Source: Saccharopolyspora galaxeae (lineage in GTDB: Bacteria; Actinomycetota; Actinomycetes; Mycobacteriales; Pseudonocardiaceae). Taken from it: 64,000 nucleotides of DNA. The stretch's first letter is position 1, and each line of letters begins with the position of its first letter. Position numbers and translations under genes: made by a program. This document shows, piece after piece, positions 1 to 64,000 of this stretch. The notes under the pieces were generated by a model. The model saw nothing but the letters and a program-made list of their open reading frames with translations. It did not search any database and was not told the origin of the DNA. The stretch covers positions 124,001-188,000 of the forward strand of contig NZ_JADDUE010000006.1 of NCBI RefSeq assembly GCF_016526145.1, written 5' to 3'.

Positions 1-150
1 AATCGGCGCTCCGGCTTGTTCCTGCATGAGCCCGCAGACGTGCAAACTTACCAGCAGGCGGTCGCTCGAGTCCGGGCAGTCGCCTTGAGTCCCGATGACT
101 CTTCAGCGTTCGTGCACAGGCTCATCAACGAAATGGAGGGCGCGCGATGA
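1..150 (+). CDS. C-terminal end of a helix-turn-helix regulator (DUF5753-like), truncated by window edge
   Basis: An open frame runs from base 1 to a TGA at 148-150 and encodes 49 residues, including the segment SGLFLHEPADVQTYQQAV. This resembles the C-terminal end of actinobacterial XRE-type regulators with a DUF5753 ligand domain. The DNA-binding N-terminus lies outside the window, so the family call rests on this tail and on the partner gene. The stop codon overlaps the ATG of the next gene (ATGA), and such regulators are very often paired with a DUF397 protein exactly like this one. Confidence 0.7.
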   Translation, partial: NRRSGLFLHEPADVQTYQQAVARVRAVALSPDDSSAFVHRLINEMEGAR

Positions 151-344
151 CAGCGGTCGAGCACCCGGTCAACTGGCGGAAGTCGAGCCGGAGTCAAAAC
201 ACGATCACTTGTGTCGAGGTGGGCCGGTCGGCTCGCGGTGCGGCGGTGCGGGATACGAAGGATCGGGCTGCGGGTTACCTGACGGTGGATCGGCGGCAGT
301 GGCGGTCGTTCCTGTCCGCGATCAAGACCGACCGCTTCTCCTGA
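147..344 (+). CDS. DUF397 domain protein
   Basis: This 65-residue protein carries the DUF397 hallmarks: WRKSSRSQ near residue 10, a Cys-Val-Glu segment (TCVEVGR), the central VRDTKDRAAG, and a final W-x-x-F-L element. DUF397 proteins are small partners of DUF5753/XRE regulators in actinomycetes and are often linked to developmental control; their biochemical role is not settled. The start overlaps the stop of the upstream regulator by four bases (ATGA), so translational coupling and a shared transcript are likely. The frame and domain call are secure; the partner regulator is inferred from its tail only. Confidence 0.88.
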   Translation: MTAVEHPVNWRKSSRSQNTITCVEVGRSARGAAVRDTKDRAAGYLTVDRRQWRSFLSAIKTDRFS

Positions 345-487
345 CGGCTGCGATGACCTGCGGCGTTGCCAGCGGAACCGGGGAGCGTCGCAGGCCGCGG
401 GCAGATCGGCCCGGTGTGCGGCCGTCCTTCCGGTAACTGCCGCGAACGGTGGAGGTGAGGGCCGGGAAAGCCGTCGCGGGCGGTTCG

Positions 488-493
488 TAGAAT
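488..493 (+). promoter_or_regulatory. -10 element TAGAAT for a predicted leaderless valS mRNA
   Basis: TAGAAT matches the actinobacterial TANNNT -10 consensus and ends 6 nt before the GTG of valS, so transcription should begin at or next to the start codon. No clear TTGACA-like -35 box and no Shine-Dalgarno sequence precede the gene. Confidence 0.6.
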
Positions 494-499
494 CGGTGT

Positions 500-3136
500 G
501 TGACACAGACCAGCGCACCCGCACAGCCCCGTGAACTTCCGTCGAGCTGGAACCCGGCCGACGTAGAGGCCGAGCTGTACCAGCGCTGGGTAGCCGCCGA
601 GTACTTCACCGCGGACCCGCACAGCGACAAGCCGCCGTTCTCGATCGTCATCCCGCCGCCGAACGTCACCGGCAGCCTGCACATCGGCCACGCCTTCGAG
701 CACACCCTGATGGATCTGCTCACCCGCCGCCGCAGGATGCAGGGCTACGAGGCGCTGTGGTTGCCGGGCATGGACCACGCCAGCATCGCGGTGCAGGCAC
801 TGGTCGAGAACCAGCTGCGGGAAGAGGGCATCGACCACCGCGAACTCGGCCGGGAGCGCTTCCTGGAGCGGGTGTGGCAGTGGAAGGAGCAGCACGGCGG
901 GGCGATCCTGTCGCAGATGTCGCGGCTCGGCGACAGCGTGGACTGGAGCCGGGAGCGGTTCACCATGGACGCCGGTCTCTCCCGCGCGGTGCAGACGATC
1001 TTCAAGCGGCTCTACGACGACGGCCTGATCTACCGGGCGGAGCGGCTGGTGAACTGGTCGCCCGCGATGCGCTCGGCGATCTCGGACATCGAGGTGGAGC
1101 ACCGCGAGGTCGACGGCGAGCTGGTGTCGATGCGCTACGGCTCCGGCGACTCCGAAATCGTCGTGGCCACCACCCGCGTGGAGACGATGCTCGGCGACAC
1201 CGCCGTCGCGGTGCACCCGGACGACGAGCGCTACCGGCACCTGGTCGGTACCGAGATCGAGCTGCCGCTGACCGGCCGCAAGATCGCGATTGTCGCCGAC
1301 GAGCACGTGGACCCCGAGTTCGGCAGCGGCGCGGTGAAGGTCACCCCGGCGCACGACCCGAACGACTTCGAGATCGGGCAGCGCCACGACCTGCCGATGC
1401 CGACGATCATGGACGAGCAGGGCCGGATCGCGAACACCGGCACCGAATTCGACGGCATGGACCGGTTCGAGGCCCGCGTCGCGGTGCGCGAGGCGCTGCG
1501 CGCGCAGGACCGCATCGTCGCGGAGAAGCGGCCGTACGTGCACAGCGTCGGGCACAGCTCCCGCTCCAAGGAGCCGATCGAGCCGCGGCTGTCGCTGCAG
1601 TGGTTCGTCAAGGTCGGCCCGCTGGCCAAGGAAGCGGGCGACGCGGTGCGCGACGGCCGGGTCGCGGTGCATCCGCCGGAGATGGCGAAGCGCTATTTCG
1701 ACTGGGTCGACAACCTGCACGACTGGGCCATCTCGCGGCAGATGTGGTGGGGCCACCGCATCCCGATCTGGTACGGCCCGAACGGCGAGGTCGTCTGCGT
1801 CGGACCGGACGAAGAACCGCCCACCGGCGAGGGCTGGCGCCAGGACGAGGACGTGCTCGACACCTGGTTCTCCTCGGGCCTGTGGCCGTTCTCCACGATG
1901 GGCTGGCCGGACGACACCGCGGATCTGCGGAAGTTCTACCCGACCAGCGTGCTCGTCACCGGCTACGACATCCTGTTCTTCTGGGTGGCCCGGATGATGA
2001 TGCTCGGGCTCTACGCGATGGACGGCGTCGAGCCGTTCAAGGTGATCGCGCTGCACGGCATGGTCCGCGATCCGCACGGCAAGAAGATGTCCAAGTCGGC
2101 GGGCAACACCGTCGATCCGCTGGAGTGGATGAACAACTACGGCGCCGACGCGCTGCGGTTCACCTTGGCGCGCGGGGCGAACCCCGGTACGGACGCGCCG
2201 ATCAGCGAGGAATGGGTCGCCGGGGCGCGCAGCTTCTGCACGAAGCTGTTCAACGCCACCAAGTTCGCGCTGATGAACGGCGCGCGGGTGCCCGCGGCGC
2301 TGCCCGCGCGGGCTGAGCTCACCGATGCGGACCGCTGGATCCTGGACCGCACCGACCAGCTCGTGTCCGAAGTGGACGAATTGCTGGAGGACTTCCAGTT
2401 CGCCAAGTCCACCGAGGCGCTCTACCACTTCACCTGGGACGAGTTCTGCGACTGGTACGTGGAGCTGTCCAAGGTGCAGATCGACGCGGGCGGCGACCGC
2501 GCGGAACGGACCCGCGACGTGCTCGGGCACGTGCTGGACGTGCTGCTGCGGCTGCTGCACCCGACGATCCCGTTCGTCACCGAGCTGCTGTGGACCACGC
2601 TGACCGGCCGGGAATCCGCGGTCGTCGCGGACTGGCCCGCAGCGACCGGCGAGCACGCCGACGAGGGCGCGGCGCAGCGGGTGCTCGCGGTGCAGAAGCT
2701 GATCACCGAGATCCGGCGGTTCCGCTCCGACCAGGGGCTCAAGCCGGGCCAGCGGGTGGCGGCGCGGCTCGGTGGACTCGACGCGCTCGGATTGGCCGAG
2801 CATTCGGCGGCGGTGCGTTCGCTGGCGAAGCTGAACGAGCCGGGGGAGGAGTTCACCTCCTCGGCCTCGCTGGAGGTCGGTCTCACCGGCGGGACCGTGC
2901 CGGTGGAGCTGGACCTGTCCGGCGCGGTCGACGTCGCCGCCGAGCGCAAGCGCTTGGAGAAGGACCTCGCCGCGGCGCGCAAGGAACTCGACGGCACGGA
3001 GAAGAAGCTCGCCAACCCGTCGTTCACGGACAAGGCGCCGGCAGAGGTCGTGGACAAGATCAAGGTTCGCCGGGACACCGCGCAGAGCGACATCGAGCGC
3101 ATCGAATCCCGCTTGGCGGCGCTGCCTTCGGCCTAA
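500..3136 (+). CDS. valS: Valine--tRNA ligase
   Basis: This class I aminoacyl-tRNA synthetase charges tRNA-Val with valine in the cytoplasm. The 878-residue product has [15 protein letters not shown] with HIGH at residues 61-64 and the KMSKS loop ([10 protein letters not shown]) at about 529-533. An editing (CP1) region lies between them, an anticodon-binding region follows, and a C-terminal coiled coil rich in Lys and Glu (about 815-878) is typical of ValRS. The GTG at 500 is the natural start because the N-terminus then matches the family and a TAGAAT box lies 6 nt upstream; no ribosome-binding site is visible. It heads the valS-folC-DUF4233 order known from other Actinobacteria. Confidence 0.98.
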
Positions 3137-3147
3137 CGCTGCGGGCG

Positions 3148-3186
3148 ACGGGCCGTTCGCGTGCTTCGGCAAGGCGGACGGCCCGT
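3148..3186 (+). terminator. GC-rich hairpin after valS
   Basis: ACGGGCCGT at 3148-3156 pairs perfectly with ACGGCCCGT at 3178-3186, starting 12 nt after the valS stop. There is no T-tract, so this is a candidate intrinsic terminator or mRNA 3' stabiliser of the GC-rich actinobacterial kind rather than a canonical one. Confidence 0.45.
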
Positions 3187-3299
3187 GAACCGCCCCGTCC
3201 GCCGCCGTGGCGCTGCTGTTCGCGCGATTGCTCGCCGAATTCCTCATGCATCCACCGTGGCCGGTACGCGGCCCGCCGGGCAGTCCCGATCCACGAATC

Positions 3300-3327
3300 T
3301 GTGGATGGATGCGGCGCCTGTGGACAA
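3300..3327 (-). promoter_or_regulatory. Pair of DnaA-box-like sites upstream of folC
   Basis: On the minus strand, TTGTCCACA (3327-3319) equals the preferred DnaA box of high-GC actinomycetes, and CCATCCACA (3308-3300) is a near match in the same orientation 19 bp away. An overlapping inverted repeat, ATCCAC-gaatct-GTGGAT, lies at 3289-3306. The sites sit in the 356-bp valS-folC gap, which otherwise shows only the valS hairpin and the folC ribosome-binding site. Confidence 0.5.
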
Positions 3328-3492
3328 CCTCGCCTGCTGCGCGGGATCAGCGCCGCGCCCGACCGATGATGACGAGGCGAATCGGTGGTCCCAGGGCCGT
3401 CGCGGAGGTACCCGCCTCCACCGAAGTAGACTTGAGCTGGACGTTTGCGTCGGGACTGTTGTAGTCGCGGATAGGCCATCGAGGTTAGGGGA

Positions 3493-4866
3493 GTGCCAGT
3501 GTCCGGCACCGAATCCGGTGCGCTGCACGAGCTGCGCGTGGTGGAGGCCGAGCTCAACGAGCGCTGGCCGGAGACGAAGATCGAGCCGTCCCTGGACCGC
3601 ATCAGGAAGCTCACCGACCTGCTCGCCGAACCGCAGCGCAGCTACCAGGTGGTGCACATCGCGGGGACGAACGGCAAGTCGTCCACCTCGCGGATGGTCG
3701 ATGCGCTGCTGTCCCGCATCGGGCTGCGCATCGGCCGCTACACCAGCCCGCACCTGCAGCTGGCCACCGAGCGGATCAGCATCGACGGGCACCCGATCAG
3801 CCCGGAAGGCTACGTCGAGGCGTACCGCGACGTAGCTCCCTATGTGTCCATCGTGGACGCGAACAGCGACGTGAAGATGTCCAAGTTCGAGGTGCTGACC
3901 GGCATGGCGTTCGCCGCGTTCGCGGACGCCCCGGTGGAGGCCGCGGTGCTGGAGGTCGGGCTCGGCGGTGGCTGGGACGCCACCAACGTCGCCGACGCGC
4001 ACGTGGCGGTGATCTGCCCGGTGGCGCTCGATCACGCCGAATACCTCGGCACCGACATCGCGGGCATCGCCAGGGAGAAGGCCGGGATCATCAAACCCGG
4101 CTCGGTCGTGGTGCTGGCCGCGCAGACCGCCGAAGCGCAGACCGCGATCATGGAGCGGGTCGCCGAGGTCGACGCCACGGTCGCCCGCGAGGGCAACGAG
4201 TTCGGCGTGCTGTCCCGCACCGTCGCCGTCGGCGGTCAGATGCTGCGCCTGCAAGGGCTCGGCGGCGTCTACGACGAGGTCTTCCTGCCGCTGCACGGCG
4301 AACACCAGGCTCGCAACGCAGCTATCGCGCTGGCCACCGTCGAGGCGTTCTTCGGTGCGGGCGCGCAGCAGCAGCTCGACCTCGAAGCGGTCCGCGACGC
4401 GTTCGCCAGCGTCATCACCCCCGGCAGGCTGGAGCGGGTGCGGGCGGCCCCGGCGGTGCTCGTCGACGCGGCGCACAACCCGCACGGCGCTCGCGCGCTC
4501 GCCGACGCGCTGAGCTCCGAATTCTCCTTCCGCCGCCTGGTCGCGGTGATCAGCGTGCTCGGCGACAAGGACGTGCGCGGCGTGCTGCGCGAGATCGAAC
4601 CCGTCGTGGAGGAGGTCGTGCTGACCAAGAACGCCTCACCGCGCGCGTTGGACCCGGACGAGCTGGCCGCCACCGCCAAGGACATCTTCGGACCGGACCG
4701 GATCGTCGTCGAACCCCGCCTGGACGACGCCGTGGAGACCGCGATCCGGATGGCCGAGGAGACCACCGACGACTCCGACACCGTCTCCGGCGGCGGCGTC
4801 GTGATCACCGGCTCGGTGGTCACGGCCGGCGAGGGGCGGGCACTGTTCGGCAAGGAGCCCGCGTGA
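3493..4866 (+). CDS. folC: Folylpolyglutamate synthase / dihydrofolate synthase
   Basis: FolC is an ATP-dependent Mur-ligase-like enzyme that adds glutamate to dihydropteroate or to folates, keeping the cofactor inside the cell. The 457-residue protein shows the P-loop AGTNGKSSTSRM (about residues 57-68), the ALDHAEYLGTDIAGIAREKAG segment typical of the family (given in part: REKAGIIKPG), and the C-terminal VDAAHNPHGARALADAL motif of the ligase domain. The GTG at 3493 follows a purine-rich GAGGTTAGGGGA. The stop codon overlaps the start of the DUF4233 gene (GTGA), so the two are probably co-translated. Confidence 0.96.
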   Translation: MPVSGTESGALHELRVVEAELNERWPETKIEPSLDRIRKLTDLLAEPQRSYQVVHIAGTNGKSSTSRMVDALLSRIGLRIGRYTSPHLQLATERISIDGHPISPEGYVEAYRDVAPYVSIVDANSDVKMSKFEVLTGMAFAAFADAPVEAAVLEVGLGGGWDATNVADAHVAVICPVALDHAEYLGTDIAGIAREKAGIIKPGSVVVLAAQTAEAQTAIMERVAEVDATVAREGNEFGVLSRTVAVGGQMLRLQGLGGVYDEVFLPLHGEHQARNAAIALATVEAFFGAGAQQQLDLEAVRDAFASVITPGRLERVRAAPAVLVDAAHNPHGARALADALSSEFSFRRLVAVISVLGDKDVRGVLREIEPVVEEVVLTKNASPRALDPDELAATAKDIFGPDRIVVEPRLDDAVETAIRMAEETTDDSDTVSGGGVVITGSVVTAGEGRALFGKEPA

Positions 4867-5300
4867 CCGACAGCAGTGGTTTCTGGTCGCTGCCCACCGC
4901 GCCGGAAGGCGTGCGCGACCCGTGGAAGGGCCTGCGCGGCGTCATGGCGGGCACGCTGGTGATGGAGTTCATCACCTTCGGCCTGGCGTTGCCGATCGTG
5001 TGGCGGTTCGGCGGCGGGGTCTCCGGCGCCGGGTTCGCCATCGTGGGCCTGCTGACGGTGTTGATGCTGGTCGGCGGGTTCGTGCAGCGGCGCGCGTGGG
5101 GGCTGCCGTTCGCGCTGGCGCTGCAAGTGGCGATGTCGGTGTGCTACCTGGTGCACCCCTCGGTCGGGATCATGGGGCTGCTGTTCGTGGCGGTCTGGGC
5201 CTACATCCTCTACCTGCGCCGGGACGTGGCGAAGCGGATGCGCGAAGGCCGCCTCTACGACCAGCTCGGCCACCCCGAGGGATATCCGCCGGAGCAGTGA
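4863..5300 (+). CDS. DUF4233 membrane protein
   Basis: This 145-residue protein has about four hydrophobic segments (around residues 28-50, 56-73, 82-97 and 101-117) and a basic, cytosolic-looking tail containing RRDVAKRMREG. It matches the DUF4233 family that follows folC in mycobacteria and relatives (the Rv2446c position). The function is unknown. The start codon overlaps the folC stop by four bases, which indicates translational coupling and perhaps a link to folate metabolism, although that link is only contextual. Confidence 0.88.
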   Translation: MTDSSGFWSLPTAPEGVRDPWKGLRGVMAGTLVMEFITFGLALPIVWRFGGGVSGAGFAIVGLLTVLMLVGGFVQRRAWGLPFALALQVAMSVCYLVHPSVGIMGLLFVAVWAYILYLRRDVAKRMREGRLYDQLGHPEGYPPEQ

Positions 5301-5323
5301 ACCTGGCCTGATCGTGTAGTGGT

Positions 5324-5335
5324 GCATCAAGATGC
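5324..5335. promoter_or_regulatory. Palindrome GCATC-AA-GATGC upstream of vapB, candidate operator
   Basis: A perfect 5-bp inverted repeat with a 2-bp centre lies 21 bp before the vapB ATG. The half-site recurs as GATGC at 5352-5356, directly before the start codon. VapB antitoxins with a ribbon-helix-helix fold usually autorepress at short palindromes in this position; binding here is inferred. Confidence 0.5.
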
Positions 5336-5356
5336 TTTGGCGGCATTCTTAGATGC

Positions 5357-5602
5357 ATGAGAACAACGATTGCCATCGACGATGCGTTGCTCGATCAACT
5401 CAAGGTGCGTGCTGCCCGGGAGAACACGACCGTCAGCGCGCTGATCGAAGAAGATGTGCGACTCGGTGAGCTGCGACGGGCCCAGCAGAGCGACCCGGGT
5501 CGCGGACGTTTCCGGCTCCGCGCATTCGATCTTGGTCGCCCCAAACCGGGCGTGGACCTCAACAACAACGCGGCGCTGCTCGATCTCATGGACAACGAAT
5601 GA
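5357..5602 (+). CDS. vapB: VapB-type antitoxin (ribbon-helix-helix)
   Basis: The 81-residue product starts with MRTTIAIDDALLDQLKVRAA, the beta strand and helix of a ribbon-helix-helix DNA-binding domain. It ends in a short acidic and hydrophobic tail (KPGVDLNNNAALLDLMDNE) of the sort that wraps around and inhibits a VapC toxin. Its stop overlaps the vapC start by four bases (ATGA), the usual coupled toxin-antitoxin arrangement. No Shine-Dalgarno sequence is obvious. Autoregulation through the palindrome at 5324-5335 is likely. The pair sits between DUF4233 and ndk, a place where related genomes often have no such insertion. Confidence 0.88.
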   Translation: MRTTIAIDDALLDQLKVRAARENTTVSALIEEDVRLGELRRAQQSDPGRGRFRLRAFDLGRPKPGVDLNNNAALLDLMDNE

Positions 5603-6027
5603 TCGCCTGCGACGTGAATGTCCTGGTGAATGCGCACAATGTTGCCATGCCGGAGTACGACGCCTATTCGGCATGGCTCGAGGAAGCGCTGAACGGGACG
5701 GTTCCGGTGGGTATCCCGTCGCTGGTTTTCAGTGGATACTTGCGTGTCATCACCCACCCGCGGATCTTTCCCCGGCCGTTTCGTCCGGAGCAGGCGCTGG
5801 AGGAGATCGCTGCGATTCGGGCAGCCCCGGCGTTCGTCGCTGTCGAGCCGGGTCCACGGCACTGGGAAATATTCACGGAACTGTGCCGGAAGGCCGACGC
5901 GATCGGCAACCACGTTCCCAATGCATATTTGGCCGCTATCGCCATCGAGCACGGTTGTGAGTGGATCACGGCCGACCGCGGGTTCGCGCGCTACCCCGGA
6001 CTGCGCTGGCGGCACCCGCTCGACTGA
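5599..6027 (+). CDS. vapC: VapC-type PIN-domain ribonuclease toxin
   Basis: PIN-domain toxins are Mg-dependent RNases that cut tRNA or rRNA when the antitoxin is lost. The 142-residue product begins MIACDVNVLVNAHN with the first metal-binding Asp at residue 5. It has a second acidic site in the KADAIGNHVPNAYLAAIAIE region (D100) and a third in ITADRGFARYPGL (D126), which is the standard PIN order. The gene overlaps vapB by four bases. All expected catalytic acidic positions look intact, so the toxin is probably functional. The RNA target cannot be told from sequence alone. Confidence 0.88.
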   Translation: MIACDVNVLVNAHNVAMPEYDAYSAWLEEALNGTVPVGIPSLVFSGYLRVITHPRIFPRPFRPEQALEEIAAIRAAPAFVAVEPGPRHWEIFTELCRKADAIGNHVPNAYLAAIAIEHGCEWITADRGFARYPGLRWRHPLD

Positions 6028-6092
6028 CCGTTGATCGAGGAGCACCTGATCGTGTTCTTGGCGACGGTGTTGATCATCGGTATTCCTGGCAT

Positions 6093-6245
6093 GTGGAGAT
6101 CAACAACGACATCGCGCCCGACCTGCCGCAGCTGGTGACCCGCACGTTCTCGCTGCCCGCGGTCGAAGCCGACGCCCGCCCGGGCGTCGACGTCTACGAC
6201 GACAGCGCACTGCTGGAATGCCTGGACGGCGAAAGCTGGAACTAG
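6093..6245 (+). pseudogene. Remnant of a second VapB-like antitoxin (C-terminal toxin-binding part only)
   Basis: The frame ending at the TAG of 6243-6245 contains RPGVDVYDDSALLECLDGE, which lines up with KPGVDLNNNAALLDLMDNE at the end of the intact VapB 500 bp upstream. The residues before it (LVTRTFSLPAVEADA) also resemble the linker GRFRLRAFDLG of that protein. No ribbon-helix-helix domain precedes it; an in-frame GTG at 6093 would give 50 residues. It lies just after vapC and overlaps the end of the convergent alcohol dehydrogenase gene by four bases. It could be a decayed duplicate or a solitary neutralising peptide; expression is unproven. Confidence 0.55.
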
Positions 6246-7342
6246 CCGATGTTGATGACCGCGCGCCCCTGGATCTCGCGGCGGTTCAGCGCGTCGTAGG
6301 CGCCTTGCACGTCGTCGAACGAGTAGCGGCGGCTCACCGTGTCCTGCGGCCGCAACTGCCCGCGCGCGACCAGGTCCAGCAGCACCGGCATGTCCCGCTG
6401 CGGTTTCGCCCCGTAGGAACCCTTGATCTGCAATTTCCGCCGGGCGATGGTGGCCAGGTCGAACTCGCCGACGCTGCCCTTCGGGGCGATGCCGACGACC
6501 ACGACCTGCCCGCCTTCGACGACCGAGTCCCGCGCCACGCCGAACGTGGCGACGTTGCCCAGCGCTTCGAAGGCCACGTCCACACCGCTGCCGCCGGTCA
6601 GGTCCCGGATCGCGGCGGGCGCATCGACCTCGGCGGAGTTCACGGTGTGCGTGGCGCCCAGCTTGCGCGCGGCGGCGAGCTTGTCGTCGCTGATGTCCAC
6701 CGCGACGATCGTCGAGGCCCCGAACAGCGCGGCCAGCTGGATCAGCGAGCTACCCACGCCGCCGGAGGCGACCACGGCGACGGAGTCCCCGACCCGAACG
6801 TCCGCGGCGTGCCGCAGCGCGCCGTAGGCGGTCATCGTCGAGCAGCCGACCGAAGCCACATCGCTCAGTTCCACCTCGTCGGGAACCTTGTACACCGAGG
6901 TCGCAGGGGTCACCGAGCGTTCGGCCAGCCCGCCCATCGAATACATCCACACCGGCTCACCGCCGGGCCGGAACAGCCGGGTGTTGCCGTCGTAGAGCTG
7001 GCCCTTCGCCCGGTTGTAGCCGAAGAAGTCCAGGCAGATCTCCGAATTCCCGCGTGCGCACTGCGCGCATCGCCCGCACGGCATGATGAAGCTGGTGACC
7101 ACCCGGTCGCCGACGCGCACACCTGTCACGTCCGGGCCCACTTCGGAGATCACGCCGGCGACCTCGTGCCCGAGCACGGACGGGGTCGGGAACGGCAGCT
7201 CGCCCTTCAGCACGTGCAGGTCCGAATGGCACGCGCCGCAGGACAGCACGTCGATCGCGACTTCACCGGCGTTGGGGTGCGGGTCGGCGATCTCCTCGAT
7301 GCTCATCGGCTCGTTCACGGCGGTGTGCACGGCTGCGCGCAT
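6242..7342 (-). CDS. Zinc-dependent medium-chain alcohol dehydrogenase
   Basis: The 366-residue protein is a GroES-like, Rossmann-fold alcohol dehydrogenase acting with NAD(P) on an unknown alcohol or aldehyde. Catalytic zinc ligands are visible as CGACHSD (C38) and GHE (H59-E60). The structural zinc is held by C89, C92, C95 and C103 (CGRCAQC then EIC). The nucleotide-binding loop is ASGGVGSS. The ATG at 7342 is chosen because GGAGG lies just upstream; a longer frame to 7435 has no family-like residues. It is convergent with the vapBC region and its promoter faces ndk. No neighbour reveals its substrate. Confidence 0.92.
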   Translation of the reverse strand: MRAAVHTAVNEPMSIEEIADPHPNAGEVAIDVLSCGACHSDLHVLKGELPFPTPSVLGHEVAGVISEVGPDVTGVRVGDRVVTSFIMPCGRCAQCARGNSEICLDFFGYNRAKGQLYDGNTRLFRPGGEPVWMYSMGGLAERSVTPATSVYKVPDEVELSDVASVGCSTMTAYGALRHAADVRVGDSVAVVASGGVGSSLIQLAALFGASTIVAVDISDDKLAAARKLGATHTVNSAEVDAPAAIRDLTGGSGVDVAFEALGNVATFGVARDSVVEGGQVVVVGIAPKGSVGEFDLATIARRKLQIKGSYGAKPQRDMPVLLDLVARGQLRPQDTVSRRYSFDDVQGAYDALNRREIQGRAVINIG

Positions 7343-7557
7343 CCGGACCTCCTCGTTCGGACCGGCCGGTCGGTATGGCCGTCCCGAACCTAGCCCGCGG
7401 GATGCCTGGGTACCAAGGGGTCGCCGGGTGATCACTGGACGTGCCTGCTGCGTTCGGTTCCGCGGTCACCGCGCAGACTGCAGGAGCGTTCCCGGGCCCG
7501 GCAGCGCAACGGATTCGCGGAGCAACGCCCCGGACCCGATCGGTTCACCTGCGCCGA

Positions 7558-7563
7558 TACGCT
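7558..7563 (+). promoter_or_regulatory. -10 element TACGCT upstream of ndk
   Basis: TACGCT fits TANNNT and lies 53 bp before the ndk start, leaving a short leader that contains the AAGGAG ribosome-binding site. This is a weak prediction because no -35 box is evident. Confidence 0.4.
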
Positions 7564-7616
7564 GAGCGCAACGAAGCGCAGCCGGGCCGCGCGCCCTGAT
7601 GTGAAGGAGAAGCAAC

Positions 7617-8027
7617 GTGAGCGAGCGCACCCTGGTCCTGGTCAAGCCCGACGGGGTCGAGCGCGGCCTGGTCGGCGAGGTCATCGGCCGGATCGAACGC
7701 AAGGGGCTCAAGCTGGTCGCGCTGGAGCTGCGCCAGGTCGGCGACGAGCTCGCCCAGCAGCACTACGCCGAGCACGACGGCAAGCCGTTCTTCGGCTCGC
7801 TGCTGGAGTTCATCAAGTCCGGTCCGGTGCTGGCCGCGGTCGTGGAAGGCCCGCGGGCGATCTCGGCGTTCCGCCAGCTCGCCGGGGGCACCGACCCGGT
7901 CGACAAGGCCGCGCCGGGCAGCATCCGCGGCGACTACGGCCTCGAAGTCCAGTACAACCTGGTGCACGGGTCCGACTCGCCGGAGTCGGCCGAGCGCGAG
8001 ATCAAGCTGTGGTTCCCGGAGCTGTGA
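7617..8027 (+). CDS. ndk: Nucleoside diphosphate kinase
   Basis: Ndk moves the gamma phosphate from ATP to other nucleoside diphosphates through a phosphohistidine. The 136-residue protein is full length for the family. It begins with [19 protein letters not shown] and carries the active-site histidine in NLVHGSDS (H117). A strong AAGGAGA ribosome-binding site precedes the GTG start. The downstream acetyltransferase gene starts one base after the stop, so the two are likely co-transcribed. The position between DUF4233 and the rne region matches ndkA of mycobacteria once the vapBC and dehydrogenase insertion is removed. Confidence 0.98.
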
Positions 8028-8028
8028 A

Positions 8029-8562
8029 GTGACTGAGGAGTTCATCAGCGGACCGCTGCGCGTCGACCAACCGCACCCGGAACTGCCGCAGGCCCTGACC
8101 GACCTGTTCGGGCGGGTCACCGTCGCAGGCGGCGCCACCGGTTTCACCGCGACCACCGAGCTGGACACGATCAGCGCGCTAGCCGGGCGGATCGTCGAAG
8201 ACGTGGCGGCGCGGCCCAAGCGCAGGCACCTGTTGATCATGGGTCAGGAACGCGCGTTGGCAGGCGTCGCGGTGCTGCGACCCGCGACGTTGCCGATCCA
8301 CGCGCACCGCGGCGAGATCGAGTGGTTGCTGGTCGACCCCGAGCTGCAGTCGCAGGGCCTCGGCTCCCGACTGCTGGACGCCGCGGTTTCGCACGCGCAA
8401 GCCCTCGGCATCGCGAAGCTGCAGCTGACGACCAGGTCCGGCCAGGGGCTGGAGGACTTCTACCGGCGGCGCGGCTGGACCGAATCCGGCCGCTGGCCTG
8501 CCTCGCTGCGCGTCGCCGAGGACGACCTCCGCGACCAGCTCTGGTTCACCCGCGACGTGTGA
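8029..8562 (+). CDS. GNAT family N-acetyltransferase
   Basis: This 177-residue protein has the acetyl-CoA-binding motif A of the GNAT fold, WLLVDPELQSQGLGSRLLDA (about residues 102-121), followed by the typical motif B segment containing EDFYRRRGWTESGRWP. The N-terminal region is less conserved and does not reveal the substrate. The GTG start follows the ndk stop by one base, so it probably depends on ndk translation. A strong hairpin terminator follows at 8569-8595, closing the ndk unit. Confidence 0.85.
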   Translation: MTEEFISGPLRVDQPHPELPQALTDLFGRVTVAGGATGFTATTELDTISALAGRIVEDVAARPKRRHLLIMGQERALAGVAVLRPATLPIHAHRGEIEWLLVDPELQSQGLGSRLLDAAVSHAQALGIAKLQLTTRSGQGLEDFYRRRGWTESGRWPASLRVAEDDLRDQLWFTRDV

Positions 8563-8568
8563 GCCGGC

Positions 8569-8595
8569 GGCCCCGGTCCACCGCGGACCGGGGCC
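8569..8595 (+). terminator. Hairpin terminator after the acetyltransferase gene
   Basis: GGCCCCGGTCC (8569-8579) and GGACCGGGGCC (8585-8595) form a perfect 11-bp stem with a 5-nt loop immediately after the stop. There is no T-tract. It separates the ndk unit from the radical SAM gene, which has its own -10 box. Confidence 0.65.
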
Positions 8596-8619
8596 GTCCC
8601 GCCCCGGGCGGACGCCCAC

Positions 8620-8625
8620 TATCCT
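8620..8625 (+). promoter_or_regulatory. -10 element TATCCT for a predicted leaderless radical SAM mRNA
   Basis: TATCCT matches TANNNT and ends 7 nt before the GTG at 8633. No ribosome-binding site is present, which is consistent with a leaderless transcript. Confidence 0.6.
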
Positions 8626-8632
8626 TGGCCGG

Positions 8633-10597
8633 GTGAGTGCGGAGTCCGTGTTCGACCGCTTGGAACCATTGCTGACGCAGGTCTCCAAGCCCGTGCAGTA
8701 CGTCGGCGGCGAGCTCAACGCCACCGTCAAGGAGTGGGACGCAACCTCGGTGCGCTGGGCGTTGATGTACCCGGACGCCTACGAGGTCGGGCTGCCCAAC
8801 CAGGGCGTGATGATCCTCTACGAGATCCTCAACGAGCAGCCCGACGTGCTCGCCGAACGCACCTATTCGGTGTGGCCGGATCTCGAAGAGCTGATGCGCG
8901 AGCACGGCATCCCGCAGTTCACCGTGGACGCGCATCGGCCGGTCGGCGCGTTCGACGTGCTCGGGGTCAGCTTCGCCACCGAACTCGGCTACACGAACCT
9001 GCTCGGCGCGCTGGACCTCGCGGGCATCCCGCTGCATGCCGCCGACCGCACCGACGAGCATCCGATCGTGCTGGCCGGTGGGCACGCGGCGTTCAACCCG
9101 GAACCGATCGCGGACTTCTTGGACGCGGTGGTGCTGGGCGACGGCGAGGAATCGGTGCTGGAGATCACCGAGGCGATCCGGCGCTGGAAGGCCGAGGGCG
9201 AGCCGGGCGGCCGCGAAGAGATCCTGCTGCGGCTGGCCGAAAGCGGCGGTGTCTACATCCCCCGCTTCTACGACGTCGGCTACGGCGCGGACGGCGCGAT
9301 CACCGAGGTGGTGCCGAACCGCGAGCGGGCTCCGTATCGCGTCTTCAAGCGCACCACCATGGAACTCGACGAGTGGCCGTACCCGAAGCAGCCGCTGGTG
9401 CCGCTGGCCGAGAGCGTGCACGAGCGGATGAGCGTGGAGATCTTCCGCGGCTGCACCCGCGGCTGCCGGTTCTGCCAGGCGGGCATGATCACCCGGCCGG
9501 TGCGGGAGCGCTCGCCCGAAGGCATCGGCGACATGGTGCAGCAGGGCCTGGAGAACACCGGTTTCGAGGAGGTCGGGCTGCTGTCGCTGAGCTCGGCCGA
9601 CCACTCCGAGATCGGCGAGGTCACCAAGAGCCTCGCGGACCGCTACGAAGGTTCCAACACGAGCCTGTCGCTGCCGTCCACGCGGGTCGACGCGTTCAAC
9701 GTGGACCTGGCCAACGAGCTGTCCCGCAACGGCCGCCGCTCCGGGCTCACCTTCGCCCCGGAAGGCGGCAGCGAACGGATTCGCCGGGTCATCAACAAGA
9801 TGGTCTCCGAGCAGGACCTCATCCGGACGGTGTCGACCGCTTACGCCAACGGCTGGCGGCAGGTGAAGCTGTACTTCATGTGCGGCCTGCCGACCGAGAC
9901 CGACGAGGACGTGCTGCAGATCGCCGAGATGGCCAAGGAGGTCATCCGGCAGGGCCGCAAGGCCGCCGGGCGCAAGGACATCCGCTGCACGATCTCGATC
10001 GGCGGGTTCGTGCCGAAGCCGCACACCCCGTTCCAATGGGCGGCCCAGTGCGATCCGGACACCGTGGACGAACGGTTGCGGAAACTGCGGAAGGTGATCA
10101 ACTCCGACCGCAGTGTCGGCCGCAACATCGGAATGCGCTACCACGACGGGAAGCCGTCGCTGATCGAAGGACTGCTCTCCCGCGGCGACCGCAGGCTGGG
10201 CCGGGTCGTCGAGCGCGTCTGGCGCGAGGGCGGCCGGTTCGACGGGTGGAACGAGCACTTCTCGTACCAGCGGTGGGTGGACTGCGCGGCCGAGGAACTC
10301 GCCGCTTTCGGTATCGACCTGGATTGGTACACCACCCGGGAGCGCGCCGAGGACGAAGTGCTGCCCTGGGACCACCTGGATTCCGGGCTGGACAAGGAAT
10401 GGCTGTGGGCGGACTGGCAGGACTCGCTGGACGCCCGCGAACAGGACGACTGCCGCTGGACGCCGTGCTTCGACTGCGGGGTGTGCCCAACGATGGGCAC
10501 CGACATCGAGGTCGGGCCGTCCGGTCGGCCGTTGCTGCCGATCAGCCCGGTCGGACAGGGTTCGCCGGTGCGGAACCCGGCGTTTAGCGAGTCCTAG
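8633..10597 (+). CDS. B12-binding-like radical SAM protein (TIGR03960 family)
   Basis: The 654-residue protein has an N-terminal cobalamin-binding-like Rossmann region (about 30-180, including MYPDAYEVGLPNQG), then a radical SAM core with the cluster-binding motif CTRGCRFC (C274, C278, C281). A further Cys group near the C-terminus (CRWTPCFDCGVCPTMG) may bind a metal or second cluster. In Actinobacteria this family is normally followed directly by its DUF2344 (TIGR03936) partner and then by rne; the reaction is not established, although an RNA-modification role is suspected. Here the partner is displaced by an opposite-strand protease gene. The start is set by the TATCCT box 7 nt upstream. 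Confidence 0.93.
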   Translation: MSAESVFDRLEPLLTQVSKPVQYVGGELNATVKEWDATSVRWALMYPDAYEVGLPNQGVMILYEILNEQPDVLAERTYSVWPDLEELMREHGIPQFTVDAHRPVGAFDVLGVSFATELGYTNLLGALDLAGIPLHAADRTDEHPIVLAGGHAAFNPEPIADFLDAVVLGDGEESVLEITEAIRRWKAEGEPGGREEILLRLAESGGVYIPRFYDVGYGADGAITEVVPNRERAPYRVFKRTTMELDEWPYPKQPLVPLAESVHERMSVEIFRGCTRGCRFCQAGMITRPVRERSPEGIGDMVQQGLENTGFEEVGLLSLSSADHSEIGEVTKSLADRYEGSNTSLSLPSTRVDAFNVDLANELSRNGRRSGLTFAPEGGSERIRRVINKMVSEQDLIRTVSTAYANGWRQVKLYFMCGLPTETDEDVLQIAEMAKEVIRQGRKAAGRKDIRCTISIGGFVPKPHTPFQWAAQCDPDTVDERLRKLRKVINSDRSVGRNIGMRYHDGKPSLIEGLLSRGDRRLGRVVERVWREGGRFDGWNEHFSYQRWVDCAAEELAAFGIDLDWYTTRERAEDEVLPWDHLDSGLDKEWLWADWQDSLDAREQDDCRWTPCFDCGVCPTMGTDIEVGPSGRPLLPISPVGQGSPVRNPAFSES

Positions 10598-10616
10598 CGC
10601 GCCTCCTGAACAGCTC

Positions 10617-11969
10617 TCAGTCGGCACCGGGCGGGTCGGCGACTGCCTTGCGGGCATCGACGAGGCCGTGCCCGTAGAAGCCGTTGTCGGCGGGGTCGCC
10701 GCGACACCGCGCATCCTGCGCGCCGTCGCGGTTGAGGTCGTAGGTACCGGGGCAGCCGATCGGATCCGCTCCCCCTAACAGCCTGCGGCGCAGCTCGGCG
10801 GGCCCCGCCTCCGGGTGCTGGGTCTTGATCAGCGCCGCCACCCCGGAGACGTGCGGCGCGGCCATGGAAGTGCCGCACGACGAGCCGTAACCGCCGGGCA
10901 CGGTCGAGCGCACGCATTCGTCGGCGCCGGGCTCACCACCGGGCGCGGCGATGTCCACCGCGCCCAAGCCGTAGGAGCTGTAACCGGACTTCACCGAGTT
11001 CCGCCCGATCGCGGAGACGGAAACGACTCCGTCCAAGCCGGCAGGCACCGCCTCGCACACCGGTTTCTCGCGCCGCGGAACGGCCGTGAGGTCGATCCGC
11101 TCGTTGCCCGCGGCCGCCACGGTGAGCACGTCGTGCGCGGTCGCGTACCGGACCGCGCGCCGAACCGCCTCCCGCGGAACCGGCGAACCAGTGGAGCCGC
11201 AGCCGAGCTGAGCGGATTCGACCAGGAAGCTGGTGTTGGCGACGTCGATGTCGTGCTCGGCGGCCCACATGAATCCGCACACCGCGTACTCCGGATGCGC
11301 GTAGCCCTCCGGGTCGACCACGCGGATCGAGGCGAGGCCGGTTTCCGGGGCGACTCCGGTGACTCCTCGGCCGTCGTCGGCGGCGCCGACGATGCCTGCG
11401 ACGTGGGTGCCGTGCCCTTCACCAACCGGCCGTTCGGCCAGCTGCGGGTGTTCGGGGGTGAGGCAGTTCGCCGATCGCTGGGTGTCCACGGCAGCGGCCA
11501 GTTCCGGGTGCGCGGCGTCGACACCGGAGTCGAGGACGCCGACGTGCACGTCCCGGCTGCCCCTGGTGATCGCGTGCGCCTGGTCGGCGCGGACTCGCTG
11601 CAGGTTCCACGGGTTCGAGCCGCGGACTTCGGCGGGAGCCCGCTGCGGCCCGAGCCGGTCGGCCCGGGCTCGGCGTTCGGCGCTGTAGGCGCGGTCCGGT
11701 CCGAGTCGTTCGGCGAAAGCCGGGTCCGGTGAGTCGACGATGCCCACCCCGATCTGGCGGTAGTAGGCGGCGATGTCGCCGCAGTGCGACTCGGATTCCG
11801 CGGCCGCCTCGGAATGCGGCGTTCCCGGGTTGAACAGCACGACGAAGCGCTGGTTCGGGCCCGCATCGCGGCAGTCCGGTTCCGCGTTGGCCATCGGCGC
11901 CACACCGGTCAGCAGGGTCATGGCCAGCAGGCTCGTGACTGTGGCGCGCAACAGCCGGACCAGGGGCAC
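10617..11969 (-). CDS. Secreted subtilisin-like serine protease (peptidase S8)
   Basis: The predicted 450-residue preprotein has a signal peptide (LLRATVTSLLAMTLLTG, cleavage expected after ANA at about residue 29). A propeptide-like region follows (about 30-135), and then a subtilase domain. The catalytic triad is intact: D147 in VLDSGVD, H186 in EGHGTHVAG and S368 in CGTSMAAPHVSG, with the oxyanion Asn in AAAGNE. There is no C-terminal membrane anchor, so it is not a mycosin but a released extracellular protease. The GTG at 11969 is preferred over the longer start because GGAGG precedes it. It lies on the opposite strand between two genes that are normally adjacent, which suggests insertion. 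Confidence 0.92.
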   Translation of the reverse strand: MPLVRLLRATVTSLLAMTLLTGVAPMANAEPDCRDAGPNQRFVVLFNPGTPHSEAAAESESHCGDIAAYYRQIGVGIVDSPDPAFAERLGPDRAYSAERRARADRLGPQRAPAEVRGSNPWNLQRVRADQAHAITRGSRDVHVGVLDSGVDAAHPELAAAVDTQRSANCLTPEHPQLAERPVGEGHGTHVAGIVGAADDGRGVTGVAPETGLASIRVVDPEGYAHPEYAVCGFMWAAEHDIDVANTSFLVESAQLGCGSTGSPVPREAVRRAVRYATAHDVLTVAAAGNERIDLTAVPRREKPVCEAVPAGLDGVVSVSAIGRNSVKSGYSSYGLGAVDIAAPGGEPGADECVRSTVPGGYGSSCGTSMAAPHVSGVAALIKTQHPEAGPAELRRRLLGGADPIGCPGTYDLNRDGAQDARCRGDPADNGFYGHGLVDARKAVADPPGAD

Positions 11970-12160
11970 GGCGAACCTCCAGGACGGCCGGGCGCCGACA
12001 CGAGCGACCGTAGCCACCCCGCGCGGCGCGGGACAAGCCGTCGGCCGCCGCGCACCCGGGGTGCGGAGGCGGCGCGGTACCGTCGGGGTGGGCGGCCGGT
12101 GCCGTCGCCCGATGCAAGTGCAGGACCGGCCGGTACGCGGCCACGCTCGGGAGGAGCACG

Positions 12161-12991
12161 GTGCGTCGCCGAGACCACCCCAATCCGTCGGCCCCGCCGG
12201 TGCAGAAGCTGCGGCTGCGCTACACCAAGCGCGGCCGCCTGCGATTCACCTCGCACCGCGACTTGGCCCGCGCGTTCGAGCGGGCGCTGCGCCGGGCCGG
12301 GGTGCCGATGGCGCAGTCCCAGGGCTTCAACCCGCGGCCGAAGATCTCGTGGGCCAACGCGGTACCGACCGGGGTGGCCAGCGAAGCCGAGTACGTGGAG
12401 CTGCAACTCGCGGAGCAGGTCGATCCAGCGGTGCTGTGCACCGAGCTGAACCGGGCGCTGCCAGCGGGAATGGACCTGGTCGAAGCCGTGGAAGCGGGGC
12501 CGGGCTCGTTGCCGGAACGGCTGGAGGCCGGTCGGTGGCTGACCGAGCTGCCGGGCGTGTCGCCCGCGGCGCTGCGCTCGGCGGTGGCGGAACTGCTGGT
12601 CGCCGAGCGGGTCGAGGTGCAGCGCACGACCAAGGACGGCACGCGGACCATGGATGCGCGGGCCGCGGTGCTCAGCGCGGAAGTGCTGGACAGTACCGAT
12701 TTGGCTGCGCTGAGTGACCGTTTTCCCGCTTTCATCGCCCAAGTGGACGATTGGCCGAAGGGCCGGGAACCATATGGGATACTCGTAACGGTCGTGCGGC
12801 AGACAACACCCGCCGTGCGGCCCGACGACGTGCTGAACGCCCTGCGCGTCGTCGCCGACCTGGCCCCGGCGGCCGCGCGAGCGACTCGCTGGGAGCAAGG
12901 GCGGCTCGACGACGAGGGAGGGATCGCCGACCCGTTTGCCCTGGACAGGGCGGCGGCAGCCACCCAGCGGGGGGAACTCCCGACCGGGTGA
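12161..12991 (+). CDS. DUF2344 / TIGR03936 radical SAM-associated protein
   Basis: This 276-residue protein begins its conserved part with LRLRYTKRGRLRFTSHRDLAR, the hallmark of the DUF2344 family. It continues with PMAQSQGFNPRPKISWANAV and TDLAALSDRFPAF. Members are encoded next to, or fused with, TIGR03960 radical SAM proteins, and the two are assumed to act together on an unknown RNA or protein substrate. Here a protease gene separates them by 1.5 kb. A good GGAGGAG ribosome-binding site precedes the GTG start. It lies upstream of rne in the same direction, as in other actinomycetes. Confidence 0.9.
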   Translation: MRRRDHPNPSAPPVQKLRLRYTKRGRLRFTSHRDLARAFERALRRAGVPMAQSQGFNPRPKISWANAVPTGVASEAEYVELQLAEQVDPAVLCTELNRALPAGMDLVEAVEAGPGSLPERLEAGRWLTELPGVSPAALRSAVAELLVAERVEVQRTTKDGTRTMDARAAVLSAEVLDSTDLAALSDRFPAFIAQVDDWPKGREPYGILVTVVRQTTPAVRPDDVLNALRVVADLAPAAARATRWEQGRLDDEGGIADPFALDRAAAATQRGELPTG

Positions 12992-13032
12992 CGCTCGGCG
13001 GGGTGGACGTCGTCGCACCCGCCGTGGGACTT

Positions 13033-13053
13033 CCCCGCTCACCGAGAGCGGGG
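13033..13053 (+). other. Hairpin in the rne 5' region
   Basis: CCCCGCTC (13033-13040) and GAGCGGGG (13046-13053) form a perfect 8-bp stem with a 5-nt loop, 111 nt before the rne ATG. RNase E genes are often autoregulated through their structured 5' leader; whether this stem takes part, or instead ends the upstream transcript, is open. No T-tract follows it. Confidence 0.4.
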
Positions 13054-13163
13054 ACGGAGGGGACCAACAGAATTGCCGTCGCTCGCGGGCGGCGGAAGAC
13101 CGCAGAACGCACATGCTCCTGTGCGGCCGCGTCCACGGACGCGCCCGGGGGCGGAGGAGTTGA

Positions 13164-16100
13164 ATGTCGAACAGTGCAGCACCCGCTGGGAACACCAGCG
13201 GGTCATCGACCACATCCAATCGGACCAGCGCATCGTCGGGGACTTTCGAACTTCCCGCCAAGCTGCGGGTACACGCGCTGGCGAAGCTGCTCGGCGGCAG
13301 CAGCAGGGAGATCATCACCACCCTGGAGTCGCTGGGTGAGCCGGTGCGCAGCGCGCAGTCCAACATCACGCGCGAAGTCGCCCTGCGGGTAGTGCGCCAG
13401 TTGCGGCCGGAGAGCATCGAACCGGAGGCTCAGGAGTCCGCCGCGGAGGGTCCGGCGGACGCGGGGTCGGCCCGAGCGTCCGCTGCCCAATCCGGGGCGA
13501 CCAAGTCTGCGGCTCAGCCTTCAGCGGCCGAGTCCGCGGGGACGGGATCGGCTCCGGCGCAGCCTGCTCGAAGCGAAACGGCCCGGTCGTCGGCGGAGCA
13601 GGAGACGCACCAGGAGGAGTCCGCGTCGGAGGGCTCCGGGCAGGCCCGCCCCGAGTCCGCGCAGGCGGAATCCGCGCAGTCCGAGTCGGCCCAGTCCGGT
13701 TCGGCGCAGTCCGGGTCCGCCGGCCTGAACCCGGTGTTCGCGGCGCCGCAGGCCATGTTCCTGGCGCCGGAGGCAGCCCCGGCCCGCCAGGCGCCGAAGT
13801 CCGCCGAGCCCGCCGAGCCCGCCGAGCCCGCGGAGTCGGCCAAGCCCGCCAAGACCGCCAAGCCCGCCAAGACCGCAGAGCCTGCCAAGACCGCCGAGCA
13901 GCCTCCGGCCGAAGAACCGTCCGAGGAATACGGCGACGACTCCGCCGACACCGAGGACGGCACGGACGGCGACGACGAGCAGGGCGGCAGGCGCCGTCGC
14001 CGCCGCGGTCGCCGTGGCCGCGGCCGCGGCAAGGGCGGTGACGGCGAGCAGGCCGACTCCGGTGATGAGCAGGGCTCGAGCGCGGAGCGCGGCAACGGGG
14101 ACAAGCAGTCCCGCAAGGACTCCGGCGGCAAGGACTCCGGGAGCAAGGACGCCGGGAGCAAGGACGCCGGGAGCAAGGACGCCCGCAAGGAAGAGGCCGC
14201 GCAGGACGGGGCCAAGGGCAAGTCCGCCGAGACCGATTCCGCCGACGGCGACTCCGACGGTGAGGGGAGCCGTCGTCGCAGGCGGCGGCGCCGTCGCAAG
14301 GGCTCCGGCGACGACGACGGCCCGAACAGGGACGACGATCCGCCGAACACCGTCGTGCACGTCCGCGAGGAACGCCAGGACGGCGGCAAGGACGGCGGCA
14401 AGGACAGCAGCAGCGACGACGAGGTCCGCGCGATCAAGGGCTCGACCCGGCTGGAGGCCAAGCGGCAGCGCCGCAGGGACGGCCGCGAGGCGGGCAAGCG
14501 CCGCGCACCGGTGCTGTCCGAGTCGGAGTTCCTGGCCCGGCGCGAGTCGGTGGACCGCCGGATGGTGGTGCGCGAGCACAACGAGCAGACCCAGATCGCG
14601 GTCCTCGAGGACAACGTGCTGGTGGAGAACTTCGTCACCTCCGCGGGCTCGGGATCGCTGGTCGGCAACGTCTACCTGGGCCGCGTGCAGAACGTGCTGC
14701 CCAGCATGGAGGCCGCGTTCGTCGACATCGGCCGGGGCCGCAACGCGGTGCTCTACGCCGGGGAGGTCGACTGGGACGCCGCCGGGCTGGCCGGCAAGGC
14801 GCGCCGCATCGAGCAGGCCCTGTCCACCGGCGACAGCGTTCTCGTGCAGGTCACCAAGGACCCCGTCGGGCACAAGGGCGCGCGGCTGACCACCCAGATC
14901 AGCCTGCCCGGCCGGTTCCTGGTCTACGTGCCGGGCGGCGGGGCGACCGGGATCAGCCGGAAGCTGCCGGACAACGAGCGCAAGCGGCTCAAGGAGATCC
15001 TCAAGCGGATCGTGCCGGACAACTCCGGGGTGATCATCCGCACCGCCTCCGAGGGCACCAGCGAGGAAGCCCTGGACCGGGACGTGCGCAGGCTGCAGGC
15101 GCAGTGGGAGGTCATCAAGGAGAAGTCGGAGACGCCGAAGGCGCAGGCCCCGCAGCTGCTCTACGAGGAGCCGGATCTGCTGATCAAGGTCGTGCGGGAC
15201 CTGTTCACCGAGGACTTCTCGTCGCTGACCGTCCAGGGCTCCGGGGCCTGGGACACCATCGAGGCGTACGTGCAGCACGTGGCGCCGGACCTGATGGGCA
15301 GGCTCAGCAAGCACGTCGGCAAGAACGACGTGTTCACCGAGCAGCGGATCAGCGAGCAGATCGCGAAGGCGCTGGACCGCAAGGTGTGGCTGCCCTCCGG
15401 CGGCTACCTGGTGATCGACCGCACCGAGGCGATGACCGTCATCGACGTCAACACCGGCAAGTTCACCGGTTCCGGCGGGAACCTGGAGGAGACGGTCACC
15501 CGGAACAACCTGGAGGCGGCCGAGGAGATCGTGCGCCAGCTGCGGCTGCGCGACATCGGCGGCATCATCGTGATCGACTTCATCGACATGGTGCTGGAGT
15601 CGAACCGGGACCTGGTGCTGCGCCGGTTGACCGAGTGCCTGGGCCGGGACCGCACCAGGCACCAGGTTGCCGAGGTGACTTCGCTCGGGCTGGTGCAGAT
15701 GACCCGCAAGCGGGTCGGTACCGGCTTGCTGGAGGCGTACAGCAGCACCTGCGAGCACTGCCGCGGGCGCGGGCTGCTGGTCTCGGCGGATCCGGTGGCG
15801 CACCAGCACGGCAAGGACCACGGGAACTCCGGTGGCAACGGCGGCAACGGCGGCGGGTCGCGGCGCAACCGCAACCGCGGCAAGCAGGACTCGAACGACT
15901 CGGAGCAGCAGGGCGAACGCAACGGCGTCGCCCAGGCGGCGAAGCAGGAGCAGGCGGCGAAGCAGGAGCAGTCCGCGGAGGCCAAGCAGGAGAAGGCGAA
16001 ACCGGACTCGCCGGAACCGAAGAAGGCCAAGTCGGGCGGGCCGAAACAGGACGGCGGGAAGCCGGACGCCGAGCGGCGCGAGAGCGGCAAGCCGGAGGCC

Positions 16101-16523
16101 GCCAAGCCGGAACCCGCGAAATCGGATTCGGCGGAGCCTGCCAAGCAGGACGGCGCCAAGTCCGAAGGCGCGCAGCAGGCGGCGAAGCCTGCCGAGCCCG
16201 CCACCGCGGACAAGCCCGCGGAGCCGAAGCCGGCCGAACCGGCCAAGACCGGCGACTCCGGGTCGAACGGCCGCTCGCGCAGGCGGAAGGTCAGCCGCCC
16301 GGCCGGTAGCGCCGGAGAACCGGCCGAGCCGGTGGTGATGGCGGTGCCGGAGAAGTCCGCGCAGCCGGAGACCGATGGGGCGCCGGAGGTGCCCGCGCCG
16401 GCGACGGAGACGGTCACCCGGCGGCCCCGCCGCCGCACCGCTTCTCGCGCGGCCGGTCCGCCGCCGGACTCCCCGGAGGCGGCCGAGGCGGACGTCTCCG
16501 CAGGTGCGACCTCCGAGAACTGA
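13164..16523 (+). CDS. rne: Ribonuclease E/G with IF2-N-like domain and long disordered arms
   Basis: RNase E is the endonuclease that starts mRNA decay and processes rRNA. In this 1119-residue protein the catalytic core (about 465-870) contains an S1 domain (LVGNVYLGRVQNVLPSMEAA) and the metal-binding aspartates in IDVNTGKFTG (D761) and VIDFIDM (D805). It also has a CxxC zinc link (CEHCRGRG, C863/C866). Before the core, residues 28-80 (KLRVHALAKLLGGSSREII and following) look like the N-terminal domain of initiation factor IF2. A long Ala/Glu/Lys/Ser region with two Arg-rich patches (near 274 and 368) follows. The C-terminal 240 residues are Lys/Pro/Ala/Glu repeats with no clear fold. The ATG follows GGAGG. 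Confidence 0.96.
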   Translation: MSNSAAPAGNTSGSSTTSNRTSASSGTFELPAKLRVHALAKLLGGSSREIITTLESLGEPVRSAQSNITREVALRVVRQLRPESIEPEAQESAAEGPADAGSARASAAQSGATKSAAQPSAAESAGTGSAPAQPARSETARSSAEQETHQEESASEGSGQARPESAQAESAQSESAQSGSAQSGSAGLNPVFAAPQAMFLAPEAAPARQAPKSAEPAEPAEPAESAKPAKTAKPAKTAEPAKTAEQPPAEEPSEEYGDDSADTEDGTDGDDEQGGRRRRRRGRRGRGRGKGGDGEQADSGDEQGSSAERGNGDKQSRKDSGGKDSGSKDAGSKDAGSKDARKEEAAQDGAKGKSAETDSADGDSDGEGSRRRRRRRRRKGSGDDDGPNRDDDPPNTVVHVREERQDGGKDGGKDSSSDDEVRAIKGSTRLEAKRQRRRDGREAGKRRAPVLSESEFLARRESVDRRMVVREHNEQTQIAVLEDNVLVENFVTSAGSGSLVGNVYLGRVQNVLPSMEAAFVDIGRGRNAVLYAGEVDWDAAGLAGKARRIEQALSTGDSVLVQVTKDPVGHKGARLTTQISLPGRFLVYVPGGGATGISRKLPDNERKRLKEILKRIVPDNSGVIIRTASEGTSEEALDRDVRRLQAQWEVIKEKSETPKAQAPQLLYEEPDLLIKVVRDLFTEDFSSLTVQGSGAWDTIEAYVQHVAPDLMGRLSKHVGKNDVFTEQRISEQIAKALDRKVWLPSGGYLVIDRTEAMTVIDVNTGKFTGSGGNLEETVTRNNLEAAEEIVRQLRLRDIGGIIVIDFIDMVLESNRDLVLRRLTECLGRDRTRHQVAEVTSLGLVQMTRKRVGTGLLEAYSSTCEHCRGRGLLVSADPVAHQHGKDHGNSGGNGGNGGGSRRNRNRGKQDSNDSEQQGERNGVAQAAKQEQAAKQEQSAEAKQEKAKPDSPEPKKAKSGGPKQDGGKPDAERRESGKPEAAKPEPAKSDSAEPAKQDGAKSEGAQQAAKPAEPATADKPAEPKPAEPAKTGDSGSNGRSRRRKVSRPAGSAGEPAEPVVMAVPEKSAQPETDGAPEVPAPATETVTRRPRRRTASRAAGPPPDSPEAAEADVSAGATSEN
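14139..14183 (+). repeat. Three perfect 15-bp tandem repeats inside rne
   Basis: GGGAGCAAGGACGCC occurs three times in a row (14139-14153, 14154-14168, 14169-14183), with a diverged copy just upstream. It encodes repeated Gly-Ser-Lys-Asp-Ala in the disordered arm. The 15-bp unit keeps the frame, so copy number could vary between strains without breaking the protein. Confidence 0.9.
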
Positions 16524-16534
16524 CCGTAGTGCTG

Positions 16535-16571
16535 AAAAAGGTGGGGCCGGGATTCTCGGCCCCACCTTTTT
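16535..16571 (+). terminator. Strong intrinsic terminator after rne
   Basis: AAAAAGGTGGGGCCG (16535-16549) pairs with CGGCCCCACCTTTTT (16557-16571) around a short loop, ending in a run of five T. It starts 11 nt after the rne stop and has the canonical stem-plus-T-tract form, which could work in both directions. Confidence 0.92.
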
Positions 16572-16629
16572 CTTCGACCGCGCCGAGCGCAGGTCCGATT
16601 CGTTCAAGAAGCCGCGCGCCGCGCGGGCT

Positions 16630-16635
16630 TAACGT
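16630..16635 (+). promoter_or_regulatory. -10 element TAACGT for a predicted leaderless mRNA
   Basis: TAACGT matches TANNNT and ends 6 nt before the ATG at 16642; no ribosome-binding site is present. Confidence 0.55.
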
Positions 16636-16641
16636 CCGGGC

Positions 16642-17562
16642 ATGACTGCAGATGCCAAGGAGCGCACCGCGCCGGATCGGCTCGCTGCGGCGGAAGGGTT
16701 CATCTGGCTGACGGCCCGCGTGCTGGAGCAACGCCGGTTCGAGCACCTGTTCCGCGCGGGTTCGCCGGACGCGGTGGCCACTGCTCTGGACGCCTACCGC
16801 AGCGCCGACGGTGGCTACGCCTACGCGCTGGACCCGGACGTGCGCGGCCCGGTGAGCCAGCCGCTCTGCGCGCACGCGGCGTTGACCACGTTGGACGAGA
16901 TCGGACGCTGTTCCGGCGCGGCCGCGGACGGCATCGTCGATCAGCTCGCCACGATCACCCTCCCGGACGGCGGGATCCCGGCGGTGGATCCGGCCGGGCG
17001 GGACTATCCGCACCCGCCGTTCATGCCGATCGACGAGGACCCGCCCGGCGCGCTGTTGACGACGGCGCTGGTGGCAGGCGTGCTGCACAAGAACTCATCG
17101 ACGCACCCGTGGCTGGCCCCAGCGACCGAGTTCTGCTGGCAGCGGATCGACGCGTTGACCGAGTCCCATCCGTACGAGGTGCACGCGGCCGTGGCATTCC
17201 TCGATCACGTGCCGGACCGGGAACGCGCCGCCGCGGCGGCGGCACGACTCGGCCGCATGGTGCGTGCGCAGGGCATCGTGGTGCTCGATCCGCAGCGCCC
17301 GGAGGATTCGCACCTCGTGCCGGGCTACGCGCCGGGGGAGTGGCACTTCGTTCCGGACTACGCCCGCGACCCGGGCAGCTTGGCCCGCGAATGGTTCTCC
17401 GAAGCGGAGATCACCGCCGGATTGGACGCCCTCGCCCAAGACCAGTGCGAAGACGGCGGCTGGCCGATCAGGTGGCGGCAGTGGGCACCGGGGACGGCGC
17501 TGGAGTCCCGTCCGCGGGTGACGATCGATGCCTTGCGCAAGCTTCAGGCGTACGGCCGGTGA
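16642..17562 (+). CDS. Predicted alpha/alpha-barrel protein of unknown function (terpene-cyclase/prenyltransferase-like)
   Basis: The 306-residue product has repeats of the type found in alpha-alpha toroid proteins: LDAYRSADGGYAYALDPDVR (about 50-69), ITLPDGGIPAVDP and DQCEDGGWPIRWRQWAPG. These Gly-Gly-Trp/Tyr turns recall squalene cyclase and prenyltransferase beta subunits, but the DxDD or metal-binding catalytic signatures were not recognised. It may be a structural relative without cyclase activity. The start is fixed by the TAACGT box 6 nt upstream. Its last 95 bp overlap the 3' end of the convergent AraC-family gene. Confidence 0.75.
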   Translation: MTADAKERTAPDRLAAAEGFIWLTARVLEQRRFEHLFRAGSPDAVATALDAYRSADGGYAYALDPDVRGPVSQPLCAHAALTTLDEIGRCSGAAADGIVDQLATITLPDGGIPAVDPAGRDYPHPPFMPIDEDPPGALLTTALVAGVLHKNSSTHPWLAPATEFCWQRIDALTESHPYEVHAAVAFLDHVPDRERAAAAAARLGRMVRAQGIVVLDPQRPEDSHLVPGYAPGEWHFVPDYARDPGSLAREWFSEAEITAGLDALAQDQCEDGGWPIRWRQWAPGTALESRPRVTIDALRKLQAYGR

Positions 17563-18280
17563 GCAGTTCGGCGGCGGTGAGTCCGGACAGCCGCCGCACT
17601 TCCCGGCTCAAGTGGGCCTGGTCGGCGTACCCGGCTGCGAGCGCGCGGTCGGCGAGCGGGCCTTCCAGCTCGATCGAACGCCGGAACCGCAGGATGCTGT
17701 GCAGGGTTTTCGGGCTGTAGCCGACGGCCGCGGTGAACCGCCTCCGGAAGTGCCTTGCGGACCATCCGAGGTGCTGGGCGATTTCCGGTACGCCCGGCGC
17801 TCGGGGGCCGCTGAGCAGGCGGATCGCTTCCGCGACAGCAGGGTCCTGGTGATGCTCGGGCAGCCGTGCCACGGCGAGTTCTTCCAGCAGCCGCGCGGCT
17901 TCGTCCGCGTCGTCGGCCGCGGCGAGCCGGTCCGCCACCTGCTGCGCTCGCGACCCCCACAGCTCGCTGAGCGGCACCTGGAGGTCCCGCAACGCAGCAG
18001 CGGGCACGTCGCCGAGCAGCAATCCCGCCGCTCCGGGCCGAAGCCGCACGCCCGCCACGCTGCCCGCGGCGAGCGGGAGCACGCGCGGTCCGGTGTCCGG
18101 GCCGACCATCTCCAGCACGCCGTCCCGCCAGATCAGATCCAGGCAGCCGTCCGGCATGATGCGTTGCAAGTACCCGTCTTCCGGCACTTGCTGCGTCCAT
18201 GCGCACGCCACCCGGCTTGCGAGCGCGGGCGGTGCAGGACGTTCGCGGTATCGGCGCACCACCCCATGCTGCTCCTTCAC
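17468..18280 (-). CDS. AraC family transcriptional regulator
   Basis: The 270-residue protein has an N-terminal region typical of DUF6597-like AraC regulators (RIMPDGCLDLIWRDGVLEMVG near residue 45, shown here in part as MPDGCLDLIW). The C-terminal AraC helix-turn-helix pair contains APGVPEIAQHLGWSARHFRRR, given in part as GWSARHFRRRF, and GYADQAHLSREVRRLSG. The GTG start overlaps the stop of the glycosyltransferase gene, so it is the last cistron of a three-gene operon. A Pro/Ser-rich tail of about 30 residues runs past the domain and overlaps the convergent gene. Its targets and effector are unknown. Confidence 0.87.
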   Translation of the reverse strand: MKEQHGVVRRYRERPAPPALASRVACAWTQQVPEDGYLQRIMPDGCLDLIWRDGVLEMVGPDTGPRVLPLAAGSVAGVRLRPGAAGLLLGDVPAAALRDLQVPLSELWGSRAQQVADRLAAADDADEAARLLEELAVARLPEHHQDPAVAEAIRLLSGPRAPGVPEIAQHLGWSARHFRRRFTAAVGYSPKTLHSILRFRRSIELEGPLADRALAAGYADQAHLSREVRRLSGLTAAELLTGRTPEACARHRSSPADGTPAPSPVPTAAT

Positions 18281-19245
18281 TCCACGTGCGAGCTCGCGGT
18301 GTCGTCGGCGACGAGCACGCTCACGTCCGCGTCCCGCCCGGTCCGGTGCAGCACCAGCTCGGCCAGCAGTCCCGTGGAGATCATCTGCACCGAGAAGATC
18401 TCCAGCAGGATTCCCAGGGTCAGCAGTGGCCGAGTCCCGATCGACTGCTCGGTGAACATCCAAATCCCGGTGAGGTACAGCAGGATCAGCGTCCCCAGCG
18501 CGCCCGCGACCACGCCGAGACCGCCGAACAAGTGCGCCGGTCGGCGCCCGTAGCGGGTCAGCGCCACGACGGTTAGCAGGTCCAGCGCACCGCGCACGTA
18601 CCGCTCCAGCCCGTAGTTCGACTTGCCGTGCGCACGCGGCCGGTGGTGCACCGGAAGCTCGCAGACCCGGTATCCGAGCTGGTGCGCGAGCGCCGGGATG
18701 TAGCGGTGCAGTTCCCCGTAGAGCGGGACTCGCCGGTAGACCTCGGTGCGCGCGGCCTTGAGCCCGCAGTTGTGGTCGGACAGCCGCAGCCCGGTGATCA
18801 CTCCGGTCATCCAGTTGAACAACCTTGACGGCAGGCGCTTGCCCAGCGGGTCCTTGCGCTGCGCCTTGTGCCCGCTGACCAGGTCCGCGTTCGCGTCCAG
18901 CGCGGCCAGCAGCCGCGGCACCTCCGCCGGGTCGTCCTGCAAATCGGCGTCCAGGGTGACCAGCAGCCGCCCGCGCACCTCGGCCACACCGGCGGCCAGC
19001 GCGGCGGCCTTGCCGAAGTTCCGGCGCAGCCGCAAGCCGCGCAAGTGCGGGTCGGCCGCGGCGTGCTCGCCGATGATCCGCCAGCTCTCGTCGGTGCTGC
19101 CGTCGTCGACCACGAGCAGCTCCCAGCTCAGCGGCTGGGCGTTCATCGCAGCGCTGACCTGGGCGAACAACTCGGGGAGGTTGGCGGCTTCGTTCTTGGC
19201 CGGGGTCAGCAGGGACACCTCGGGCAGCACGCCTGCGGAGGTCAT
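18277..19245 (-). CDS. Polyprenyl-phosphate glycosyltransferase (GT2 family)
   Basis: This 322-residue enzyme has a GT2 catalytic domain with VVDDGSTDESW (47-51 holding DDGST) and the metal-binding DADLQDDP (99-106). Two hydrophobic segments near the C-terminus (about 232-262 and 268-292) match bactoprenol glucosyl/mannosyl transferases of the DPM1/ArnC type. It should transfer a sugar from a nucleotide donor to undecaprenyl or decaprenyl phosphate at the inner face of the membrane. The ATG overlaps the stop of the upstream membrane-protein gene by four bases, and its own stop overlaps the AraC start. The polytopic protein upstream is a plausible user of the lipid-linked sugar. Confidence 0.93.
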   Translation of the reverse strand: MTSAGVLPEVSLLTPAKNEAANLPELFAQVSAAMNAQPLSWELLVVDDGSTDESWRIIGEHAAADPHLRGLRLRRNFGKAAALAAGVAEVRGRLLVTLDADLQDDPAEVPRLLAALDANADLVSGHKAQRKDPLGKRLPSRLFNWMTGVITGLRLSDHNCGLKAARTEVYRRVPLYGELHRYIPALAHQLGYRVCELPVHHRPRAHGKSNYGLERYVRGALDLLTVVALTRYGRRPAHLFGGLGVVAGALGTLILLYLTGIWMFTEQSIGTRPLLTLGILLEIFSVQMISTGLLAELVLHRTGRDADVSVLVADDTASSHVE

Positions 19246-20993
19246 GACACCGCCTGCGGGTGTTCGGTCAGCGGGCGTACCCACCAGCCGTCCGGGAAGG
19301 CGAACGCGATGCGCAGCGGCCCGGTGCCCGCGGGAGCGACCGCGCGGTAGCCGAGGCCGATCTCGGTGCCGACCGTCTGACCCTCGGCATCGGCGCGCGG
19401 GATGTCGACCACGCCGCCGCCGACGACCTCGCCGGTCCGGTCCAGCACGGCGACGCAGCGCGCACGTTCGATGCCGGAGATCGCCCAGCCCTTCAGCATC
19501 CGCGCGCCGCCCCGGATCTGGTCGGTCTCGACGTTGAGCAGCACGTCCCAGCCTGCGGGTCGGGGTTCGCGATAGCTGCCGACGCTGGGCGTGCGCCATC
19601 GCGAGGTGTTCTGCCGCGAACCGATTTCCGTGCCGTCCCCGCAACCCAGCGTGAATTCCGCGGAGAAGGGGTAGTGCCCGAGCGCGCGCATCCGGGGCAG
19701 CAGCTGCTCGGGTGCGGGGAATCGGTCGGCGAACGCATCGGTCGCGCCGACGCGCGCGGCCACCGCCAGCATTCGCTGGTTCGGCGCGTCGTCCCGCACG
19801 GCCTGCGCCATCGGAGCGCCGAGCGCGACCGTCGCCAGCGCGGTGGTGAACACCGCGACCGCCCGCGCACCCGGCCACCGCGGCCAGGTGACGGCGATGA
19901 CGAGCACGGCGATCCACAGCGCGGCGGACATGCTGTTGTAGCGGCTCTGCAAACCTGCGGACTCGCCGAATGCCGCCCGCGAACCCGAGATCATCACCGC
20001 GCAGCCGATCGCGTACACCGCCAGGCCCCACCAGGCGGCACTGGCCGCGCGGGCCTGCGGGCGCAGGCACCCCGGCAGGTGCAGCGCCAGCACCGCCAGC
20101 CCGGCAACGCCCGCGACCAGGGCCAACGCCGGTTCCGTGCCGGTCCACACCATGCCGATCATGCTCAGCCCCGCCAGCATGGCCTGCGCCGGATCATCGG
20201 TGGGCGAGGCGCCGCCCCCGCCTTGGGGACCGCGCAACACCAGCCAGGCGGCCACGACGACCACTCCGATGACCATCGGGGCGGCGACTCGCCGCCTGCG
20301 CTCCCCGCGCATCCAGGCCAGCACCGACAGCGCCGGCCACACCGCGAACGACGTGCCGTAGCTGATCGAAGCCAACAAGCCGAGCAGCACCGCCGGGACG
20401 GGACGTCCGCGCTGCATCGCCAGCAGCGCGCTCAGCACCAGCAGCATCGCCAGCACCCACGAAGCACCGCTCATGGAACGCACGAAGTTGTGGATGCCGT
20501 GCGGGTTGAACACCAGCGCCGAGGTCGCCACCACGAGCCCCGCGCGCTGCCAGCGCCCCAGGTCCGCGGGCAGCATCGCCCACACCAGCAGCACGCATCC
20601 GACGCCGAACGCCAGCACCAGCAGGCCCAACGGGTGGTTCGAGCCGCCGCCGAACCGGGCGCTCAACCAGAACAACAGGCTCGGCAGGACGAACGGGTGC
20701 TCGTTGCGAAAACCGAGCAGCGCCTCCGGACGCAGCGAACCGTCCGGGTTCGTGATGTCCAGCAGCACCCACCAGTAGTCGTAGAAGTGCATCTGCGGGT
20801 ACCGCAGCACCTCGCGCAGCATCATCAGCGGTGGCAGCGCGGCCATCAGCAGCAGTGACCGAGGCCCTGCCGCGCTTTCGCGCAACCGCTGCAGGTGGTC
20901 GGCGGGCGCAGGCTCTTCGTGCTCGGTCCGCCGTGGTCCGGATGCGGTCTCGGTCACGCTGAATCCCCATGTGAAGGTCGAACGGCGACTCAC
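19242..20993 (-). CDS. Polytopic membrane protein, possible GT-C-type glycosyltransferase
   Basis: The 583-residue protein has about ten to twelve hydrophobic segments from residue 48 to about 390 and a soluble, presumably extracytoplasmic C-terminal part (about 395-583). An early loop, YPQMHFYDYWWVLLDITNPDG, carries acidic residues of the sort used by lipid-sugar-dependent GT-C enzymes, but no definite catalytic motif was recognised. Coupling to a polyprenyl-phosphate glycosyltransferase supports a cell-surface glycosylation role. The GTG at 20993 is favoured because TACCTT lies 6 nt upstream; a GTG at 20957 with a weak GGGGA is the alternative. Confidence 0.8.
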   Translation of the reverse strand: MSRRSTFTWGFSVTETASGPRRTEHEEPAPADHLQRLRESAAGPRSLLLMAALPPLMMLREVLRYPQMHFYDYWWVLLDITNPDGSLRPEALLGFRNEHPFVLPSLLFWLSARFGGGSNHPLGLLVLAFGVGCVLLVWAMLPADLGRWQRAGLVVATSALVFNPHGIHNFVRSMSGASWVLAMLLVLSALLAMQRGRPVPAVLLGLLASISYGTSFAVWPALSVLAWMRGERRRRVAAPMVIGVVVVAAWLVLRGPQGGGGASPTDDPAQAMLAGLSMIGMVWTGTEPALALVAGVAGLAVLALHLPGCLRPQARAASAAWWGLAVYAIGCAVMISGSRAAFGESAGLQSRYNSMSAALWIAVLVIAVTWPRWPGARAVAVFTTALATVALGAPMAQAVRDDAPNQRMLAVAARVGATDAFADRFPAPEQLLPRMRALGHYPFSAEFTLGCGDGTEIGSRQNTSRWRTPSVGSYREPRPAGWDVLLNVETDQIRGGARMLKGWAISGIERARCVAVLDRTGEVVGGGVVDIPRADAEGQTVGTEIGLGYRAVAPAGTGPLRIAFAFPDGWWVRPLTEHPQAVS

Positions 20994-20999
20994 AGTAGC

Positions 21000-21005
21000 A
21001 AGGTA
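21000..21005 (-). promoter_or_regulatory. -10 element TACCTT for the glycosylation operon (predicted leaderless)
   Basis: Read on the minus strand, TACCTT fits TANNNT and ends 6 nt before the GTG at 20993, giving a leaderless start for the three-gene operon. Confidence 0.5.
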
Positions 21006-21090
21006 AGATCGAACCGCAGGGAGATCGCGCGGAAAACCCGGTTCCTTCCCCGGGAGTCAAGCCCGGAGTAAGGCCGCCGCGAGCGGTCTG

Positions 21091-21096
21091 TATGCT
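21091..21096 (+). promoter_or_regulatory. -10 element TATGCT upstream of rplU
   Basis: TATGCT fits TANNNT. A start about 7 nt downstream would give an rplU leader of roughly 185 nt, unusually long next to the many leaderless genes nearby. Confidence 0.5.
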
Positions 21097-21198
21097 GTGA
21101 GGGCACTTCTCGCCGCCGGACGGGCGGAGAGCTTAAACGCCTGTGGAACCCGGTGCGCCCCTCGCGGGTCGAGGGTCGTGACACAGGAACCCACCGAA

Positions 21199-21236
21199 AC
21201 CCGGCACTGCCGGGTGGATCTCCGGCCCCGCCGGAG
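21199..21236 (+). other. Two adjacent hairpins in the rplU leader
   Basis: ACCCGGC-ACT-GCCGGGT (21199-21215) and CTCCGGC-CCC-GCCGGAG (21220-21236) are perfect 7-bp stems with 3-nt loops, 53-90 nt before the rplU ATG. They are candidates for a ribosomal-protein or L21-type autoregulatory leader; no match to the known Firmicutes L21 leader is claimed. Confidence 0.5.
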
Positions 21237-21288
21237 TGGGCGTCAACGGGTGAACCAAGCGAACCGAGCAGCAGGAGACTTCCGACTC

Positions 21289-21597
21289 ATGTACGCGATC
21301 GTCAAGACCGGCGGCAAGCAGTACAAGGTGGCGGTCGGGGACGTCGTCGAGGTCGAGAAGCTCGAAGGCGAATCCGGTACCGAGGTCACCTTCCCGGCTG
21401 TACTGGTCGTCGACGGCTCCGACGTCACCGCCGACGCCGACGCGCTGGCGAAGGTCTCGGTGACCGGCAAGCTGGTCGAGCAGACCAAGGGTCCCAAGAT
21501 CCGCATCCACAAGTTCAAGAACAAGACCGGCTACCAGAAGCGCCAGGGTCACCGGCAGAAGCTGACCCGCGTCGAGGTCACTGGCATCTCCAAGTGA
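21289..21597 (+). CDS. rplU: 50S ribosomal protein L21
   Basis: The 102-residue product begins [20 protein letters not shown] and ends with the RNA-binding signature [20 protein letters not shown], full length for bL21. The ATG at 21289 follows GCAGGAGA; frames extending further upstream have no L21 similarity. It is followed by rpmA after 10 bp and by obg after a terminator, the standard order. A structured leader of about 190 nt precedes it. Confidence 0.98.
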
Positions 21598-21607
21598 GGA
21601 CCTGATC

Positions 21608-21865
21608 ATGTCCACCAAGAAGGGCGCATCCAACTCCCGCAACGGCCGCGATTCGAACCCGAAGTACCTCGGGGTGAAGCGGTTCGGCGGCCAGCTCGTC
21701 AGCGCCGGTGAGATCCTGATCCGGCAGCGCGGCACCAAGTTCCACCCCGGCTTCAACGTGGGCCGCGGCAAGGACGACACGCTGTTCGCGCTCTCCACCG
21801 GCGAGGTCGAGTTCGGCAGCAAGCGCGGTCGCAAGACCGTCAACATCGTGCCGGCCGAGGACTGA
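21608..21865 (+). CDS. rpmA: 50S ribosomal protein L27
   Basis: The 85-residue bL27 starts [20 protein letters not shown] and includes the conserved [20 protein letters not shown] core. There is no extra N-terminal peptide that would need cleavage, unlike Firmicutes L27. The mature N-terminal tail reaches the ribosomal peptidyl-transferase centre. The gene lies 10 bp after rplU and is closed by a strong hairpin at 21888-21935. Confidence 0.98.
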
Positions 21866-21887
21866 CCCGGCTCTCGGCACAAACTCC

Positions 21888-21935
21888 CGAACGAGGGGCG
21901 GGTCCGGTTCGCACACCGGCCCCGCCCCTCGTTCG
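21888..21935 (+). terminator. Long hairpin terminator after rpmA
   Basis: CGAACGAGGGGCGGG (21888-21902) pairs with CCCGCCCCTCGTTCG (21921-21935), a perfect 15-bp stem, with further CCGG pairing inside the loop. No T-tract follows. It lies between rpmA and obg. Confidence 0.8.
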
Positions 21936-21989
21936 CGTTCGCCGCCCGCTCCGCGCGGTTGGCGGCATTCTTCGCACCTGGAGGGACTC

Positions 21990-23468
21990 GTGTCGCGGTT
22001 CGTTGACCGCGTGACCATCCACGTCGCCGCCGGCGACGGTGGGAATGGCTGCGCCTCGGTGCACCGGGAGAAGTTCAAGCCGCTCGGCGGCCCGGACGGG
22101 GGCAACGGCGGGCGCGGCGGAGACGTCCGGCTCGTCGTCGACCCCGGGGTGCACACGCTGCTGGACTTCCACCACCGCCCGCACGCCCGCGGCTCCAACG
22201 GCAAGCAGGGCCGCGGCAGCCTGCGCAACGGTGCGATCGGCGAGGACGTCGTGCTGCCGGTGCCGGACGGCACGGTGGTGCTGGATTCGGACGGCGAGGT
22301 GATCGCCGACCTGGTCGGACCGGGAACCACGTTCGTCGCCGGGCAGGGCGGCCGCGGCGGGCTGGGCAACGCGGCGCTGGCGACGAAGGCCCGCAAGGCG
22401 CCGGGTTTCGCGCTGCTCGGCGAGCCCGGTGAGCAGCTGGACCTGGTGCTCGAGCTGAAATCGGTCGCCGACGTGGGGCTGGTCGGGTACCCGTCGGCGG
22501 GCAAGTCCTCGCTGATCTCGGTGCTCTCGGCGGCGAAACCGAAGATCGCGGACTACCCGTTCACCACGCTGGCGCCGAACCTGGGCGTGATCACCGCAGG
22601 GGACACCGTGTTCACCATGGCCGACGTGCCCGGGCTCATCCCGGGTGCCAGCGAAGGCCGCGGCCTCGGGCTGGAGTTCCTGCGCCACATCGAGCGCTGC
22701 GCGGTGCTGGTGCACGTCGTGGACTGCGCCACCTTGGAACCGGGCCGCGACCCGATGTCCGATGTGGACGCCTTGGAGGCGGAGCTGGCGCGCTACGCAC
22801 CGGCGTTGGCCGCCGAGCACGGCGATCTCGCCGACCGGCCGCGGCTGCTGGTGCTGAACAAGCTGGACGTGCCGGAGGCGCGGGAGCTCGCCGAACTGGT
22901 CCGGCCGGATCTCGAAGAGCGCGGCTGGCGGGTGTTCGAGGTGTCCACGGCCAGCCACGAGGGGCTGCGGGAGCTGTCGTTCGCGCTGGCCGGTGAAGTC
23001 GAGAACTACCGCGCCGCGCAGCCCGAGCCGGAGCCCGCGCGGGTCGTGGTGCGCCCGGCCGGGGTCGGCGAAGGCGAATTCACCGTCGAACGGGATCCCG
23101 AGGAGCCGGACGCCTTCATCGTCCGCGGCGAGAAGCCGCAGCGGTGGGTGCGCCAGACGCAGTTCGACAACGACGAGGCGGTGGGCTTCCTCGGCGACCG
23201 GCTCGCCAAGCTCGGCGTGGAGGAAGCGCTGGCCAAGCAGGGCGCGGAGCCGGGCAGCCAGGTCACCATCGGCTCGGTCACCTTCGACTGGGAACCGTCC
23301 ACGCCCGCGGGCGTGGCGACCATGCTCAGCGGTCGCGGCACGGACATGCGCCTGGAAGACCAAGATCGCATCTCGGCCGCCGACCGGAAGGCTGCGAAGA
23401 ACGCCCGCCGGTCCAACCTGGACGCGCAGGGAAGTTACGTCGGCGAGGACGACGAGGAGGATCGGTGA
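21990..23468 (+). CDS. obg: GTPase Obg/CgtA
   Basis: Obg is an essential ribosome-assembly GTPase tied to stress control and, in actinomycetes, development. The 492-residue protein has the glycine-rich Obg fold (1-158, with [12 protein letters not shown]). Its G domain shows G1 GYPSAGKSS (about 166-174), G3 [12 protein letters not shown] and G4 [10 protein letters not shown]-terminal OCT domain is followed by an acidic and basic tail. A GGAGG ribosome-binding site precedes the GTG start. Its stop overlaps the proB start (GTGA), so proline synthesis is translationally coupled to obg. Confidence 0.97.
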
Positions 23469-24589
23469 CCGACCAGGTGCAGCTGTCGCCGACCCGCAAG
23501 GCGATCGGGGCAGCGCACCGGTTGGTGGTGAAGGTCGGCTCGTCCTCGCTCACCACGTCCAAGGGCGCGCTGGACCACGCGCGGCTGGCGGCTCTGGTGG
23601 ACGCCGTGGCGAACCGGGTGGACAACGGGGGACAGGTGGTTCTGGTGTCGTCCGGCGCCATCGCCGCCGGGATGGCTCCGCTGGGGTTGCGCCGCCGTCC
23701 GCGCGACCTGGCGACCAAGCAGGCGTCGGCCAGCGTCGGGCAGCAAGCCCTCGCGCACGCCTACGCGGAATCGTTCGCCCGGTATCAGCGCACGGTGGGG
23801 CAGGTGCTGCTGACCGCCGACGACGTCGTCCGGCGCGCGCAGTACCGCAACGCGCAGCGCACGCTCAAGCGGTTGCTCACCCTGGGCGCGGTGCCGGTGG
23901 TCAACGAGAACGACACGGTCGCCACCACCGAGATCCGCTTCGGCGACAACGACCGGCTGGCGGCGCTGGTGGCGCACCTGGTCGGCGCGGACGCGCTGCT
24001 GCTGCTGTCCGATGTGGACGCGTTGTACGACGGTGATCCGCGCAGCGGCCGGGCGTCGGTGATCCGGGACGTGCACGGGCCCGCCGACCTGGAAGGTGTG
24101 GAAGCCGGCGATACCGGGTCCGGTGTGGGAACCGGCGGCATGGCCTCGAAAGTGCAGGCCGCGCGGGTGGCGGCGCGCGCGGGGATTCCGGTGCTGCTGG
24201 CTTCGGCATCCGAGGCCCAGGGGGCCCTGGCCACCGCCGACGTGGGAACGGCGTTCGCCACCACGGGTTCGCGGCTGACGGCGCGGCGCTTCTGGCTCGC
24301 GCACGCCGCCGGGTCGAGCGGCCGGTTGTGGATCGACGACGGAGCCGTCGCCGCCGTCGCGCGGCGACGCCGGTCCTTGCTGGCGGCCGGGATCACCGGC
24401 GTGGAAGGCGATTTCCACGGTGGGGACGTGGTGGACCTGGCCGATCCGGCAGGTGCCGTGGTCGCTCGCGGAGTGGTCGCTTACGACGCCGGTGAGCTGC
24501 CGGACCTCATCGGCCGCTCCACGCACGAACTACCGCCGGAGCAACGCCGGGAAGTCATCCACGCCGACGACCTGGTCCCGCTGCGCTGA
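23465..24589 (+). CDS. proB: Glutamate 5-kinase
   Basis: ProB phosphorylates glutamate in the first step of proline synthesis. The 374-residue protein has the amino-acid kinase domain (about 20-265; [50 protein letters not shown]) and a C-terminal PUA domain (about 285-370). It is full length and should be feedback-inhibited by proline. The GTG overlaps the obg stop. Its pathway partner proA lies 2.2 kb downstream in the same direction but is separated by recQ on the opposite strand. Confidence 0.97.
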
Positions 24590-24613
24590 CGACATCCACT
24601 GCTCCCGAACGGC

Positions 24614-26734
24614 TCAGGCCGTGGTGGCCAGGGTGAACGGCAGCACCGCCGGAGCGCCCGCGAGCCGCAGGGTGCGCGCCACGATCGTGATCGTCCAGCC
24701 CGTGTCGGCGTAGTCGTCCACCAGCAGCACCGGCCCGTCGAGCCCGGCCAGCTTCGCCGAGACGTCCTCCGGAACCTTGAACTGCCCCCGCAGCGCCGCG
24801 ACCCGCTGCGCGCTGTTGGTGCCGTGCACCGGCGTCGTCTCCGGGTTCGTGGCTACCTCGCCGAGCAGCGGCAACCGCCCCACGGTGGAGAGCCGCTCGG
24901 CCAGGCTGCGCACCAGTCGCGGCCGGGTCCGCGAGCCCAGCGCGAGCACCCCCGCCGGTCGCCGCTCCCACTCCCAGGCGGCCAGCACCTGCACGCACGC
25001 CTGGAACAGGTCGTCCGGCAAGTCCTGGTCCGGGCTGTTCGCGCCGAGCAGCTCGCGGAGCCGGTTGCCCCAGCCGATGTCGGTCAGCCGCCCCACCGCG
25101 CGGCCCTGCTCGGCGCGTTCGCCCGCCGGGAACCTGCCGGAGACGGGGATGCCGAGCACGTCCATCCCGGTCGGCCACATCTTGCGCGGGTTCAGCTCCA
25201 CGCCCGGCCGGTTCAGGCGTTCCTGCGCGCGCTGCACCGACGACTCGTCGACCTCGGCGGAACGGCCCGAGCCGGTGCAGTTGTCGCAGCGCCCGCACGG
25301 TTCGGCGTGCGGGTCGTCGAGCTGCTTGCGCAGGAACTCCATCCGGCAGCCGGTGGTGTCCAGGTAATCCAGCATCGCCTGCTGCTCGGTGGCGCGTTCC
25401 GCGGCGATGCGCTCGTAGCGTTCCGCGTCGTAGTCCCACGGCTCGCCGGTGGCTTCCCAGCCGCTCTTCACCCGGCGCACCGCGCCGTCCACGTCCAGGA
25501 CCTTGAGCACCATTTCCAGCCGCGAGCGGCCGAGCTCCACGCGCGGCTCCAGCGCGGCAGTGGACAAGGTGCCCGCTTCCGAGAGCGCGTCGAGGATCCT
25601 GCGCACCGTCGACTCCGGCGGGAAGGCCAGCGAAGCGAAGTACTTCCAGATGTCCTGGTCTTCCGGGCCGGGCAGCAGCAGCGCCTCGGCCCGCCGCACG
25701 CCGCGACCGGCGCGGCCGATCTGCTGGTAGTAGGCGATCGGCGAGGACGGTGCCCCCATGTGCACGACGAACCCGAGATCGGGCTTGTCGAAGCCCATGC
25801 CCAGCGCGGACGTCGCCACCAGCGCCTTGACCCGGTTCGCCAGCAGATCGTCCTCGGCGCGTTGCCGCTCCTCCGGATCGGTGCGCCCGGAATAGGACGT
25901 CACCTCGAAGCCCTGGTCGCGCAGGAACGCCGACACCTCGTCGGTCGCGGCGACGGTGAGCGTGTAGATGATCCCGGACCCCGGCAGCTCACCGAGGTTG
26001 CCCGCCAGCCAGCCCAGCCGCGCCTGCGCGGTCGGCAACCGGACCACGCCCAGCCGCAGGCTTTCCCGGTCGAGCGTGCCGCGCAGCACCAGCGTCTGCT
26101 GCGGGTCGCTGAATTCGCCGCCCACGCCGAGCTGGTCGGCGACGTCCTGCACGACGCGGTCGTTGGCGGTGGCCGTGGTCGCCAGCACCGGGACGCCTTC
26201 GGGCAGTTCGCGCAACAGCGTGCGCAGCCTGCGGTAGTCCGGGCGGAAGTCGTGGCCCCAGTCGGAGATGCAGTGCGCTTCGTCCACCACCAGCAGGCCC
26301 GCGCTGTGGGTGAGCTCGGGCAGCACGTTGTCCCGGAAGTCCGGGTTGTTCAACCGCTCCGGGCTCACCAGCAGCACGTCGACGTCGCCCACGGCGACCT
26401 GCTCCTCGATGTCGGCCCACTGCTGCTGATTCGCGGAGTTGATCGAGGCCGCGCGGACTCCGGCGGCTTCGGCGGCCGCCACCTGGTTGCGCATCAGCGC
26501 CAGCAGCGGCGAGACGATCACGGTCGGACCTTCGCCGAGCTCCCGCAGCAGCGCGGTCGCCAGGAAGTAGACCGCCGACTTGCCCCAGCCGGTGCGCTGC
26601 ACGACGAGCGCGCGGCGCCGTTCCAGCACCAGCGCGTGGATCGCGTGCCATTGGTCGTCGCGCAGTTCGGCGTCCGGACCGGCCAGTGCGCGCAGCCGCT
26701 CGTCGGCGAGTTCCCGCAGGGCGTGTTCGTCCAC
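24614..26734 (-). CDS. RecQ-type ATP-dependent DNA helicase fused to a phosphoribosyltransferase-like domain
   Basis: The 706-residue protein has a complete superfamily 2 helicase core: Walker A RTGWGKSAVY (GWGKS about 49-53), the DEAH box VVDEAHCISDWGHDF, and motif VI QQIGRAGRG. A RecQ zinc module follows (CGRCDNC with upstream CRM). The last 180 residues look like a ComF-type phosphoribosyltransferase: GTNSAQRVAALRGQF and the PRPP-binding-like VLLVDDYADTGWT (about 669-681). An HRDC domain was not seen. The GTG at 26734 has AGGAA 8 nt upstream; a GTG at 26764 is an alternative. It interrupts the proB-proA order. Confidence 0.92.
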   Translation of the reverse strand: MDEHALRELADERLRALAGPDAELRDDQWHAIHALVLERRRALVVQRTGWGKSAVYFLATALLRELGEGPTVIVSPLLALMRNQVAAAEAAGVRAASINSANQQQWADIEEQVAVGDVDVLLVSPERLNNPDFRDNVLPELTHSAGLLVVDEAHCISDWGHDFRPDYRRLRTLLRELPEGVPVLATTATANDRVVQDVADQLGVGGEFSDPQQTLVLRGTLDRESLRLGVVRLPTAQARLGWLAGNLGELPGSGIIYTLTVAATDEVSAFLRDQGFEVTSYSGRTDPEERQRAEDDLLANRVKALVATSALGMGFDKPDLGFVVHMGAPSSPIAYYQQIGRAGRGVRRAEALLLPGPEDQDIWKYFASLAFPPESTVRRILDALSEAGTLSTAALEPRVELGRSRLEMVLKVLDVDGAVRRVKSGWEATGEPWDYDAERYERIAAERATEQQAMLDYLDTTGCRMEFLRKQLDDPHAEPCGRCDNCTGSGRSAEVDESSVQRAQERLNRPGVELNPRKMWPTGMDVLGIPVSGRFPAGERAEQGRAVGRLTDIGWGNRLRELLGANSPDQDLPDDLFQACVQVLAAWEWERRPAGVLALGSRTRPRLVRSLAERLSTVGRLPLLGEVATNPETTPVHGTNSAQRVAALRGQFKVPEDVSAKLAGLDGPVLLVDDYADTGWTITIVARTLRLAGAPAVLPFTLATTA

Positions 26735-26804
26735 GACCCGATTCCTACCGGATCGCCAGGACACGGCGTCGCCGCACCCCGCAAACCCGGTTGCAGGAGC
26801 CGAT

Positions 26805-26810
26805 TAGGCT
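26805..26810 (+). promoter_or_regulatory. -10 element TAGGCT for a predicted leaderless proA mRNA
   Basis: TAGGCT ends 6 nt before the GTG of proA, and no ribosome-binding site is present. Confidence 0.6.
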
Positions 26811-26816
26811 GGTGTC

Positions 26817-28124
26817 GTGACGACGAGCATCGAACCTTCCCATTCCGCGGAAACCGGCGAGGACCTGCGCGAACAGGTGCGCGCGGCGGCGCGGCGGGCG
26901 CAGGCCGCGGCGGGCGAGCTGGCGCTGGCTTCGCGGGCGGTCAAGGACGAACTCCTGCACGCGATGGCCGCGGCGCTGGTCGAACGCGCGCCGGAGGTGC
27001 TGGAGGCCAACCTGCGAGACGTCGCTCGCGCGCGGGAGAACGGCACCCCCGACGGACTGGTCGACCGGCTGAAGCTGAGCCGGGAGCGCATCGACGGCAT
27101 CGCCGACGGGCTGCGCACCGTGGCCGGTCTGCCGGACCCGGTCGGTGAAGTGGTGCGCGGCAACGTGCTGCCGAACGGCTTGCAGCTGCAGCAGGTCCGG
27201 GTTCCGCTCGGCGTGGTCGGCATCGTCTACGAGGGCAGGCCCAACGTCACCGTCGATGCCGCCGGGCTCACCTTGAAGTCGGGCAACGCGGTGCTGCTGC
27301 GCGGCTCGTCGTCGGCCGCCGAATCCAACGCCGCGCTCGTCGCGATCCTGTCCGAGGTGCTGGTCAAGCACGATCTTCCTGCCGCGGCGGTGCAGCTGCT
27401 GCCCAGCAGCGATCGTGCTTCGGTGCAGCACTTGATCACCGCACGCGGGCTGGTCGACATCGTCATCCCCCGCGGTGGCGCGGGCCTGATCTCCGCGGTC
27501 GTCGAGAACGCCACCGTGCCCACCATCGAAACCGGGGTCGGCAACTGCCACGTCTACGTCGACGAGCACGCCGACGCCGACACCGCGCTGCGCATCCTGC
27601 TGAACTCCAAGGCCCGCCGCCCGAGCGTGTGCAACGCGGCGGAAACCCTGCTGGTCCACCAGGACATCGCCGAGGACTTCGTGCCGCGCGCGGTCGCCGA
27701 GCTGCGCGCGGGCGGGATCGCCGTGCACGGCGACGAACAGGTCGTGCGGCTCGGCGGGACCGGCGTGCTGGAAGCCACCGAGCAGGACTGGGACACCGAG
27801 TACGGCTCGCTGGACATCGCAGCGGCCGTCGTCGAGTCGCTGCCCGCGGCCGTCGAGCACATCCGCGAGCACGGCTCCGGGCACACCGAGGCCATCGTGA
27901 CCGACAACGTCCGGTCCGCCCGCCAGTTCACCGCCCGGGTGGACGCTGCGGCCGTGATGGTCAACGCTTCGACCGCGTTCACCGACGGCGGCGAATTCGG
28001 CATGGGTGCCGAAATCGGCATCTCCACCCAGAAGCTGCACGCCCGCGGCCCGATGGCACTGCCCGAGCTGACCTCGACGAAGTGGCTCGTGTTCGGCGAC
28101 GGGCAGGTCCGCCCGGCGAACTGA
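26817..28124 (+). CDS. proA: Gamma-glutamyl phosphate reductase
   Basis: ProA reduces gamma-glutamyl phosphate with NADPH to glutamate semialdehyde, the second step of proline synthesis. The 435-residue aldehyde-dehydrogenase-fold protein has [35 protein letters not shown], and the catalytic cysteine in [13 protein letters not shown], plus [20 protein letters not shown] near the C-terminus, shown in part. It is full length. The start is set by TAGGCT 6 nt upstream of GTG, implying its own promoter separate from obg-proB. A perfect 11-bp hairpin ends the unit. Confidence 0.97.
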
Positions 28125-28153
28125 TCGCGGCCGCACCGTGTGATCGCTCACCA

Positions 28154-28181
28154 CGCGGGCGCGGGCGGAACCGCGCCCGCG
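28154..28181 (+). terminator. Hairpin terminator after proA
   Basis: CGCGGGCGCGG (28154-28164) pairs perfectly with CCGCGCCCGCG (28171-28181) over a 6-nt loop, ending 11 nt before the nadD -10 box. No T-tract. Confidence 0.7.
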
Positions 28182-28191
28182 GGTACTCGTT

Positions 28192-28197
28192 TAGGCT
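28192..28197 (+). promoter_or_regulatory. -10 element TAGGCT for a predicted leaderless nadD mRNA
   Basis: TAGGCT ends 8 nt before the nadD ATG at 28206, with no ribosome-binding site. Confidence 0.58.
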
Positions 28198-28205
28198 CTG
28201 CATTC

Positions 28206-28826
28206 ATGTCTCGTCGGCGCATCGGGGTCATGGGGGGCACCTTCGACCCCATCCACCACGGCCACCTCGTCGCGGCCAGTGAGGTCCAGGCCCAGTTCGG
28301 TCTGGAGCAGGTGATCTTCGTGCCGACCGGCCAGCCGTGGCAGAAGGGCCACGAGGTGGTCAGCCCGGCCGAAGACCGCTACCTGATGACGGTGGTCGCC
28401 ACCGCGTCCAACCCGCGGTTCCTGGTCAGCCGGGTGGACGTGGACCGCAGCGGCCCGACCTACACCGCCGACACGCTCAACGACCTGCGCGCCCACTACC
28501 CGGACGCGGAGCTGTACTTCATCACCGGCGCGGACGCGCTGGAGCAGATCCTTTCCTGGCACCGGGTCAACGAGCTGTTCGACCTCGCGCACTTCATCGG
28601 CGTCACGCGCCCCGGCTATTCGCTCAACGGCGCGCACCTGCCGAAGGGATCGGTCTCGCTGGTGGAGATCCCGGCGATGGCGATCTCGTCGACCGGTTGC
28701 CGGGAACGCGTCCGCGCCGGGTTGCCCGTCTGGTACCTGGTCCCGGACGGCATCGTGCAGTACATCACCAAGCGCGGGCTGTACCGGTCGGACGGCGTCT
28801 CACCTGCACCGGAGTGGGGTCCATGA
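28206..28826 (+). CDS. nadD: Nicotinate-nucleotide adenylyltransferase
   Basis: NadD joins nicotinate mononucleotide and ATP to form deamido-NAD. The 206-residue protein starts [20 protein letters not shown] with the nucleotidyl-transfer HxGH site at H17-H20. It carries [13 protein letters not shown], the second adenylyl-binding motif, near the C-terminus. The ATG at 28206 is chosen over upstream starts because the family begins here and TAGGCT is 8 nt upstream. The order nadD-rsfS-gpgP is the same as in mycobacteria (Rv2421c-Rv2419c). Confidence 0.97.
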
Positions 28827-28953
28827 GCATCCGGTACGAACTCGGCAGTTGATCGCGGGCCGGCCATTGGTTCGGCTCGGCGCCCGGACCGGGCGCGGAC
28901 TACCGGTGCCGAATCGGGCAACCCGGCGTTCTCGCCGGTGCAACCGGCCTGGC

Positions 28954-28959
28954 TATCCT
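28954..28959 (+). promoter_or_regulatory. -10 element TATCCT upstream of rsfS
   Basis: TATCCT fits TANNNT and lies 43 bp before the rsfS start; unlike the leaderless genes nearby, rsfS also has GGAGGAG, so a short conventional leader is expected. Confidence 0.5.
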
Positions 28960-29001
28960 TGTGCGGGGTGGGCGGCACCGTGCCCGCCCGGGAGGAGTGA
29001 C

Positions 29002-29394
29002 GTGGCAGCCACCGAGGAGGCCCGCAAGCTGGCGCTGGTCGCGGCGCAGGCAGCGGCGGACAAGAAGGCGAACGACCTCGTGCTGCTCGACGTCTCCGAG
29101 CAGCTCGTGATCACCGACTGCTTCGTGATCGCCTCCGCGCCGAACGAGCGGCAGGTCGAAGCGATCGTGGAAGCCGTCGAAGAGAAGATGCGCAAGATCG
29201 GCACGAAACCGGTGCGGCGCGAAGGCACCCGCGAAGGCCGCTGGGTCCTGCTGGACTACGTCGACGTCGTGGTGCACGTGCAGCACACCGAGGAGCGTGC
29301 GGTCTACGAGCTCGAGCGGCTGTGGAAGGACTGCCCGCGGATCGAGTTCGAGGACCGCGCGGTTCCCGCCGAGCAGCAGGGCGGCGCCGAGTGA
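29002..29394 (+). CDS. rsfS: Ribosomal silencing factor RsfS
   Basis: RsfS binds ribosomal protein L14 and keeps the subunits apart when nutrients are short. The 130-residue protein shows the family core: DLVLLDVSEQLVITDCFVIA, ERQVEAIVEAVEE, and REGRWVLLDYVDVVVHV followed by YELERLW. GTG at 29002 follows GGAGGAG by 4 nt. Its stop overlaps the gpgP start (GTGA). The placement after nadD is conserved widely in bacteria. Confidence 0.97.
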   Translation: MAATEEARKLALVAAQAAADKKANDLVLLDVSEQLVITDCFVIASAPNERQVEAIVEAVEEKMRKIGTKPVRREGTREGRWVLLDYVDVVVHVQHTEERAVYELERLWKDCPRIEFEDRAVPAEQQGGAE

Positions 29395-30002
29395 CACTCG
29401 ATCGCCTGGTGCTGTGGCGGCACGGTGAGACCGACTTCAACGCCGCGGGCCGCATCCAGGGACATCTCGACACCGCGCTCACCGAAACCGGTCGCGAACA
29501 GGCGGAGCGTGCCGCACCGGTGATCGCTTCGTTCGAGCCGCAGGTAGCGGTCGGATCGGATCTGCGCCGGGCCGCTGCGACCGCAATGGCGTTCACCGAG
29601 CTGTCCGGCATGGCCGTGCCGCAGGACAAGCGCTTGCGCGAGACGCATCTCGGCGAGTGGCAGGGCCTCAGCGGCGCCGAGGTGGAGCACGGCTGGCCGG
29701 GTGCGATGGGTACGTGGCGAGCGGATCCGACGTGGGCTCCGCCGGGTGGCGAGTCGCGCGTCGAGGTCGCCGAGCGCGGGTTCGAGGTCGTGTCCGAACT
29801 CGACGCCACTTACTCGGCCACCGCGTTGGTGTGCGCGCACGGCGGCCTGATCACCGGGCTGACCGCGCGGCTGCTGGGGTGGCCGCACGAGCTCTGGCCC
29901 GGTCTCGGCGGTGTCGCCAACTGCCACTGGGTGGTGCTGAGCCGCCGCGGCGGTTCCCGGCAGTGGCGTTTGATCACCTACAACGGCGGAGTTCCGGGCT
30001 GA
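29391..30002 (+). CDS. gpgP: Histidine phosphatase, likely glucosyl-3-phosphoglycerate phosphatase
   Basis: The 203-residue protein belongs to the phosphoglycerate-mutase-like histidine phosphatases. The phospho-acceptor motif LWRHGETDFN has its histidine at residue 11, and a second catalytic His lies in LVCAHGGLITGL. The mycobacterial gene at this exact place (Rv2419c, next to rsfS) encodes GpgP, which dephosphorylates glucosyl-3-phosphoglycerate in methylglucose lipopolysaccharide synthesis. The specific function is therefore assigned by synteny and family, and a broader phosphatase role cannot be excluded. Its GTG overlaps the rsfS stop. Confidence 0.85.
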   Translation: MTLDRLVLWRHGETDFNAAGRIQGHLDTALTETGREQAERAAPVIASFEPQVAVGSDLRRAAATAMAFTELSGMAVPQDKRLRETHLGEWQGLSGAEVEHGWPGAMGTWRADPTWAPPGGESRVEVAERGFEVVSELDATYSATALVCAHGGLITGLTARLLGWPHELWPGLGGVANCHWVVLSRRGGSRQWRLITYNGGVPG

Positions 30003-30045
30003 TCGGCCGTCCGCGGCGCCCGGCGGTGGTTTTGGGGTTTCTCGC

Positions 30046-30900
30046 GTGTCCGTAGCCGTCGTCACCGATTCCACCGCGTACCTGCCGGACGGATTCGCGG
30101 ATCGATTCTCGGTGCGCGTGGTGCCGCTGCACGTCAGCGTGCAAGGGGGGACGCCCGTACCGGAGTTCGAGTTCGGCTCGGATCGATTGGTTTCCGCGTT
30201 CGAGCACAAGCAGCGGGTGACGACGTCGGGCGCGACCGCGGCGGAACTCGCACGGGTGTACCGGGACGCCCTGGCGGACGGGGCCGACGGCGTCGTCTCG
30301 GTGCATTTGTCCCGGCGCTTGTCGGCGACTTGGGACGCCGCCCGGCTGGCCGCGCAAGAAGTGGGCCCGGAGCTGGTGCGGGTGGTCGATTCCCGTTCGG
30401 CCGCGATGGGCTTGGGATTCGCCGCATTAGGCGCCGCGGATCTGGCCTGCGCGGGGGCGGGACTGTCCGCTGTGGAGAGCCGTGCTGCGCTGATCGCGCA
30501 GCGGACCACGACCTTGTTCTCGGTGCAGACGTTGGAGCATCTGCGCCGGGGCGGCCGGATCGGAACCGCTGCCGCGGTGCTCGGTACCGCGCTGGCGATC
30601 AAGCCGTTGCTGCATGTCCACGAGGGACGCGTCGAAGCGTTGGAGAAGGTGCGCACGACCGCCCGCGCCCACACCAGGTTGCTGGAGATCGTGGGGCGCG
30701 CGGTGGCCTCGGAGCCGGCGGCGGTGGCGATCCACCACCTCGCTGCTCCCGAATGGGCGGATCGGCTCGCGCAGCGGCTGGAGGAGATGACTTCCGGGCA
30801 GATCGAGTGCTTGGTCGCTGAGGTCGGGCCGGTGGTGGGTGCGCACATAGGCCCCGGAGCTCTCGGTGCGGTCATGCTGCCCGGGGGTTGGCGGAGATGA
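30046..30900 (+). CDS. DegV family fatty-acid-binding protein
   Basis: This 284-residue protein begins MSVAVVTDSTAYLPDGFADR, and has TSGATAAELARVYRDAL and the lipid-binding-domain segments VVDSRSAAMGLGFAALGAAD and LEHLRRGGRIGTAAAVLG. These are DegV hallmarks. DegV (FakB-like) proteins bind a fatty acid and, in systems with a FakA kinase, present it for phosphorylation. No FakA partner is encoded in this window. Same-strand position after gpgP follows the mycobacterial order (Rv2417c). No typical ribosome-binding site was noted at the GTG start. Confidence 0.92.
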   Translation: MSVAVVTDSTAYLPDGFADRFSVRVVPLHVSVQGGTPVPEFEFGSDRLVSAFEHKQRVTTSGATAAELARVYRDALADGADGVVSVHLSRRLSATWDAARLAAQEVGPELVRVVDSRSAAMGLGFAALGAADLACAGAGLSAVESRAALIAQRTTTLFSVQTLEHLRRGGRIGTAAAVLGTALAIKPLLHVHEGRVEALEKVRTTARAHTRLLEIVGRAVASEPAAVAIHHLAAPEWADRLAQRLEEMTSGQIECLVAEVGPVVGAHIGPGALGAVMLPGGWRR

Positions 30901-31002
30901 TCCGCGCTCCCTGCGGCGGCGAACCTCGGTGAGCCGGAGCGGGTGCTCAGCGCCCGAATACATCTGCTTTCGAGTGAATTCCTACGGATTGTTCGTGCTG
31001 GT

Positions 31003-31030
31003 TCATCCACAGCCCGACAAGTTGTCCACA
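31003..31030 (+). promoter_or_regulatory. Pair of DnaA-box-like sites upstream of comEA
   Basis: TCATCCACA (31003-31011) and TTGTCCACA (31022-31030) lie in the same orientation 19 bp apart, 41-68 bp before the comEA -10 box. The second is identical to the preferred actinomycete DnaA box, the first a near match. The pair mirrors the arrangement upstream of folC. Confidence 0.5.
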
Positions 31031-31070
31031 GATTGCAGAATTGAGTCTGGGCGGCGGTTCGCGGATTCCT

Positions 31071-31076
31071 TAACGT
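31071..31076 (+). promoter_or_regulatory. -10 element TAACGT for a predicted leaderless comEA mRNA
   Basis: TAACGT ends 7 nt before the ATG at 31084; no ribosome-binding site is present. Confidence 0.55.
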
Positions 31077-31083
31077 CGATGGC

Positions 31084-31986
31084 ATGGCTGCTGTAACCCG
31101 ATTCCACGGTTCGCTCGACGATTCTCCGGACACCGCGTCGAGTCCGCGTACCCGCCTGCGCGCACTGATGCGCCAGGCCGAGCGCGAGCGCACGCAGCAG
31201 GAACGCGAGGACGGGCCGACGCCGACCGGCCGGGATCCCGGAACGGAAGAATTGCCACCGGAACCCGAGGGTGGGTCCCGCGCCGGTCCCTCGAATGCGG
31301 ACCCGCCCACGACGTCGACGCCAGTGCGGCGAGCTTTGCGCAGATGGCTGCCCGAATCGTGGTCGCGTGCCCGGGTCGATCCTGGCAGGTACGGGCGGCT
31401 CGGGATCGTGCTCGCCGCGGTCGTCGCGCTGGCCGTGGTCGGAGTCGTCACGTGGCTGGACCGGCCGGTTCCCGAACCGGCGCCGGCCGCTCCCGTCCCG
31501 GAACAGGTCGCCGCACCACCGGTTCAGCAGGCCGCCGCGCCGCCGCCCGCGGACTTGGTGGTGAGCGTGGTCGGTGAGGTGTCGCGTCCCGGCCTGGTCA
31601 CGCTGCGCCCCGGCGGGCGGGTAGCCGATGCGCTCGATGCGGCGGGCGGCGCGTTGCCCGGAACCGACATCACCACGTTGAACCTGGCCCGCAGGCTCGT
31701 CGACGGGGAACAGCTCTACGTCGCAGTGCCGGTACCTCCCGGCGCCCAACCGGGAGGCCGGCAGGCCTCGACGCCCGAGCCGGGTGGAGCGGGCAGCAAA
31801 GTCGATCTCAACACCGCCACGGAGGAACAGCTCGATGCGCTACCAGGAATCGGTCAAGTCACGGCCGAACGGATCGTGCAATGGCGGGAGCAGCACGGCC
31901 GGTTCGGCTCGGTCGACCAGCTCGGAGACGTCGAAGGGATCGGGGACACCCGGATGGAGCGGCTGCGGGAGCTGGTCCGGGCGTGA
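31084..31986 (+). CDS. comEA: ComEA-like helix-hairpin-helix DNA-binding membrane protein
   Basis: The 300-residue protein has a charged cytoplasmic N-terminus (1-100), one transmembrane helix (about 105-122, LGIVLAAVVALAVVGVV), a Pro/Ala-rich linker, and an SLBB domain (about 157-215). Tandem helix-hairpin-helix motifs fill the C-terminal 60 residues (KVDLNTATEEQLDALPGIGQ). It should bind double-stranded DNA outside the membrane for uptake with ComEC. Its stop overlaps the comEC start by four bases. Many actinomycetes carry these genes without known competence, so the role could be DNA scavenging. Confidence 0.94.
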   Translation: MAAVTRFHGSLDDSPDTASSPRTRLRALMRQAERERTQQEREDGPTPTGRDPGTEELPPEPEGGSRAGPSNADPPTTSTPVRRALRRWLPESWSRARVDPGRYGRLGIVLAAVVALAVVGVVTWLDRPVPEPAPAAPVPEQVAAPPVQQAAAPPPADLVVSVVGEVSRPGLVTLRPGGRVADALDAAGGALPGTDITTLNLARRLVDGEQLYVAVPVPPGAQPGGRQASTPEPGGAGSKVDLNTATEEQLDALPGIGQVTAERIVQWREQHGRFGSVDQLGDVEGIGDTRMERLRELVRA

Positions 31987-34352
31987 GGGCCAAGTCCTTC
32001 GCGCTAGGGTCCACATTGGACTTGCGGTTGCTGCCCGCTGCGCTGGTCACGTGGTCGATCACCTTGGCCGGTTTGCACGGCGGGTGGCCGACCGCGGCGG
32101 CGCTCTCGTGCGCGACGCTGCTCCTGCTGCCGATGGCTTGGAGGTTCGGGCGCGGGCGCGCTTGGCGCAACGGCGTGCTGGCCGTGCTGATCATCTCCAG
32201 CGCCGCGGCCACCGGGATCGCCGTTCGGACCCACGCGGTGGCCGCGCATCCGTTGCGCTCGGCCGCACGGCAGGCCGAGCAGGCGGAACTGCGTGGCACA
32301 TTGGTGGAATCGCCGCGGCCGTTGCAGGGTGCCTCCTACGGTGCTCGCCGGGCGCAAGATCGCTCGGTGGCCAGGCTGCGATTGGACTCCGTCGAGGTCG
32401 ACGACCGCCGGACGCTGGTGGGCGGGCAAGTTCTGCTGCTGGCCCCTACCGAGCAGTGGGGCGCGCTGACGGCCGGCCAGCAGGTCACCGTGCACGGCAA
32501 GGTCCTGCCGCCGCGGAATGGGGAATTGCTCGTCGCGGCCGTTGCGACCTACGAAGCGCCCGAAGGCGTATCGCCCGCGCCGAGCTGGCAGCGTGCAGCG
32601 GAGGATCTGCGCGAGGGACTGCGCGAGACTTCACGCGCGATGCTCGGCCCAGCCGCAGCCGGACTGCTGCCGGGCCTCGTGGTCGGGGACACCGGCAAGC
32701 TCCCGCCGGAAGTCGTCGAGCAGTTCAACACGGCCGGACTCACCCACCTAACCGCGGTTTCCGGCTCGAACCTCGCGATCGTCTGCGGGGCGGTGTTGCT
32801 CGTGCTGCGCCTGATCGGCGCAGGCCCTGCCGTGTCGGCCGTGGGGGCGGCGCTGGCGATGATCGGCTTCGTGGTGCTCGCCGGACCGGAACCGAGCGTG
32901 CTCCGGGCAGCGGTGATGGGCTCGATCGGGCTGCTCGCCCTCGTCCTCGGCCGCGAACGGTCGGCGCTGCCGATCCTCTCGGCGAGCGTCGTCGGCCTGT
33001 TGCTGCTGGCGCCGGGCTTGGCCACGGCCGCGGGGTTCGCGCTATCGGTGGCCGCGACGGCCGGGCTGATCGTGCTCGCGCCGGTGTGGGCGGACGCGCT
33101 GCACTCGCGCGGGGTGCCGGTGGGTGTCGCCGAGGCCCTGGCGGTTCCGGCGGCGGCGCATCTGCTCACGGCGCCACTGGTGGCAGCCGTTTCCGGCGAG
33201 GTCAGCGTGGTCGCAGTGCTGGCGAACCTGCTGGCCGGGCCGGTGGTGGGGCCGGCCACCGTGCTGGGAGTGTGCGCGACGCTGCTCGCGCCCGTTTCCG
33301 GAACGCTGGCGAGCGCTCTGGTGTGGCTGGCGGGGCCGGAGCTGGAGTGGGTGCTGGCCGTCGCCCGCCATTCGGCCGCGGTTCCGGGCGCGTCGTTCGA
33401 CTGGCCTTCCGGCGCTGGAGGCGGCCTGCTGCTGGCCGTGCTGGCGTTGATGTTGCTGGTGGTTCTGCGCGGCCGGATTTCGCGGATGGTGCTCGCAGCC
33501 GTGGTCCTGCTGTTCGTCGTCGTGGTGATCCCGGTACGGCATCGGGTAGCTCCGTGGCCGGTTCCCGGCTGGACCGTGGTCGCCTGCGATGTCGGGCAAG
33601 GCGACGGCCTGGTGCTGGCCACCGGGCGTCCGCACGAGGCCGTGGTGATCGACACCGGGCCGGACCCCGTGCTGATGAGCGATTGCCTGCAACGCCTGGA
33701 GATCCGCCGCATACCACTGTTGTTGCTGACGCATCTGCACGCGGACCACGTCAGCGGAGCGCCCGCGGTGCTGTCCGGCCGAGCGGTCGGCGCACTCGCC
33801 GTCGGATCGCTGCGAGAACCCGCTTGGGCTTTCCGGGAGGTGACCGCGGCGGCCCGCGCCAACCGCGTACCGGTGATGCGGCTGAGCGCCGGTCAACGAG
33901 TGCGGTGGCCGGGCCTGGTGCTCGACGTGCTCGGACCTCGCGGCGAGCTGGCGCGAACCCGCTCGAGCGAGGACGCCAACGACGCTTCGCTCGTGGTGAA
34001 GGCGACCACGCCGCACGGGCGGATCCTGCTCACCGGCGACGTGGAACTACCCGGCCAGGGGGAACTGCTGGATTCGAGGGCGAACCTGCGTGCCGAAGTG
34101 CTCAAGGTCCCGCACCACGGCTCGCGCTACACCACGCCTCGTTTCCTCGCGGCCGTAAGACCGCGGCTGGCTGTGGTCAGCGTCGGCGCGGGCAACAGCT
34201 ACGGACATCCGAGCCCGCTGGTGCTCGGCGAACTGACCCGAATGGGCACCCGAGTGTTGCGCACCGACCAGTCCGGCGACGTCGCGATCGTGCAGGACGA
34301 GCAGGGCAGGCGAGCGGTCGAGTGCGGCGATCCGGTCCGCCCGGAGAACTGA
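31983..34352 (+). CDS. comEC: ComEC/Rec2 DNA-uptake channel
   Basis: The 789-residue protein has an N-terminal membrane and DUF4131-type soluble region (1-230). A competence domain with many transmembrane helices follows (about 240-520; LTHLTAVSGSNLAIVCGAV). A C-terminal metallo-beta-lactamase-like domain contains DVGQGDG and the metal-binding THLHADHVSG (about 583-592), followed by LKVPHHGSRY. It forms the channel that passes one strand of DNA into the cell and may degrade the other. The active-site histidines are intact. The start is the GTG overlapping the comEA stop. Confidence 0.95.
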   Translation: MRAKSFALGSTLDLRLLPAALVTWSITLAGLHGGWPTAAALSCATLLLLPMAWRFGRGRAWRNGVLAVLIISSAAATGIAVRTHAVAAHPLRSAARQAEQAELRGTLVESPRPLQGASYGARRAQDRSVARLRLDSVEVDDRRTLVGGQVLLLAPTEQWGALTAGQQVTVHGKVLPPRNGELLVAAVATYEAPEGVSPAPSWQRAAEDLREGLRETSRAMLGPAAAGLLPGLVVGDTGKLPPEVVEQFNTAGLTHLTAVSGSNLAIVCGAVLLVLRLIGAGPAVSAVGAALAMIGFVVLAGPEPSVLRAAVMGSIGLLALVLGRERSALPILSASVVGLLLLAPGLATAAGFALSVAATAGLIVLAPVWADALHSRGVPVGVAEALAVPAAAHLLTAPLVAAVSGEVSVVAVLANLLAGPVVGPATVLGVCATLLAPVSGTLASALVWLAGPELEWVLAVARHSAAVPGASFDWPSGAGGGLLLAVLALMLLVVLRGRISRMVLAAVVLLFVVVVIPVRHRVAPWPVPGWTVVACDVGQGDGLVLATGRPHEAVVIDTGPDPVLMSDCLQRLEIRRIPLLLLTHLHADHVSGAPAVLSGRAVGALAVGSLREPAWAFREVTAAARANRVPVMRLSAGQRVRWPGLVLDVLGPRGELARTRSSEDANDASLVVKATTPHGRILLTGDVELPGQGELLDSRANLRAEVLKVPHHGSRYTTPRFLAAVRPRLAVVSVGAGNSYGHPSPLVLGELTRMGTRVLRTDQSGDVAIVQDEQGRRAVECGDPVRPEN

Positions 34353-34420
34353 GCCGAGCACCTGGACCACCGCGGCTTGCGCTCCGCGAGCCGCGCACGC
34401 GCGCGGCCCGCGGCGGACGG

Positions 34421-35692
34421 TCACAGACCCAGCGCCTGGTTCACCGAGTCGGTGTTCGGGGCGACGGTCGCCTTCGGGCCGACCTGGTCCTGCACGGCGT
34501 CGAGCGTCTTGAGGCCGTCGCCGGTGATCAGCAGCACCGTCTCCTCGTCCGGATCGATCTTGCCCGCCTCGATGAGCTTCTTCGCGGTCGCGACGGTGAC
34601 CCCGCCCGCGGTCTCGGCGAAGATGCCCTCGGTCCGGGCCAGCAGCCGGATGCCGTCGACGACCTCCTGGTCGGTGACGTCCTCGATGGCTCCGCCGGTG
34701 CGGCGCACCGTGTCGAGCACGTACGGCCCGTCGGCCGGGGCGCCGATCGCCAGCGAGCGGGCGATGGTGTCCGGGCGCACCGGCTGCACCACGTCCTGCT
34801 GGCTCTTGAACGCGGTGGAAACCGGGGAGCACCCGGCGGCCTGCGCGCCGAAGATCTTGTACGGGCTCTCCTCGACAAGGCCGGTGTGCTGCAGCTCGCG
34901 GAAGCCCTTGTCCACCTTGGTCAGCTGCGAGCCGGAGGCGATGGGCACCACGATCTGCTCCGGCAGCCGCCAGCCGAGCTGCTCGGCGACCTCGAAGCCC
35001 AGCGTCTTGGAACCCTCGGAGTAGTACGGGCGGACGTTGACGTTGACGAACGCCCAGTCCTCGTGCTCCCCGGCCAGCTCGGTGGCCAGCCGGTTCACGT
35101 CGTCGTAGTTCCCGTCGACCGCGAGCAGCGAGCCGTCGTAGACCGCGCTCATCAGGATCTTCGCGCGCTCCAGCGTGGACGGGACCAGCACCACCGAGTC
35201 CCAGCCCGCGCGGGCCGCCGCGGAGGCGACCGCGTTCGCGAGGTTGCCGGTGGAGGGGCAGGCCAGCACCCGGAAGCCGAATTCGCGGGCGGCGGCCAAC
35301 GCGACCGCGACCACGCGGTCCTTGAAAGAATGGGTGGGGTTGCCGGTGTCGTCCTTGACCCAGATCCGCTTGACGCCGAGCGCCTTGGCGAGGTTGTCGG
35401 CACGCACCAGCCTGGTACAGCCGGGTTCGGTGTTCGGGTGCTCCTCGACGTTGCTCGGCACCGGCAGCAGGTGCTTGTAGCGCCAGATCGAGCGGGGGCC
35501 TGCCTCGATGTCCTCGCGGCGCACGCGGCCGAAGTCGTAGGCGACCTCCAGCGGCGAGAAGTCCTCCAGCGACACGAATTCCGGGGCCAGCGGCTGGCGA
35601 TGTCCCTCTTCCTTGGACACCAATTCGACGGCCGGACCGAGGTCGTAGGCCGTCTTGGCGGTGGAGTTCGTGTGTTGGGCGGCAGCGGTCAT
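34421..35692 (-). CDS. thrC: Threonine synthase
   Basis: This PLP enzyme turns O-phosphohomoserine into threonine. The 423-residue protein has the PLP-binding lysine in HSFKDRV (K124), ACPSTGNLANAVASAA and the GSQLTKVDKGF segment. It is longer than the roughly 360-residue ThrC of the hom-thrC-thrB operon of many Actinobacteria and resembles the long, plant-like type. It stands alone, with no hom or thrB nearby, so a second thrC elsewhere is possible. Its leader holds a SAM-I riboswitch (35708-35830), and the ribosome-binding site AAAGGA is 8 nt before the ATG. Confidence 0.96.
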   Translation of the reverse strand: MTAAAQHTNSTAKTAYDLGPAVELVSKEEGHRQPLAPEFVSLEDFSPLEVAYDFGRVRREDIEAGPRSIWRYKHLLPVPSNVEEHPNTEPGCTRLVRADNLAKALGVKRIWVKDDTGNPTHSFKDRVVAVALAAAREFGFRVLACPSTGNLANAVASAAARAGWDSVVLVPSTLERAKILMSAVYDGSLLAVDGNYDDVNRLATELAGEHEDWAFVNVNVRPYYSEGSKTLGFEVAEQLGWRLPEQIVVPIASGSQLTKVDKGFRELQHTGLVEESPYKIFGAQAAGCSPVSTAFKSQQDVVQPVRPDTIARSLAIGAPADGPYVLDTVRRTGGAIEDVTDQEVVDGIRLLARTEGIFAETAGGVTVATAKKLIEAGKIDPDEETVLLITGDGLKTLDAVQDQVGPKATVAPNTDSVNQALGL

Positions 35693-35707
35693 CGCGAGGT
35701 CCTTTCC

Positions 35708-35830
35708 TCATCTATCCCGCGGGCGGGTCGGAATTGGCACCGAATTCTTCGACTGCCTCGCGCGAGCCGCGAATGGTCGAGATGGTTGCCGGGGCTTCTA
35801 CGGGCCGTTCCCTCTGCCCCTCTGGATGAG
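35708..35830 (-). promoter_or_regulatory. SAM-I (S-box) riboswitch in the thrC leader
   Basis: Read on the minus strand from 35830, the RNA shows the S-box landmarks in order: CTCATCCAGAGGGGCAGAGG (P1/P2 and kink-turn side), GAACGGCCCGTAGAAGCCCC, GGCAACC, then GGTGCCAATTCC and GGGATAGATGAG. P1 forms between CTCATC (35830-35825) and GATGAG (35713-35708). The ribosome-binding site AAAGGA (35706-35701) begins one base after P1, and no terminator hairpin with a T-run lies between the aptamer and the ATG. Control of translation initiation is therefore more likely than attenuation. The class assignment is firm; the direction of control is inferred. Confidence 0.95.
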
Positions 35831-35938
35831 CTATTCGGTTGTACCGGCAACGTTACGGGACGGCGCCGCACCATGGCCAGGGGCGCCCGCGCAGCGGGAA
35901 CGCCCGGCAGTGCCGGACGGTCATGCGACGATGCCCCT

Positions 35939-36922
35939 ATGAGTTCTCCGTCGGTGGTCCGCGACCCGCTGCACTTGATCCTCGGTGACGAAGAACTGCT
36001 GGTGGAGCGGGCTTTGCACGAGACGGTGGGCGCGGCGCGGGCGGCCGACCCGGAAACCGAGCTGCGCCGGATCAAGGTGAGTGAACTCACCCCCCCAGAA
36101 CTGGATGAACTGCTCAGCCCATCGCTTTTCGCGGAGAGCCGGGTAGTGGCCTTGGAGGCGGCGCAGGACGCGGGCAAGGAGATCGCCGAAGCGGTTCTTT
36201 CGCACGCTCGGCAACCCGCCGAAGGGGTCGTGCTCGTCGTCGTGCACAACGGGGGTGGGCGCGGCAAGAACGCCAAGGAACTGCCCGGCGCGCTGCGCAA
36301 GCTCGACGCCCGGGTGACCGAATGCCAGAAGATCACCAAACCCGCGCAGCGGGAAGCGTTCGTGAAGGACGAGGTGCGCCGCGCCGGCGGCCGCATCGAC
36401 GCCGCCGGAGTCAGCGCGCTGATCGAGACCGTCGGCTTCGACCTCCGCGAGCTGTCGTCCTCGGCTTCCCAGTTGGTGGCCGACACCGGCGGCAAGGTCG
36501 ACGAGAACGCCGTGCGCCGCTACCACCGCGGCCGCGCCGAGGTCACCGGGTTCGTCGTGGCGGAGAAGGCGGTCACCGGCGACCGCGCGGGCGCGTTGGA
36601 GGCGCTGCGCTGGGCGCTGCAACTCGGTGTGGCGCACGTGCTGATCGCGGACGCGCTGGCGGATTCGGTGCGCACCATCGGACGCGTCGCCGCTTACGGC
36701 CGCGGGGATCCGTTCCGGCTGGCCGGTGAACTCGGTATGCCCGCATGGAAGGTGAAGAAGGCGCAGGCGCAGTCGCGGGGCTGGAGCAGCACGACGGTGG
36801 CCGATGCGTTGCAAGTCGTCGCCGCGCTCAACGGCGAGGTCAAGGGGATGGCCGCGGACGCCGACTACGCGTTGGAGCGCGCAGTGCGCAGGCTCGTCGA
36901 CCTGCATTCCACCCGGACCTGA
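35939..36922 (+). CDS. holA: DNA polymerase III delta subunit
   Basis: The 327-residue protein starts MSSPSVVRDPLHLILGDEEL and has LFAESRVVALEAAQDAGKEI (shown to 20 residues), ITKPAQREAFVKDEVRRAGG and the C-terminal helix region with AGELGMPAWKVKKAQAQSRG. These fit the delta subunit that opens the sliding clamp in the clamp-loader complex. It follows comEC and precedes rpsT on the opposite strand, as in mycobacteria (Rv2413c, Rv2412). The ATG at 35939 was chosen by family length; the upstream region is the divergent thrC promoter and riboswitch. Confidence 0.93.
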   Translation: MSSPSVVRDPLHLILGDEELLVERALHETVGAARAADPETELRRIKVSELTPPELDELLSPSLFAESRVVALEAAQDAGKEIAEAVLSHARQPAEGVVLVVVHNGGGRGKNAKELPGALRKLDARVTECQKITKPAQREAFVKDEVRRAGGRIDAAGVSALIETVGFDLRELSSSASQLVADTGGKVDENAVRRYHRGRAEVTGFVVAEKAVTGDRAGALEALRWALQLGVAHVLIADALADSVRTIGRVAAYGRGDPFRLAGELGMPAWKVKKAQAQSRGWSSTTVADALQVVAALNGEVKGMAADADYALERAVRRLVDLHSTRT

Positions 36923-36927
36923 GACAC

Positions 36928-36968
36928 GAAAACGGGGCCCGCTCCCGTTGGGAACGGACCCCGTTCTC
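36928..36968 (-). terminator. Convergent terminator between holA and rpsT
   Basis: GAAAACGGGG (36928-36937) pairs with CCCCGTTCTC (36959-36968) with one mismatch, and CCGTT/AACGG pair inside. On the minus strand the stem ends in TTTTC, so it best suits rpsT, but it can also end the holA transcript. Confidence 0.8.
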
Positions 36969-36992
36969 GGATCGGCCTGCGAGCTGGGCCGC

Positions 36993-37253
36993 TCAGAGCA
37001 CGTTGGCGCGCTTGGCCATCGCGGACTTCTTGTTGGCCGCCTGGTTGGCGTGGATGACGCCCTTGCTGGCGGCCTTGTCCAGGGTGCGCGCGGCGACGCG
37101 CTGCAGCTCGACGGCCTTGTCCTTGTCGCCGGCGGCAGCGGCCTCGCGGAACTTGCGGATGGCGGTCTTGACCTCGGACTTGACCGACTTGTTCCGCAGC
37201 CGGTTCTGCTCGTTGGTCCTGATGCGCTTCATCGCGGACTTGATGTTGGCCAC
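36993..37253 (-). CDS. rpsT: 30S ribosomal protein S20
   Basis: The 86-residue bS20 begins with GTG and reads [20 protein letters not shown], followed by [15 protein letters not shown]-like helices and ending [12 protein letters not shown]. It is full length for this helical rRNA-binding protein. The start at 37253 is preferred over longer upstream frames because the family begins at this Ala-Asn-Ile-Lys. A purine-rich GAGGAAAGAGG lies upstream. It is convergent with holA across a shared hairpin terminator. Confidence 0.97.
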
Positions 37254-37900
<647 letters not shown>

Positions 37901-37916
37901 GACCGCTGATCAACGC

Positions 37917-37950
37917 ATCGAGCCCCGCACCGTCCGGTGCGGGGCTCGAT
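37917..37950 (+). terminator. Hairpin terminator after cspA
   Basis: ATCGAGCCCCGCAC (37917-37930) pairs perfectly with GTGCGGGGCTCGAT (37937-37950) over a 6-nt loop, a 14-bp stem starting 16 nt after the stop. There is no long T-run. Confidence 0.85.
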
Positions 37951-37988
37951 GTCGTTCAGGGCCCGGACCGCCGCTACGGGGTACAACG

Positions 37989-38375
37989 GTGCGCATGGAG
38001 ATCCTGAACAGCCGCATGATCCTGCGCCCGCTGGACCCGGAGCGTTCGCTGCGCTTCTACCGGGACGTGCTCGGGTTGGCGATCTCCCGGGAGTTCCCCG
38101 GTGGCACCGTCTTCTTCCTCGGCCAAGGTTTCCTGGAACTGTCCGGCCAGGGCGAGCGCGGTCCGAGCCCGGACCAAGTCCTGTGGTTGCAGGTGCGGGA
38201 CGTGCGCGCCGAGTACGAGCGGCTCACGCGCTTCGAGGTGCCGGTGGTGTCCGAACCCGCCCGGCAGCCCTGGGGCTTGGTGGAAGCGTGGATCACCGAC
38301 CCCGACGGGATGCGGATCGCGCTGATCGAAGTTCCCGAGGACCACCCGATCCGCGCCGACCAGCGGGACACCTGA
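37989..38375 (+). CDS. VOC superfamily protein (glyoxalase/bleomycin resistance-like)
   Basis: The 128-residue protein has paired beta-alpha-beta modules of the vicinal-oxygen-chelate fold: [20 protein letters not shown] and the closing [20 protein letters not shown]. One VOC protomer of this size normally dimerises to make a metal site. Its substrate is not evident. GTG at 37989 has GGGG 7 nt upstream; the ATG at 37995 is an alternative. It sits between cspA and lepA with no obvious functional link. Confidence 0.85.
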
Positions 38376-38476
38376 ACCCCCGGGCATCCTCCGCGGAGTT
38401 GGGCATCGGCCACCGGTCGTGGCGTGGGACGATGTGCGGTGAAACCGCGCGCCCCCGAGATCCCGAGGAACACCGA

Positions 38477-40333
38477 GTGAGCAGCTTCGCCGATACCACC
38501 TTCACGGACCCGGAGCGCATCCGGAACTTCTGCATCATCGCGCACATCGACCACGGCAAGTCGACGCTGGCGGACCGGATGCTGCAGCTGACCGGGGTGC
38601 TCGGCGAGCGCGCGTACCGGGCGCAGTACCTCGACCGGATGGAGATCGAGCGCGAGCGGGGCATCACGATCAAGGCGCAGAACGTGCGGATGCCGTGGAA
38701 CGTCGACGGCCTCGACCACGTGCTGCACATGATCGACACACCTGGGCACGTCGACTTCACCTACGAGGTGAGCCGTTCGCTGGCGGCTTGCGAGGGCGCG
38801 ATCCTGCTGGTCGACGCCGCGCAGGGCATCGAGGCGCAGACGCTGGCGAACCTCTACCTGGCGATGGAGCACGACCTGCAGATCATCCCGGTGCTGAACA
38901 AGATCGACCTGCCCGCGGCCGAACCGGACAAGTACGCCGCCGAGCTCGCGCACATCATCGGCTGCGAAGCCGACGACGTACTGCGGGTTTCGGCCAAGAC
39001 CGGGGACGGCGTCGGCGCGGTGCTCGACGAGGTGGTGCGCCAGGTCCCCGGCCCGGTGGGCGTGCACGATTCGCCGCCGCGCGCGATGATCTTCGACTCG
39101 ATCTACGACACCTACCGCGGCGTGGTCACCTACATCCGGGTGGTCGACGGCAAGATCACCCCGCGGCAGCGGATCCGGATGATGTCCACCGGCGCCACGC
39201 ACGAGCTGCTGGAGGTCGGCGTCATCTCGCCCGAGCCGAAGCCGTCCGAAGGGCTGGGCGTCGGCGAGGTCGGCTACCTGATCACCGGGGTGAAGGACGT
39301 CCGGCAGTCCAAGGTCGGCGACACGATCACCACCGAGCGCAAGGGCGCGCCGGAGCCGCTCAGCGGCTACCGGGAGCCGCTGCCGATGGTGTACTCCGGC
39401 CTGTACCCGATCGACGGTTCGGACTACCCGCTGCTGCGGGACGCGCTGGACAAGCTCCAGCTCAACGACGCAGCGCTCACCTACGAGCCGGAAACCTCCG
39501 GTGCGCTCGGATTCGGTTTCCGCTGCGGTTTCCTCGGGCTGCTGCACCTGGAGATCACCCGGCTGCGGCTGGAGCGCGAGTTCGGCCTGAACCTGATCTC
39601 GACCGCGCCGAACGTCGTCTACGAGGTAGAGCTGGAGGACGGCACCCAGCAGGAGGTCACGAATCCCTCCGACTGGCCCGAGGCCAAGATCGGGCAGGTG
39701 CAGGAGCCGATCGCCAAGTGCACCGTGATCACACCGTCCGAGTTCGTGGGCACGGTGATGGACCTGTGCCAGAGCAGGCGCGGCCGGATGGACGGCATGG
39801 ACTACCTGTCCGAGAGCCGGGTCGAGCTGCGCTACACGCTGCCGTTGGCCGAGATCGTCTTCGATTTCTTCGACCACCTCAAGTCCCGCACCCGCGGCTA
39901 CGCCTCGATGGACTACGAGGAGGCGGGGATGCAGAGCTCGGACTTGGTCAAGGTGGACATCCTGCTGCAGGGCGAGGCCGTGGACGCGTTCAGCGCGATC
40001 GTGCACAAGGACTTCGCCTACTCCTACGGCACGAAGATGGCGACGAAGCTGCGCGAGCTCATCCCGCGCCAGCAGTTCGAGGTGCCGATCCAGGCTGCGG
40101 TCGGCTCGCGGATCATCGCCCGCGAGACGATCCGCGCGATCCGCAAGGACGTGCTGGCCAAGTGCTACGGCGGCGACATCAGCCGCAAGCGCAAGCTGCT
40201 GGAGAAGCAGAAGGAAGGCAAGAAGCGGATGAAGACCATCGGCCGGGTCGAGGTCCCGCAGGAGGCGTTCGTCGCCGCGCTGTCCACTGACGAGTCCGCG
40301 GGCAAGGACGACAAGACCAAGTCGAAGAAGTGA
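38477..40333 (+). CDS. lepA: Elongation factor 4 (LepA)
   Basis: LepA is a ribosome-bound GTPase that acts on stalled or initiating ribosomes. The 618-residue protein shows G1 AHIDHGKST (about 22-30), the [12 protein letters not shown] switch region, G3 DTPGHVD and G4 NKIDLP. It ends in the LepA-specific C-terminal domain containing [21 protein letters not shown], shown in part as [16 protein letters not shown]. The GTG at 38477 follows GAGGAA by about 7 nt and gives the family N-terminus. A short hairpin CCATAG/CTATGG (40336-40354) follows the stop. Confidence 0.98.
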
Positions 40334-40581
40334 CTCCATAGCCGTCGCCTATGGCGCGCATGGCGAAGTGGTCTGGCCGTCCGGGTGCCGCCGCCTCGCC
40401 AGCGCGGACGCCGCCGGGTTGTGCGCCGGACCTCCCGTCCGGCCGCGCCCGGAGCGTGGAAGCGCTTGCCCGGCGCGCTGCGGCGACTAGCATTCGCCGC
40501 GGCGTCGAGCGCGAAAATCCTTGCCTCGCTTGGGTTTTCGTCTTCGTCGGGGCATGTCGAGAAACAGACCGGAGGTAGAGC

Positions 40582-42942
40582 ATGAGCGCATCCGAACCGT
40601 CGCGGGAACACCTGCCGATAGCGGATGCGCCGAGACCTTCCGCCACTTCGCTCGATGCCCGCGACCAGGAGCCGGCGTTCAACCCGGTGCAGCCGCTGAA
40701 CGCTCCGGCGGGGGCACCGAATGTGGTGCTGGTGCTGCTCGACGACATGGGCTTCGGCGCGTCCAGTTCGTTCGGCGGTCCTTGCCGGATGCCCGCCGCG
40801 GAACGGTTGGCCGATGGCGGGCTGCGGTATTCGCAGTTCCACGTCACCGCGATCTGCTCGCCGACCCGGCAGGCCCTGCTCACCGGGCGCAACCACCACT
40901 CCGTGGGGATGGGTGTGACCACGGAGATGGCCAGTGCGGCGCCGGGCTACACCGGCATCCGGCCGCGCAGCGCGGCCACGATCGGCCAAGTCCTCAACGG
41001 AAACGGCTACAACACCGCCGCGTTCGGCAAGTGGCACCAGACGCCCGCACGCGACGTCAGCGCCGCCGGGCCGTTCGACCGGTGGCCCACCGGTGAGGGA
41101 TTCGAGAAGTTCTACGGCTTCCTGTGCGCTGAGATGAACCACTGGTACCCGGTGCTGTTCGACGGGACGAACCCCGTGGAACCGAAGCAGCGGCCGGAGG
41201 ACGGCTACCACCTGTCCGAGGACCTGGTGGACCAGGCGATCGACTGGGTGCGCACGCAGAACACGCTCAAGCCGGACAGTCCGTTCTTCGCGTACCTGCC
41301 GTTCGGCGCGACGCACGCGCCTTACCACGTGCCCCAGGAGTACCGGGACAAGTACCGGGGCGCGTTCGACCACGGCTGGGACCGGCAGCGGGAAATCACG
41401 TTGCAGCGCCAGAAAGAACTCGGCGTCGTCCCACCGGACACGGAACTCGCGCCGTGGGCCGAAGGTGTGCCGCACTGGGACGAACTGTCCGAAGAGGAAC
41501 GCGCTGCCGCGGCTTCGCTGATGGAGCTGTACGCGGGCTTCGCCGAGCACACCGACGATCAGGTCGGCCGCCTCGTCGACGCGCTGGACGAGATCGGCGA
41601 GCTGGACAACACGATGTTCGTCTACATCCTCGGCGACAACGGCGCTTCCGCGGAAGGCGGGCTCGGCGGCACGTTGAACGAGCACCGGTTCGCCACCGGC
41701 ATCCCGGACAGCGCCGAGTTCATCAACGCGAACCGCGACGCGCTGGGTGACGCGACGACGCACGCGCACTACCCGGTGGGCTGGGCGCTGGCGATGAACA
41801 CGCCCTACCAGTGGACCAAGCAGGTCGCCTCGCACCTCGGTGGCACCCGGGACGGCATGATCGTGCACTGGCCGCGCGGCATCCAGGAGCGCGGCGGAAT
41901 CCGCAACCAGTGGCACCACGTCATCGACATCATGCCGACGGTGCTGGAAGCGGCGGGCATCCCGCATCCGGCTTCAGTGCAGGGCGTGCCGCAGCAGCCG
42001 ATCGAAGGCACCAGCATGTGCTACAGCTTCAACGATGCCGAGGCGCCGGATCAGCACCGCGTGCAGTACTTCGAGATGGTCGGCAACCGCGGCATCTACC
42101 GCGACGGCTGGATGGCGGTGACCAGGCACGGAACCCCGTGGGAGATGGTGCAGGACGGCACTCGCCGGTCCTTCGACGACGACCGCTGGGAGCTCTACGA
42201 CACCAATGTGGACTGGAGCCAGGCGCACGACATCTCCGCCGAACATCCCGAGAAGCTGCGCGAGCTGCAGCAGCTGTTCCTCGTGGAAGCGGCCAAGCAC
42301 AACGTCTTCCCGCTCGACGACCGGATGACCGAACGGGAGAACCCGAAGGAGGCCGGTCGGCTCGACCTTCTCGGCGACCGGCGCACGATCACCTTCCACG
42401 CCGGGGCGAAGCGGCTCACCGAGGAGACCGCGCCGAACGTCAAGAACCGCTCGCACGTCATCACCGCCGACCTGGAGATTCCCGAAGCGGGAGCGGACGG
42501 CGTCGTGGTGGCGCAGGGCGGCCGGTTCGGCGGCTGGTCCCTGTACCTGCACGGAGGGCGGCCGCACTACGCCTACAACTACTTCGGCACCGATCTCTAC
42601 AAGCTCGCCGGCGAGCCGCTGGCGCCGGGCGAGCACGTCGTGCGGCTCGAGTTCACCTACGACGGCGGCGGAGTCGGCAACGGCGGCAAGGCGGTGCTCA
42701 GCGTCGACGACGTGAACGTCGCCGAAGGACGGGTGGGAGCGACGATCCCGTACTACTTCGCCTTCGACGAGACCTTCGACGTCGGGGTGGACCGGGCTTC
42801 CCCGGTGGTCGACGACTACCCGCCGGTGGACAACGCCTTCACCGGTCGGCTGCGGTCGGTCCGCTTCGACCTGGCCGACGACCAGATCAGCGATGTCGCC
42901 GACGAGCAAGCCCGGGAACGGTTCCGGGCGGCGCACGACTGA
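40582..42942 (+). CDS. Cytoplasmic arylsulfatase, formylglycine type
   Basis: The 786-residue enzyme has NVVLVLLDDMGFGASSSFGG at the metal site and the sulfatase signature CSPTRQALLTGR, whose cysteine (C92) is converted to formylglycine. The sequence also has GKWHQTP and ILGDNGASAEG. A C-terminal beta-rich domain (about 585-780) extends beyond the core, as in the long bacterial arylsulfatases such as mycobacterial AtsD and Pseudomonas AtsA. No signal peptide is seen, so it acts in the cytoplasm. GGAGG lies upstream of the ATG. No formylglycine-generating enzyme is encoded in this window. A LysR gene follows in the same direction. Confidence 0.93.
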   Translation: MSASEPSREHLPIADAPRPSATSLDARDQEPAFNPVQPLNAPAGAPNVVLVLLDDMGFGASSSFGGPCRMPAAERLADGGLRYSQFHVTAICSPTRQALLTGRNHHSVGMGVTTEMASAAPGYTGIRPRSAATIGQVLNGNGYNTAAFGKWHQTPARDVSAAGPFDRWPTGEGFEKFYGFLCAEMNHWYPVLFDGTNPVEPKQRPEDGYHLSEDLVDQAIDWVRTQNTLKPDSPFFAYLPFGATHAPYHVPQEYRDKYRGAFDHGWDRQREITLQRQKELGVVPPDTELAPWAEGVPHWDELSEEERAAAASLMELYAGFAEHTDDQVGRLVDALDEIGELDNTMFVYILGDNGASAEGGLGGTLNEHRFATGIPDSAEFINANRDALGDATTHAHYPVGWALAMNTPYQWTKQVASHLGGTRDGMIVHWPRGIQERGGIRNQWHHVIDIMPTVLEAAGIPHPASVQGVPQQPIEGTSMCYSFNDAEAPDQHRVQYFEMVGNRGIYRDGWMAVTRHGTPWEMVQDGTRRSFDDDRWELYDTNVDWSQAHDISAEHPEKLRELQQLFLVEAAKHNVFPLDDRMTERENPKEAGRLDLLGDRRTITFHAGAKRLTEETAPNVKNRSHVITADLEIPEAGADGVVVAQGGRFGGWSLYLHGGRPHYAYNYFGTDLYKLAGEPLAPGEHVVRLEFTYDGGGVGNGGKAVLSVDDVNVAEGRVGATIPYYFAFDETFDVGVDRASPVVDDYPPVDNAFTGRLRSVRFDLADDQISDVADEQARERFRAAHD

Positions 42943-43002
42943 CCCGGGGCGAGCACCGGTCGTCGTTACGGTGACTCGTGTCGCCGGTGCTGGGAGGTCG
43001 GT

Positions 43003-43890
43003 GTGGAACGCCGCGAGGTGGAGTACTTCCTGGCCGTGGCCGAGAACGGCAGCTTCACGGCCGCGGCCAGAGCGTTGCGGATCGCCCAGCCGTCGCTGTC
43101 GGCCGCGATCGGGCAGTTGGAGAACCGGTTGGGCGGCAAGCTGTTCCACCGCCTCCCGCACGGCGTTCGGCTGACCCAAGCCGGTGAGGCGCTGCTGGAA
43201 CCGGCACGTCAGGTGGTGCGCGATCTGAGCACCGCGCGCGATTCGGTGCGCCAGGTGCTCGGCCTCACCGCCGGGCGCCTGGACATCGTCGCGCAGACGA
43301 CGCTGGCGGTGGATCCGCTGGCCGGTTTGCTCGGCGAGTTCCTGCACCACCACCCGAAGGTCGATGTCCGGGTGCTCGACCCTGAGTTGGGTGCGGCCGT
43401 GACCAGCAGCGTCCGCGCGGGCGAGTGCGAACTGGGGATGGTCGACACGACTTCGGACCCGGATGATCTGGAAGGCTTGCGGCTGCCGGGCCGGGAGGTC
43501 TACGCGGTGCTGCCGCCCGGTGGGCACGATCGCAAGCGGATCGGGCTTTCGGAGCTTGCGGCGTTGGATTTCGTCGCGACTCCGCCGGGCACTGCGACCC
43601 GCGCGGTCATCGAAGACGTCGTCGCCGCTCGTGATGCGCGTCCGCGGGTGGCGGTGGAGACCGCGCACCAGGCGATGATCGTGCCGCTGGTACTGGCCGG
43701 AGCGGGCGCCACGCTGTTGCCCGAATCGATGGCCGCGGGGGCGGCCCGCGAGGGCGCGACCGTGCTGCCGCTGCGCCCGAAGGTCGTCCGCGGCGGCCGG
43801 TTGTTCTGGCGGCCCGGCCCGCTGGCGCCGGCTGCTGCCCGCTTCGTCGAACTCGCCTCCGGACTCGCTCGAAGAAGTCGCACTGAGTAG
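43003..43890 (+). CDS. LysR family transcriptional regulator
   Basis: The 295-residue protein has the N-terminal winged helix-turn-helix of LysR proteins (about 1-60; ENGSFTAAARALRIAQPSLS) and a periplasmic-binding-like effector domain from about 85 to 285. GGGAGGT precedes the GTG. It lies 60 bp downstream of the sulfatase in the same direction, so the two may share a transcript and the regulator may respond to sulfate esters or sulfate supply. That link rests only on position. Confidence 0.92.
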   Translation: MERREVEYFLAVAENGSFTAAARALRIAQPSLSAAIGQLENRLGGKLFHRLPHGVRLTQAGEALLEPARQVVRDLSTARDSVRQVLGLTAGRLDIVAQTTLAVDPLAGLLGEFLHHHPKVDVRVLDPELGAAVTSSVRAGECELGMVDTTSDPDDLEGLRLPGREVYAVLPPGGHDRKRIGLSELAALDFVATPPGTATRAVIEDVVAARDARPRVAVETAHQAMIVPLVLAGAGATLLPESMAAGAAREGATVLPLRPKVVRGGRLFWRPGPLAPAAARFVELASGLARRSRTE

Positions 43891-43954
43891 TCGAGTGATT
43901 ACGAACTGTCGATGCCGTGTGCTTCACTGTCGTCGATCAAGAAAGGAGGGCAAG

Positions 43955-44545
43955 ATGGCTCTTATGGCTGACATGACCGGTCCGCACGTGTTCGAGCAGG
44001 TCGAAGAGCGCCCCCTCACCGTGGACGACTTGGAGACGATGCCCGATGACGGTCGCCGGTACGAATTGCTCGACGGGAGCTTGCTCGTGACCCCGGCGCC
44101 GGGGTACCGGCACCAAAGGGTCGTTCTGCTGCTCGGGATGCTGCTCGAAGAAAAGTGCCCGGAGGGATTCTCAGTTCTCCCGGCACCGTTCGCGCTGCGG
44201 ACGTCCAGTACCAGTGAGCTGCAACCGGACGTGCTGGTCGCCCCTGACGAGGACTTCACCGAGACGCACCTGCCGGTGCCGCCGACGCTGGTGGTCGAGG
44301 TCCTTTCCCGCAGCACCGCGCTGCACGACCGGAACTCGAAGAAGGCGCTGTACGAGGAACTGGGCGTCGAGTGCTACTGGGTCATCGACCCGGCCATCCC
44401 CAGCGTGGAAGTGCACGAGCTGGACGATGAAGGCCACTATCAGCAGATCGCCGAGGTCAAGGGCTCGGACGCATTCGAAGCGGAGCGGCCGTTCCCCGTC
44501 CGCGTGGTGCCCGCCGAGCTGAGCAAGCGGCGGGGCGATGAATGA
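43955..44545 (+). CDS. Uma2-type putative restriction endonuclease (DUF820), copy 1
   Basis: The 196-residue protein has the Uma2 fold signatures: LETMPDDGRRYELLDGSLLV, a middle LQPDVLVAPD with the catalytic-type Asp, and LVVEVLSRSTALHDRNSKKA followed by YEELGVECYWVIDP. The PD-(D/E)xK-type residues look intact. These proteins are common in high-GC actinomycetes and cyanobacteria, and their target and role are unproven. AAAGGAGGG lies 5 nt before the ATG at 43955. A related copy lies at 47988, beyond ramB/aceA. Confidence 0.87.
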   Translation: MALMADMTGPHVFEQVEERPLTVDDLETMPDDGRRYELLDGSLLVTPAPGYRHQRVVLLLGMLLEEKCPEGFSVLPAPFALRTSSTSELQPDVLVAPDEDFTETHLPVPPTLVVEVLSRSTALHDRNSKKALYEELGVECYWVIDPAIPSVEVHELDDEGHYQQIAEVKGSDAFEAERPFPVRVVPAELSKRRGDE

Positions 44546-44548
44546 CCA

Positions 44549-44586
44549 CCGGCCCCGGCTCGTCACCGCCGGCGAGCCGGGACCGG
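44549..44586 (+). terminator. GC-rich hairpin after the first Uma2 gene
   Basis: CCGGCTCG (44555-44562) pairs with CGAGCCGG (44573-44580), extended outward by CCGG/CCGG with a mismatch. No T-tract. The rest of the gap up to 44790 holds nothing I can recognise, although a run of sense-like codons on the minus strand (44590-44735) is noted among the rejected items. Confidence 0.55.
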
Positions 44587-44790
44587 CTGATCTGTCCGAC
44601 CGCTGTTCTGCATGGTGCTTCTGATCGCCTGCCCATCGGCTCGGCGAACTCAGCGTCCAACCGTTCTCGCGCTCCAACCCGGTAAGGCAGCGCTACCCGT
44701 GCCATGCAGTAGCGCCAACCGGTCTCGATCCGCAACTCGTGGTCGTGATCCCGCCGCGGCTACTGCTGACCGCTGACCGCCGTAGCAGTG

Positions 44791-46251
44791 CTAGTGCGAT
44801 TCCAGGAACGCGTACACGTCGGCTTCGTCCACGCCGGGGAAGGTGTCCGACGGCAGCGCGGAGAGCACGTGCGAGTGCGCCCGCGCGGACGGCCACACCA
44901 TGCCCTGCCACCGGTTGGCGAGTTCGGTCGGTGGCCGCTGGCAGCATTCGCCGTTCGGGCAGCCGGACTTCGAGTGGTTCGTCGTCTCCCGCCCCCGGAA
45001 CCAGCGCGACTCGGTGTACGGCACGCCCAGCGTGATCGCGAAATCCCGCCCGCGGTTCGGGTCGACGTGCGCGACGCACCAGTGCGTGGCACCTGGTTTG
45101 TCCGTGTACTGGTAGTAGGTCGAATAGCGGTCCGGCGAGGCGAAAACCATCCGGCCAGCCCAGTGCCGGCACATCCGCTGCCCTTCGATGGCGCCCGCCG
45201 GGTCGGTGGGGAAAACCAGCCCGTCGTTCTCGTACGCCTTGTAGATGATGCCCGTCTCGTCGTTGCGCACGAAGTGGCACACCAGGTCCAGGTACTGCGT
45301 GGCGAGGTTGGTGAACCGGTGCGCGGCCATCTCGTAGGACACCGAGAACACGTCCCGCAGGTCCTCCACCGCCAGGTCGCGGTCCGCCTTGGCCTGCTGG
45401 AGGAAGCTGACCGCGGCCCGTTCCGGCACCAGCACCGCGGCCGCGAAGTAGTTCGCTTCCACCCGCTGGCGCAGGAAGTCGGCGAAGTCCCGCGGCTGCT
45501 CGTGCCCGAGGGTGAGGTGGCCGAGCGTCTGCAGCAGGATCGTGCGCGGACTGTGCATCCCCAGTGATTCCCGCCGCAGGAAGATCCGGTTGTGCCGCAG
45601 GTCCGTGATGGAGCGGACCGAGCGAGGCAGGTCGGCGACGAACCGCAGGCCGTAGCCCATATGCGTGGCGATGGACTGGATGACCCCTTCGGACAGCGCG
45701 CCGCCGTGGTAGCCGACCCGGTCCAGGACTCCGGACGCGGCCTTCTCGATCTCCGGGAAGTAGTTGCCGTGCTCGCGCATCATCTGCCGCAGCGAGGCGT
45801 TCGCCTTGCGGGCCTCCTCGGGAGTGGCGACCTGCTTGGTCTCCCGCCGCTTCAGCTCGTCGTAGAGCGCCAGCACGTGTTCGAGGGCCTCGGTGGGCAC
45901 CCGCTTGCCCACCTTCAGCGGCGGCACGTCCAGCCGCTGGTAGGTCGGGTCGAGCTGCGCCTGCTCGACGGCGATCTCCAGCTCCGCCCGCCGGTTCGGC
46001 GCTTTTTTCGACAGCAGCTCGTCCACCGAGCTGCCCAGCGCGTCGGCCAGCGAGCGCAGCAGCGACAGCTTCGGCTCGCGGTGTCCGTTCTCCAGCAGGG
46101 AGAGCTGCGAGGGCGCGCGCCCCACGCGTTCGCCCAGCTCAACGAGGGTGAGACCGGCAGCGCGGCGCAGGTGCCGCAGCCGCTGACCGAAGACCAGGAG
46201 GTCTTGGTCGGTAGAAAAATTACGGTCTTCTTCGGCGGCGAAGTCGGGCAT
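44791..46251 (-). CDS. ramB: RamB-like regulator of acetate and glyoxylate metabolism
   Basis: The 486-residue protein has an N-terminal XRE helix-turn-helix (about 20-80; LRHLRRAAGLTLVELGERVG then RAPSQLSLLENG). A central IrrE-like region contains HLTLGHEQPRDFADFLRQRV, and a long C-terminal domain ends with KSGCPNGECCQRPPTELANR. This matches RamB/Rv0465c-type regulators of short-chain fatty-acid use. It is encoded divergently from isocitrate lyase, as ramB is in mycobacteria. TAGCAT lies 6 nt before the ATG, so its mRNA is probably leaderless. Confidence 0.92.
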   Translation of the reverse strand: MPDFAAEEDRNFSTDQDLLVFGQRLRHLRRAAGLTLVELGERVGRAPSQLSLLENGHREPKLSLLRSLADALGSSVDELLSKKAPNRRAELEIAVEQAQLDPTYQRLDVPPLKVGKRVPTEALEHVLALYDELKRRETKQVATPEEARKANASLRQMMREHGNYFPEIEKAASGVLDRVGYHGGALSEGVIQSIATHMGYGLRFVADLPRSVRSITDLRHNRIFLRRESLGMHSPRTILLQTLGHLTLGHEQPRDFADFLRQRVEANYFAAAVLVPERAAVSFLQQAKADRDLAVEDLRDVFSVSYEMAAHRFTNLATQYLDLVCHFVRNDETGIIYKAYENDGLVFPTDPAGAIEGQRMCRHWAGRMVFASPDRYSTYYQYTDKPGATHWCVAHVDPNRGRDFAITLGVPYTESRWFRGRETTNHSKSGCPNGECCQRPPTELANRWQGMVWPSARAHSHVLSALPSDTFPGVDEADVYAFLESH

Positions 46252-46257
46252 GGCTTG

Positions 46258-46263
46258 ATGCTA
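46258..46263 (-). promoter_or_regulatory. -10 element TAGCAT for a predicted leaderless ramB mRNA
   Basis: On the minus strand TAGCAT ends 6 nt before the ramB ATG at 46251. The AT-rich palindrome at 46266-46296 lies directly upstream, where it would overlap the -35 region. Confidence 0.55.
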
Positions 46264-46265
46264 GC

Positions 46266-46296
46266 AGAAAAACCGCCGAAATTTCTACGATTTTCT
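46266..46296. promoter_or_regulatory. AT-rich symmetric element between ramB and aceA, candidate RamB operator
   Basis: AGAAAA (46266-46271), AAATTT (46279-46284) and TTTTCT (46291-46296) form a nearly symmetrical element centred on a palindrome, in an otherwise GC-rich region. It sits just upstream of the ramB -10 box and 74 bp before the aceA ATG. It is not an exact match to the published RamB site of Corynebacterium, so binding is inferred from position and symmetry. Confidence 0.5.
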
Positions 46297-46369
46297 TCTC
46301 GATCGGACCGGGGTCGTCGGCCAACACTAGGGGCAGCAACGGCACGAACCGTCCCGGAAGGGGAAGACC

Positions 46370-47692
<1,323 letters not shown>

Positions 47693-47849
47693 TCGAAAGC
47701 TCGCCCGGTGTCGGACCCGGGTGGCCGGGCCGAGGCGTCTGATCCGGACTCCTCGGCTCGGCACCAGAGTTGAGCGCTCGTCGCGGGAGCGCTCATCCGG
47801 AACGCACCAGAGGCCCTGTGGCGGGGTGTGCGAGATCGCAATGGTGCGA

Positions 47850-47886
47850 GTGGGCGGGGACCCTCCGGGGTTCCCGCCCACTTTTT
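47850..47886 (+). terminator. Intrinsic terminator after aceA
   Basis: GTGGGCGGG (47850-47858) pairs with CCCGCCCAC (47873-47881), followed by TTTTT. It lies 158 bp after the aceA stop. Confidence 0.88.
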
Positions 47887-47987
47887 CATGCTCACACGTT
47901 CCGGTGACGGCTGTATCAGATCGAACGCTTCGCGCCTCTTCATCGCAGAACCATCTTTGCGGCACCGAGAGCGAAGGGAATTCGACG

Positions 47988-48551
47988 ATGCGGATCGAGG
48001 CAGGAGTGGGACGTCCGTTCAGCGTGCACGACCTGGAGGGACTGCCCGAGGACGGCAGGCGCTACGAGCTGATCGACGGTGAGCTGCTGGCGAGCGCGGT
48101 GCCGGGATGGCCGCACCAGGGCGCGGTGGTCGAACTGGCCTCGCAGCTGCACATCGCGTGCACGTCGCCGTACCGGGTGCTCGCCGCGCCGTTCGCGGTG
48201 CGGCCGGACCCGTTCACCGAGCTGCGACCGGACATCCTGGTGGCGCGGCACGACGACCTGACGTTGCGGAACCTGCCGTCCGCGCCGGTGGTCGCGGTGG
48301 AGGTGGTGTCGCCGAGCAGCCGGATCAAGGACGAGAGCTTGAAGAAGGCCGTCTACGCGCGGCTGGGCACGCGGTTCTTCTGGCTCGTCGACCCCGATCT
48401 GGAGCAGCCGACGATCACCGCGTGGGAGTTGGTGGGTGGTTCGCGGTATCAGCGGATCGCGCGGGTTCGTGACGACGAGGTCTTCGAGAGCACCGAGCCG
48501 TTCGCGGTCAAGCTCGCCCCGGCGGATCTCGTGGCGGGACTGCGCCCGTGA
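47988..48551 (+). CDS. Uma2-type putative restriction endonuclease (DUF820), copy 2
   Basis: The 187-residue protein parallels the copy at 43955: LEGLPEDGRRYELIDGELLA, LRPDILVARHDDL, and VVAVEVVSPSSRIKDESLKK followed by YARLGTRFFWLVDPD. Acidic residues expected for a PD-(D/E)xK nuclease fold are present. The ATG at 47988 follows a GAAGGGAA sequence. Overall similarity to copy 1 is moderate, indicating old divergence rather than recent tandem duplication. A strong hairpin ends it at 48616-48654. Confidence 0.86.
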   Translation: MRIEAGVGRPFSVHDLEGLPEDGRRYELIDGELLASAVPGWPHQGAVVELASQLHIACTSPYRVLAAPFAVRPDPFTELRPDILVARHDDLTLRNLPSAPVVAVEVVSPSSRIKDESLKKAVYARLGTRFFWLVDPDLEQPTITAWELVGGSRYQRIARVRDDEVFESTEPFAVKLAPADLVAGLRP

Positions 48552-48615
48552 CCGGCTTGGTGTGTCCGTTGTGGACTGAACAGGTGGTTTCGGCAGGGGA
48601 GGTCGCTTGCCGGAA

Positions 48616-48654
48616 CGTGGGGCGGAAATCTCGTAGCGGAACTTCCGCCCCACG
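48616..48654 (+). terminator. Hairpin terminator after the second Uma2 gene
   Basis: CGTGGGGCGGAA (48616-48627) pairs perfectly with TTCCGCCCCACG (48643-48654), a 12-bp stem 65 bp after the stop. No long T-run. Confidence 0.78.
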
Positions 48655-48669
48655 CGGCCTCATCCAGGG

Positions 48670-48695
48670 GCGGCCGCCGGCATGGCGGCGGCCGC
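48670..48695 (-). terminator. Hairpin terminator after the small secreted peptide gene
   Basis: GCGGCCGCC (48670-48678) pairs perfectly with GGCGGCCGC (48687-48695). It lies 12 bp past the stop of the minus-strand gene 48708-48926. Confidence 0.65.
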
Positions 48696-48707
48696 CGGGG
48701 GAGTCGG

Positions 48708-48926
48708 TCAGGCCGCCAGGCCGAGGGCGTCCAGTGCGCCGCCGACCGACGAGAGTGTGTCGGCGACGGTCGTGTCCAGCGCCTCCGCGATCGGCGTCAG
48801 TTCCGCGGCGTTGGCCGGTAGCGCCAGACCGATCATCAGCGCGGGCACCGCCGTTGCGGCGAACGCGATGCGCTTGACCCGCGACCCGGCTTCGGCCTCG
48901 GTGGTCTGCTTGGCGGTTGTACTCAT
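48708..48926 (-). CDS. Small secreted peptide of unknown function
   Basis: A 72-residue frame starts MSTTAKQTTEAEAGSRVKRI, continues with a signal-peptide core (AFAATAVPALMIGLALPANA) and would leave a 32-residue mature peptide beginning AELTPIAEALDTTVADTLSS. That peptide looks able to form an amphipathic helix and has no cysteine. GGGAGA lies about 6 nt before the ATG at 48926, and a hairpin follows the stop, so it appears to be a real, independent gene. I do not recognise a family. Too small for confident homology by eye. Confidence 0.65.
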   Translation of the reverse strand: MSTTAKQTTEAEAGSRVKRIAFAATAVPALMIGLALPANAAELTPIAEALDTTVADTLSSVGGALDALGLAA

Positions 48927-49299
48927 CGGGTTCTCCCGTTCTCGCGTGGTTTGCGGTGCCAAGAGATTCGTGGAGCGAGGTATTCGGAACAAGGCGATTA
49001 ACAATTCGTTTTCCAGCTCGGTACACCCGCGCATCAGAGGTGGCGCGGCGCACAGACGAAGGGAGGTGGGGCCATCGGCCCAGGAGCTGGTTGGCCATCG
49101 GCTCAACGGGTTTCGGATGATCGGCTGCGGGGTGTGCGGGAGCGGATCACCGGCTTCCAGTGGGAGCGCCTCGCGGACGGAGCTGAAGCCGTTTGCCGCC
49201 GCGTCCGAGAAAGCATTGTCGCGCAAGCGTTTTCGGCGTCGAACCGGTGTGGTGCTCGCGATGTCGCGGGCAGGCGGCGCGACAACTAATGTGCCGGGC
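48927..49299. other. 373-bp gap with divergent promoters
   Basis: This gap separates the small secreted peptide gene (minus) from the nitronate monooxygenase-like gene (plus). It contains a relatively AT-rich patch (about 48960-49010), likely the peptide-gene promoter, and the TAATGT box of the downstream gene. I see no convincing gene in it. Confidence 0.6.
49287..49292 (+). promoter_or_regulatory. -10 element TAATGT for a predicted leaderless mRNA
   Basis: TAATGT fits TANNNT and ends 7 nt before the ATG at 49300; no ribosome-binding site is present. Confidence 0.55.
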
Positions 49300-50352
49300 A
49301 TGATCGAGCAGCGGACGGTGCCGGTGATCGCGGCGCCGATGGCGGGCGGGATCAGCACCCCGGAGCTGACCGCGACGGTCAGCGGCATGGGCGGGTTCGG
49401 CTTCCTGGCCGCGGGCTACCTCACCGAAGAGGCGCTGAACGGGCAGATCGCCAGAGCGCGCGAGCTGACCGCGGAACCGTTCGGGGTGAACCTGTTCGTT
49501 CCCGGCCATCGGCGCAACATCGAGCTGGCGGCCTACCGCAGCCGCGTCCAAGCCCAGGCGCAGCACTACGGCGTCGAACCGGGGACAGCGCACTGGGACG
49601 ACGACCTGTACCAGGCCAAGGTGGAACTGGTGATCGCCCAGCGGATCCCGGTGGTGTCGTTCACCTTCGGCTGCCCGGAATCGTCCACTGTGGAGCGGTT
49701 GCACTCGGTGGGGGCGGAAGTGGTCGCCACCGTGACCACGCCCTCGGAAGCACGGCAGGCTGCGGAATCCGGGGTCGACCTGCTCTGCGTGCAAGGTTCC
49801 GAAGCCGGCGGTCACCGGGCGGTCTTCGACGACGATGAGGCGACGCGGGCCGGTGGTGAGTTGATCGGCCTGCTGGGCGCGCTGCGGTTGATCTCGGCAG
49901 AGGTCGAGCTGCCGCTGATCGCCGCGGGCGGGATCGTCACCGGTGCCGACGTGGCCGCGGTGCTCGCGTCCGGTGCGGTCGCGGCGCAGCTGGGCACGGC
50001 CTTCATGATCACGGATGAGGCGGGTACCGCGGCGGCCCAGCGTGCGGAGATCGCCGAGGGCACCCGGGCCACGGAGTTCACCAGAGCGTTCAGCGGACGT
50101 CCCGCGCGCGGGCTGGTGAACCGCTTCATGCGGGAGAACGGCCCGCACGCGCCCGCCGCCTACCCGCAACTGCACCACCTCACCAAGCCGGTGCGGGTAG
50201 CGGCCGGGAAAGCCGGAGACCCGGAAGCCATGTCGCTGTGGGCGGGGCAGACCTACTCGCAGGCCGCTGCTCGGCCCGCCGCGGAACTGGTCCAGGATCT
50301 CGTGGACGGTGCGCGGCGAGCGTTCGACTCCGGACGCGGCAAGCTGCCCTGA
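49300..50352 (+). CDS. Nitronate monooxygenase-like flavoprotein
   Basis: The 350-residue TIM-barrel flavoprotein has PVIAAPMAGGISTPELTATV at the start, VVSFTFGCPESSTVERLHSV in the middle, and LLCVQGSEAGGHRAV with the catalytic-type histidine. Near the end of the barrel it has LPLIAAGGIVTGADVAAVLA with the FMN phosphate site. The family includes 2-nitropropane dioxygenases and enoyl-ACP reductase-like enzymes, so the actual substrate is uncertain. The start is set by TAATGT 7 nt before the ATG. The next gene is a MOSC protein with its own -10 box. Confidence 0.9.
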   Translation: MIEQRTVPVIAAPMAGGISTPELTATVSGMGGFGFLAAGYLTEEALNGQIARARELTAEPFGVNLFVPGHRRNIELAAYRSRVQAQAQHYGVEPGTAHWDDDLYQAKVELVIAQRIPVVSFTFGCPESSTVERLHSVGAEVVATVTTPSEARQAAESGVDLLCVQGSEAGGHRAVFDDDEATRAGGELIGLLGALRLISAEVELPLIAAGGIVTGADVAAVLASGAVAAQLGTAFMITDEAGTAAAQRAEIAEGTRATEFTRAFSGRPARGLVNRFMRENGPHAPAAYPQLHHLTKPVRVAAGKAGDPEAMSLWAGQTYSQAAARPAAELVQDLVDGARRAFDSGRGKLP

Positions 50353-50452
50353 ACCGCCGGTATTCGCGGAACACCGCGCTGTGGACGGTCTTCGTGCTCG
50401 CTGACCGTTGAAGGACCGCGAAAACACCTGGATGCGCGGGCGGAGCAGCGCA

Positions 50453-50458
50453 TAGGTT
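50453..50458 (+). promoter_or_regulatory. -10 element TAGGTT for a predicted leaderless mRNA
   Basis: TAGGTT fits TANNNT and ends 6 nt before the GTG of the MOSC-domain gene. Confidence 0.55.
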
Positions 50459-50464
50459 GGCGCG

Positions 50465-51115
50465 GTGGGTTATGTGCGGTCGGTGAACGTGGCGGTGCTG
50501 CGTACCGGTGAGTGGACCGGGCGGATGGGGCGAACAGGGATCGACAAGCGTCCGGTGGACGATCCGGTCGAGTTCACCCCGGGCGGAGTGCGCGGTGATC
50601 AGGTGATCGACACCAAGCACCACGGAGCCTGGTACCAGGCGGCCTACGCCTTCGACACCGAGGATCTGCGGTTCTGGTCCGCGGAGCTGGGCCGGGAGCT
50701 GGTGCCGGGCAACGCGGGGGAGAACCTGAGCCTTCTCGGCTGCGAGAGCAGCTTCGCGGTGATAGGCGAGCGCTGGCGCATCGGCTCCGCCGTGCTGCGG
50801 GTGACCGGACCGCGCAACCCGTGCCGGGTCTTCGCCGGCTTCTGGCAGCACAAGGGCCTGGTGAAGCGGTTCGCCGAAATCGGCAGGCCGGGGGTTTACC
50901 TCGCGGTGGAGGAATCCGGCGACATCCGCGCCGGGGACGAGGTCCGGATGCTGAGCAAGCCCGGCCACGCGGTCACGGTGGCGGATGTTTTCGCGCTCGC
51001 CATGGGGGACCGGGATCGCCGCGAGCAGGTGGCGCCCGCGGCGCAGGACCTGCCGCCGAAGTGGCGTCGTCAGCTGCGGCTAGAAGAGCTCACCGGTCGG
51101 GCAGACACTCGATGA
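50465..51115 (+). CDS. MOSC domain protein
   Basis: The 216-residue protein has the MOSC hallmarks VRGDQVIDTKHHGAWYQAAY, a central GENLSLLGCESSFAVIGERW, and VTGPRNPCRVFAGF with the conserved cysteine that ligates molybdenum or sulfur carriers. It is similar to YiiM-type proteins, which act on N-hydroxylated compounds with a molybdenum cofactor. The TAGGTT box fixes the GTG at 50465. Its last 26 bp overlap the 3' end of the convergent methyltransferase gene. Confidence 0.93.
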   Translation: MGYVRSVNVAVLRTGEWTGRMGRTGIDKRPVDDPVEFTPGGVRGDQVIDTKHHGAWYQAAYAFDTEDLRFWSAELGRELVPGNAGENLSLLGCESSFAVIGERWRIGSAVLRVTGPRNPCRVFAGFWQHKGLVKRFAEIGRPGVYLAVEESGDIRAGDEVRMLSKPGHAVTVADVFALAMGDRDRREQVAPAAQDLPPKWRRQLRLEELTGRADTR

Positions 51116-52088
51116 TGCCGTAACCCCCCGACACGCGGGTGACCGCCGCGACGAACAGCCCGGCGGCCGAGGCGACCCGGTCGGTCCGGTCCAGATCCCG
51201 CATCCGGCCGCCCACGTAGATCATCATCCGCAGGTCCATCTCGGTGAACGCTTCCGGGGCGCCGGGCAGCAGCTCGATGATCAGCACGCTGCCGTCCGCG
51301 CCCGCGGCCTCCGCGCAGCGGGCGAGTATGCGGATCGCGTCCTCGTCGTCCCAGTCGCCGAGGACGTCGCTCAGCACGTAGGCGTCCGCCGAGTCCGGCA
51401 GCGGGTCGAAGAAGCTCCCGGTGACCACTTCGACGCGGTCTCGCAGACCGCGCGAACGCAGGTACTCGTCGGCGTTGCGGGCCGGTCCGGCCAGGTCGAC
51501 GACCATGCCGCGAACGTCCGGGTACCGCTGCAGGATCGCGTCGATCAGCACGCCCTTGCCGCCGCCGATGTCGGCGACCCGGCCGAACCGGTCCCAGTCC
51601 AGTTCGTCGGCCACCACCGGAGCGAGGGTGCTCGACTTCGTCTCCATCAGGTCGTCGAAGGAGTCCGACAGTTGCGCGCTGTGCGCGAGGTCTTCCCAGA
51701 ACGAGCGGCCGAACGCAGCCCGGTACGCCGGGTGGTGCCCGCGCACCTGCTCGATCAGCTCCACGAAGGCCAGATCCGCGCGTCCGACCGCGCCGTCCAG
51801 ATCGAGCCACTCCCTGGTGCCGCTCGGCGAGTCGCTCTCCAGCTCGCGCGAAGCGGCGTTCGGACCGAACACGTCGGGTTCCGGTTCGGTGAACATGCCG
51901 TGCTGCACCAGGTACCGCAACAGCCTGCCGAGCGGGTCGGCCTGCGCCTCGCTCCTCTTGGCGATCTCCTCCAGCGCGACCGGCCGGTCCCGGACGATGT
52001 CGGCCACGCGCAACGTCGCGACCGTTCGCACGGCGAACGGCTTCACCAGGTCTGCCATTGCCCAGATGTCCACCGGCTCCGGGGCCAT
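51090..52088 (-). CDS. SAM-dependent O-methyltransferase (plant-type, dimerising)
   Basis: The 332-residue protein has an N-terminal winged-helix dimerisation region (about 10-85; LRVADIVRDRPVALEEIAKR) and a Rossmann SAM site VADIGGGKGVLIDAILQRYP. It also has the catalytic-type YVLSDVLGDWDDEDAIRIL segment with His replaced by Ser-Asp. This is the architecture of hydroxyindole- and polyketide-type O-methyltransferases. The usual general-base histidine before DWDD is absent, which may mean another reaction. The ATG at 52088 has TATGCT 7 nt upstream, so the longer start at 52100 would lie inside the promoter. Confidence 0.85.
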   Translation of the reverse strand: MAPEPVDIWAMADLVKPFAVRTVATLRVADIVRDRPVALEEIAKRSEAQADPLGRLLRYLVQHGMFTEPEPDVFGPNAASRELESDSPSGTREWLDLDGAVGRADLAFVELIEQVRGHHPAYRAAFGRSFWEDLAHSAQLSDSFDDLMETKSSTLAPVVADELDWDRFGRVADIGGGKGVLIDAILQRYPDVRGMVVDLAGPARNADEYLRSRGLRDRVEVVTGSFFDPLPDSADAYVLSDVLGDWDDEDAIRILARCAEAAGADGSVLIIELLPGAPEAFTEMDLRMMIYVGGRMRDLDRTDRVASAAGLFVAAVTRVSGGYGIIECLPDR

Positions 52089-52095
52089 GCGCCGC

Positions 52096-52101
52096 AGCAT
52101 A
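52096..52101 (-). promoter_or_regulatory. -10 element TATGCT for a predicted leaderless methyltransferase mRNA
   Basis: Read on the minus strand, TATGCT fits TANNNT and ends 7 nt before the ATG at 52088. Confidence 0.55.
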
Positions 52102-52219
52102 GGCGCCGTAAGTGACCTGGGCAGAGCCGTCGGCGGGGCTGGGGAGTGCGTGAAAGCGGGTCAGTTGGCGGAACCACGGGCGTCTTCTGGCTGCGGCTGA
52201 CGCCGCTTGTGCAGCTGCC

Positions 52220-52888
52220 CTAGTCGCCGAGCACGGCGACGATCCGCTCGGTGGTTTCGCTCATGTGCTCGCGCACCACCTCGCGCGCCCGCGCGGCTTC
52301 GCCCGCCTCGATCGCGTCGACGATCGGGGTGTGCCGCTGCCAGGCCATGTTGCGCACCGCCAGCTCCGGGCCGGAACGCACGATGGTCGCGCGGGTCAGC
52401 CCGGAGATGTTCTGCCAGGACTGCACGAGCGCGGCGTTGCCGGTCAGTTCGCACAGCAGCCGGTGGAACGCCAGGTCGTTCTCCACCAGTTCCGCCATGC
52501 CCTGCTGCTCGTCGCGGAGCCGGTCCACGGCCGCGCGCAGCGTGCTGATGATCTCGTCCCGCTCCGGCGCGCCGCATAGCAGCTCCACTGCGAGGACTTC
52601 CAGCGCCGCACGTACCGCGAAGATGTCGCGCACTTCGGCTTTCGTCAGCGCGCGCACCAGCAGCTTGCCGCGTTCGTCGGCGACGACGAGCCCTTCCTGC
52701 ACCAGGTGCCGGAGTGCTTCGCGCAAGGTTCCGCGAGAGACCGAGAGCGCTTCGCTGAGCTCGGTCTCGATCAGCCGCCGCCCTGGTTCGAGCTGCCCGC
52801 TGCTGATCGCTTCCCGCAGCTTGTGCAGGGACTGCTCGCGCAACGTCTGCCGGTCGACGCCGCCCAGCGCCGGGACATCCAGGGACAC
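52220..52888 (-). CDS. GntR family regulator, FadR/FCD type
   Basis: The 222-residue protein has a winged helix-turn-helix (about 15-75; LIETELSEALSVSRGTLREA) and an FCD ligand domain (about 85-215). The latter has metal-binding-type residues in NDLAFHRLLCELTGN and RHTPIVDAIEAGEAARAREV. It is divergent from a TIM-barrel isomerase, an SDR and a GntP permease that look like its regulon. The intergenic repeat at 52950-52973 is a likely operator. GTG at 52888 was chosen because the helix-turn-helix needs about 15 lead residues. The inducer is probably a sugar acid, which is inference. Confidence 0.88.
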   Translation of the reverse strand: MSLDVPALGGVDRQTLREQSLHKLREAISSGQLEPGRRLIETELSEALSVSRGTLREALRHLVQEGLVVADERGKLLVRALTKAEVRDIFAVRAALEVLAVELLCGAPERDEIISTLRAAVDRLRDEQQGMAELVENDLAFHRLLCELTGNAALVQSWQNISGLTRATIVRSGPELAVRNMAWQRHTPIVDAIEAGEAARAREVVREHMSETTERIVAVLGD

Positions 52889-52949
52889 GTGTGGATCGCC
52901 TCTCTGCTCGGGTCCGGGCTCATCGTAGTCCAAGACCCGGTCGTCCAGT

Positions 52950-52973
52950 GACAGTCGACTGTTGACAGTCGAC
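52950..52973. promoter_or_regulatory. Direct repeat GACAGTCGAC x2 with an internal palindrome, candidate FCD-regulator operator
   Basis: GACAGTCGAC occurs at 52950-52959 and again at 52964-52973, 14 bp apart, and ACAGTCGACTGT (52951-52962) is a perfect 12-bp palindrome. It lies between the divergent regulator gene and the isomerase gene, 52 bp before the latter's ATG, the expected place for a shared operator. Confidence 0.6.
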
Positions 52974-53024
52974 GCGAGTTGGACGTTAACTGTGCGCCAC
53001 CTAACGCACGAAGGAGTGACGGTC

Positions 53025-53870
53025 ATGGTGCTGCGCGGGGATCCGGAGCCGAGCTGCCTGCCCGAACTGGGCTGCTCGACGATCTCGTTCCGCCACCGCC
53101 GGCTGACCGAGGCGCTGACGACGATCCGCGAGCTCGGTTTCGACGGCATCGACCTCGGTGGACTCCCCGGAGTCTGCGAGCACATCCCGCACCCGTTGGG
53201 CGAGGACACCGCAGGCATCGTGCGCTCAGTCGAGGAATCGGGCTTGCGCACCTGGGCGATCAACGTCGACCCGGGGCCGCTGAACGATCCCGCGCTGTCC
53301 GAGCACGACCTGCTCGAATCCGGGCGGCGGCTGGTGCGGCTGGCCGCTCGCCTGAACGCCGCCATGATCGTGCCCTGCGGAGCGCAGACCCGGACGCCGT
53401 TCGTGGCCGAAGACGCCGATCTGGACCGGCTCGCGCGCGGCCTGCGCGCACTCGGCGAGCTCGCCGCGAGCAACGGGGTGCGGTTGCTGGTGGAGGGCCT
53501 GCACCACTTCCGGTTCTGCCACACCACCGAGCGCGCGATCGCGCTGCTGGAGCGGGTTCCTGCCGAAGCAGCCGGGCTCGTTTACGACGTCAGCCACGTC
53601 GTCGCGGGTGGCATCGACGAGGTGGCGCTGGCGCGGGAACTCGCTACCCGCGTCGAGCACGTGCACTACCGGGACGCCGCGCCCGGCGAGATCAACCTCA
53701 GCATCGGCCGCGGCCGCGCGGACTTCGCCGGAGTGATCGCGGCGCTGGCCGAGAACCCCGGCAACCGCCGCCACGTGCTCGAACTCGAAACCCACGACGT
53801 GGCCGAAACCGACCGTCCCGCCGCGGCCGCCGCCGCTCGCGACGACGTCCGCGCACTGCTGGCCGGCTGA
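53025..53870 (+). CDS. Sugar-phosphate isomerase/epimerase-like TIM-barrel protein
   Basis: The 281-residue protein belongs to the xylose isomerase-like TIM-barrel family (COG1082). It starts LGCSTISFRHRRLTEALTTI, and has ELGFDGIDLGGLP, LLVEGLHHFRF, VYDVSHVVAGG and HVHYRDAAPGEINLSIGRG, the places where such enzymes hold a metal. The family includes hydroxypyruvate, 2-oxo-tetronate and inosose isomerases, and the actual substrate is unknown. AAGGAG lies 8 nt before the ATG at 53025. It is the first gene of a unit with an SDR and a GntP transporter. Confidence 0.86.
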   Translation: MVLRGDPEPSCLPELGCSTISFRHRRLTEALTTIRELGFDGIDLGGLPGVCEHIPHPLGEDTAGIVRSVEESGLRTWAINVDPGPLNDPALSEHDLLESGRRLVRLAARLNAAMIVPCGAQTRTPFVAEDADLDRLARGLRALGELAASNGVRLLVEGLHHFRFCHTTERAIALLERVPAEAAGLVYDVSHVVAGGIDEVALARELATRVEHVHYRDAAPGEINLSIGRGRADFAGVIAALAENPGNRRHVLELETHDVAETDRPAAAAAARDDVRALLAG

Positions 53871-53909
53871 CCCGGCCGGTTCCCGACGACCGAGATCTGG
53901 AGGACCCGC

Positions 53910-54674
53910 ATGTCCGAAACCGCACGTACCGCAGTCATCACCGGAGCCGGATCCGAGCGCGGCATCGGGCGGGAGACCGCCCGGCAGCTGGCCGCGGCCG
54001 GTTTCGACATCGCGGTGCTGGACGTCGACGGCGACGCCGCCGAGCGCACCGCCGGTGTCGTCGCCGAGGAACACGGGGTCCGCGCACTCGGCGTGCGCGC
54101 CGACGTCACCGACGAGTCCTCGGTGGACTCCGCGGTCTCCGCCGTCGAATCCGCCGATCTGCCGCCGATCGCGACGCTGGTCAACAACGCGGGAATCACC
54201 CGCCCGACCCGCTTCCTGGACATCGAGCAGGACGAGTGGGAGCTGGTGTTCCGGGTCAACGTCACCGGGACGTACCTGGTCACGCGGCGAGTGCTGCCCG
54301 GGATGGTCGAGCGCGGCTACGGGCGCATCGTCAACGTCTCCTCGGTCAGCGCGCAGCGCGGCGGCGGGGTGTTCGGCGGGTCGCACTACTCGGCGGCCAA
54401 GGCGGCCGTGCTCGGGCTGACCAGGGCGCTGGCGCGGGAGGTCGGACCGAACGGAGTGGTGGTCAACGCGGTCGCCCCGGGCCTGGTGGACACCGACATC
54501 ACCGGCGGACTGCTCAGCGGTGAACGCAAGGAAGAACTGATCTCCGGGGTCCCGGTGGGGCGCAACGGCCGGACCACCGACGTGGCGAGCACGATCACCT
54601 TCCTCGCCGGCGAATCCGTCGGCTACATCACCGGCGCCACCTTCGACATCAACGGCGGCTCGCACATCAACTGA
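53910..54674 (+). CDS. Short-chain dehydrogenase/reductase (SDR)
   Basis: The 254-residue classical SDR has the cofactor loop VITGAGSERGIGRETARQLA, NNAG at the NNAGITRPTRF segment, and the catalytic Ser and YxxxK in SSVSAQRGGGVFGGSHYSAA followed by KAAVLGLTRALA. An Asp at the end of the second beta strand (LDVDGDAAER) suggests NAD rather than NADP. GGAGG precedes the ATG by 5 nt. It probably oxidises or reduces a hydroxyl of the compound imported by the downstream GntP permease, but no known pathway was matched. Confidence 0.93.
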   Translation: MSETARTAVITGAGSERGIGRETARQLAAAGFDIAVLDVDGDAAERTAGVVAEEHGVRALGVRADVTDESSVDSAVSAVESADLPPIATLVNNAGITRPTRFLDIEQDEWELVFRVNVTGTYLVTRRVLPGMVERGYGRIVNVSSVSAQRGGGVFGGSHYSAAKAAVLGLTRALAREVGPNGVVVNAVAPGLVDTDITGGLLSGERKEELISGVPVGRNGRTTDVASTITFLAGESVGYITGATFDINGGSHIN

Positions 54675-54740
54675 CCGCCTGGCCCGCCCGGCCGCGCCGG
54701 GCACGCCGCAATGGCGAGGACCACGGAAAGAGCGACAAGG

Positions 54741-56078
54741 ATGTCCAACTCCCTCCTCCTGCTGCACACCGCGATCACGGTGCTCGGAATCGTGGGCTTG
54801 ATCGTGGGTGCGCGGCTGAACCCGGTGATCGTGCTGGTGCTGGGTTCGCTGTACCTCGGCCTGGCCACCGGGCTCGGTTTCGAAGGCACCGCGAAGGCCG
54901 TCACGACCGGGTTCGGCGATTTGATGGCCGAGGTCGGGCTCATCATCGGGTTCGGCGTGCTGCTCGGTTCGCTGCTGTCGGCGACCGGGACGTTGCAGCG
55001 GATCGTCGAGCTGTTCCTGAAGGCGTTCGGGAAGGACCGGTCGCCGTACGCGCTGGGCTTGTCCGCGGGCGTGGTGTTCCCGGCGATCTACTTCGACGTG
55101 GCCCTGGTGATGCTGGCGCCGATCGCGCGCTCGGTGGCCGCCCGCACCGGTGCGAGCGTGGCGGCCGTCGGCGGCGCGCTGGCGATCGGCTTGGAGGTCG
55201 GGCTGCTGATGGTGCTGCCGGGTGCGGCGGCATTGGCGATCAGCGGTTCGCTCGGCGTCGGCCTCGGCATGATGCTGCTGTTCGGCATCGGGATCGGCGT
55301 GGCATCGATCGTCATCGCGGTGTTCCTGCACGGCAGGCTCATGCGCCGCACCTGGAACCCGGCCAAGGACGAAGCGCACGTCGATGACGGCATCGAAGGC
55401 ATGGCCGTGGGCTCCGCGGAAATTCCGAAGCGCACCTTGCCGCTGATCGTGCTCGTGCTGCCGGTGCTGGTGCCGTTGCTGCTGATCGTGCTGGGCACGG
55501 TGACCGAGACCGCGGGTGCGCGGATCGGCTGGATCGCGTTCCTGGCCGACCCGGTGGTGGCATTGCTGATCGGTCTCGTGCTCGGCTGCGCGATCACGGT
55601 GTGGACGTTGTCCAGGGACGCCGTCGAGCGGGCGTTGAACAAGGGCGCGGCCACCAGCGGCACGATCCTGCTGTTCACCGGCGTGGCAGGTTCGCTCGGC
55701 GAGGTGATCAGCCGGACCGGCGTCGGCGACGTGGTGAGCGGGCTGTTCCACGCGGGCAGTGCGTCACCGCTGCTGCTCGCGTGGCTGGTGGCGGCGTTGC
55801 TGCGGCTGGCGCAGGGCTCGGGCTCGGTCGCGGCGATCACCGCGGCGACGCTGCTGGCGCCCGTCGTCGGTGGCCTGGGCACGGCGCCGGTGCTGGTCGC
55901 GCTGGCCGCGGCGGCAGGGGCGAGCTTCGGCGGCCACGTCAGCGACAACACGTTCTGGATGTTCCGCACGCTGCTGAGCCTGTCCACCCGCGGCGCGTTC
56001 CAGGTCTACACGGTCGCCCAGTCGATCATGTCGGTGGTGGCGCTGGCTCTCGTGCTCGTCGCGGACCTGGTCAGCTGA
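54741..56078 (+). CDS. GntP family gluconate-type permease
   Basis: The 445-residue protein has about 12 transmembrane segments. It shows the GntP family landmarks LNPVIVLVLGSLYLGLATGL, GFGDLMAEVGLIIGFGVLLG, RLAQGSGSVAAITAATLLAP and GASFGGHVSDNTFWMFRTLL. Such proton symporters import gluconate and other sugar acids. The ATG at 54741 follows AAGG and gives the family N-terminus; an earlier ATG at 54711 is less likely. It ends the unit of the FCD-type regulator, and a hairpin with AAAG/CTTT ends follows. No kinase or aldolase for complete catabolism is encoded nearby. Confidence 0.92.
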   Translation: MSNSLLLLHTAITVLGIVGLIVGARLNPVIVLVLGSLYLGLATGLGFEGTAKAVTTGFGDLMAEVGLIIGFGVLLGSLLSATGTLQRIVELFLKAFGKDRSPYALGLSAGVVFPAIYFDVALVMLAPIARSVAARTGASVAAVGGALAIGLEVGLLMVLPGAAALAISGSLGVGLGMMLLFGIGIGVASIVIAVFLHGRLMRRTWNPAKDEAHVDDGIEGMAVGSAEIPKRTLPLIVLVLPVLVPLLLIVLGTVTETAGARIGWIAFLADPVVALLIGLVLGCAITVWTLSRDAVERALNKGAATSGTILLFTGVAGSLGEVISRTGVGDVVSGLFHAGSASPLLLAWLVAALLRLAQGSGSVAAITAATLLAPVVGGLGTAPVLVALAAAAGASFGGHVSDNTFWMFRTLLSLSTRGAFQVYTVAQSIMSVVALALVLVADLVS

Positions 56079-56094
56079 GGCCCCGCCACGCACC

Positions 56095-56117
56095 AAAGCC
56101 CCCCGAGCGGGGGCTTT
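56095..56117 (+). terminator. Hairpin terminator after the GntP permease gene
   Basis: AAAGCCCCC (56095-56103) pairs with GGGGGCTTT (56109-56117) over a 5-nt loop, starting 17 nt after the stop. The stem ends in three T only. Confidence 0.8.
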
Positions 56118-56302
56118 CGTGCTGTTCGGGGACGTTTCGCAGCGGGCCGTACCCGATCGGTTCAGGTAGATGTGACGTGCGGCACCTGTTGCGGTGGCAG
56201 GCCCCGGCGCAATGATTGGGTGGCCAAAGGTTGGAAGGCCGAGTAATCGGCCCGTTCGGCGGCGGGCATCAACGGCGAGATCGGTGAAAGGTTCGGTGCG
56301 GT

Positions 56303-57802
56303 ATGTCCCAGGAGTTGACGCACTTCATCGGCGGCGAGCGGGTCGCCGGGACCTCCGGGAACTTCGGTGACGTGTTCGATCCGAACACCGGGCAGGTGCA
56401 GGCAGCGGTGCCGTTGGCCTCGACCGGCGAGGTCTCCGCCGCCGTCGCCGACGCGGCCGCGGCGCAACCGGCGTGGGCGGCGCAGAACCCGCAGAAGCGG
56501 GCCCGGGTGCTGATGCGCTTCCTGCAACTGGTCAACGACGAGATGGACTCGCTGGCCCGGCTGCTGGCCGCCGAGCACGGCAAGACCGTCCCGGACGCCA
56601 AGGGCGACATCCAGCGCGGCCTGGAGGTCGTCGAGTTCGCCGTCGGCATCCCGCACCTGCTCAAGGGCGAGTACAGCGAGAACGCGGGAACCGGCATCGA
56701 CGTCTACTCGATGCGCCAGCCGCTGGGCGTGGTCGCGGGCATCACCCCGTTCAACTTCCCGGCGATGATCCCGCTGTGGAAGGCCGCACCTGCCATCGCG
56801 GCGGGCAACTCCTTCGTGCTCAAGCCCTCCGAACGGGACCCGTCGGTGCCGCTGCGGCTGGCGGAGCTGTTCGTCGAAGCGGGCCTGCCGCCGGGCGTGC
56901 TCAACGTGGTCAACGGCGACAAGACCGCGGTGGACGCGGTGCTGACCGACCCGCGGATCGAGGCGGTCGGGTTCGTCGGCTCCTCGTCGATCGCGGAGTA
57001 CATCTATTCGACCGCGGCCGCGCACGGCAAGCGCGCGCAATGCTTCGGCGGCGCGAAGAACCACATGATCGTGATGCCGGATGCGGATCTGGACCAGGCG
57101 GTGGAGGCGCTGGTCGGCGCCGGCTACGGCTCGGCGGGTGAGCGGTGCATGGCGATCTCGGTGGCGGTGCCGGTCGGCCAGGCCACCGCGGACGCGTTGG
57201 TGGAGAAGCTCACCGAGCGGGTGCGCAAGCTCAAGATCGGCACCAGCTTCACCGAGGATGCCGACTTCGGGCCGCTGGTGACCAGGCAGGCGAAGCAGCG
57301 GGCGGACGACCTGGTCACCGCAGGTGTCGACGAAGGGGCGGAGCTGCTGGTCGACGGTCGCGGGTTCGAGATGGCAGGCCACGAGGGCGGCTTCTTCGCG
57401 GGTGCCTCGCTGTTCGACCACGTCACGCCGGACATGCGGATCTACCGGGAGGAGATCTTCGGTCCCGTGCTGTCGGTGGTGCGCGCGGCCGATTACGAGG
57501 AGGCGCTGCGGCTGCCGAGCGAGAACGAGTACGGCAACGGGGTCGCCATCTTCACCAGGGACGGCGACGCGGCGCGCGAGTTCGTCAGCCGCGTCGACAC
57601 CGGGATGATCGGGGTGAACGTGCCGATCCCGGTGCCGATCGCGTACCACACCTTCGGCGGCTGGAAGCGCTCCGGCTACGGCGACCTGAACCAGCACGGC
57701 CCGGACTCGATCAAGTTCTACACCAAGACCAAGACGGTCACCTCGCGCTGGCCGTCCGGGCTCAAGGAAGGCGCCAGCTTCACCATTCCGACCATGAACT
57801 GA
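56303..57802 (+). CDS. mmsA: Methylmalonate-semialdehyde dehydrogenase (CoA-acylating)
   Basis: MmsA oxidises methylmalonate semialdehyde to propionyl-CoA at the end of valine breakdown. The 499-residue aldehyde dehydrogenase has VAGITPFNFPAMIPLWKAAP, CFGGAKNHMIVMPDADLDQA and the catalytic cysteine in YGSAGERCMAISV (C282). These are the hallmarks of this CoA-dependent subfamily rather than ordinary aldehyde dehydrogenases. The ATG has AAAGG about 12 nt upstream, a rather distant site. It begins a four-gene valine-degradation run in one direction. Confidence 0.96.
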   Translation: MSQELTHFIGGERVAGTSGNFGDVFDPNTGQVQAAVPLASTGEVSAAVADAAAAQPAWAAQNPQKRARVLMRFLQLVNDEMDSLARLLAAEHGKTVPDAKGDIQRGLEVVEFAVGIPHLLKGEYSENAGTGIDVYSMRQPLGVVAGITPFNFPAMIPLWKAAPAIAAGNSFVLKPSERDPSVPLRLAELFVEAGLPPGVLNVVNGDKTAVDAVLTDPRIEAVGFVGSSSIAEYIYSTAAAHGKRAQCFGGAKNHMIVMPDADLDQAVEALVGAGYGSAGERCMAISVAVPVGQATADALVEKLTERVRKLKIGTSFTEDADFGPLVTRQAKQRADDLVTAGVDEGAELLVDGRGFEMAGHEGGFFAGASLFDHVTPDMRIYREEIFGPVLSVVRAADYEEALRLPSENEYGNGVAIFTRDGDAAREFVSRVDTGMIGVNVPIPVPIAYHTFGGWKRSGYGDLNQHGPDSIKFYTKTKTVTSRWPSGLKEGASFTIPTMN

Positions 57803-57838
57803 GCTCGGTGAGCCTGCCCCACAGGTGAGGAGTCAGAC

Positions 57839-59023
57839 GTGTCCGTTGCAGCGGTAACCGGCCCCACCGGCGCGGCGTCGCCGTTCGAGCTGTCCGAGGA
57901 CCAGCGCGCGATCCAGCAGACCGCCCGCGAGTTCGCCGCCGAACAGCTCGCCCCGCACGCGGTGCAGTGGGACCAGGACAAGCACTTCCCGGTGGAGGTG
58001 CTGCGCACCGCCGGGGAACTGGGCATCGGCGGGATCTACGTCGACGACGCCTACGGCGGCACCGGGCTGAGCCGGTTCGACTCGGTGCTCATCTTCGAGG
58101 CGCTGGCCTCCGGTGACCCTTCGGTGGCGGCGTACCTGTCGATCCACAACATGGTCGCCGGGATGATCGACCGGTTCGGCGACGCCGAGCAGAAAGCCCA
58201 GTGGCTGCCCGGGTTGTGCTCGCTGCAGCAGCGGGCGAGCTACTGCCTGACCGAACCGGAGGCGGGCTCGGACGCGGCCGCGCTGCAGACCCGCGCGGTG
58301 CGCGACGGGGACGACTACCTGCTCACCGGGGTCAAGCAGTTCATCTCCGGCGGCGGCAGCTCGGACGTCTACGCGGTGATGGCGCGCACCGGGGACACCG
58401 GGTCCGGCGGCATCTCCACGTTCCTGGTCGAAGCCGGTGCGCAAGGGCTCTCGTTCGGGCCGAACGAGCGCAAGATGGGCTGGAACGCCCAGCCCACCCG
58501 GCAGGTGCTGTTCGACGAGGTCCGGGTGCCCGCGAGCAGGCGGCTGGGGCCGGAGGGCATCGGGTTCAAGATCGCCATGGCGGGGCTGGACGGCGGCCGG
58601 CTCAGCATCGCGGCCTGCTCGCTCGGGGGCGCGCAGGCCGCGTTGGACAAGAGCCTTGCCTATGTCCGGGAGCGCAGCGCGTTCGGATCGAAGCTCAGCG
58701 AGTTCCAGGTGCTGCAGTTCAAGCTCGCCGACATGGCGACCGATCTGGAGGCCGCGCGGATGCTGCTGTGGCGCGCGGCGTGGGCGCTGGACACCCGCGA
58801 TCCGGACGCCACCCGGCTGTGCGCGATGGCCAAGCGGCTGGCCACCGACGCGGGCTTCGCCGTGGCGAACGAGGCACTTCAGATCCACGGTGGTTACGGA
58901 TACCTTGCCGAGTACGGCCTGGAGAAGATCGTTCGCGACCTGCGCGTGCACCAGATCCTCGAAGGCACCAACGAGATCATGCGCTTGATCATTTCCCGTG
59001 GATTGCTGGAGTCGGCATCATGA
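57839..59023 (+). CDS. Acyl-CoA dehydrogenase, likely isobutyryl-CoA dehydrogenase
   Basis: The 394-residue flavoprotein has CLTEPEAGSDAAAL at the substrate and FAD site, YVRERSAFGSKLSEFQVLQF and IHGGYGYLAEYGLEKIVRDL, and the catalytic Glu near E375 in QILEGTNEIMR. It should convert isobutyryl-CoA to methacrylyl-CoA. That specificity is inferred from the flanking mmsA, 3-hydroxyisobutyryl-CoA hydrolase and mmsB genes. GTGAGGAG lies shortly before the GTG. Its stop overlaps the next start by four bases (ATGA). Confidence 0.92.
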   Translation: MSVAAVTGPTGAASPFELSEDQRAIQQTAREFAAEQLAPHAVQWDQDKHFPVEVLRTAGELGIGGIYVDDAYGGTGLSRFDSVLIFEALASGDPSVAAYLSIHNMVAGMIDRFGDAEQKAQWLPGLCSLQQRASYCLTEPEAGSDAAALQTRAVRDGDDYLLTGVKQFISGGGSSDVYAVMARTGDTGSGGISTFLVEAGAQGLSFGPNERKMGWNAQPTRQVLFDEVRVPASRRLGPEGIGFKIAMAGLDGGRLSIAACSLGGAQAALDKSLAYVRERSAFGSKLSEFQVLQFKLADMATDLEAARMLLWRAAWALDTRDPDATRLCAMAKRLATDAGFAVANEALQIHGGYGYLAEYGLEKIVRDLRVHQILEGTNEIMRLIISRGLLESAS

Positions 59024-60066
59024 CATCAACCGCCCCGGAAGTTCTGCTCAACGTAGAGGGCGCGCTCGGACGGATCACGCTCAACCGCCCCAAGGCGATC
59101 AACTCGCTCACCTTGGAGATGGTGCGGTCGATCACCGAGGCACTTGAGCAGTGGCGTTCCGACGACCGGGTGCGCGCGGTGCTCATCGAGGGCGCCGGGG
59201 AACGCGGCCTGTGCGCGGGCGGGGACATCCGCGCGCTCTACGACGCGGCCAAGGCCGACGACGACTCGCTGCCGAAGGCGTTCTGGAGCGAGGAGTACCG
59301 GCTCAACGCGGCGCTGTCGCACTACCCGAAGCCCGTGGTCGGGCTGATGGACGGCGTGTGCATGGGCGGCGGCGTGGGCATCACCGCGCACGGTTCGCAC
59401 CGGGTGGTCACCGAACGTTCCAAGGTCGGGATGCCGGAGACCGGAATCGGGTTCGTGCCCGACGTGGGCGGCACCTACCTGCTCTCGCGCGCGCCGGGTG
59501 AGTTCGGCACGCACCTGGCGCTGACCGGTACTCCGGTCGGCGGCGCGGACGCGATCGCGCTGGGCCTGGCCGACGATTTCGTGCCCAGCGACCGGCTCGA
59601 AGAGCTGGTCGCGGCGTTGACCGATGGCGAGGTGGACGCGGCGCTGGCCAGGTTCGCCACCGAGCGCCCGCCCGCACCGCTGGCGGCGCAGCGGGAATGG
59701 ATCGAAGCGGCCTATTCCGCCGACCGCGTGGAAGACGTCCTCACCAGGCTGCGCGCGCGCCCGGAAGAAGCCGCGCAGCAGGCCGCCGACGCCATCGAGA
59801 CCAAGTCGCCGACCTCGCTGAAGATCACGCTGCGCGCCCTGCGGTCGCGCCCGGACACCTTGGAGCAGGCGCTCGACCAGGAATACCGGCTGGCGCTGGC
59901 CACCGTTTCGGTCGGCGATTTCGTGGAGGGCGTGCGCGCCACGCTCGTCGACAAGGACAAGGACCCGAAGTGGTCGCCGGAGCGCCTGGACGAGGTGACC
60001 GACGAGTTCGTCGAGCGGTTCTTCGCCCCGCTCGGCGCCGCGGAATTGGGACTCGCAGCGGACTGA
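59020..60066 (+). CDS. 3-Hydroxyisobutyryl-CoA hydrolase (enoyl-CoA hydratase family)
   Basis: The 348-residue protein has the long ECH_2-type crotonase fold: GERGLCAGGDIRALYDAAKA (residues near 60-79), GVCMGGGVGITAHGSHRVVT, and KVGMPETGIGFVPDVGGTYL with the active-site Glu and Asp. Its length and the LSRAPGEFGTHLALTG segment favour the hydrolase over ordinary enoyl-CoA hydratases of about 260 residues. It removes CoA to free 3-hydroxyisobutyrate for MmsB. The ATG overlaps the acyl-CoA dehydrogenase stop, indicating coupled translation. Confidence 0.92.
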   Translation: MTSTAPEVLLNVEGALGRITLNRPKAINSLTLEMVRSITEALEQWRSDDRVRAVLIEGAGERGLCAGGDIRALYDAAKADDDSLPKAFWSEEYRLNAALSHYPKPVVGLMDGVCMGGGVGITAHGSHRVVTERSKVGMPETGIGFVPDVGGTYLLSRAPGEFGTHLALTGTPVGGADAIALGLADDFVPSDRLEELVAALTDGEVDAALARFATERPPAPLAAQREWIEAAYSADRVEDVLTRLRARPEEAAQQAADAIETKSPTSLKITLRALRSRPDTLEQALDQEYRLALATVSVGDFVEGVRATLVDKDKDPKWSPERLDEVTDEFVERFFAPLGAAELGLAAD

Positions 60067-60111
60067 TCCCGCTGCAGCCGGGGCCGTCCCGGCCGATCGG
60101 CAGAAGGGAAC

Positions 60112-61053
60112 GTGACAATGGCTGTCATCGCTTTCATCGGGCTGGGCCACATGGGCGGGCCCATGTCGGCGAACCTGGTCAAGGCCGGGCACGCGGTGCG
60201 CGGGTTCGACCTGGCCCCTGCGGCGCTGGCGCAGGCGCGGGCGAACGGCGTGACCACCGCGGACTCGGCGGCCGATGCGGTGGCCGGGGCGGATGCGGTG
60301 ATCACCATGCTGCCCAGCGGCAAGCACCTGCTGGACTGCTACCGGGAGGTGCTCGGTTCGGTGCAGCCGGGTGCGCTGCTGATCGACTGCTCCACGGTCG
60401 ACGTCGCCGACGCGCGGGCGGCGCACGAGGCGGCGGGCGCGGCCGGGTTCGGTTCGCTGGACGCCCCGGTCTCCGGCGGTACCGCGGGCGCAGAGGCGGG
60501 CACGCTGACGTTCATGGCGGGCGGTGCCGCCGACGTGTTCCAGCGCGCGGAGGCGGTGCTGGAACCGATGGCGCGCAAGGTGATCCACTGCGGCGGCGCC
60601 GGGCACGGGCAGGTCACCAAGATGTGCAACAACCTCATCCTTGGCGCGTCGATGATCGCGGTCAGCGAGGCTTTCGTGCTGGGCGAGCGGCTCGGGCTGA
60701 GCAACCAGGCGCTCTACGACGTCGCCTCGATCTCCACCGGGCAGTGCTGGTCGCTGACCACGAACTGCCCGGTGCCGGATCTGGTGGAGACCAGCCGCGC
60801 GAATCACGACTACGAGCCGGGGTTCTCCGCGGCGCTGATGCTCAAGGACCTGCGGCTGGCCGAGTCCGCGGCCGAGCAGAGCGGCACCGACACCGCGATC
60901 GGGCAGCTGGCCACGGAGCTGTACCAGCGGTTCAACGCCGAGGGCGGCGGCGAGTACGACTTCGGCGCGATCATCCGCTCCATCCGGGAGCACTCCGGTG
61001 CCGAGGGCACGGTGACGCCGTCCGGATCGGCGGAGGCCACCGGCACGGCGTGA
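60112..61053 (+). CDS. mmsB: 3-Hydroxyisobutyrate dehydrogenase
   Basis: MmsB oxidises 3-hydroxyisobutyrate with NAD to methylmalonate semialdehyde, the MmsA substrate. The 313-residue protein has the nucleotide-binding IGLGHMGGPMSANLVKAGHA, the substrate-binding DAPVSGGTAGAEAGTLTFMA, and the catalytic lysine in GHGQVTKMCNN (about K170). GTG at 60112 follows AAGGGAA; the ATG at 60118 is an alternative. It completes the four-step set from isobutyryl-CoA to propionyl-CoA present at 56303-61053. Confidence 0.95.
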   Translation: MTMAVIAFIGLGHMGGPMSANLVKAGHAVRGFDLAPAALAQARANGVTTADSAADAVAGADAVITMLPSGKHLLDCYREVLGSVQPGALLIDCSTVDVADARAAHEAAGAAGFGSLDAPVSGGTAGAEAGTLTFMAGGAADVFQRAEAVLEPMARKVIHCGGAGHGQVTKMCNNLILGASMIAVSEAFVLGERLGLSNQALYDVASISTGQCWSLTTNCPVPDLVETSRANHDYEPGFSAALMLKDLRLAESAAEQSGTDTAIGQLATELYQRFNAEGGGEYDFGAIIRSIREHSGAEGTVTPSGSAEATGTA

Positions 61054-61089
61054 GCTCCGGCCCGGGTTCATCGGGTTGCAACCCGGGCG

Positions 61090-61095
61090 TAGGCT
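61090..61095 (+). promoter_or_regulatory. -10 element TAGGCT for a predicted leaderless mRNA
   Basis: TAGGCT fits TANNNT and ends 7 nt before the GTG at 61103, which precedes a small membrane-protein gene. Confidence 0.5.
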
Positions 61096-61102
61096 CCGCG
61101 CC

Positions 61103-61321
61103 GTGATGGACTGGCTGTTCGAGTTGTGGGACGCCGTCGAGCTGTGGCTCGTGCAGCTGTGGTACCCGCTGCAGGTGACGCTGGTGCTGGCGGTGCTGCT
61201 GCCGGTGTGCTTCGGCTTGGCGAAGGTGCTCGACCGGGGCATCGACGGGCTCGGCGCGAAGCTGACGCGGCTGCGCGATGCCGAGCCGCCGGTGCGTTCC
61301 CGCCCGAAGGCGCAGCGGTAG
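61103..61321 (+). CDS. Small membrane protein of unknown function
   Basis: GTG-ATG at 61103 begins a 72-residue protein with an aromatic N-terminal amphipathic part (DWLFELWDAVELWLVQLWYP). One transmembrane helix follows (about 29-47, LQVTLVLAVLLPVCFGL), then a basic tail. A TAGGCT box lies 7 nt upstream of the GTG. The TAG stop shares its last base with the next GTG, so this gene and the barnase-like remnant downstream are probably co-translated. I know no function; a role in secretion of a neighbouring product is only a guess from context. Confidence 0.65.
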   Translation: MMDWLFELWDAVELWLVQLWYPLQVTLVLAVLLPVCFGLAKVLDRGIDGLGAKLTRLRDAEPPVRSRPKAQR

Positions 61322-61572
61322 TGAACCGCGTGTCCTCCCGCAAGCGGATCACGATCGCCCTGGTCGGGCTGATCGTGCTGGTGGTGGTCGGCTGGTTCGT
61401 GCAGCAGCGCTCGGCCGACCCGTCCGCTCCCGCGGGCATGTCCCGGCCCGCGGTGAGCTCGCCGATGCCGGTTTCCTACGATTCGTGGCCGATCCGGAGT
61501 TCGTCCGGATCGGCTTTCGAGGTTGTGCGGGCCCGGGGCCTCCCGGTGCCCGGTGGCGGGCCGTGGGGCTGA
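61321..61572 (+). pseudogene. Likely remnant of a barnase-type secreted ribonuclease (N-terminal signal anchor only)
   Basis: The frame starts with GTG and has a signal-anchor segment (ITIALVGLIVLVVVGWFVQQ, about residues 10-29), then a short linker (RSADPSAPAG). The rest, from about residue 40, reads as unrelated low-complexity sequence and ends after 83 residues. Secreted guanyl-specific ribonucleases of the barnase type in actinomycetes have this kind of short N-terminus followed by a catalytic domain, and here a barstar gene lies downstream. I could not find the catalytic domain in any frame up to 61715. The identity is inferred from context and the N-terminus; a genuine short membrane protein is the alternative. 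Confidence 0.5.
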
Positions 61573-61715
61573 GTCCCTTCCGGTCGCGGAATGGCCCCGC
61601 ACAGCGGGAAAAGTGACGTTTTCGTGGTTGTCGACTTGCGCGGTTGAGTGGGATGTTTGCGACGAAGCTGCTGGCGGCTAAACGGCCCGGCAAGGTCTTC
61701 CGGAAGGAGTCTGCG

Positions 61716-62087
61716 GTGGGCGAGCAGGAGCAGCCTGAGCAGAGCGCGGTGAGCGCCCGCGAGGCCGCTGCGGCGGCCGAGCAGCGGGGCGCGGTACCGC
61801 ACGTCCTCGACGGCCGGGAGCTGGTGAACAAGCGCACCACGCTGGAGGGCATCGCGGCGGCGCTGTCCTTCCCGGAGTGGGCGGGCCGCAATCTGGACGC
61901 GCTCTACGACTGCCTCACCGACCTGTCCTGGCTGCCCGAGGGCGAGCACGTGCTGATCTGGTCCGGCTCCACCTCGCTGGCCCAGCACGACCCGAGGGCC
62001 TACGAGAAGATCAACTCGGTGTTGCGGGACGCGGCCCGCAACACCGTCTGCGGCCGCTCCTTCGAACCGGTGCTCACCCGCGACTGA
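61716..62087 (+). CDS. Barstar family ribonuclease inhibitor
   Basis: The 123-residue protein contains the barstar signature FPEWAGRNLDALYDCLTDLS (about residues 56-75), preceded by VPHVLDGRELVNKRTTLEGI and followed by VLIWSGSTSLA. Barstars bind and block barnase-type ribonucleases inside the producing cell. AAGGAG lies 6 nt before the GTG at 61716; the longer frame from 61644 lacks family-like residues in its extra part. The ribonuclease expected upstream appears to be truncated, making this an orphan inhibitor that may still protect against related toxins from other strains. Confidence 0.88.
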   Translation: MGEQEQPEQSAVSAREAAAAAEQRGAVPHVLDGRELVNKRTTLEGIAAALSFPEWAGRNLDALYDCLTDLSWLPEGEHVLIWSGSTSLAQHDPRAYEKINSVLRDAARNTVCGRSFEPVLTRD

Positions 62088-62133
62088 GCGGACGCCGAGC
62101 TGCGGGTGGACCGGTCCATCCTTCGGGCCGTGT

Positions 62134-62913
62134 TCAGGATTCCTGTTCGGGTACCCAAGAAGCCGGGCGCTTCTCCTTGAAGGCGCGCATTCCCTCCTGG
62201 CCCTCTTCCGAGGCGAAGTGGTGGGCGGAGAGGTCGAGCATGGCGTCGAAGTCCTCGTTGAGGGTGCTCGCCCGCGGGCGGCGCAGCATCGCCTTGGTGG
62301 CGGCCAGGGCGTTCGGGGCGCCGCGGGTGAGTAGGTCGGCGTAGCGGCGCGTTCGGGTGTCGAGTTCTTCGGCGGGAACGGCGGAGTTGAGCAGGCCGAT
62401 CTCGACGGCCCGGTGGGCGTCGAAGGTCTCGCCGGTCAGGAACAGTTCGTGCGCGGCGCGCGGTTGCAGGCGCGGCAGCACGGTCAGCGAGATCACCGCG
62501 GGCACGACGCCGATTCGGACTTCGGAGAAGGCGAAGGTCGCGGTCTCGGCGGCGACGGCGAGGTCGCAGGCGGCGACGATGCCGACTCCGCCGGCGCGGG
62601 CGGGGCCCGCGAGTTTCGCCACGACCGGTTTCGGGCTGGTCCACAGCGTTTCCAGGATGTCGGGCAGTTCCCGCACGCCCTGGTCCTGCGAACCGGCGCC
62701 GCTGGATTCCTTCAGGTCCATGCCCGAGCAGAACACCGGCCCGGTGTGGTCCAGGATGACGACCCGCACCGCTTCGTCGGCCAACGCGGCGGCCAACTGC
62801 TCGCGGAGTTCGCGGCGCAACTGCGCGGACAGCGCGTTGCGGTTGTGCGGGAAGTCCAGCGTGATCGTCGCGATGCCCGCTTCGACGTTGCGGTGCACGA
62901 GTTCTTCGCCCAT
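62134..62913 (-). CDS. Enoyl-CoA hydratase/isomerase family protein
   Basis: The 259-residue crotonase-fold protein has NRNALSAQLRRELREQLAAA, the oxyanion-hole segment GPVFCSGMDLKE, and AGPARAGGVGIVAACDLAVA. The second catalytic segment reads FAFSEVRIGVVPAVISLTVL, where the usual catalytic Glu positions are not both present, so an isomerase or thioesterase rather than a hydratase activity is possible. The ATG at 62913 gives the family N-terminus. It faces the barstar gene tail to tail with only 46 bp between. Confidence 0.88.
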   Translation of the reverse strand: MGEELVHRNVEAGIATITLDFPHNRNALSAQLRRELREQLAAALADEAVRVVILDHTGPVFCSGMDLKESSGAGSQDQGVRELPDILETLWTSPKPVVAKLAGPARAGGVGIVAACDLAVAAETATFAFSEVRIGVVPAVISLTVLPRLQPRAAHELFLTGETFDAHRAVEIGLLNSAVPAEELDTRTRRYADLLTRGAPNALAATKAMLRRPRASTLNEDFDAMLDLSAHHFASEEGQEGMRAFKEKRPASWVPEQES

Positions 62914-62954
62914 GCGGCGAACCGTAGCCGCCTGGGCAGCCGGGGAGCCAGGAC

Positions 62955-64000
62955 TCAGGTCGGCGGGTAGCGGGTGAACCACTCCGCGGTATCCGGTGGT
63001 CGCGGGCCGAACTCCAACGCCGCGTCGTGCGCGAGCCGTTCGATCACGTCGTGCAGTTCCAGCTCGGCGCGCCACCGCTGCGGGATGGTCGCGGCGCCGC
63101 GCTGCGCGCCGACGAGGCTGCCGCACACCGCCCCGGTCGTCGCGCTGTTGCCGGAATGGTTCACCGCCAGCGGCAGCGCGGCGTCGAAGTCGCCGTCCGC
63201 GACCAGCGCCGCGTACAGCCCGATGCCGAGCGCGTCCGCCGCGGTCCAGCCGGTTCCGATGCCGGTTTCCAAGTGCGTCGGCGTGGTTCCCGCGGAGCGG
63301 GCGTAGTGCACCGCCGCCGACAACCGGGCGGCGACTTCTTCGTGCCCGGGGTGGTTCCGCAGTTCCGCGGACGCCTCCTCCACGGCGGTGTTGAGGTCCT
63401 GACCGGCCATCAGGCGCGAAACCAGGAATGCGAGCGTCCCGGCGCTCAGGTGCGCCACGGGGTCGCCGTGGGTCAGCGCCGCGGTGTTCTGCCCGACGCG
63501 GAACACTTCGGACGGGTTCTCGCTCCACAGCGCGGCGGGCACCGCGCGCATCACCGCTGTGCTGCCCTTCGAGTCGCTGACCGGGTGCTGCGGCGTGCCC
63601 ATCCGTTGCTGTCCCTTGGCGAAGGCGATGAGCGTGCGCATCATCGTGCGCCCGGGGTTGCGGGTCTGGAACAGCGCGCGGTGCCCGACCAGCCACCCGT
63701 CCGGTTCGCCGGTGCGCTCGAGGAATTCGCCCGCGGCGCGGCTCCAGCTCAGGTGCTGGGTGTGCAGCCAGCGCTGGTAGGCGTGCTGGATGTGCCGGGA
63801 CGGGTCGGCGATGTCGTGGTCGCGGCGGCGCACACCGGCGCGGATGGTGCCTTCCAGGGAGAACAGCAGCAGTTGCGTGTCGCTGCCGAGCCGCCCGGCC
63901 GGGTGCCCGGCGGGCACGTAATCGCGCAGACCGCGTTCGCCGTGCCGGTCTTGGATCTGGTCCCAGCTCTCGCCCGCGACGGGGCCGCCGAGCGCTTCGC
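62955..64000 (-). CDS. ADP-ribosylglycohydrolase family protein, N-terminus beyond the window
   Basis: Enzymes of this family remove ADP-ribose from proteins or small molecules using two metal ions. The 348 residues visible begin at the window edge with the family start ALGGPVAGESWDQIQDRHGE and DYVPAGHPAGRLGSDTQLLL. They include the metal-binding-type HSGNSATTGAVCGSLVGAQ near the C-terminal third. The reading frame runs open to base 64000, so an internal GTG at 63917 is not the true start. The partner ADP-ribosyltransferase is not in this window. It lies 41 bp upstream, in gene order, of the enoyl-CoA hydratase gene and may be co-transcribed with it. Confidence 0.9.
   Translation of the reverse strand, partial: EALGGPVAGESWDQIQDRHGERGLRDYVPAGHPAGRLGSDTQLLLFSLEGTIRAGVRRRDHDIADPSRHIQHAYQRWLHTQHLSWSRAAGEFLERTGEPDGWLVGHRALFQTRNPGRTMMRTLIAFAKGQQRMGTPQHPVSDSKGSTAVMRAVPAALWSENPSEVFRVGQNTAALTHGDPVAHLSAGTLAFLVSRLMAGQDLNTAVEEASAELRNHPGHEEVAARLSAAVHYARSAGTTPTHLETGIGTGWTAADALGIGLYAALVADGDFDAALPLAVNHSGNSATTGAVCGSLVGAQRGAATIPQRWRAELELHDVIERLAHDAALEFGPRPPDTAEWFTRYPPT

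Follow-up and report, generated by a model that had tools for sequence, protein, structure and literature searches.

In the stretch of Saccharopolyspora galaxeae DNA analysed here (64,000 nucleotides, hereafter the window), a SAM-I riboswitch most likely controls the translation of metM, the gene of a homocysteine synthase whose synthesis would be turned off by SAM, and not that of a threonine synthase, a reading to which we assign a probability of about 0.85. The aptamer lies in the leader of a metM-like gene, is conserved on that gene among relatives and co-occurs with genes of methionine metabolism; from this setting we infer the binding of SAM, the OFF direction of the control and the activity of the protein. 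The preliminary description of this DNA had taken the gene for that of a threonine synthase, and to it a switch shutting the gene at high SAM looked backwards. The apparent paradox stems from the gene name: since the gene most likely makes methionine and not threonine, its closure would be ordinary SAM feedback, and the SAM-I switch, real and ordinary in itself, stands on a methionine gene that is probably misnamed.

The features of the leader, all on the minus strand, are as follows.

35838-35842, minus strand: ACAAC, a possible -10 region element (conserved in relatives shortly before P1)
35705-35832, minus strand: SAM-I (S-box) riboswitch aptamer (RF00162 match)
35825-35830, minus strand: P1 5' strand, CTCATC (cmscan alignment and sequence)
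35716-35727, minus strand: P4 hairpin, CCCG/CGGG (sequence; the stem varies among relatives with pairing kept)
35707-35712, minus strand: P1 3' strand, GATGAG (sequence and cmscan alignment)
35696-35709, minus strand: predicted hairpin GAGG (35709-35706)/CCTC (35699-35696), a competitor of P1 with AAAGGA in its loop (MFE fold of the window segment)
35700-35705, minus strand: likely Shine-Dalgarno (SD) sequence AAAGGA (sequence; home-made scoring picks AAGGA in the window)
35690-35692, minus strand: ATG start codon (sequence and open frame; close relatives show the same ATG and spacing)
34421-35692, minus strand: metM-like gene, 423 aa, with the annotation-type name threonine synthase (PALP family; TIGR00260; class relatives at 60-73% identity)

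The earlier call of a SAM-I riboswitch is borne out by cmscan, in which RF00162 (gathering score 44.4 bits) matches over its full length (35832-35705, minus strand, model positions 1-108 of 108; 76.7 bits, E 2.9e-16), this being the sole gathering-level Rfam match in the whole 64 kb window. The S-box landmarks named at the time are all present in the minus-strand leader, and the 5' strand of P1 lies where it had been placed (35830-35825), whereas the 3' strand occupies 35712-35707 and not 35713-35708, one base off; similarly, AAAGGA does begin one base after P1, but the gap to the ATG is of 7 bases instead of 8. The purine run GAGGAAAGGA starts at 35709, inside P1. ACAAC, which in the window is two bases nearer P1 than in most relatives, could possibly put the transcript start near the aptamer; a simple consensus scan gave no sigma-70 consensus match. 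A scan of the same kind for terminator-like sites in 35640-36040 returned 0 (shuffle mean 0.4), in agreement with the previous failure to see a terminator.

Conservation of the leader was followed in two samples, namely the best 80 of 559 relatives in the family Pseudonocardiaceae (81 family leaders and proteins with the window) and 60 stretches from the class, picked for spread among the matches listed and representing 60 of 164 genomes with MetM, for a total of 141 leaders and proteins. Two S-box motifs precede the same gene in all of the best 80 relatives, and a third pattern, corresponding to the P1 3' strand, in 79 of these 80, the remaining one (L095) having GATGGG. Furthermore, RF00162 is found before metM in 60/60 of the chosen class stretches, with a lowest score of 47.0 bits, so that the occurrence of this leader on the thrC-like gene of related genomes, a point raised in the preliminary description, is confirmed. 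The P4 stem takes 52 distinct forms with pairing kept in 138/141 leaders, a count from which 3 leaders without the search motif were dropped and which leans towards finding a stem, as the script sought the best one. Because the S-box motifs and RF00162 matches recur before the same gene, and P4 varies with its pairing maintained, the RF00162 match in the window is not due to chance.

The gene at 35692-34421 very probably encodes a MetM ortholog and not a threonine synthase. The protein matches the PLP-enzyme family PALP (Pfam) and, against the MetM reading, scores 271.4 bits with TIGR00260 (thrC, NCBIfam), above the cut-off of 167.1. This model, however, does not separate MetM from ThrC, since it gives 273.4 bits to L138, the product of a class metM that is followed by a carrier gene. 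The assignment to MetM was made by comparison with the 60 class proteins; identity to them is 60-73%, and 48 of the 60 are encoded with a carrier gene behind. The genome also contains the second thrC that had been thought possible in a hom operon: its product (L030; 297.1 bits to the thrC model) is 35% identical to the window protein, and the gene is sited between hom (homoserine dehydrogenase, 550.8 bits) and thrB (homoserine kinase in a 683-aa frame, TIGR00191 220.8 bits). A 284-aa frame behind thrC was ruled out as thrB, having no Pfam match; thrB lies within the 683-aa frame overlapping it. In the alignment of the 141 metM-like proteins, the window residue is shared by at least 97% of the sequences in 151 columns, and 68 of these columns differ in the genome's own ThrC, 10 being gaps in ThrC. 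The window protein shares the PLP family and the SFKDR lysine motif with canonical threonine synthases (the own ThrC; PDB 2zsj, 6cgq, 1uim, 2d1f), but differs from them by about 65 extra N-terminal residues, and by NPTH for NPTG and ASGSQ for GNAGN of the own ThrC and the four PDB sequences. With a separate ThrC in hom-thrC-thrB and a MetM-like context, the original identification as threonine synthase is not supported, and the evidence favours the alternative offered alongside it, namely another role for this long ThrC. A misannotation is, therefore, likely across the actinomycetes sampled, in which what the standard model calls a threonine synthase would be, by context, a methionine gene, the riboswitch providing the clue.

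The arrangement of SAM-I and MetM is already in print (PMC12172450, PMC8079986). According to PMC12172450, MetM of Streptomyces albulus is a homocysteine synthase and a SAM riboswitch lies upstream of its gene. The window resembles this system in that a SAM riboswitch precedes the gene of a PLP enzyme similar to threonine synthase, but it has no metO-like gene behind metM and lacks all four N-terminal cysteines. In Streptomyces lividans TK24, RF00162 is reported before SLIV_16930-SLIV_16925 under threonine biosynthesis (PMC8079986), i.e. a SAM-I leader again stands on a gene listed as belonging to that pathway; at variance with the window, this is a two-gene transcript according to the same source, and the locus is presumably metM-metO.

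The distribution of methionine genes was determined across 246 genomes of the class. MetM was present in 164 (best E 1e-100 or better; counted by eye) and MetX in 142 at E 1e-50, a threshold adopted since the TIGR01392 cut-off was passed in 0/246 genomes; both were found in 70, MetM only in 94, MetX only in 72 and neither in 10 (Fisher p 2.4e-12, ignoring shared descent). In the family sample, 80/80 genomes have MetM and one or more RF00162 matches above the cut-off, 47/80 have MetX, and the 33 genomes without MetX are also without MetA (33/33). MetA as the missing acyltransferase was rejected, with 0/34 genomes positive and the control found in 6/14. Because MetM and MetX complement each other, and MetX-less genomes without MetA have MetM, the presence of MetM is linked to methionine synthesis among the genomes sampled. 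Two observations count against the MetM reading: MetX and MetY are present in the window genome as well, each scoring above its cut-off (the own MetX passes NF047917), so that MetM is not the sole route in this species, and no gathering-level SAM element was found around the own MetY-MetX within the 14 kb read. On the other hand, a second SAM-I element of the genome (L002:1501-1588, corresponding to C21:610649-610736; 61.8 bits) counts in its favour, lying about 380 bases before a metN-like transporter gene, whose product reaches 227.3 bits of the 499.7 cut-off of TIGR02314, i.e. below it, and has a NIL domain above its own cut-off; no terminator-like site was found between element and gene. 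In most of the family two RF00162 matches are found, and six in genome G249. In genome G293, a second MetM-like gene (C260:36786-38850; 64% identity) has a short SAM-I about 760 bases upstream; this genome is in about 380 contigs, and contamination is possible.

In the work of Hasebe et al. (2024) on S. albulus metM, MetO is said to act as a small sulfur carrier by way of a thiocarboxylate. That metO is missing here counts against the MetM reading, and, as none stands beside the window gene, the claim made is that of MetM and not of a MetM/MetO pair. A ThiS-family carrier gene lies behind metM, on the same strand and 3-310 bases from the match, in 48/60 class stretches, and none was seen within the bases examined in the other 12; no carrier gene is present at metM in the best 80 of 559 Pseudonocardiaceae loci (0/80, with 1637 to 3000 bases downstream covered), and a search of 31401-36400 of the window gave no carrier-like ORF with E <= 1; there, metM is followed by a convergent comEC-like gene. 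The four N-terminal cysteines are kept in 60/60 class proteins; among the 81 family proteins, all are gone in 57, kept in 20 and partly lost in 4. In the window protein, residues 26-44 lack the four cysteines that other MetM proteins have there with zinc-ribbon-like spacing.

The absence of a carrier gene from the metM stretches of the family and the loss of the cysteines, together with the presence of MetX and MetY in the window genome and the threonine synthase and deaminase activity described for a cyanobacterial homolog (PMC12172450), would be in keeping with a metM descendant that, in the MetO-less Pseudonocardiaceae, had drifted to another PLP reaction (e.g. a threonine synthase/deaminase side activity), leaving the riboswitch as a relic. 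We consider this unlikely, as the 33 family genomes devoid of both MetX and MetA, the joint occurrence of MetM and RF00162 in 80/80 and the retention in the window protein of the residues conserved among metM relatives all argue against it.

If the gene is metM, its product probably takes sulfur from CysO or free sulfide, since no metO is found beside metM in the family. CysO was used as a query in 47 genomes, namely 21 Pseudonocardiaceae (the own genome and 20 of the other 79), 20 genomes with metO and 6 without, and a close CysO was found in 47/47 (60-100% identity). A second carrier copy (45-59%) stands at metM in 20/20 metO genomes; in the Pseudonocardiaceae, 13/21 have only a weak second match (31-41%), never beside metM, and in 8/21 there is no second match at E 1e-5. 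For these 21 genomes, a close second carrier at another place was rejected, CysO being the only close one. The own CysO gene is flanked by a JAB-domain gene and a PLP gene, the arrangement expected of mec-cysO-cysM. The remaining ThiS-family proteins of this genome look like other carriers, namely one before a thiG-like frame, a MoaD-like one that closes a longer frame and an unassigned one ending in VAGG. Genomes G247, G248 and G262 have neither MetX nor MetA and a single close carrier. We tentatively put forward, with the odds somewhat against it, that Pseudonocardiaceae MetM, having no carrier of its own, might run on CysO, with the SAM-I element on metM setting the share that goes to methionine; one thiocarboxylated protein would, if so, feed both sulfur amino acids. 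Alternatively, the sulfur may come from free sulfide or a different carrier, or methionine may be taken up. Literature searches not aimed at this question returned nothing on metM without metO, and Pseudonocardiaceae metM would offer a clean test case for MetM working without MetO.

With respect to the mode of control, the sequence is in keeping with the translational regulation proposed in the preliminary description, as there is no terminator-like site and the SD run begins in P1. SAM-I elements whose ribosome-binding site forms part of the 3' strand of P1 have already been described, such direct translation attenuation being commonest in Actinobacteria and Cyanobacteria (PMC2258182). The window is like the switches of that report in having the ribosome-binding site at the P1 3' side and no terminator, and differs from them as there described in that most of its best SD, AAAGGA, comes just after P1 and that a competing hairpin is predicted. 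According to a crude home-made score, the best SD overlaps P1 in 51/141 leaders and follows it in 90/141, the window being in the latter group.

The GAGG/CCTC hairpin, as modelled, would compete with P1. The P1 3' strand can pair with downstream CCTC-like bases in 81/81 family leaders (31% in spacer shuffles), which hold only 22 distinct segments and are, therefore, not independent, and in 46/60 other leaders (37% in spacer shuffles); 0 of 5000 shuffle draws reached either observed count. Both arms are changed in L153 (AGCG/CGCT) and L154 (AGCC/GGCT), as real pairing would allow. In calculated fold energies, the P1 and P1-open states differ on average by 0.47 and 0.53 kcal/mol in the two leader groups; the P1 state is favoured in 67/141 leaders, and P1 makes the SD stretch less open in 92/141 but the whole spacer in only 53/141. 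Fold energies were, thus, rejected as proof of an OFF direction, the states being too balanced. In the fold of the window, the GGA of AAAGGA is base-paired when P1 is formed and open when it is not.

The most likely effect of SAM is to turn the gene off, P1 being closed against the SD region, a direction favoured by the gene's likely function and by the leaders with the best SD in P1. As reported for S. albulus, MetM would take O-phosphohomoserine, which is common to the threonine branch, and form homocysteine on the way to methionine and SAM. At high SAM, its binding to the aptamer would lock P1, which contains the start of the purine-rich SD run and abuts the rest, and ribosome initiation would be blocked; at low SAM, P1 would open, aided by the competing hairpin between its 3' strand and CCTC, and MetM would be made. 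The ON switch considered in the preliminary description is not required to explain the arrangement and is disfavoured. That the gene is instead a true second threonine synthase under an ON switch, SAM closing P1, breaking GAGG/CCTC and freeing AAAGGA to send homoserine carbon to threonine, is highly improbable: although TIGR00260 is above cut-off, each of the two folds conceals some of the SD, the purine run after P1 could serve as SD in some leaders (the best SD being there in 90/141) and P1 makes the spacer less open in 53/141 leaders and not in the rest, the genome already has hom-thrC-thrB, MetM substitutes for MetX across genomes, closure of P1 can only hide the SD in the 51/141 leaders in which they overlap, and in the window GGA is base-paired in the P1 state and open in the other.

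As to the surroundings of metM, a cold-shock-protein ORF is found 0.5-0.7 kb behind metM-metO in two class stretches (L124, L138), and one lies at 37541-37900 of the window, about 1.8 kb upstream of metM and on the other strand. RF00379 (the c-di-AMP riboswitch) occurs near metM, on a different gene, in three stretches (L153:2659-2811, L161:2698-2848 and L165:446-622).
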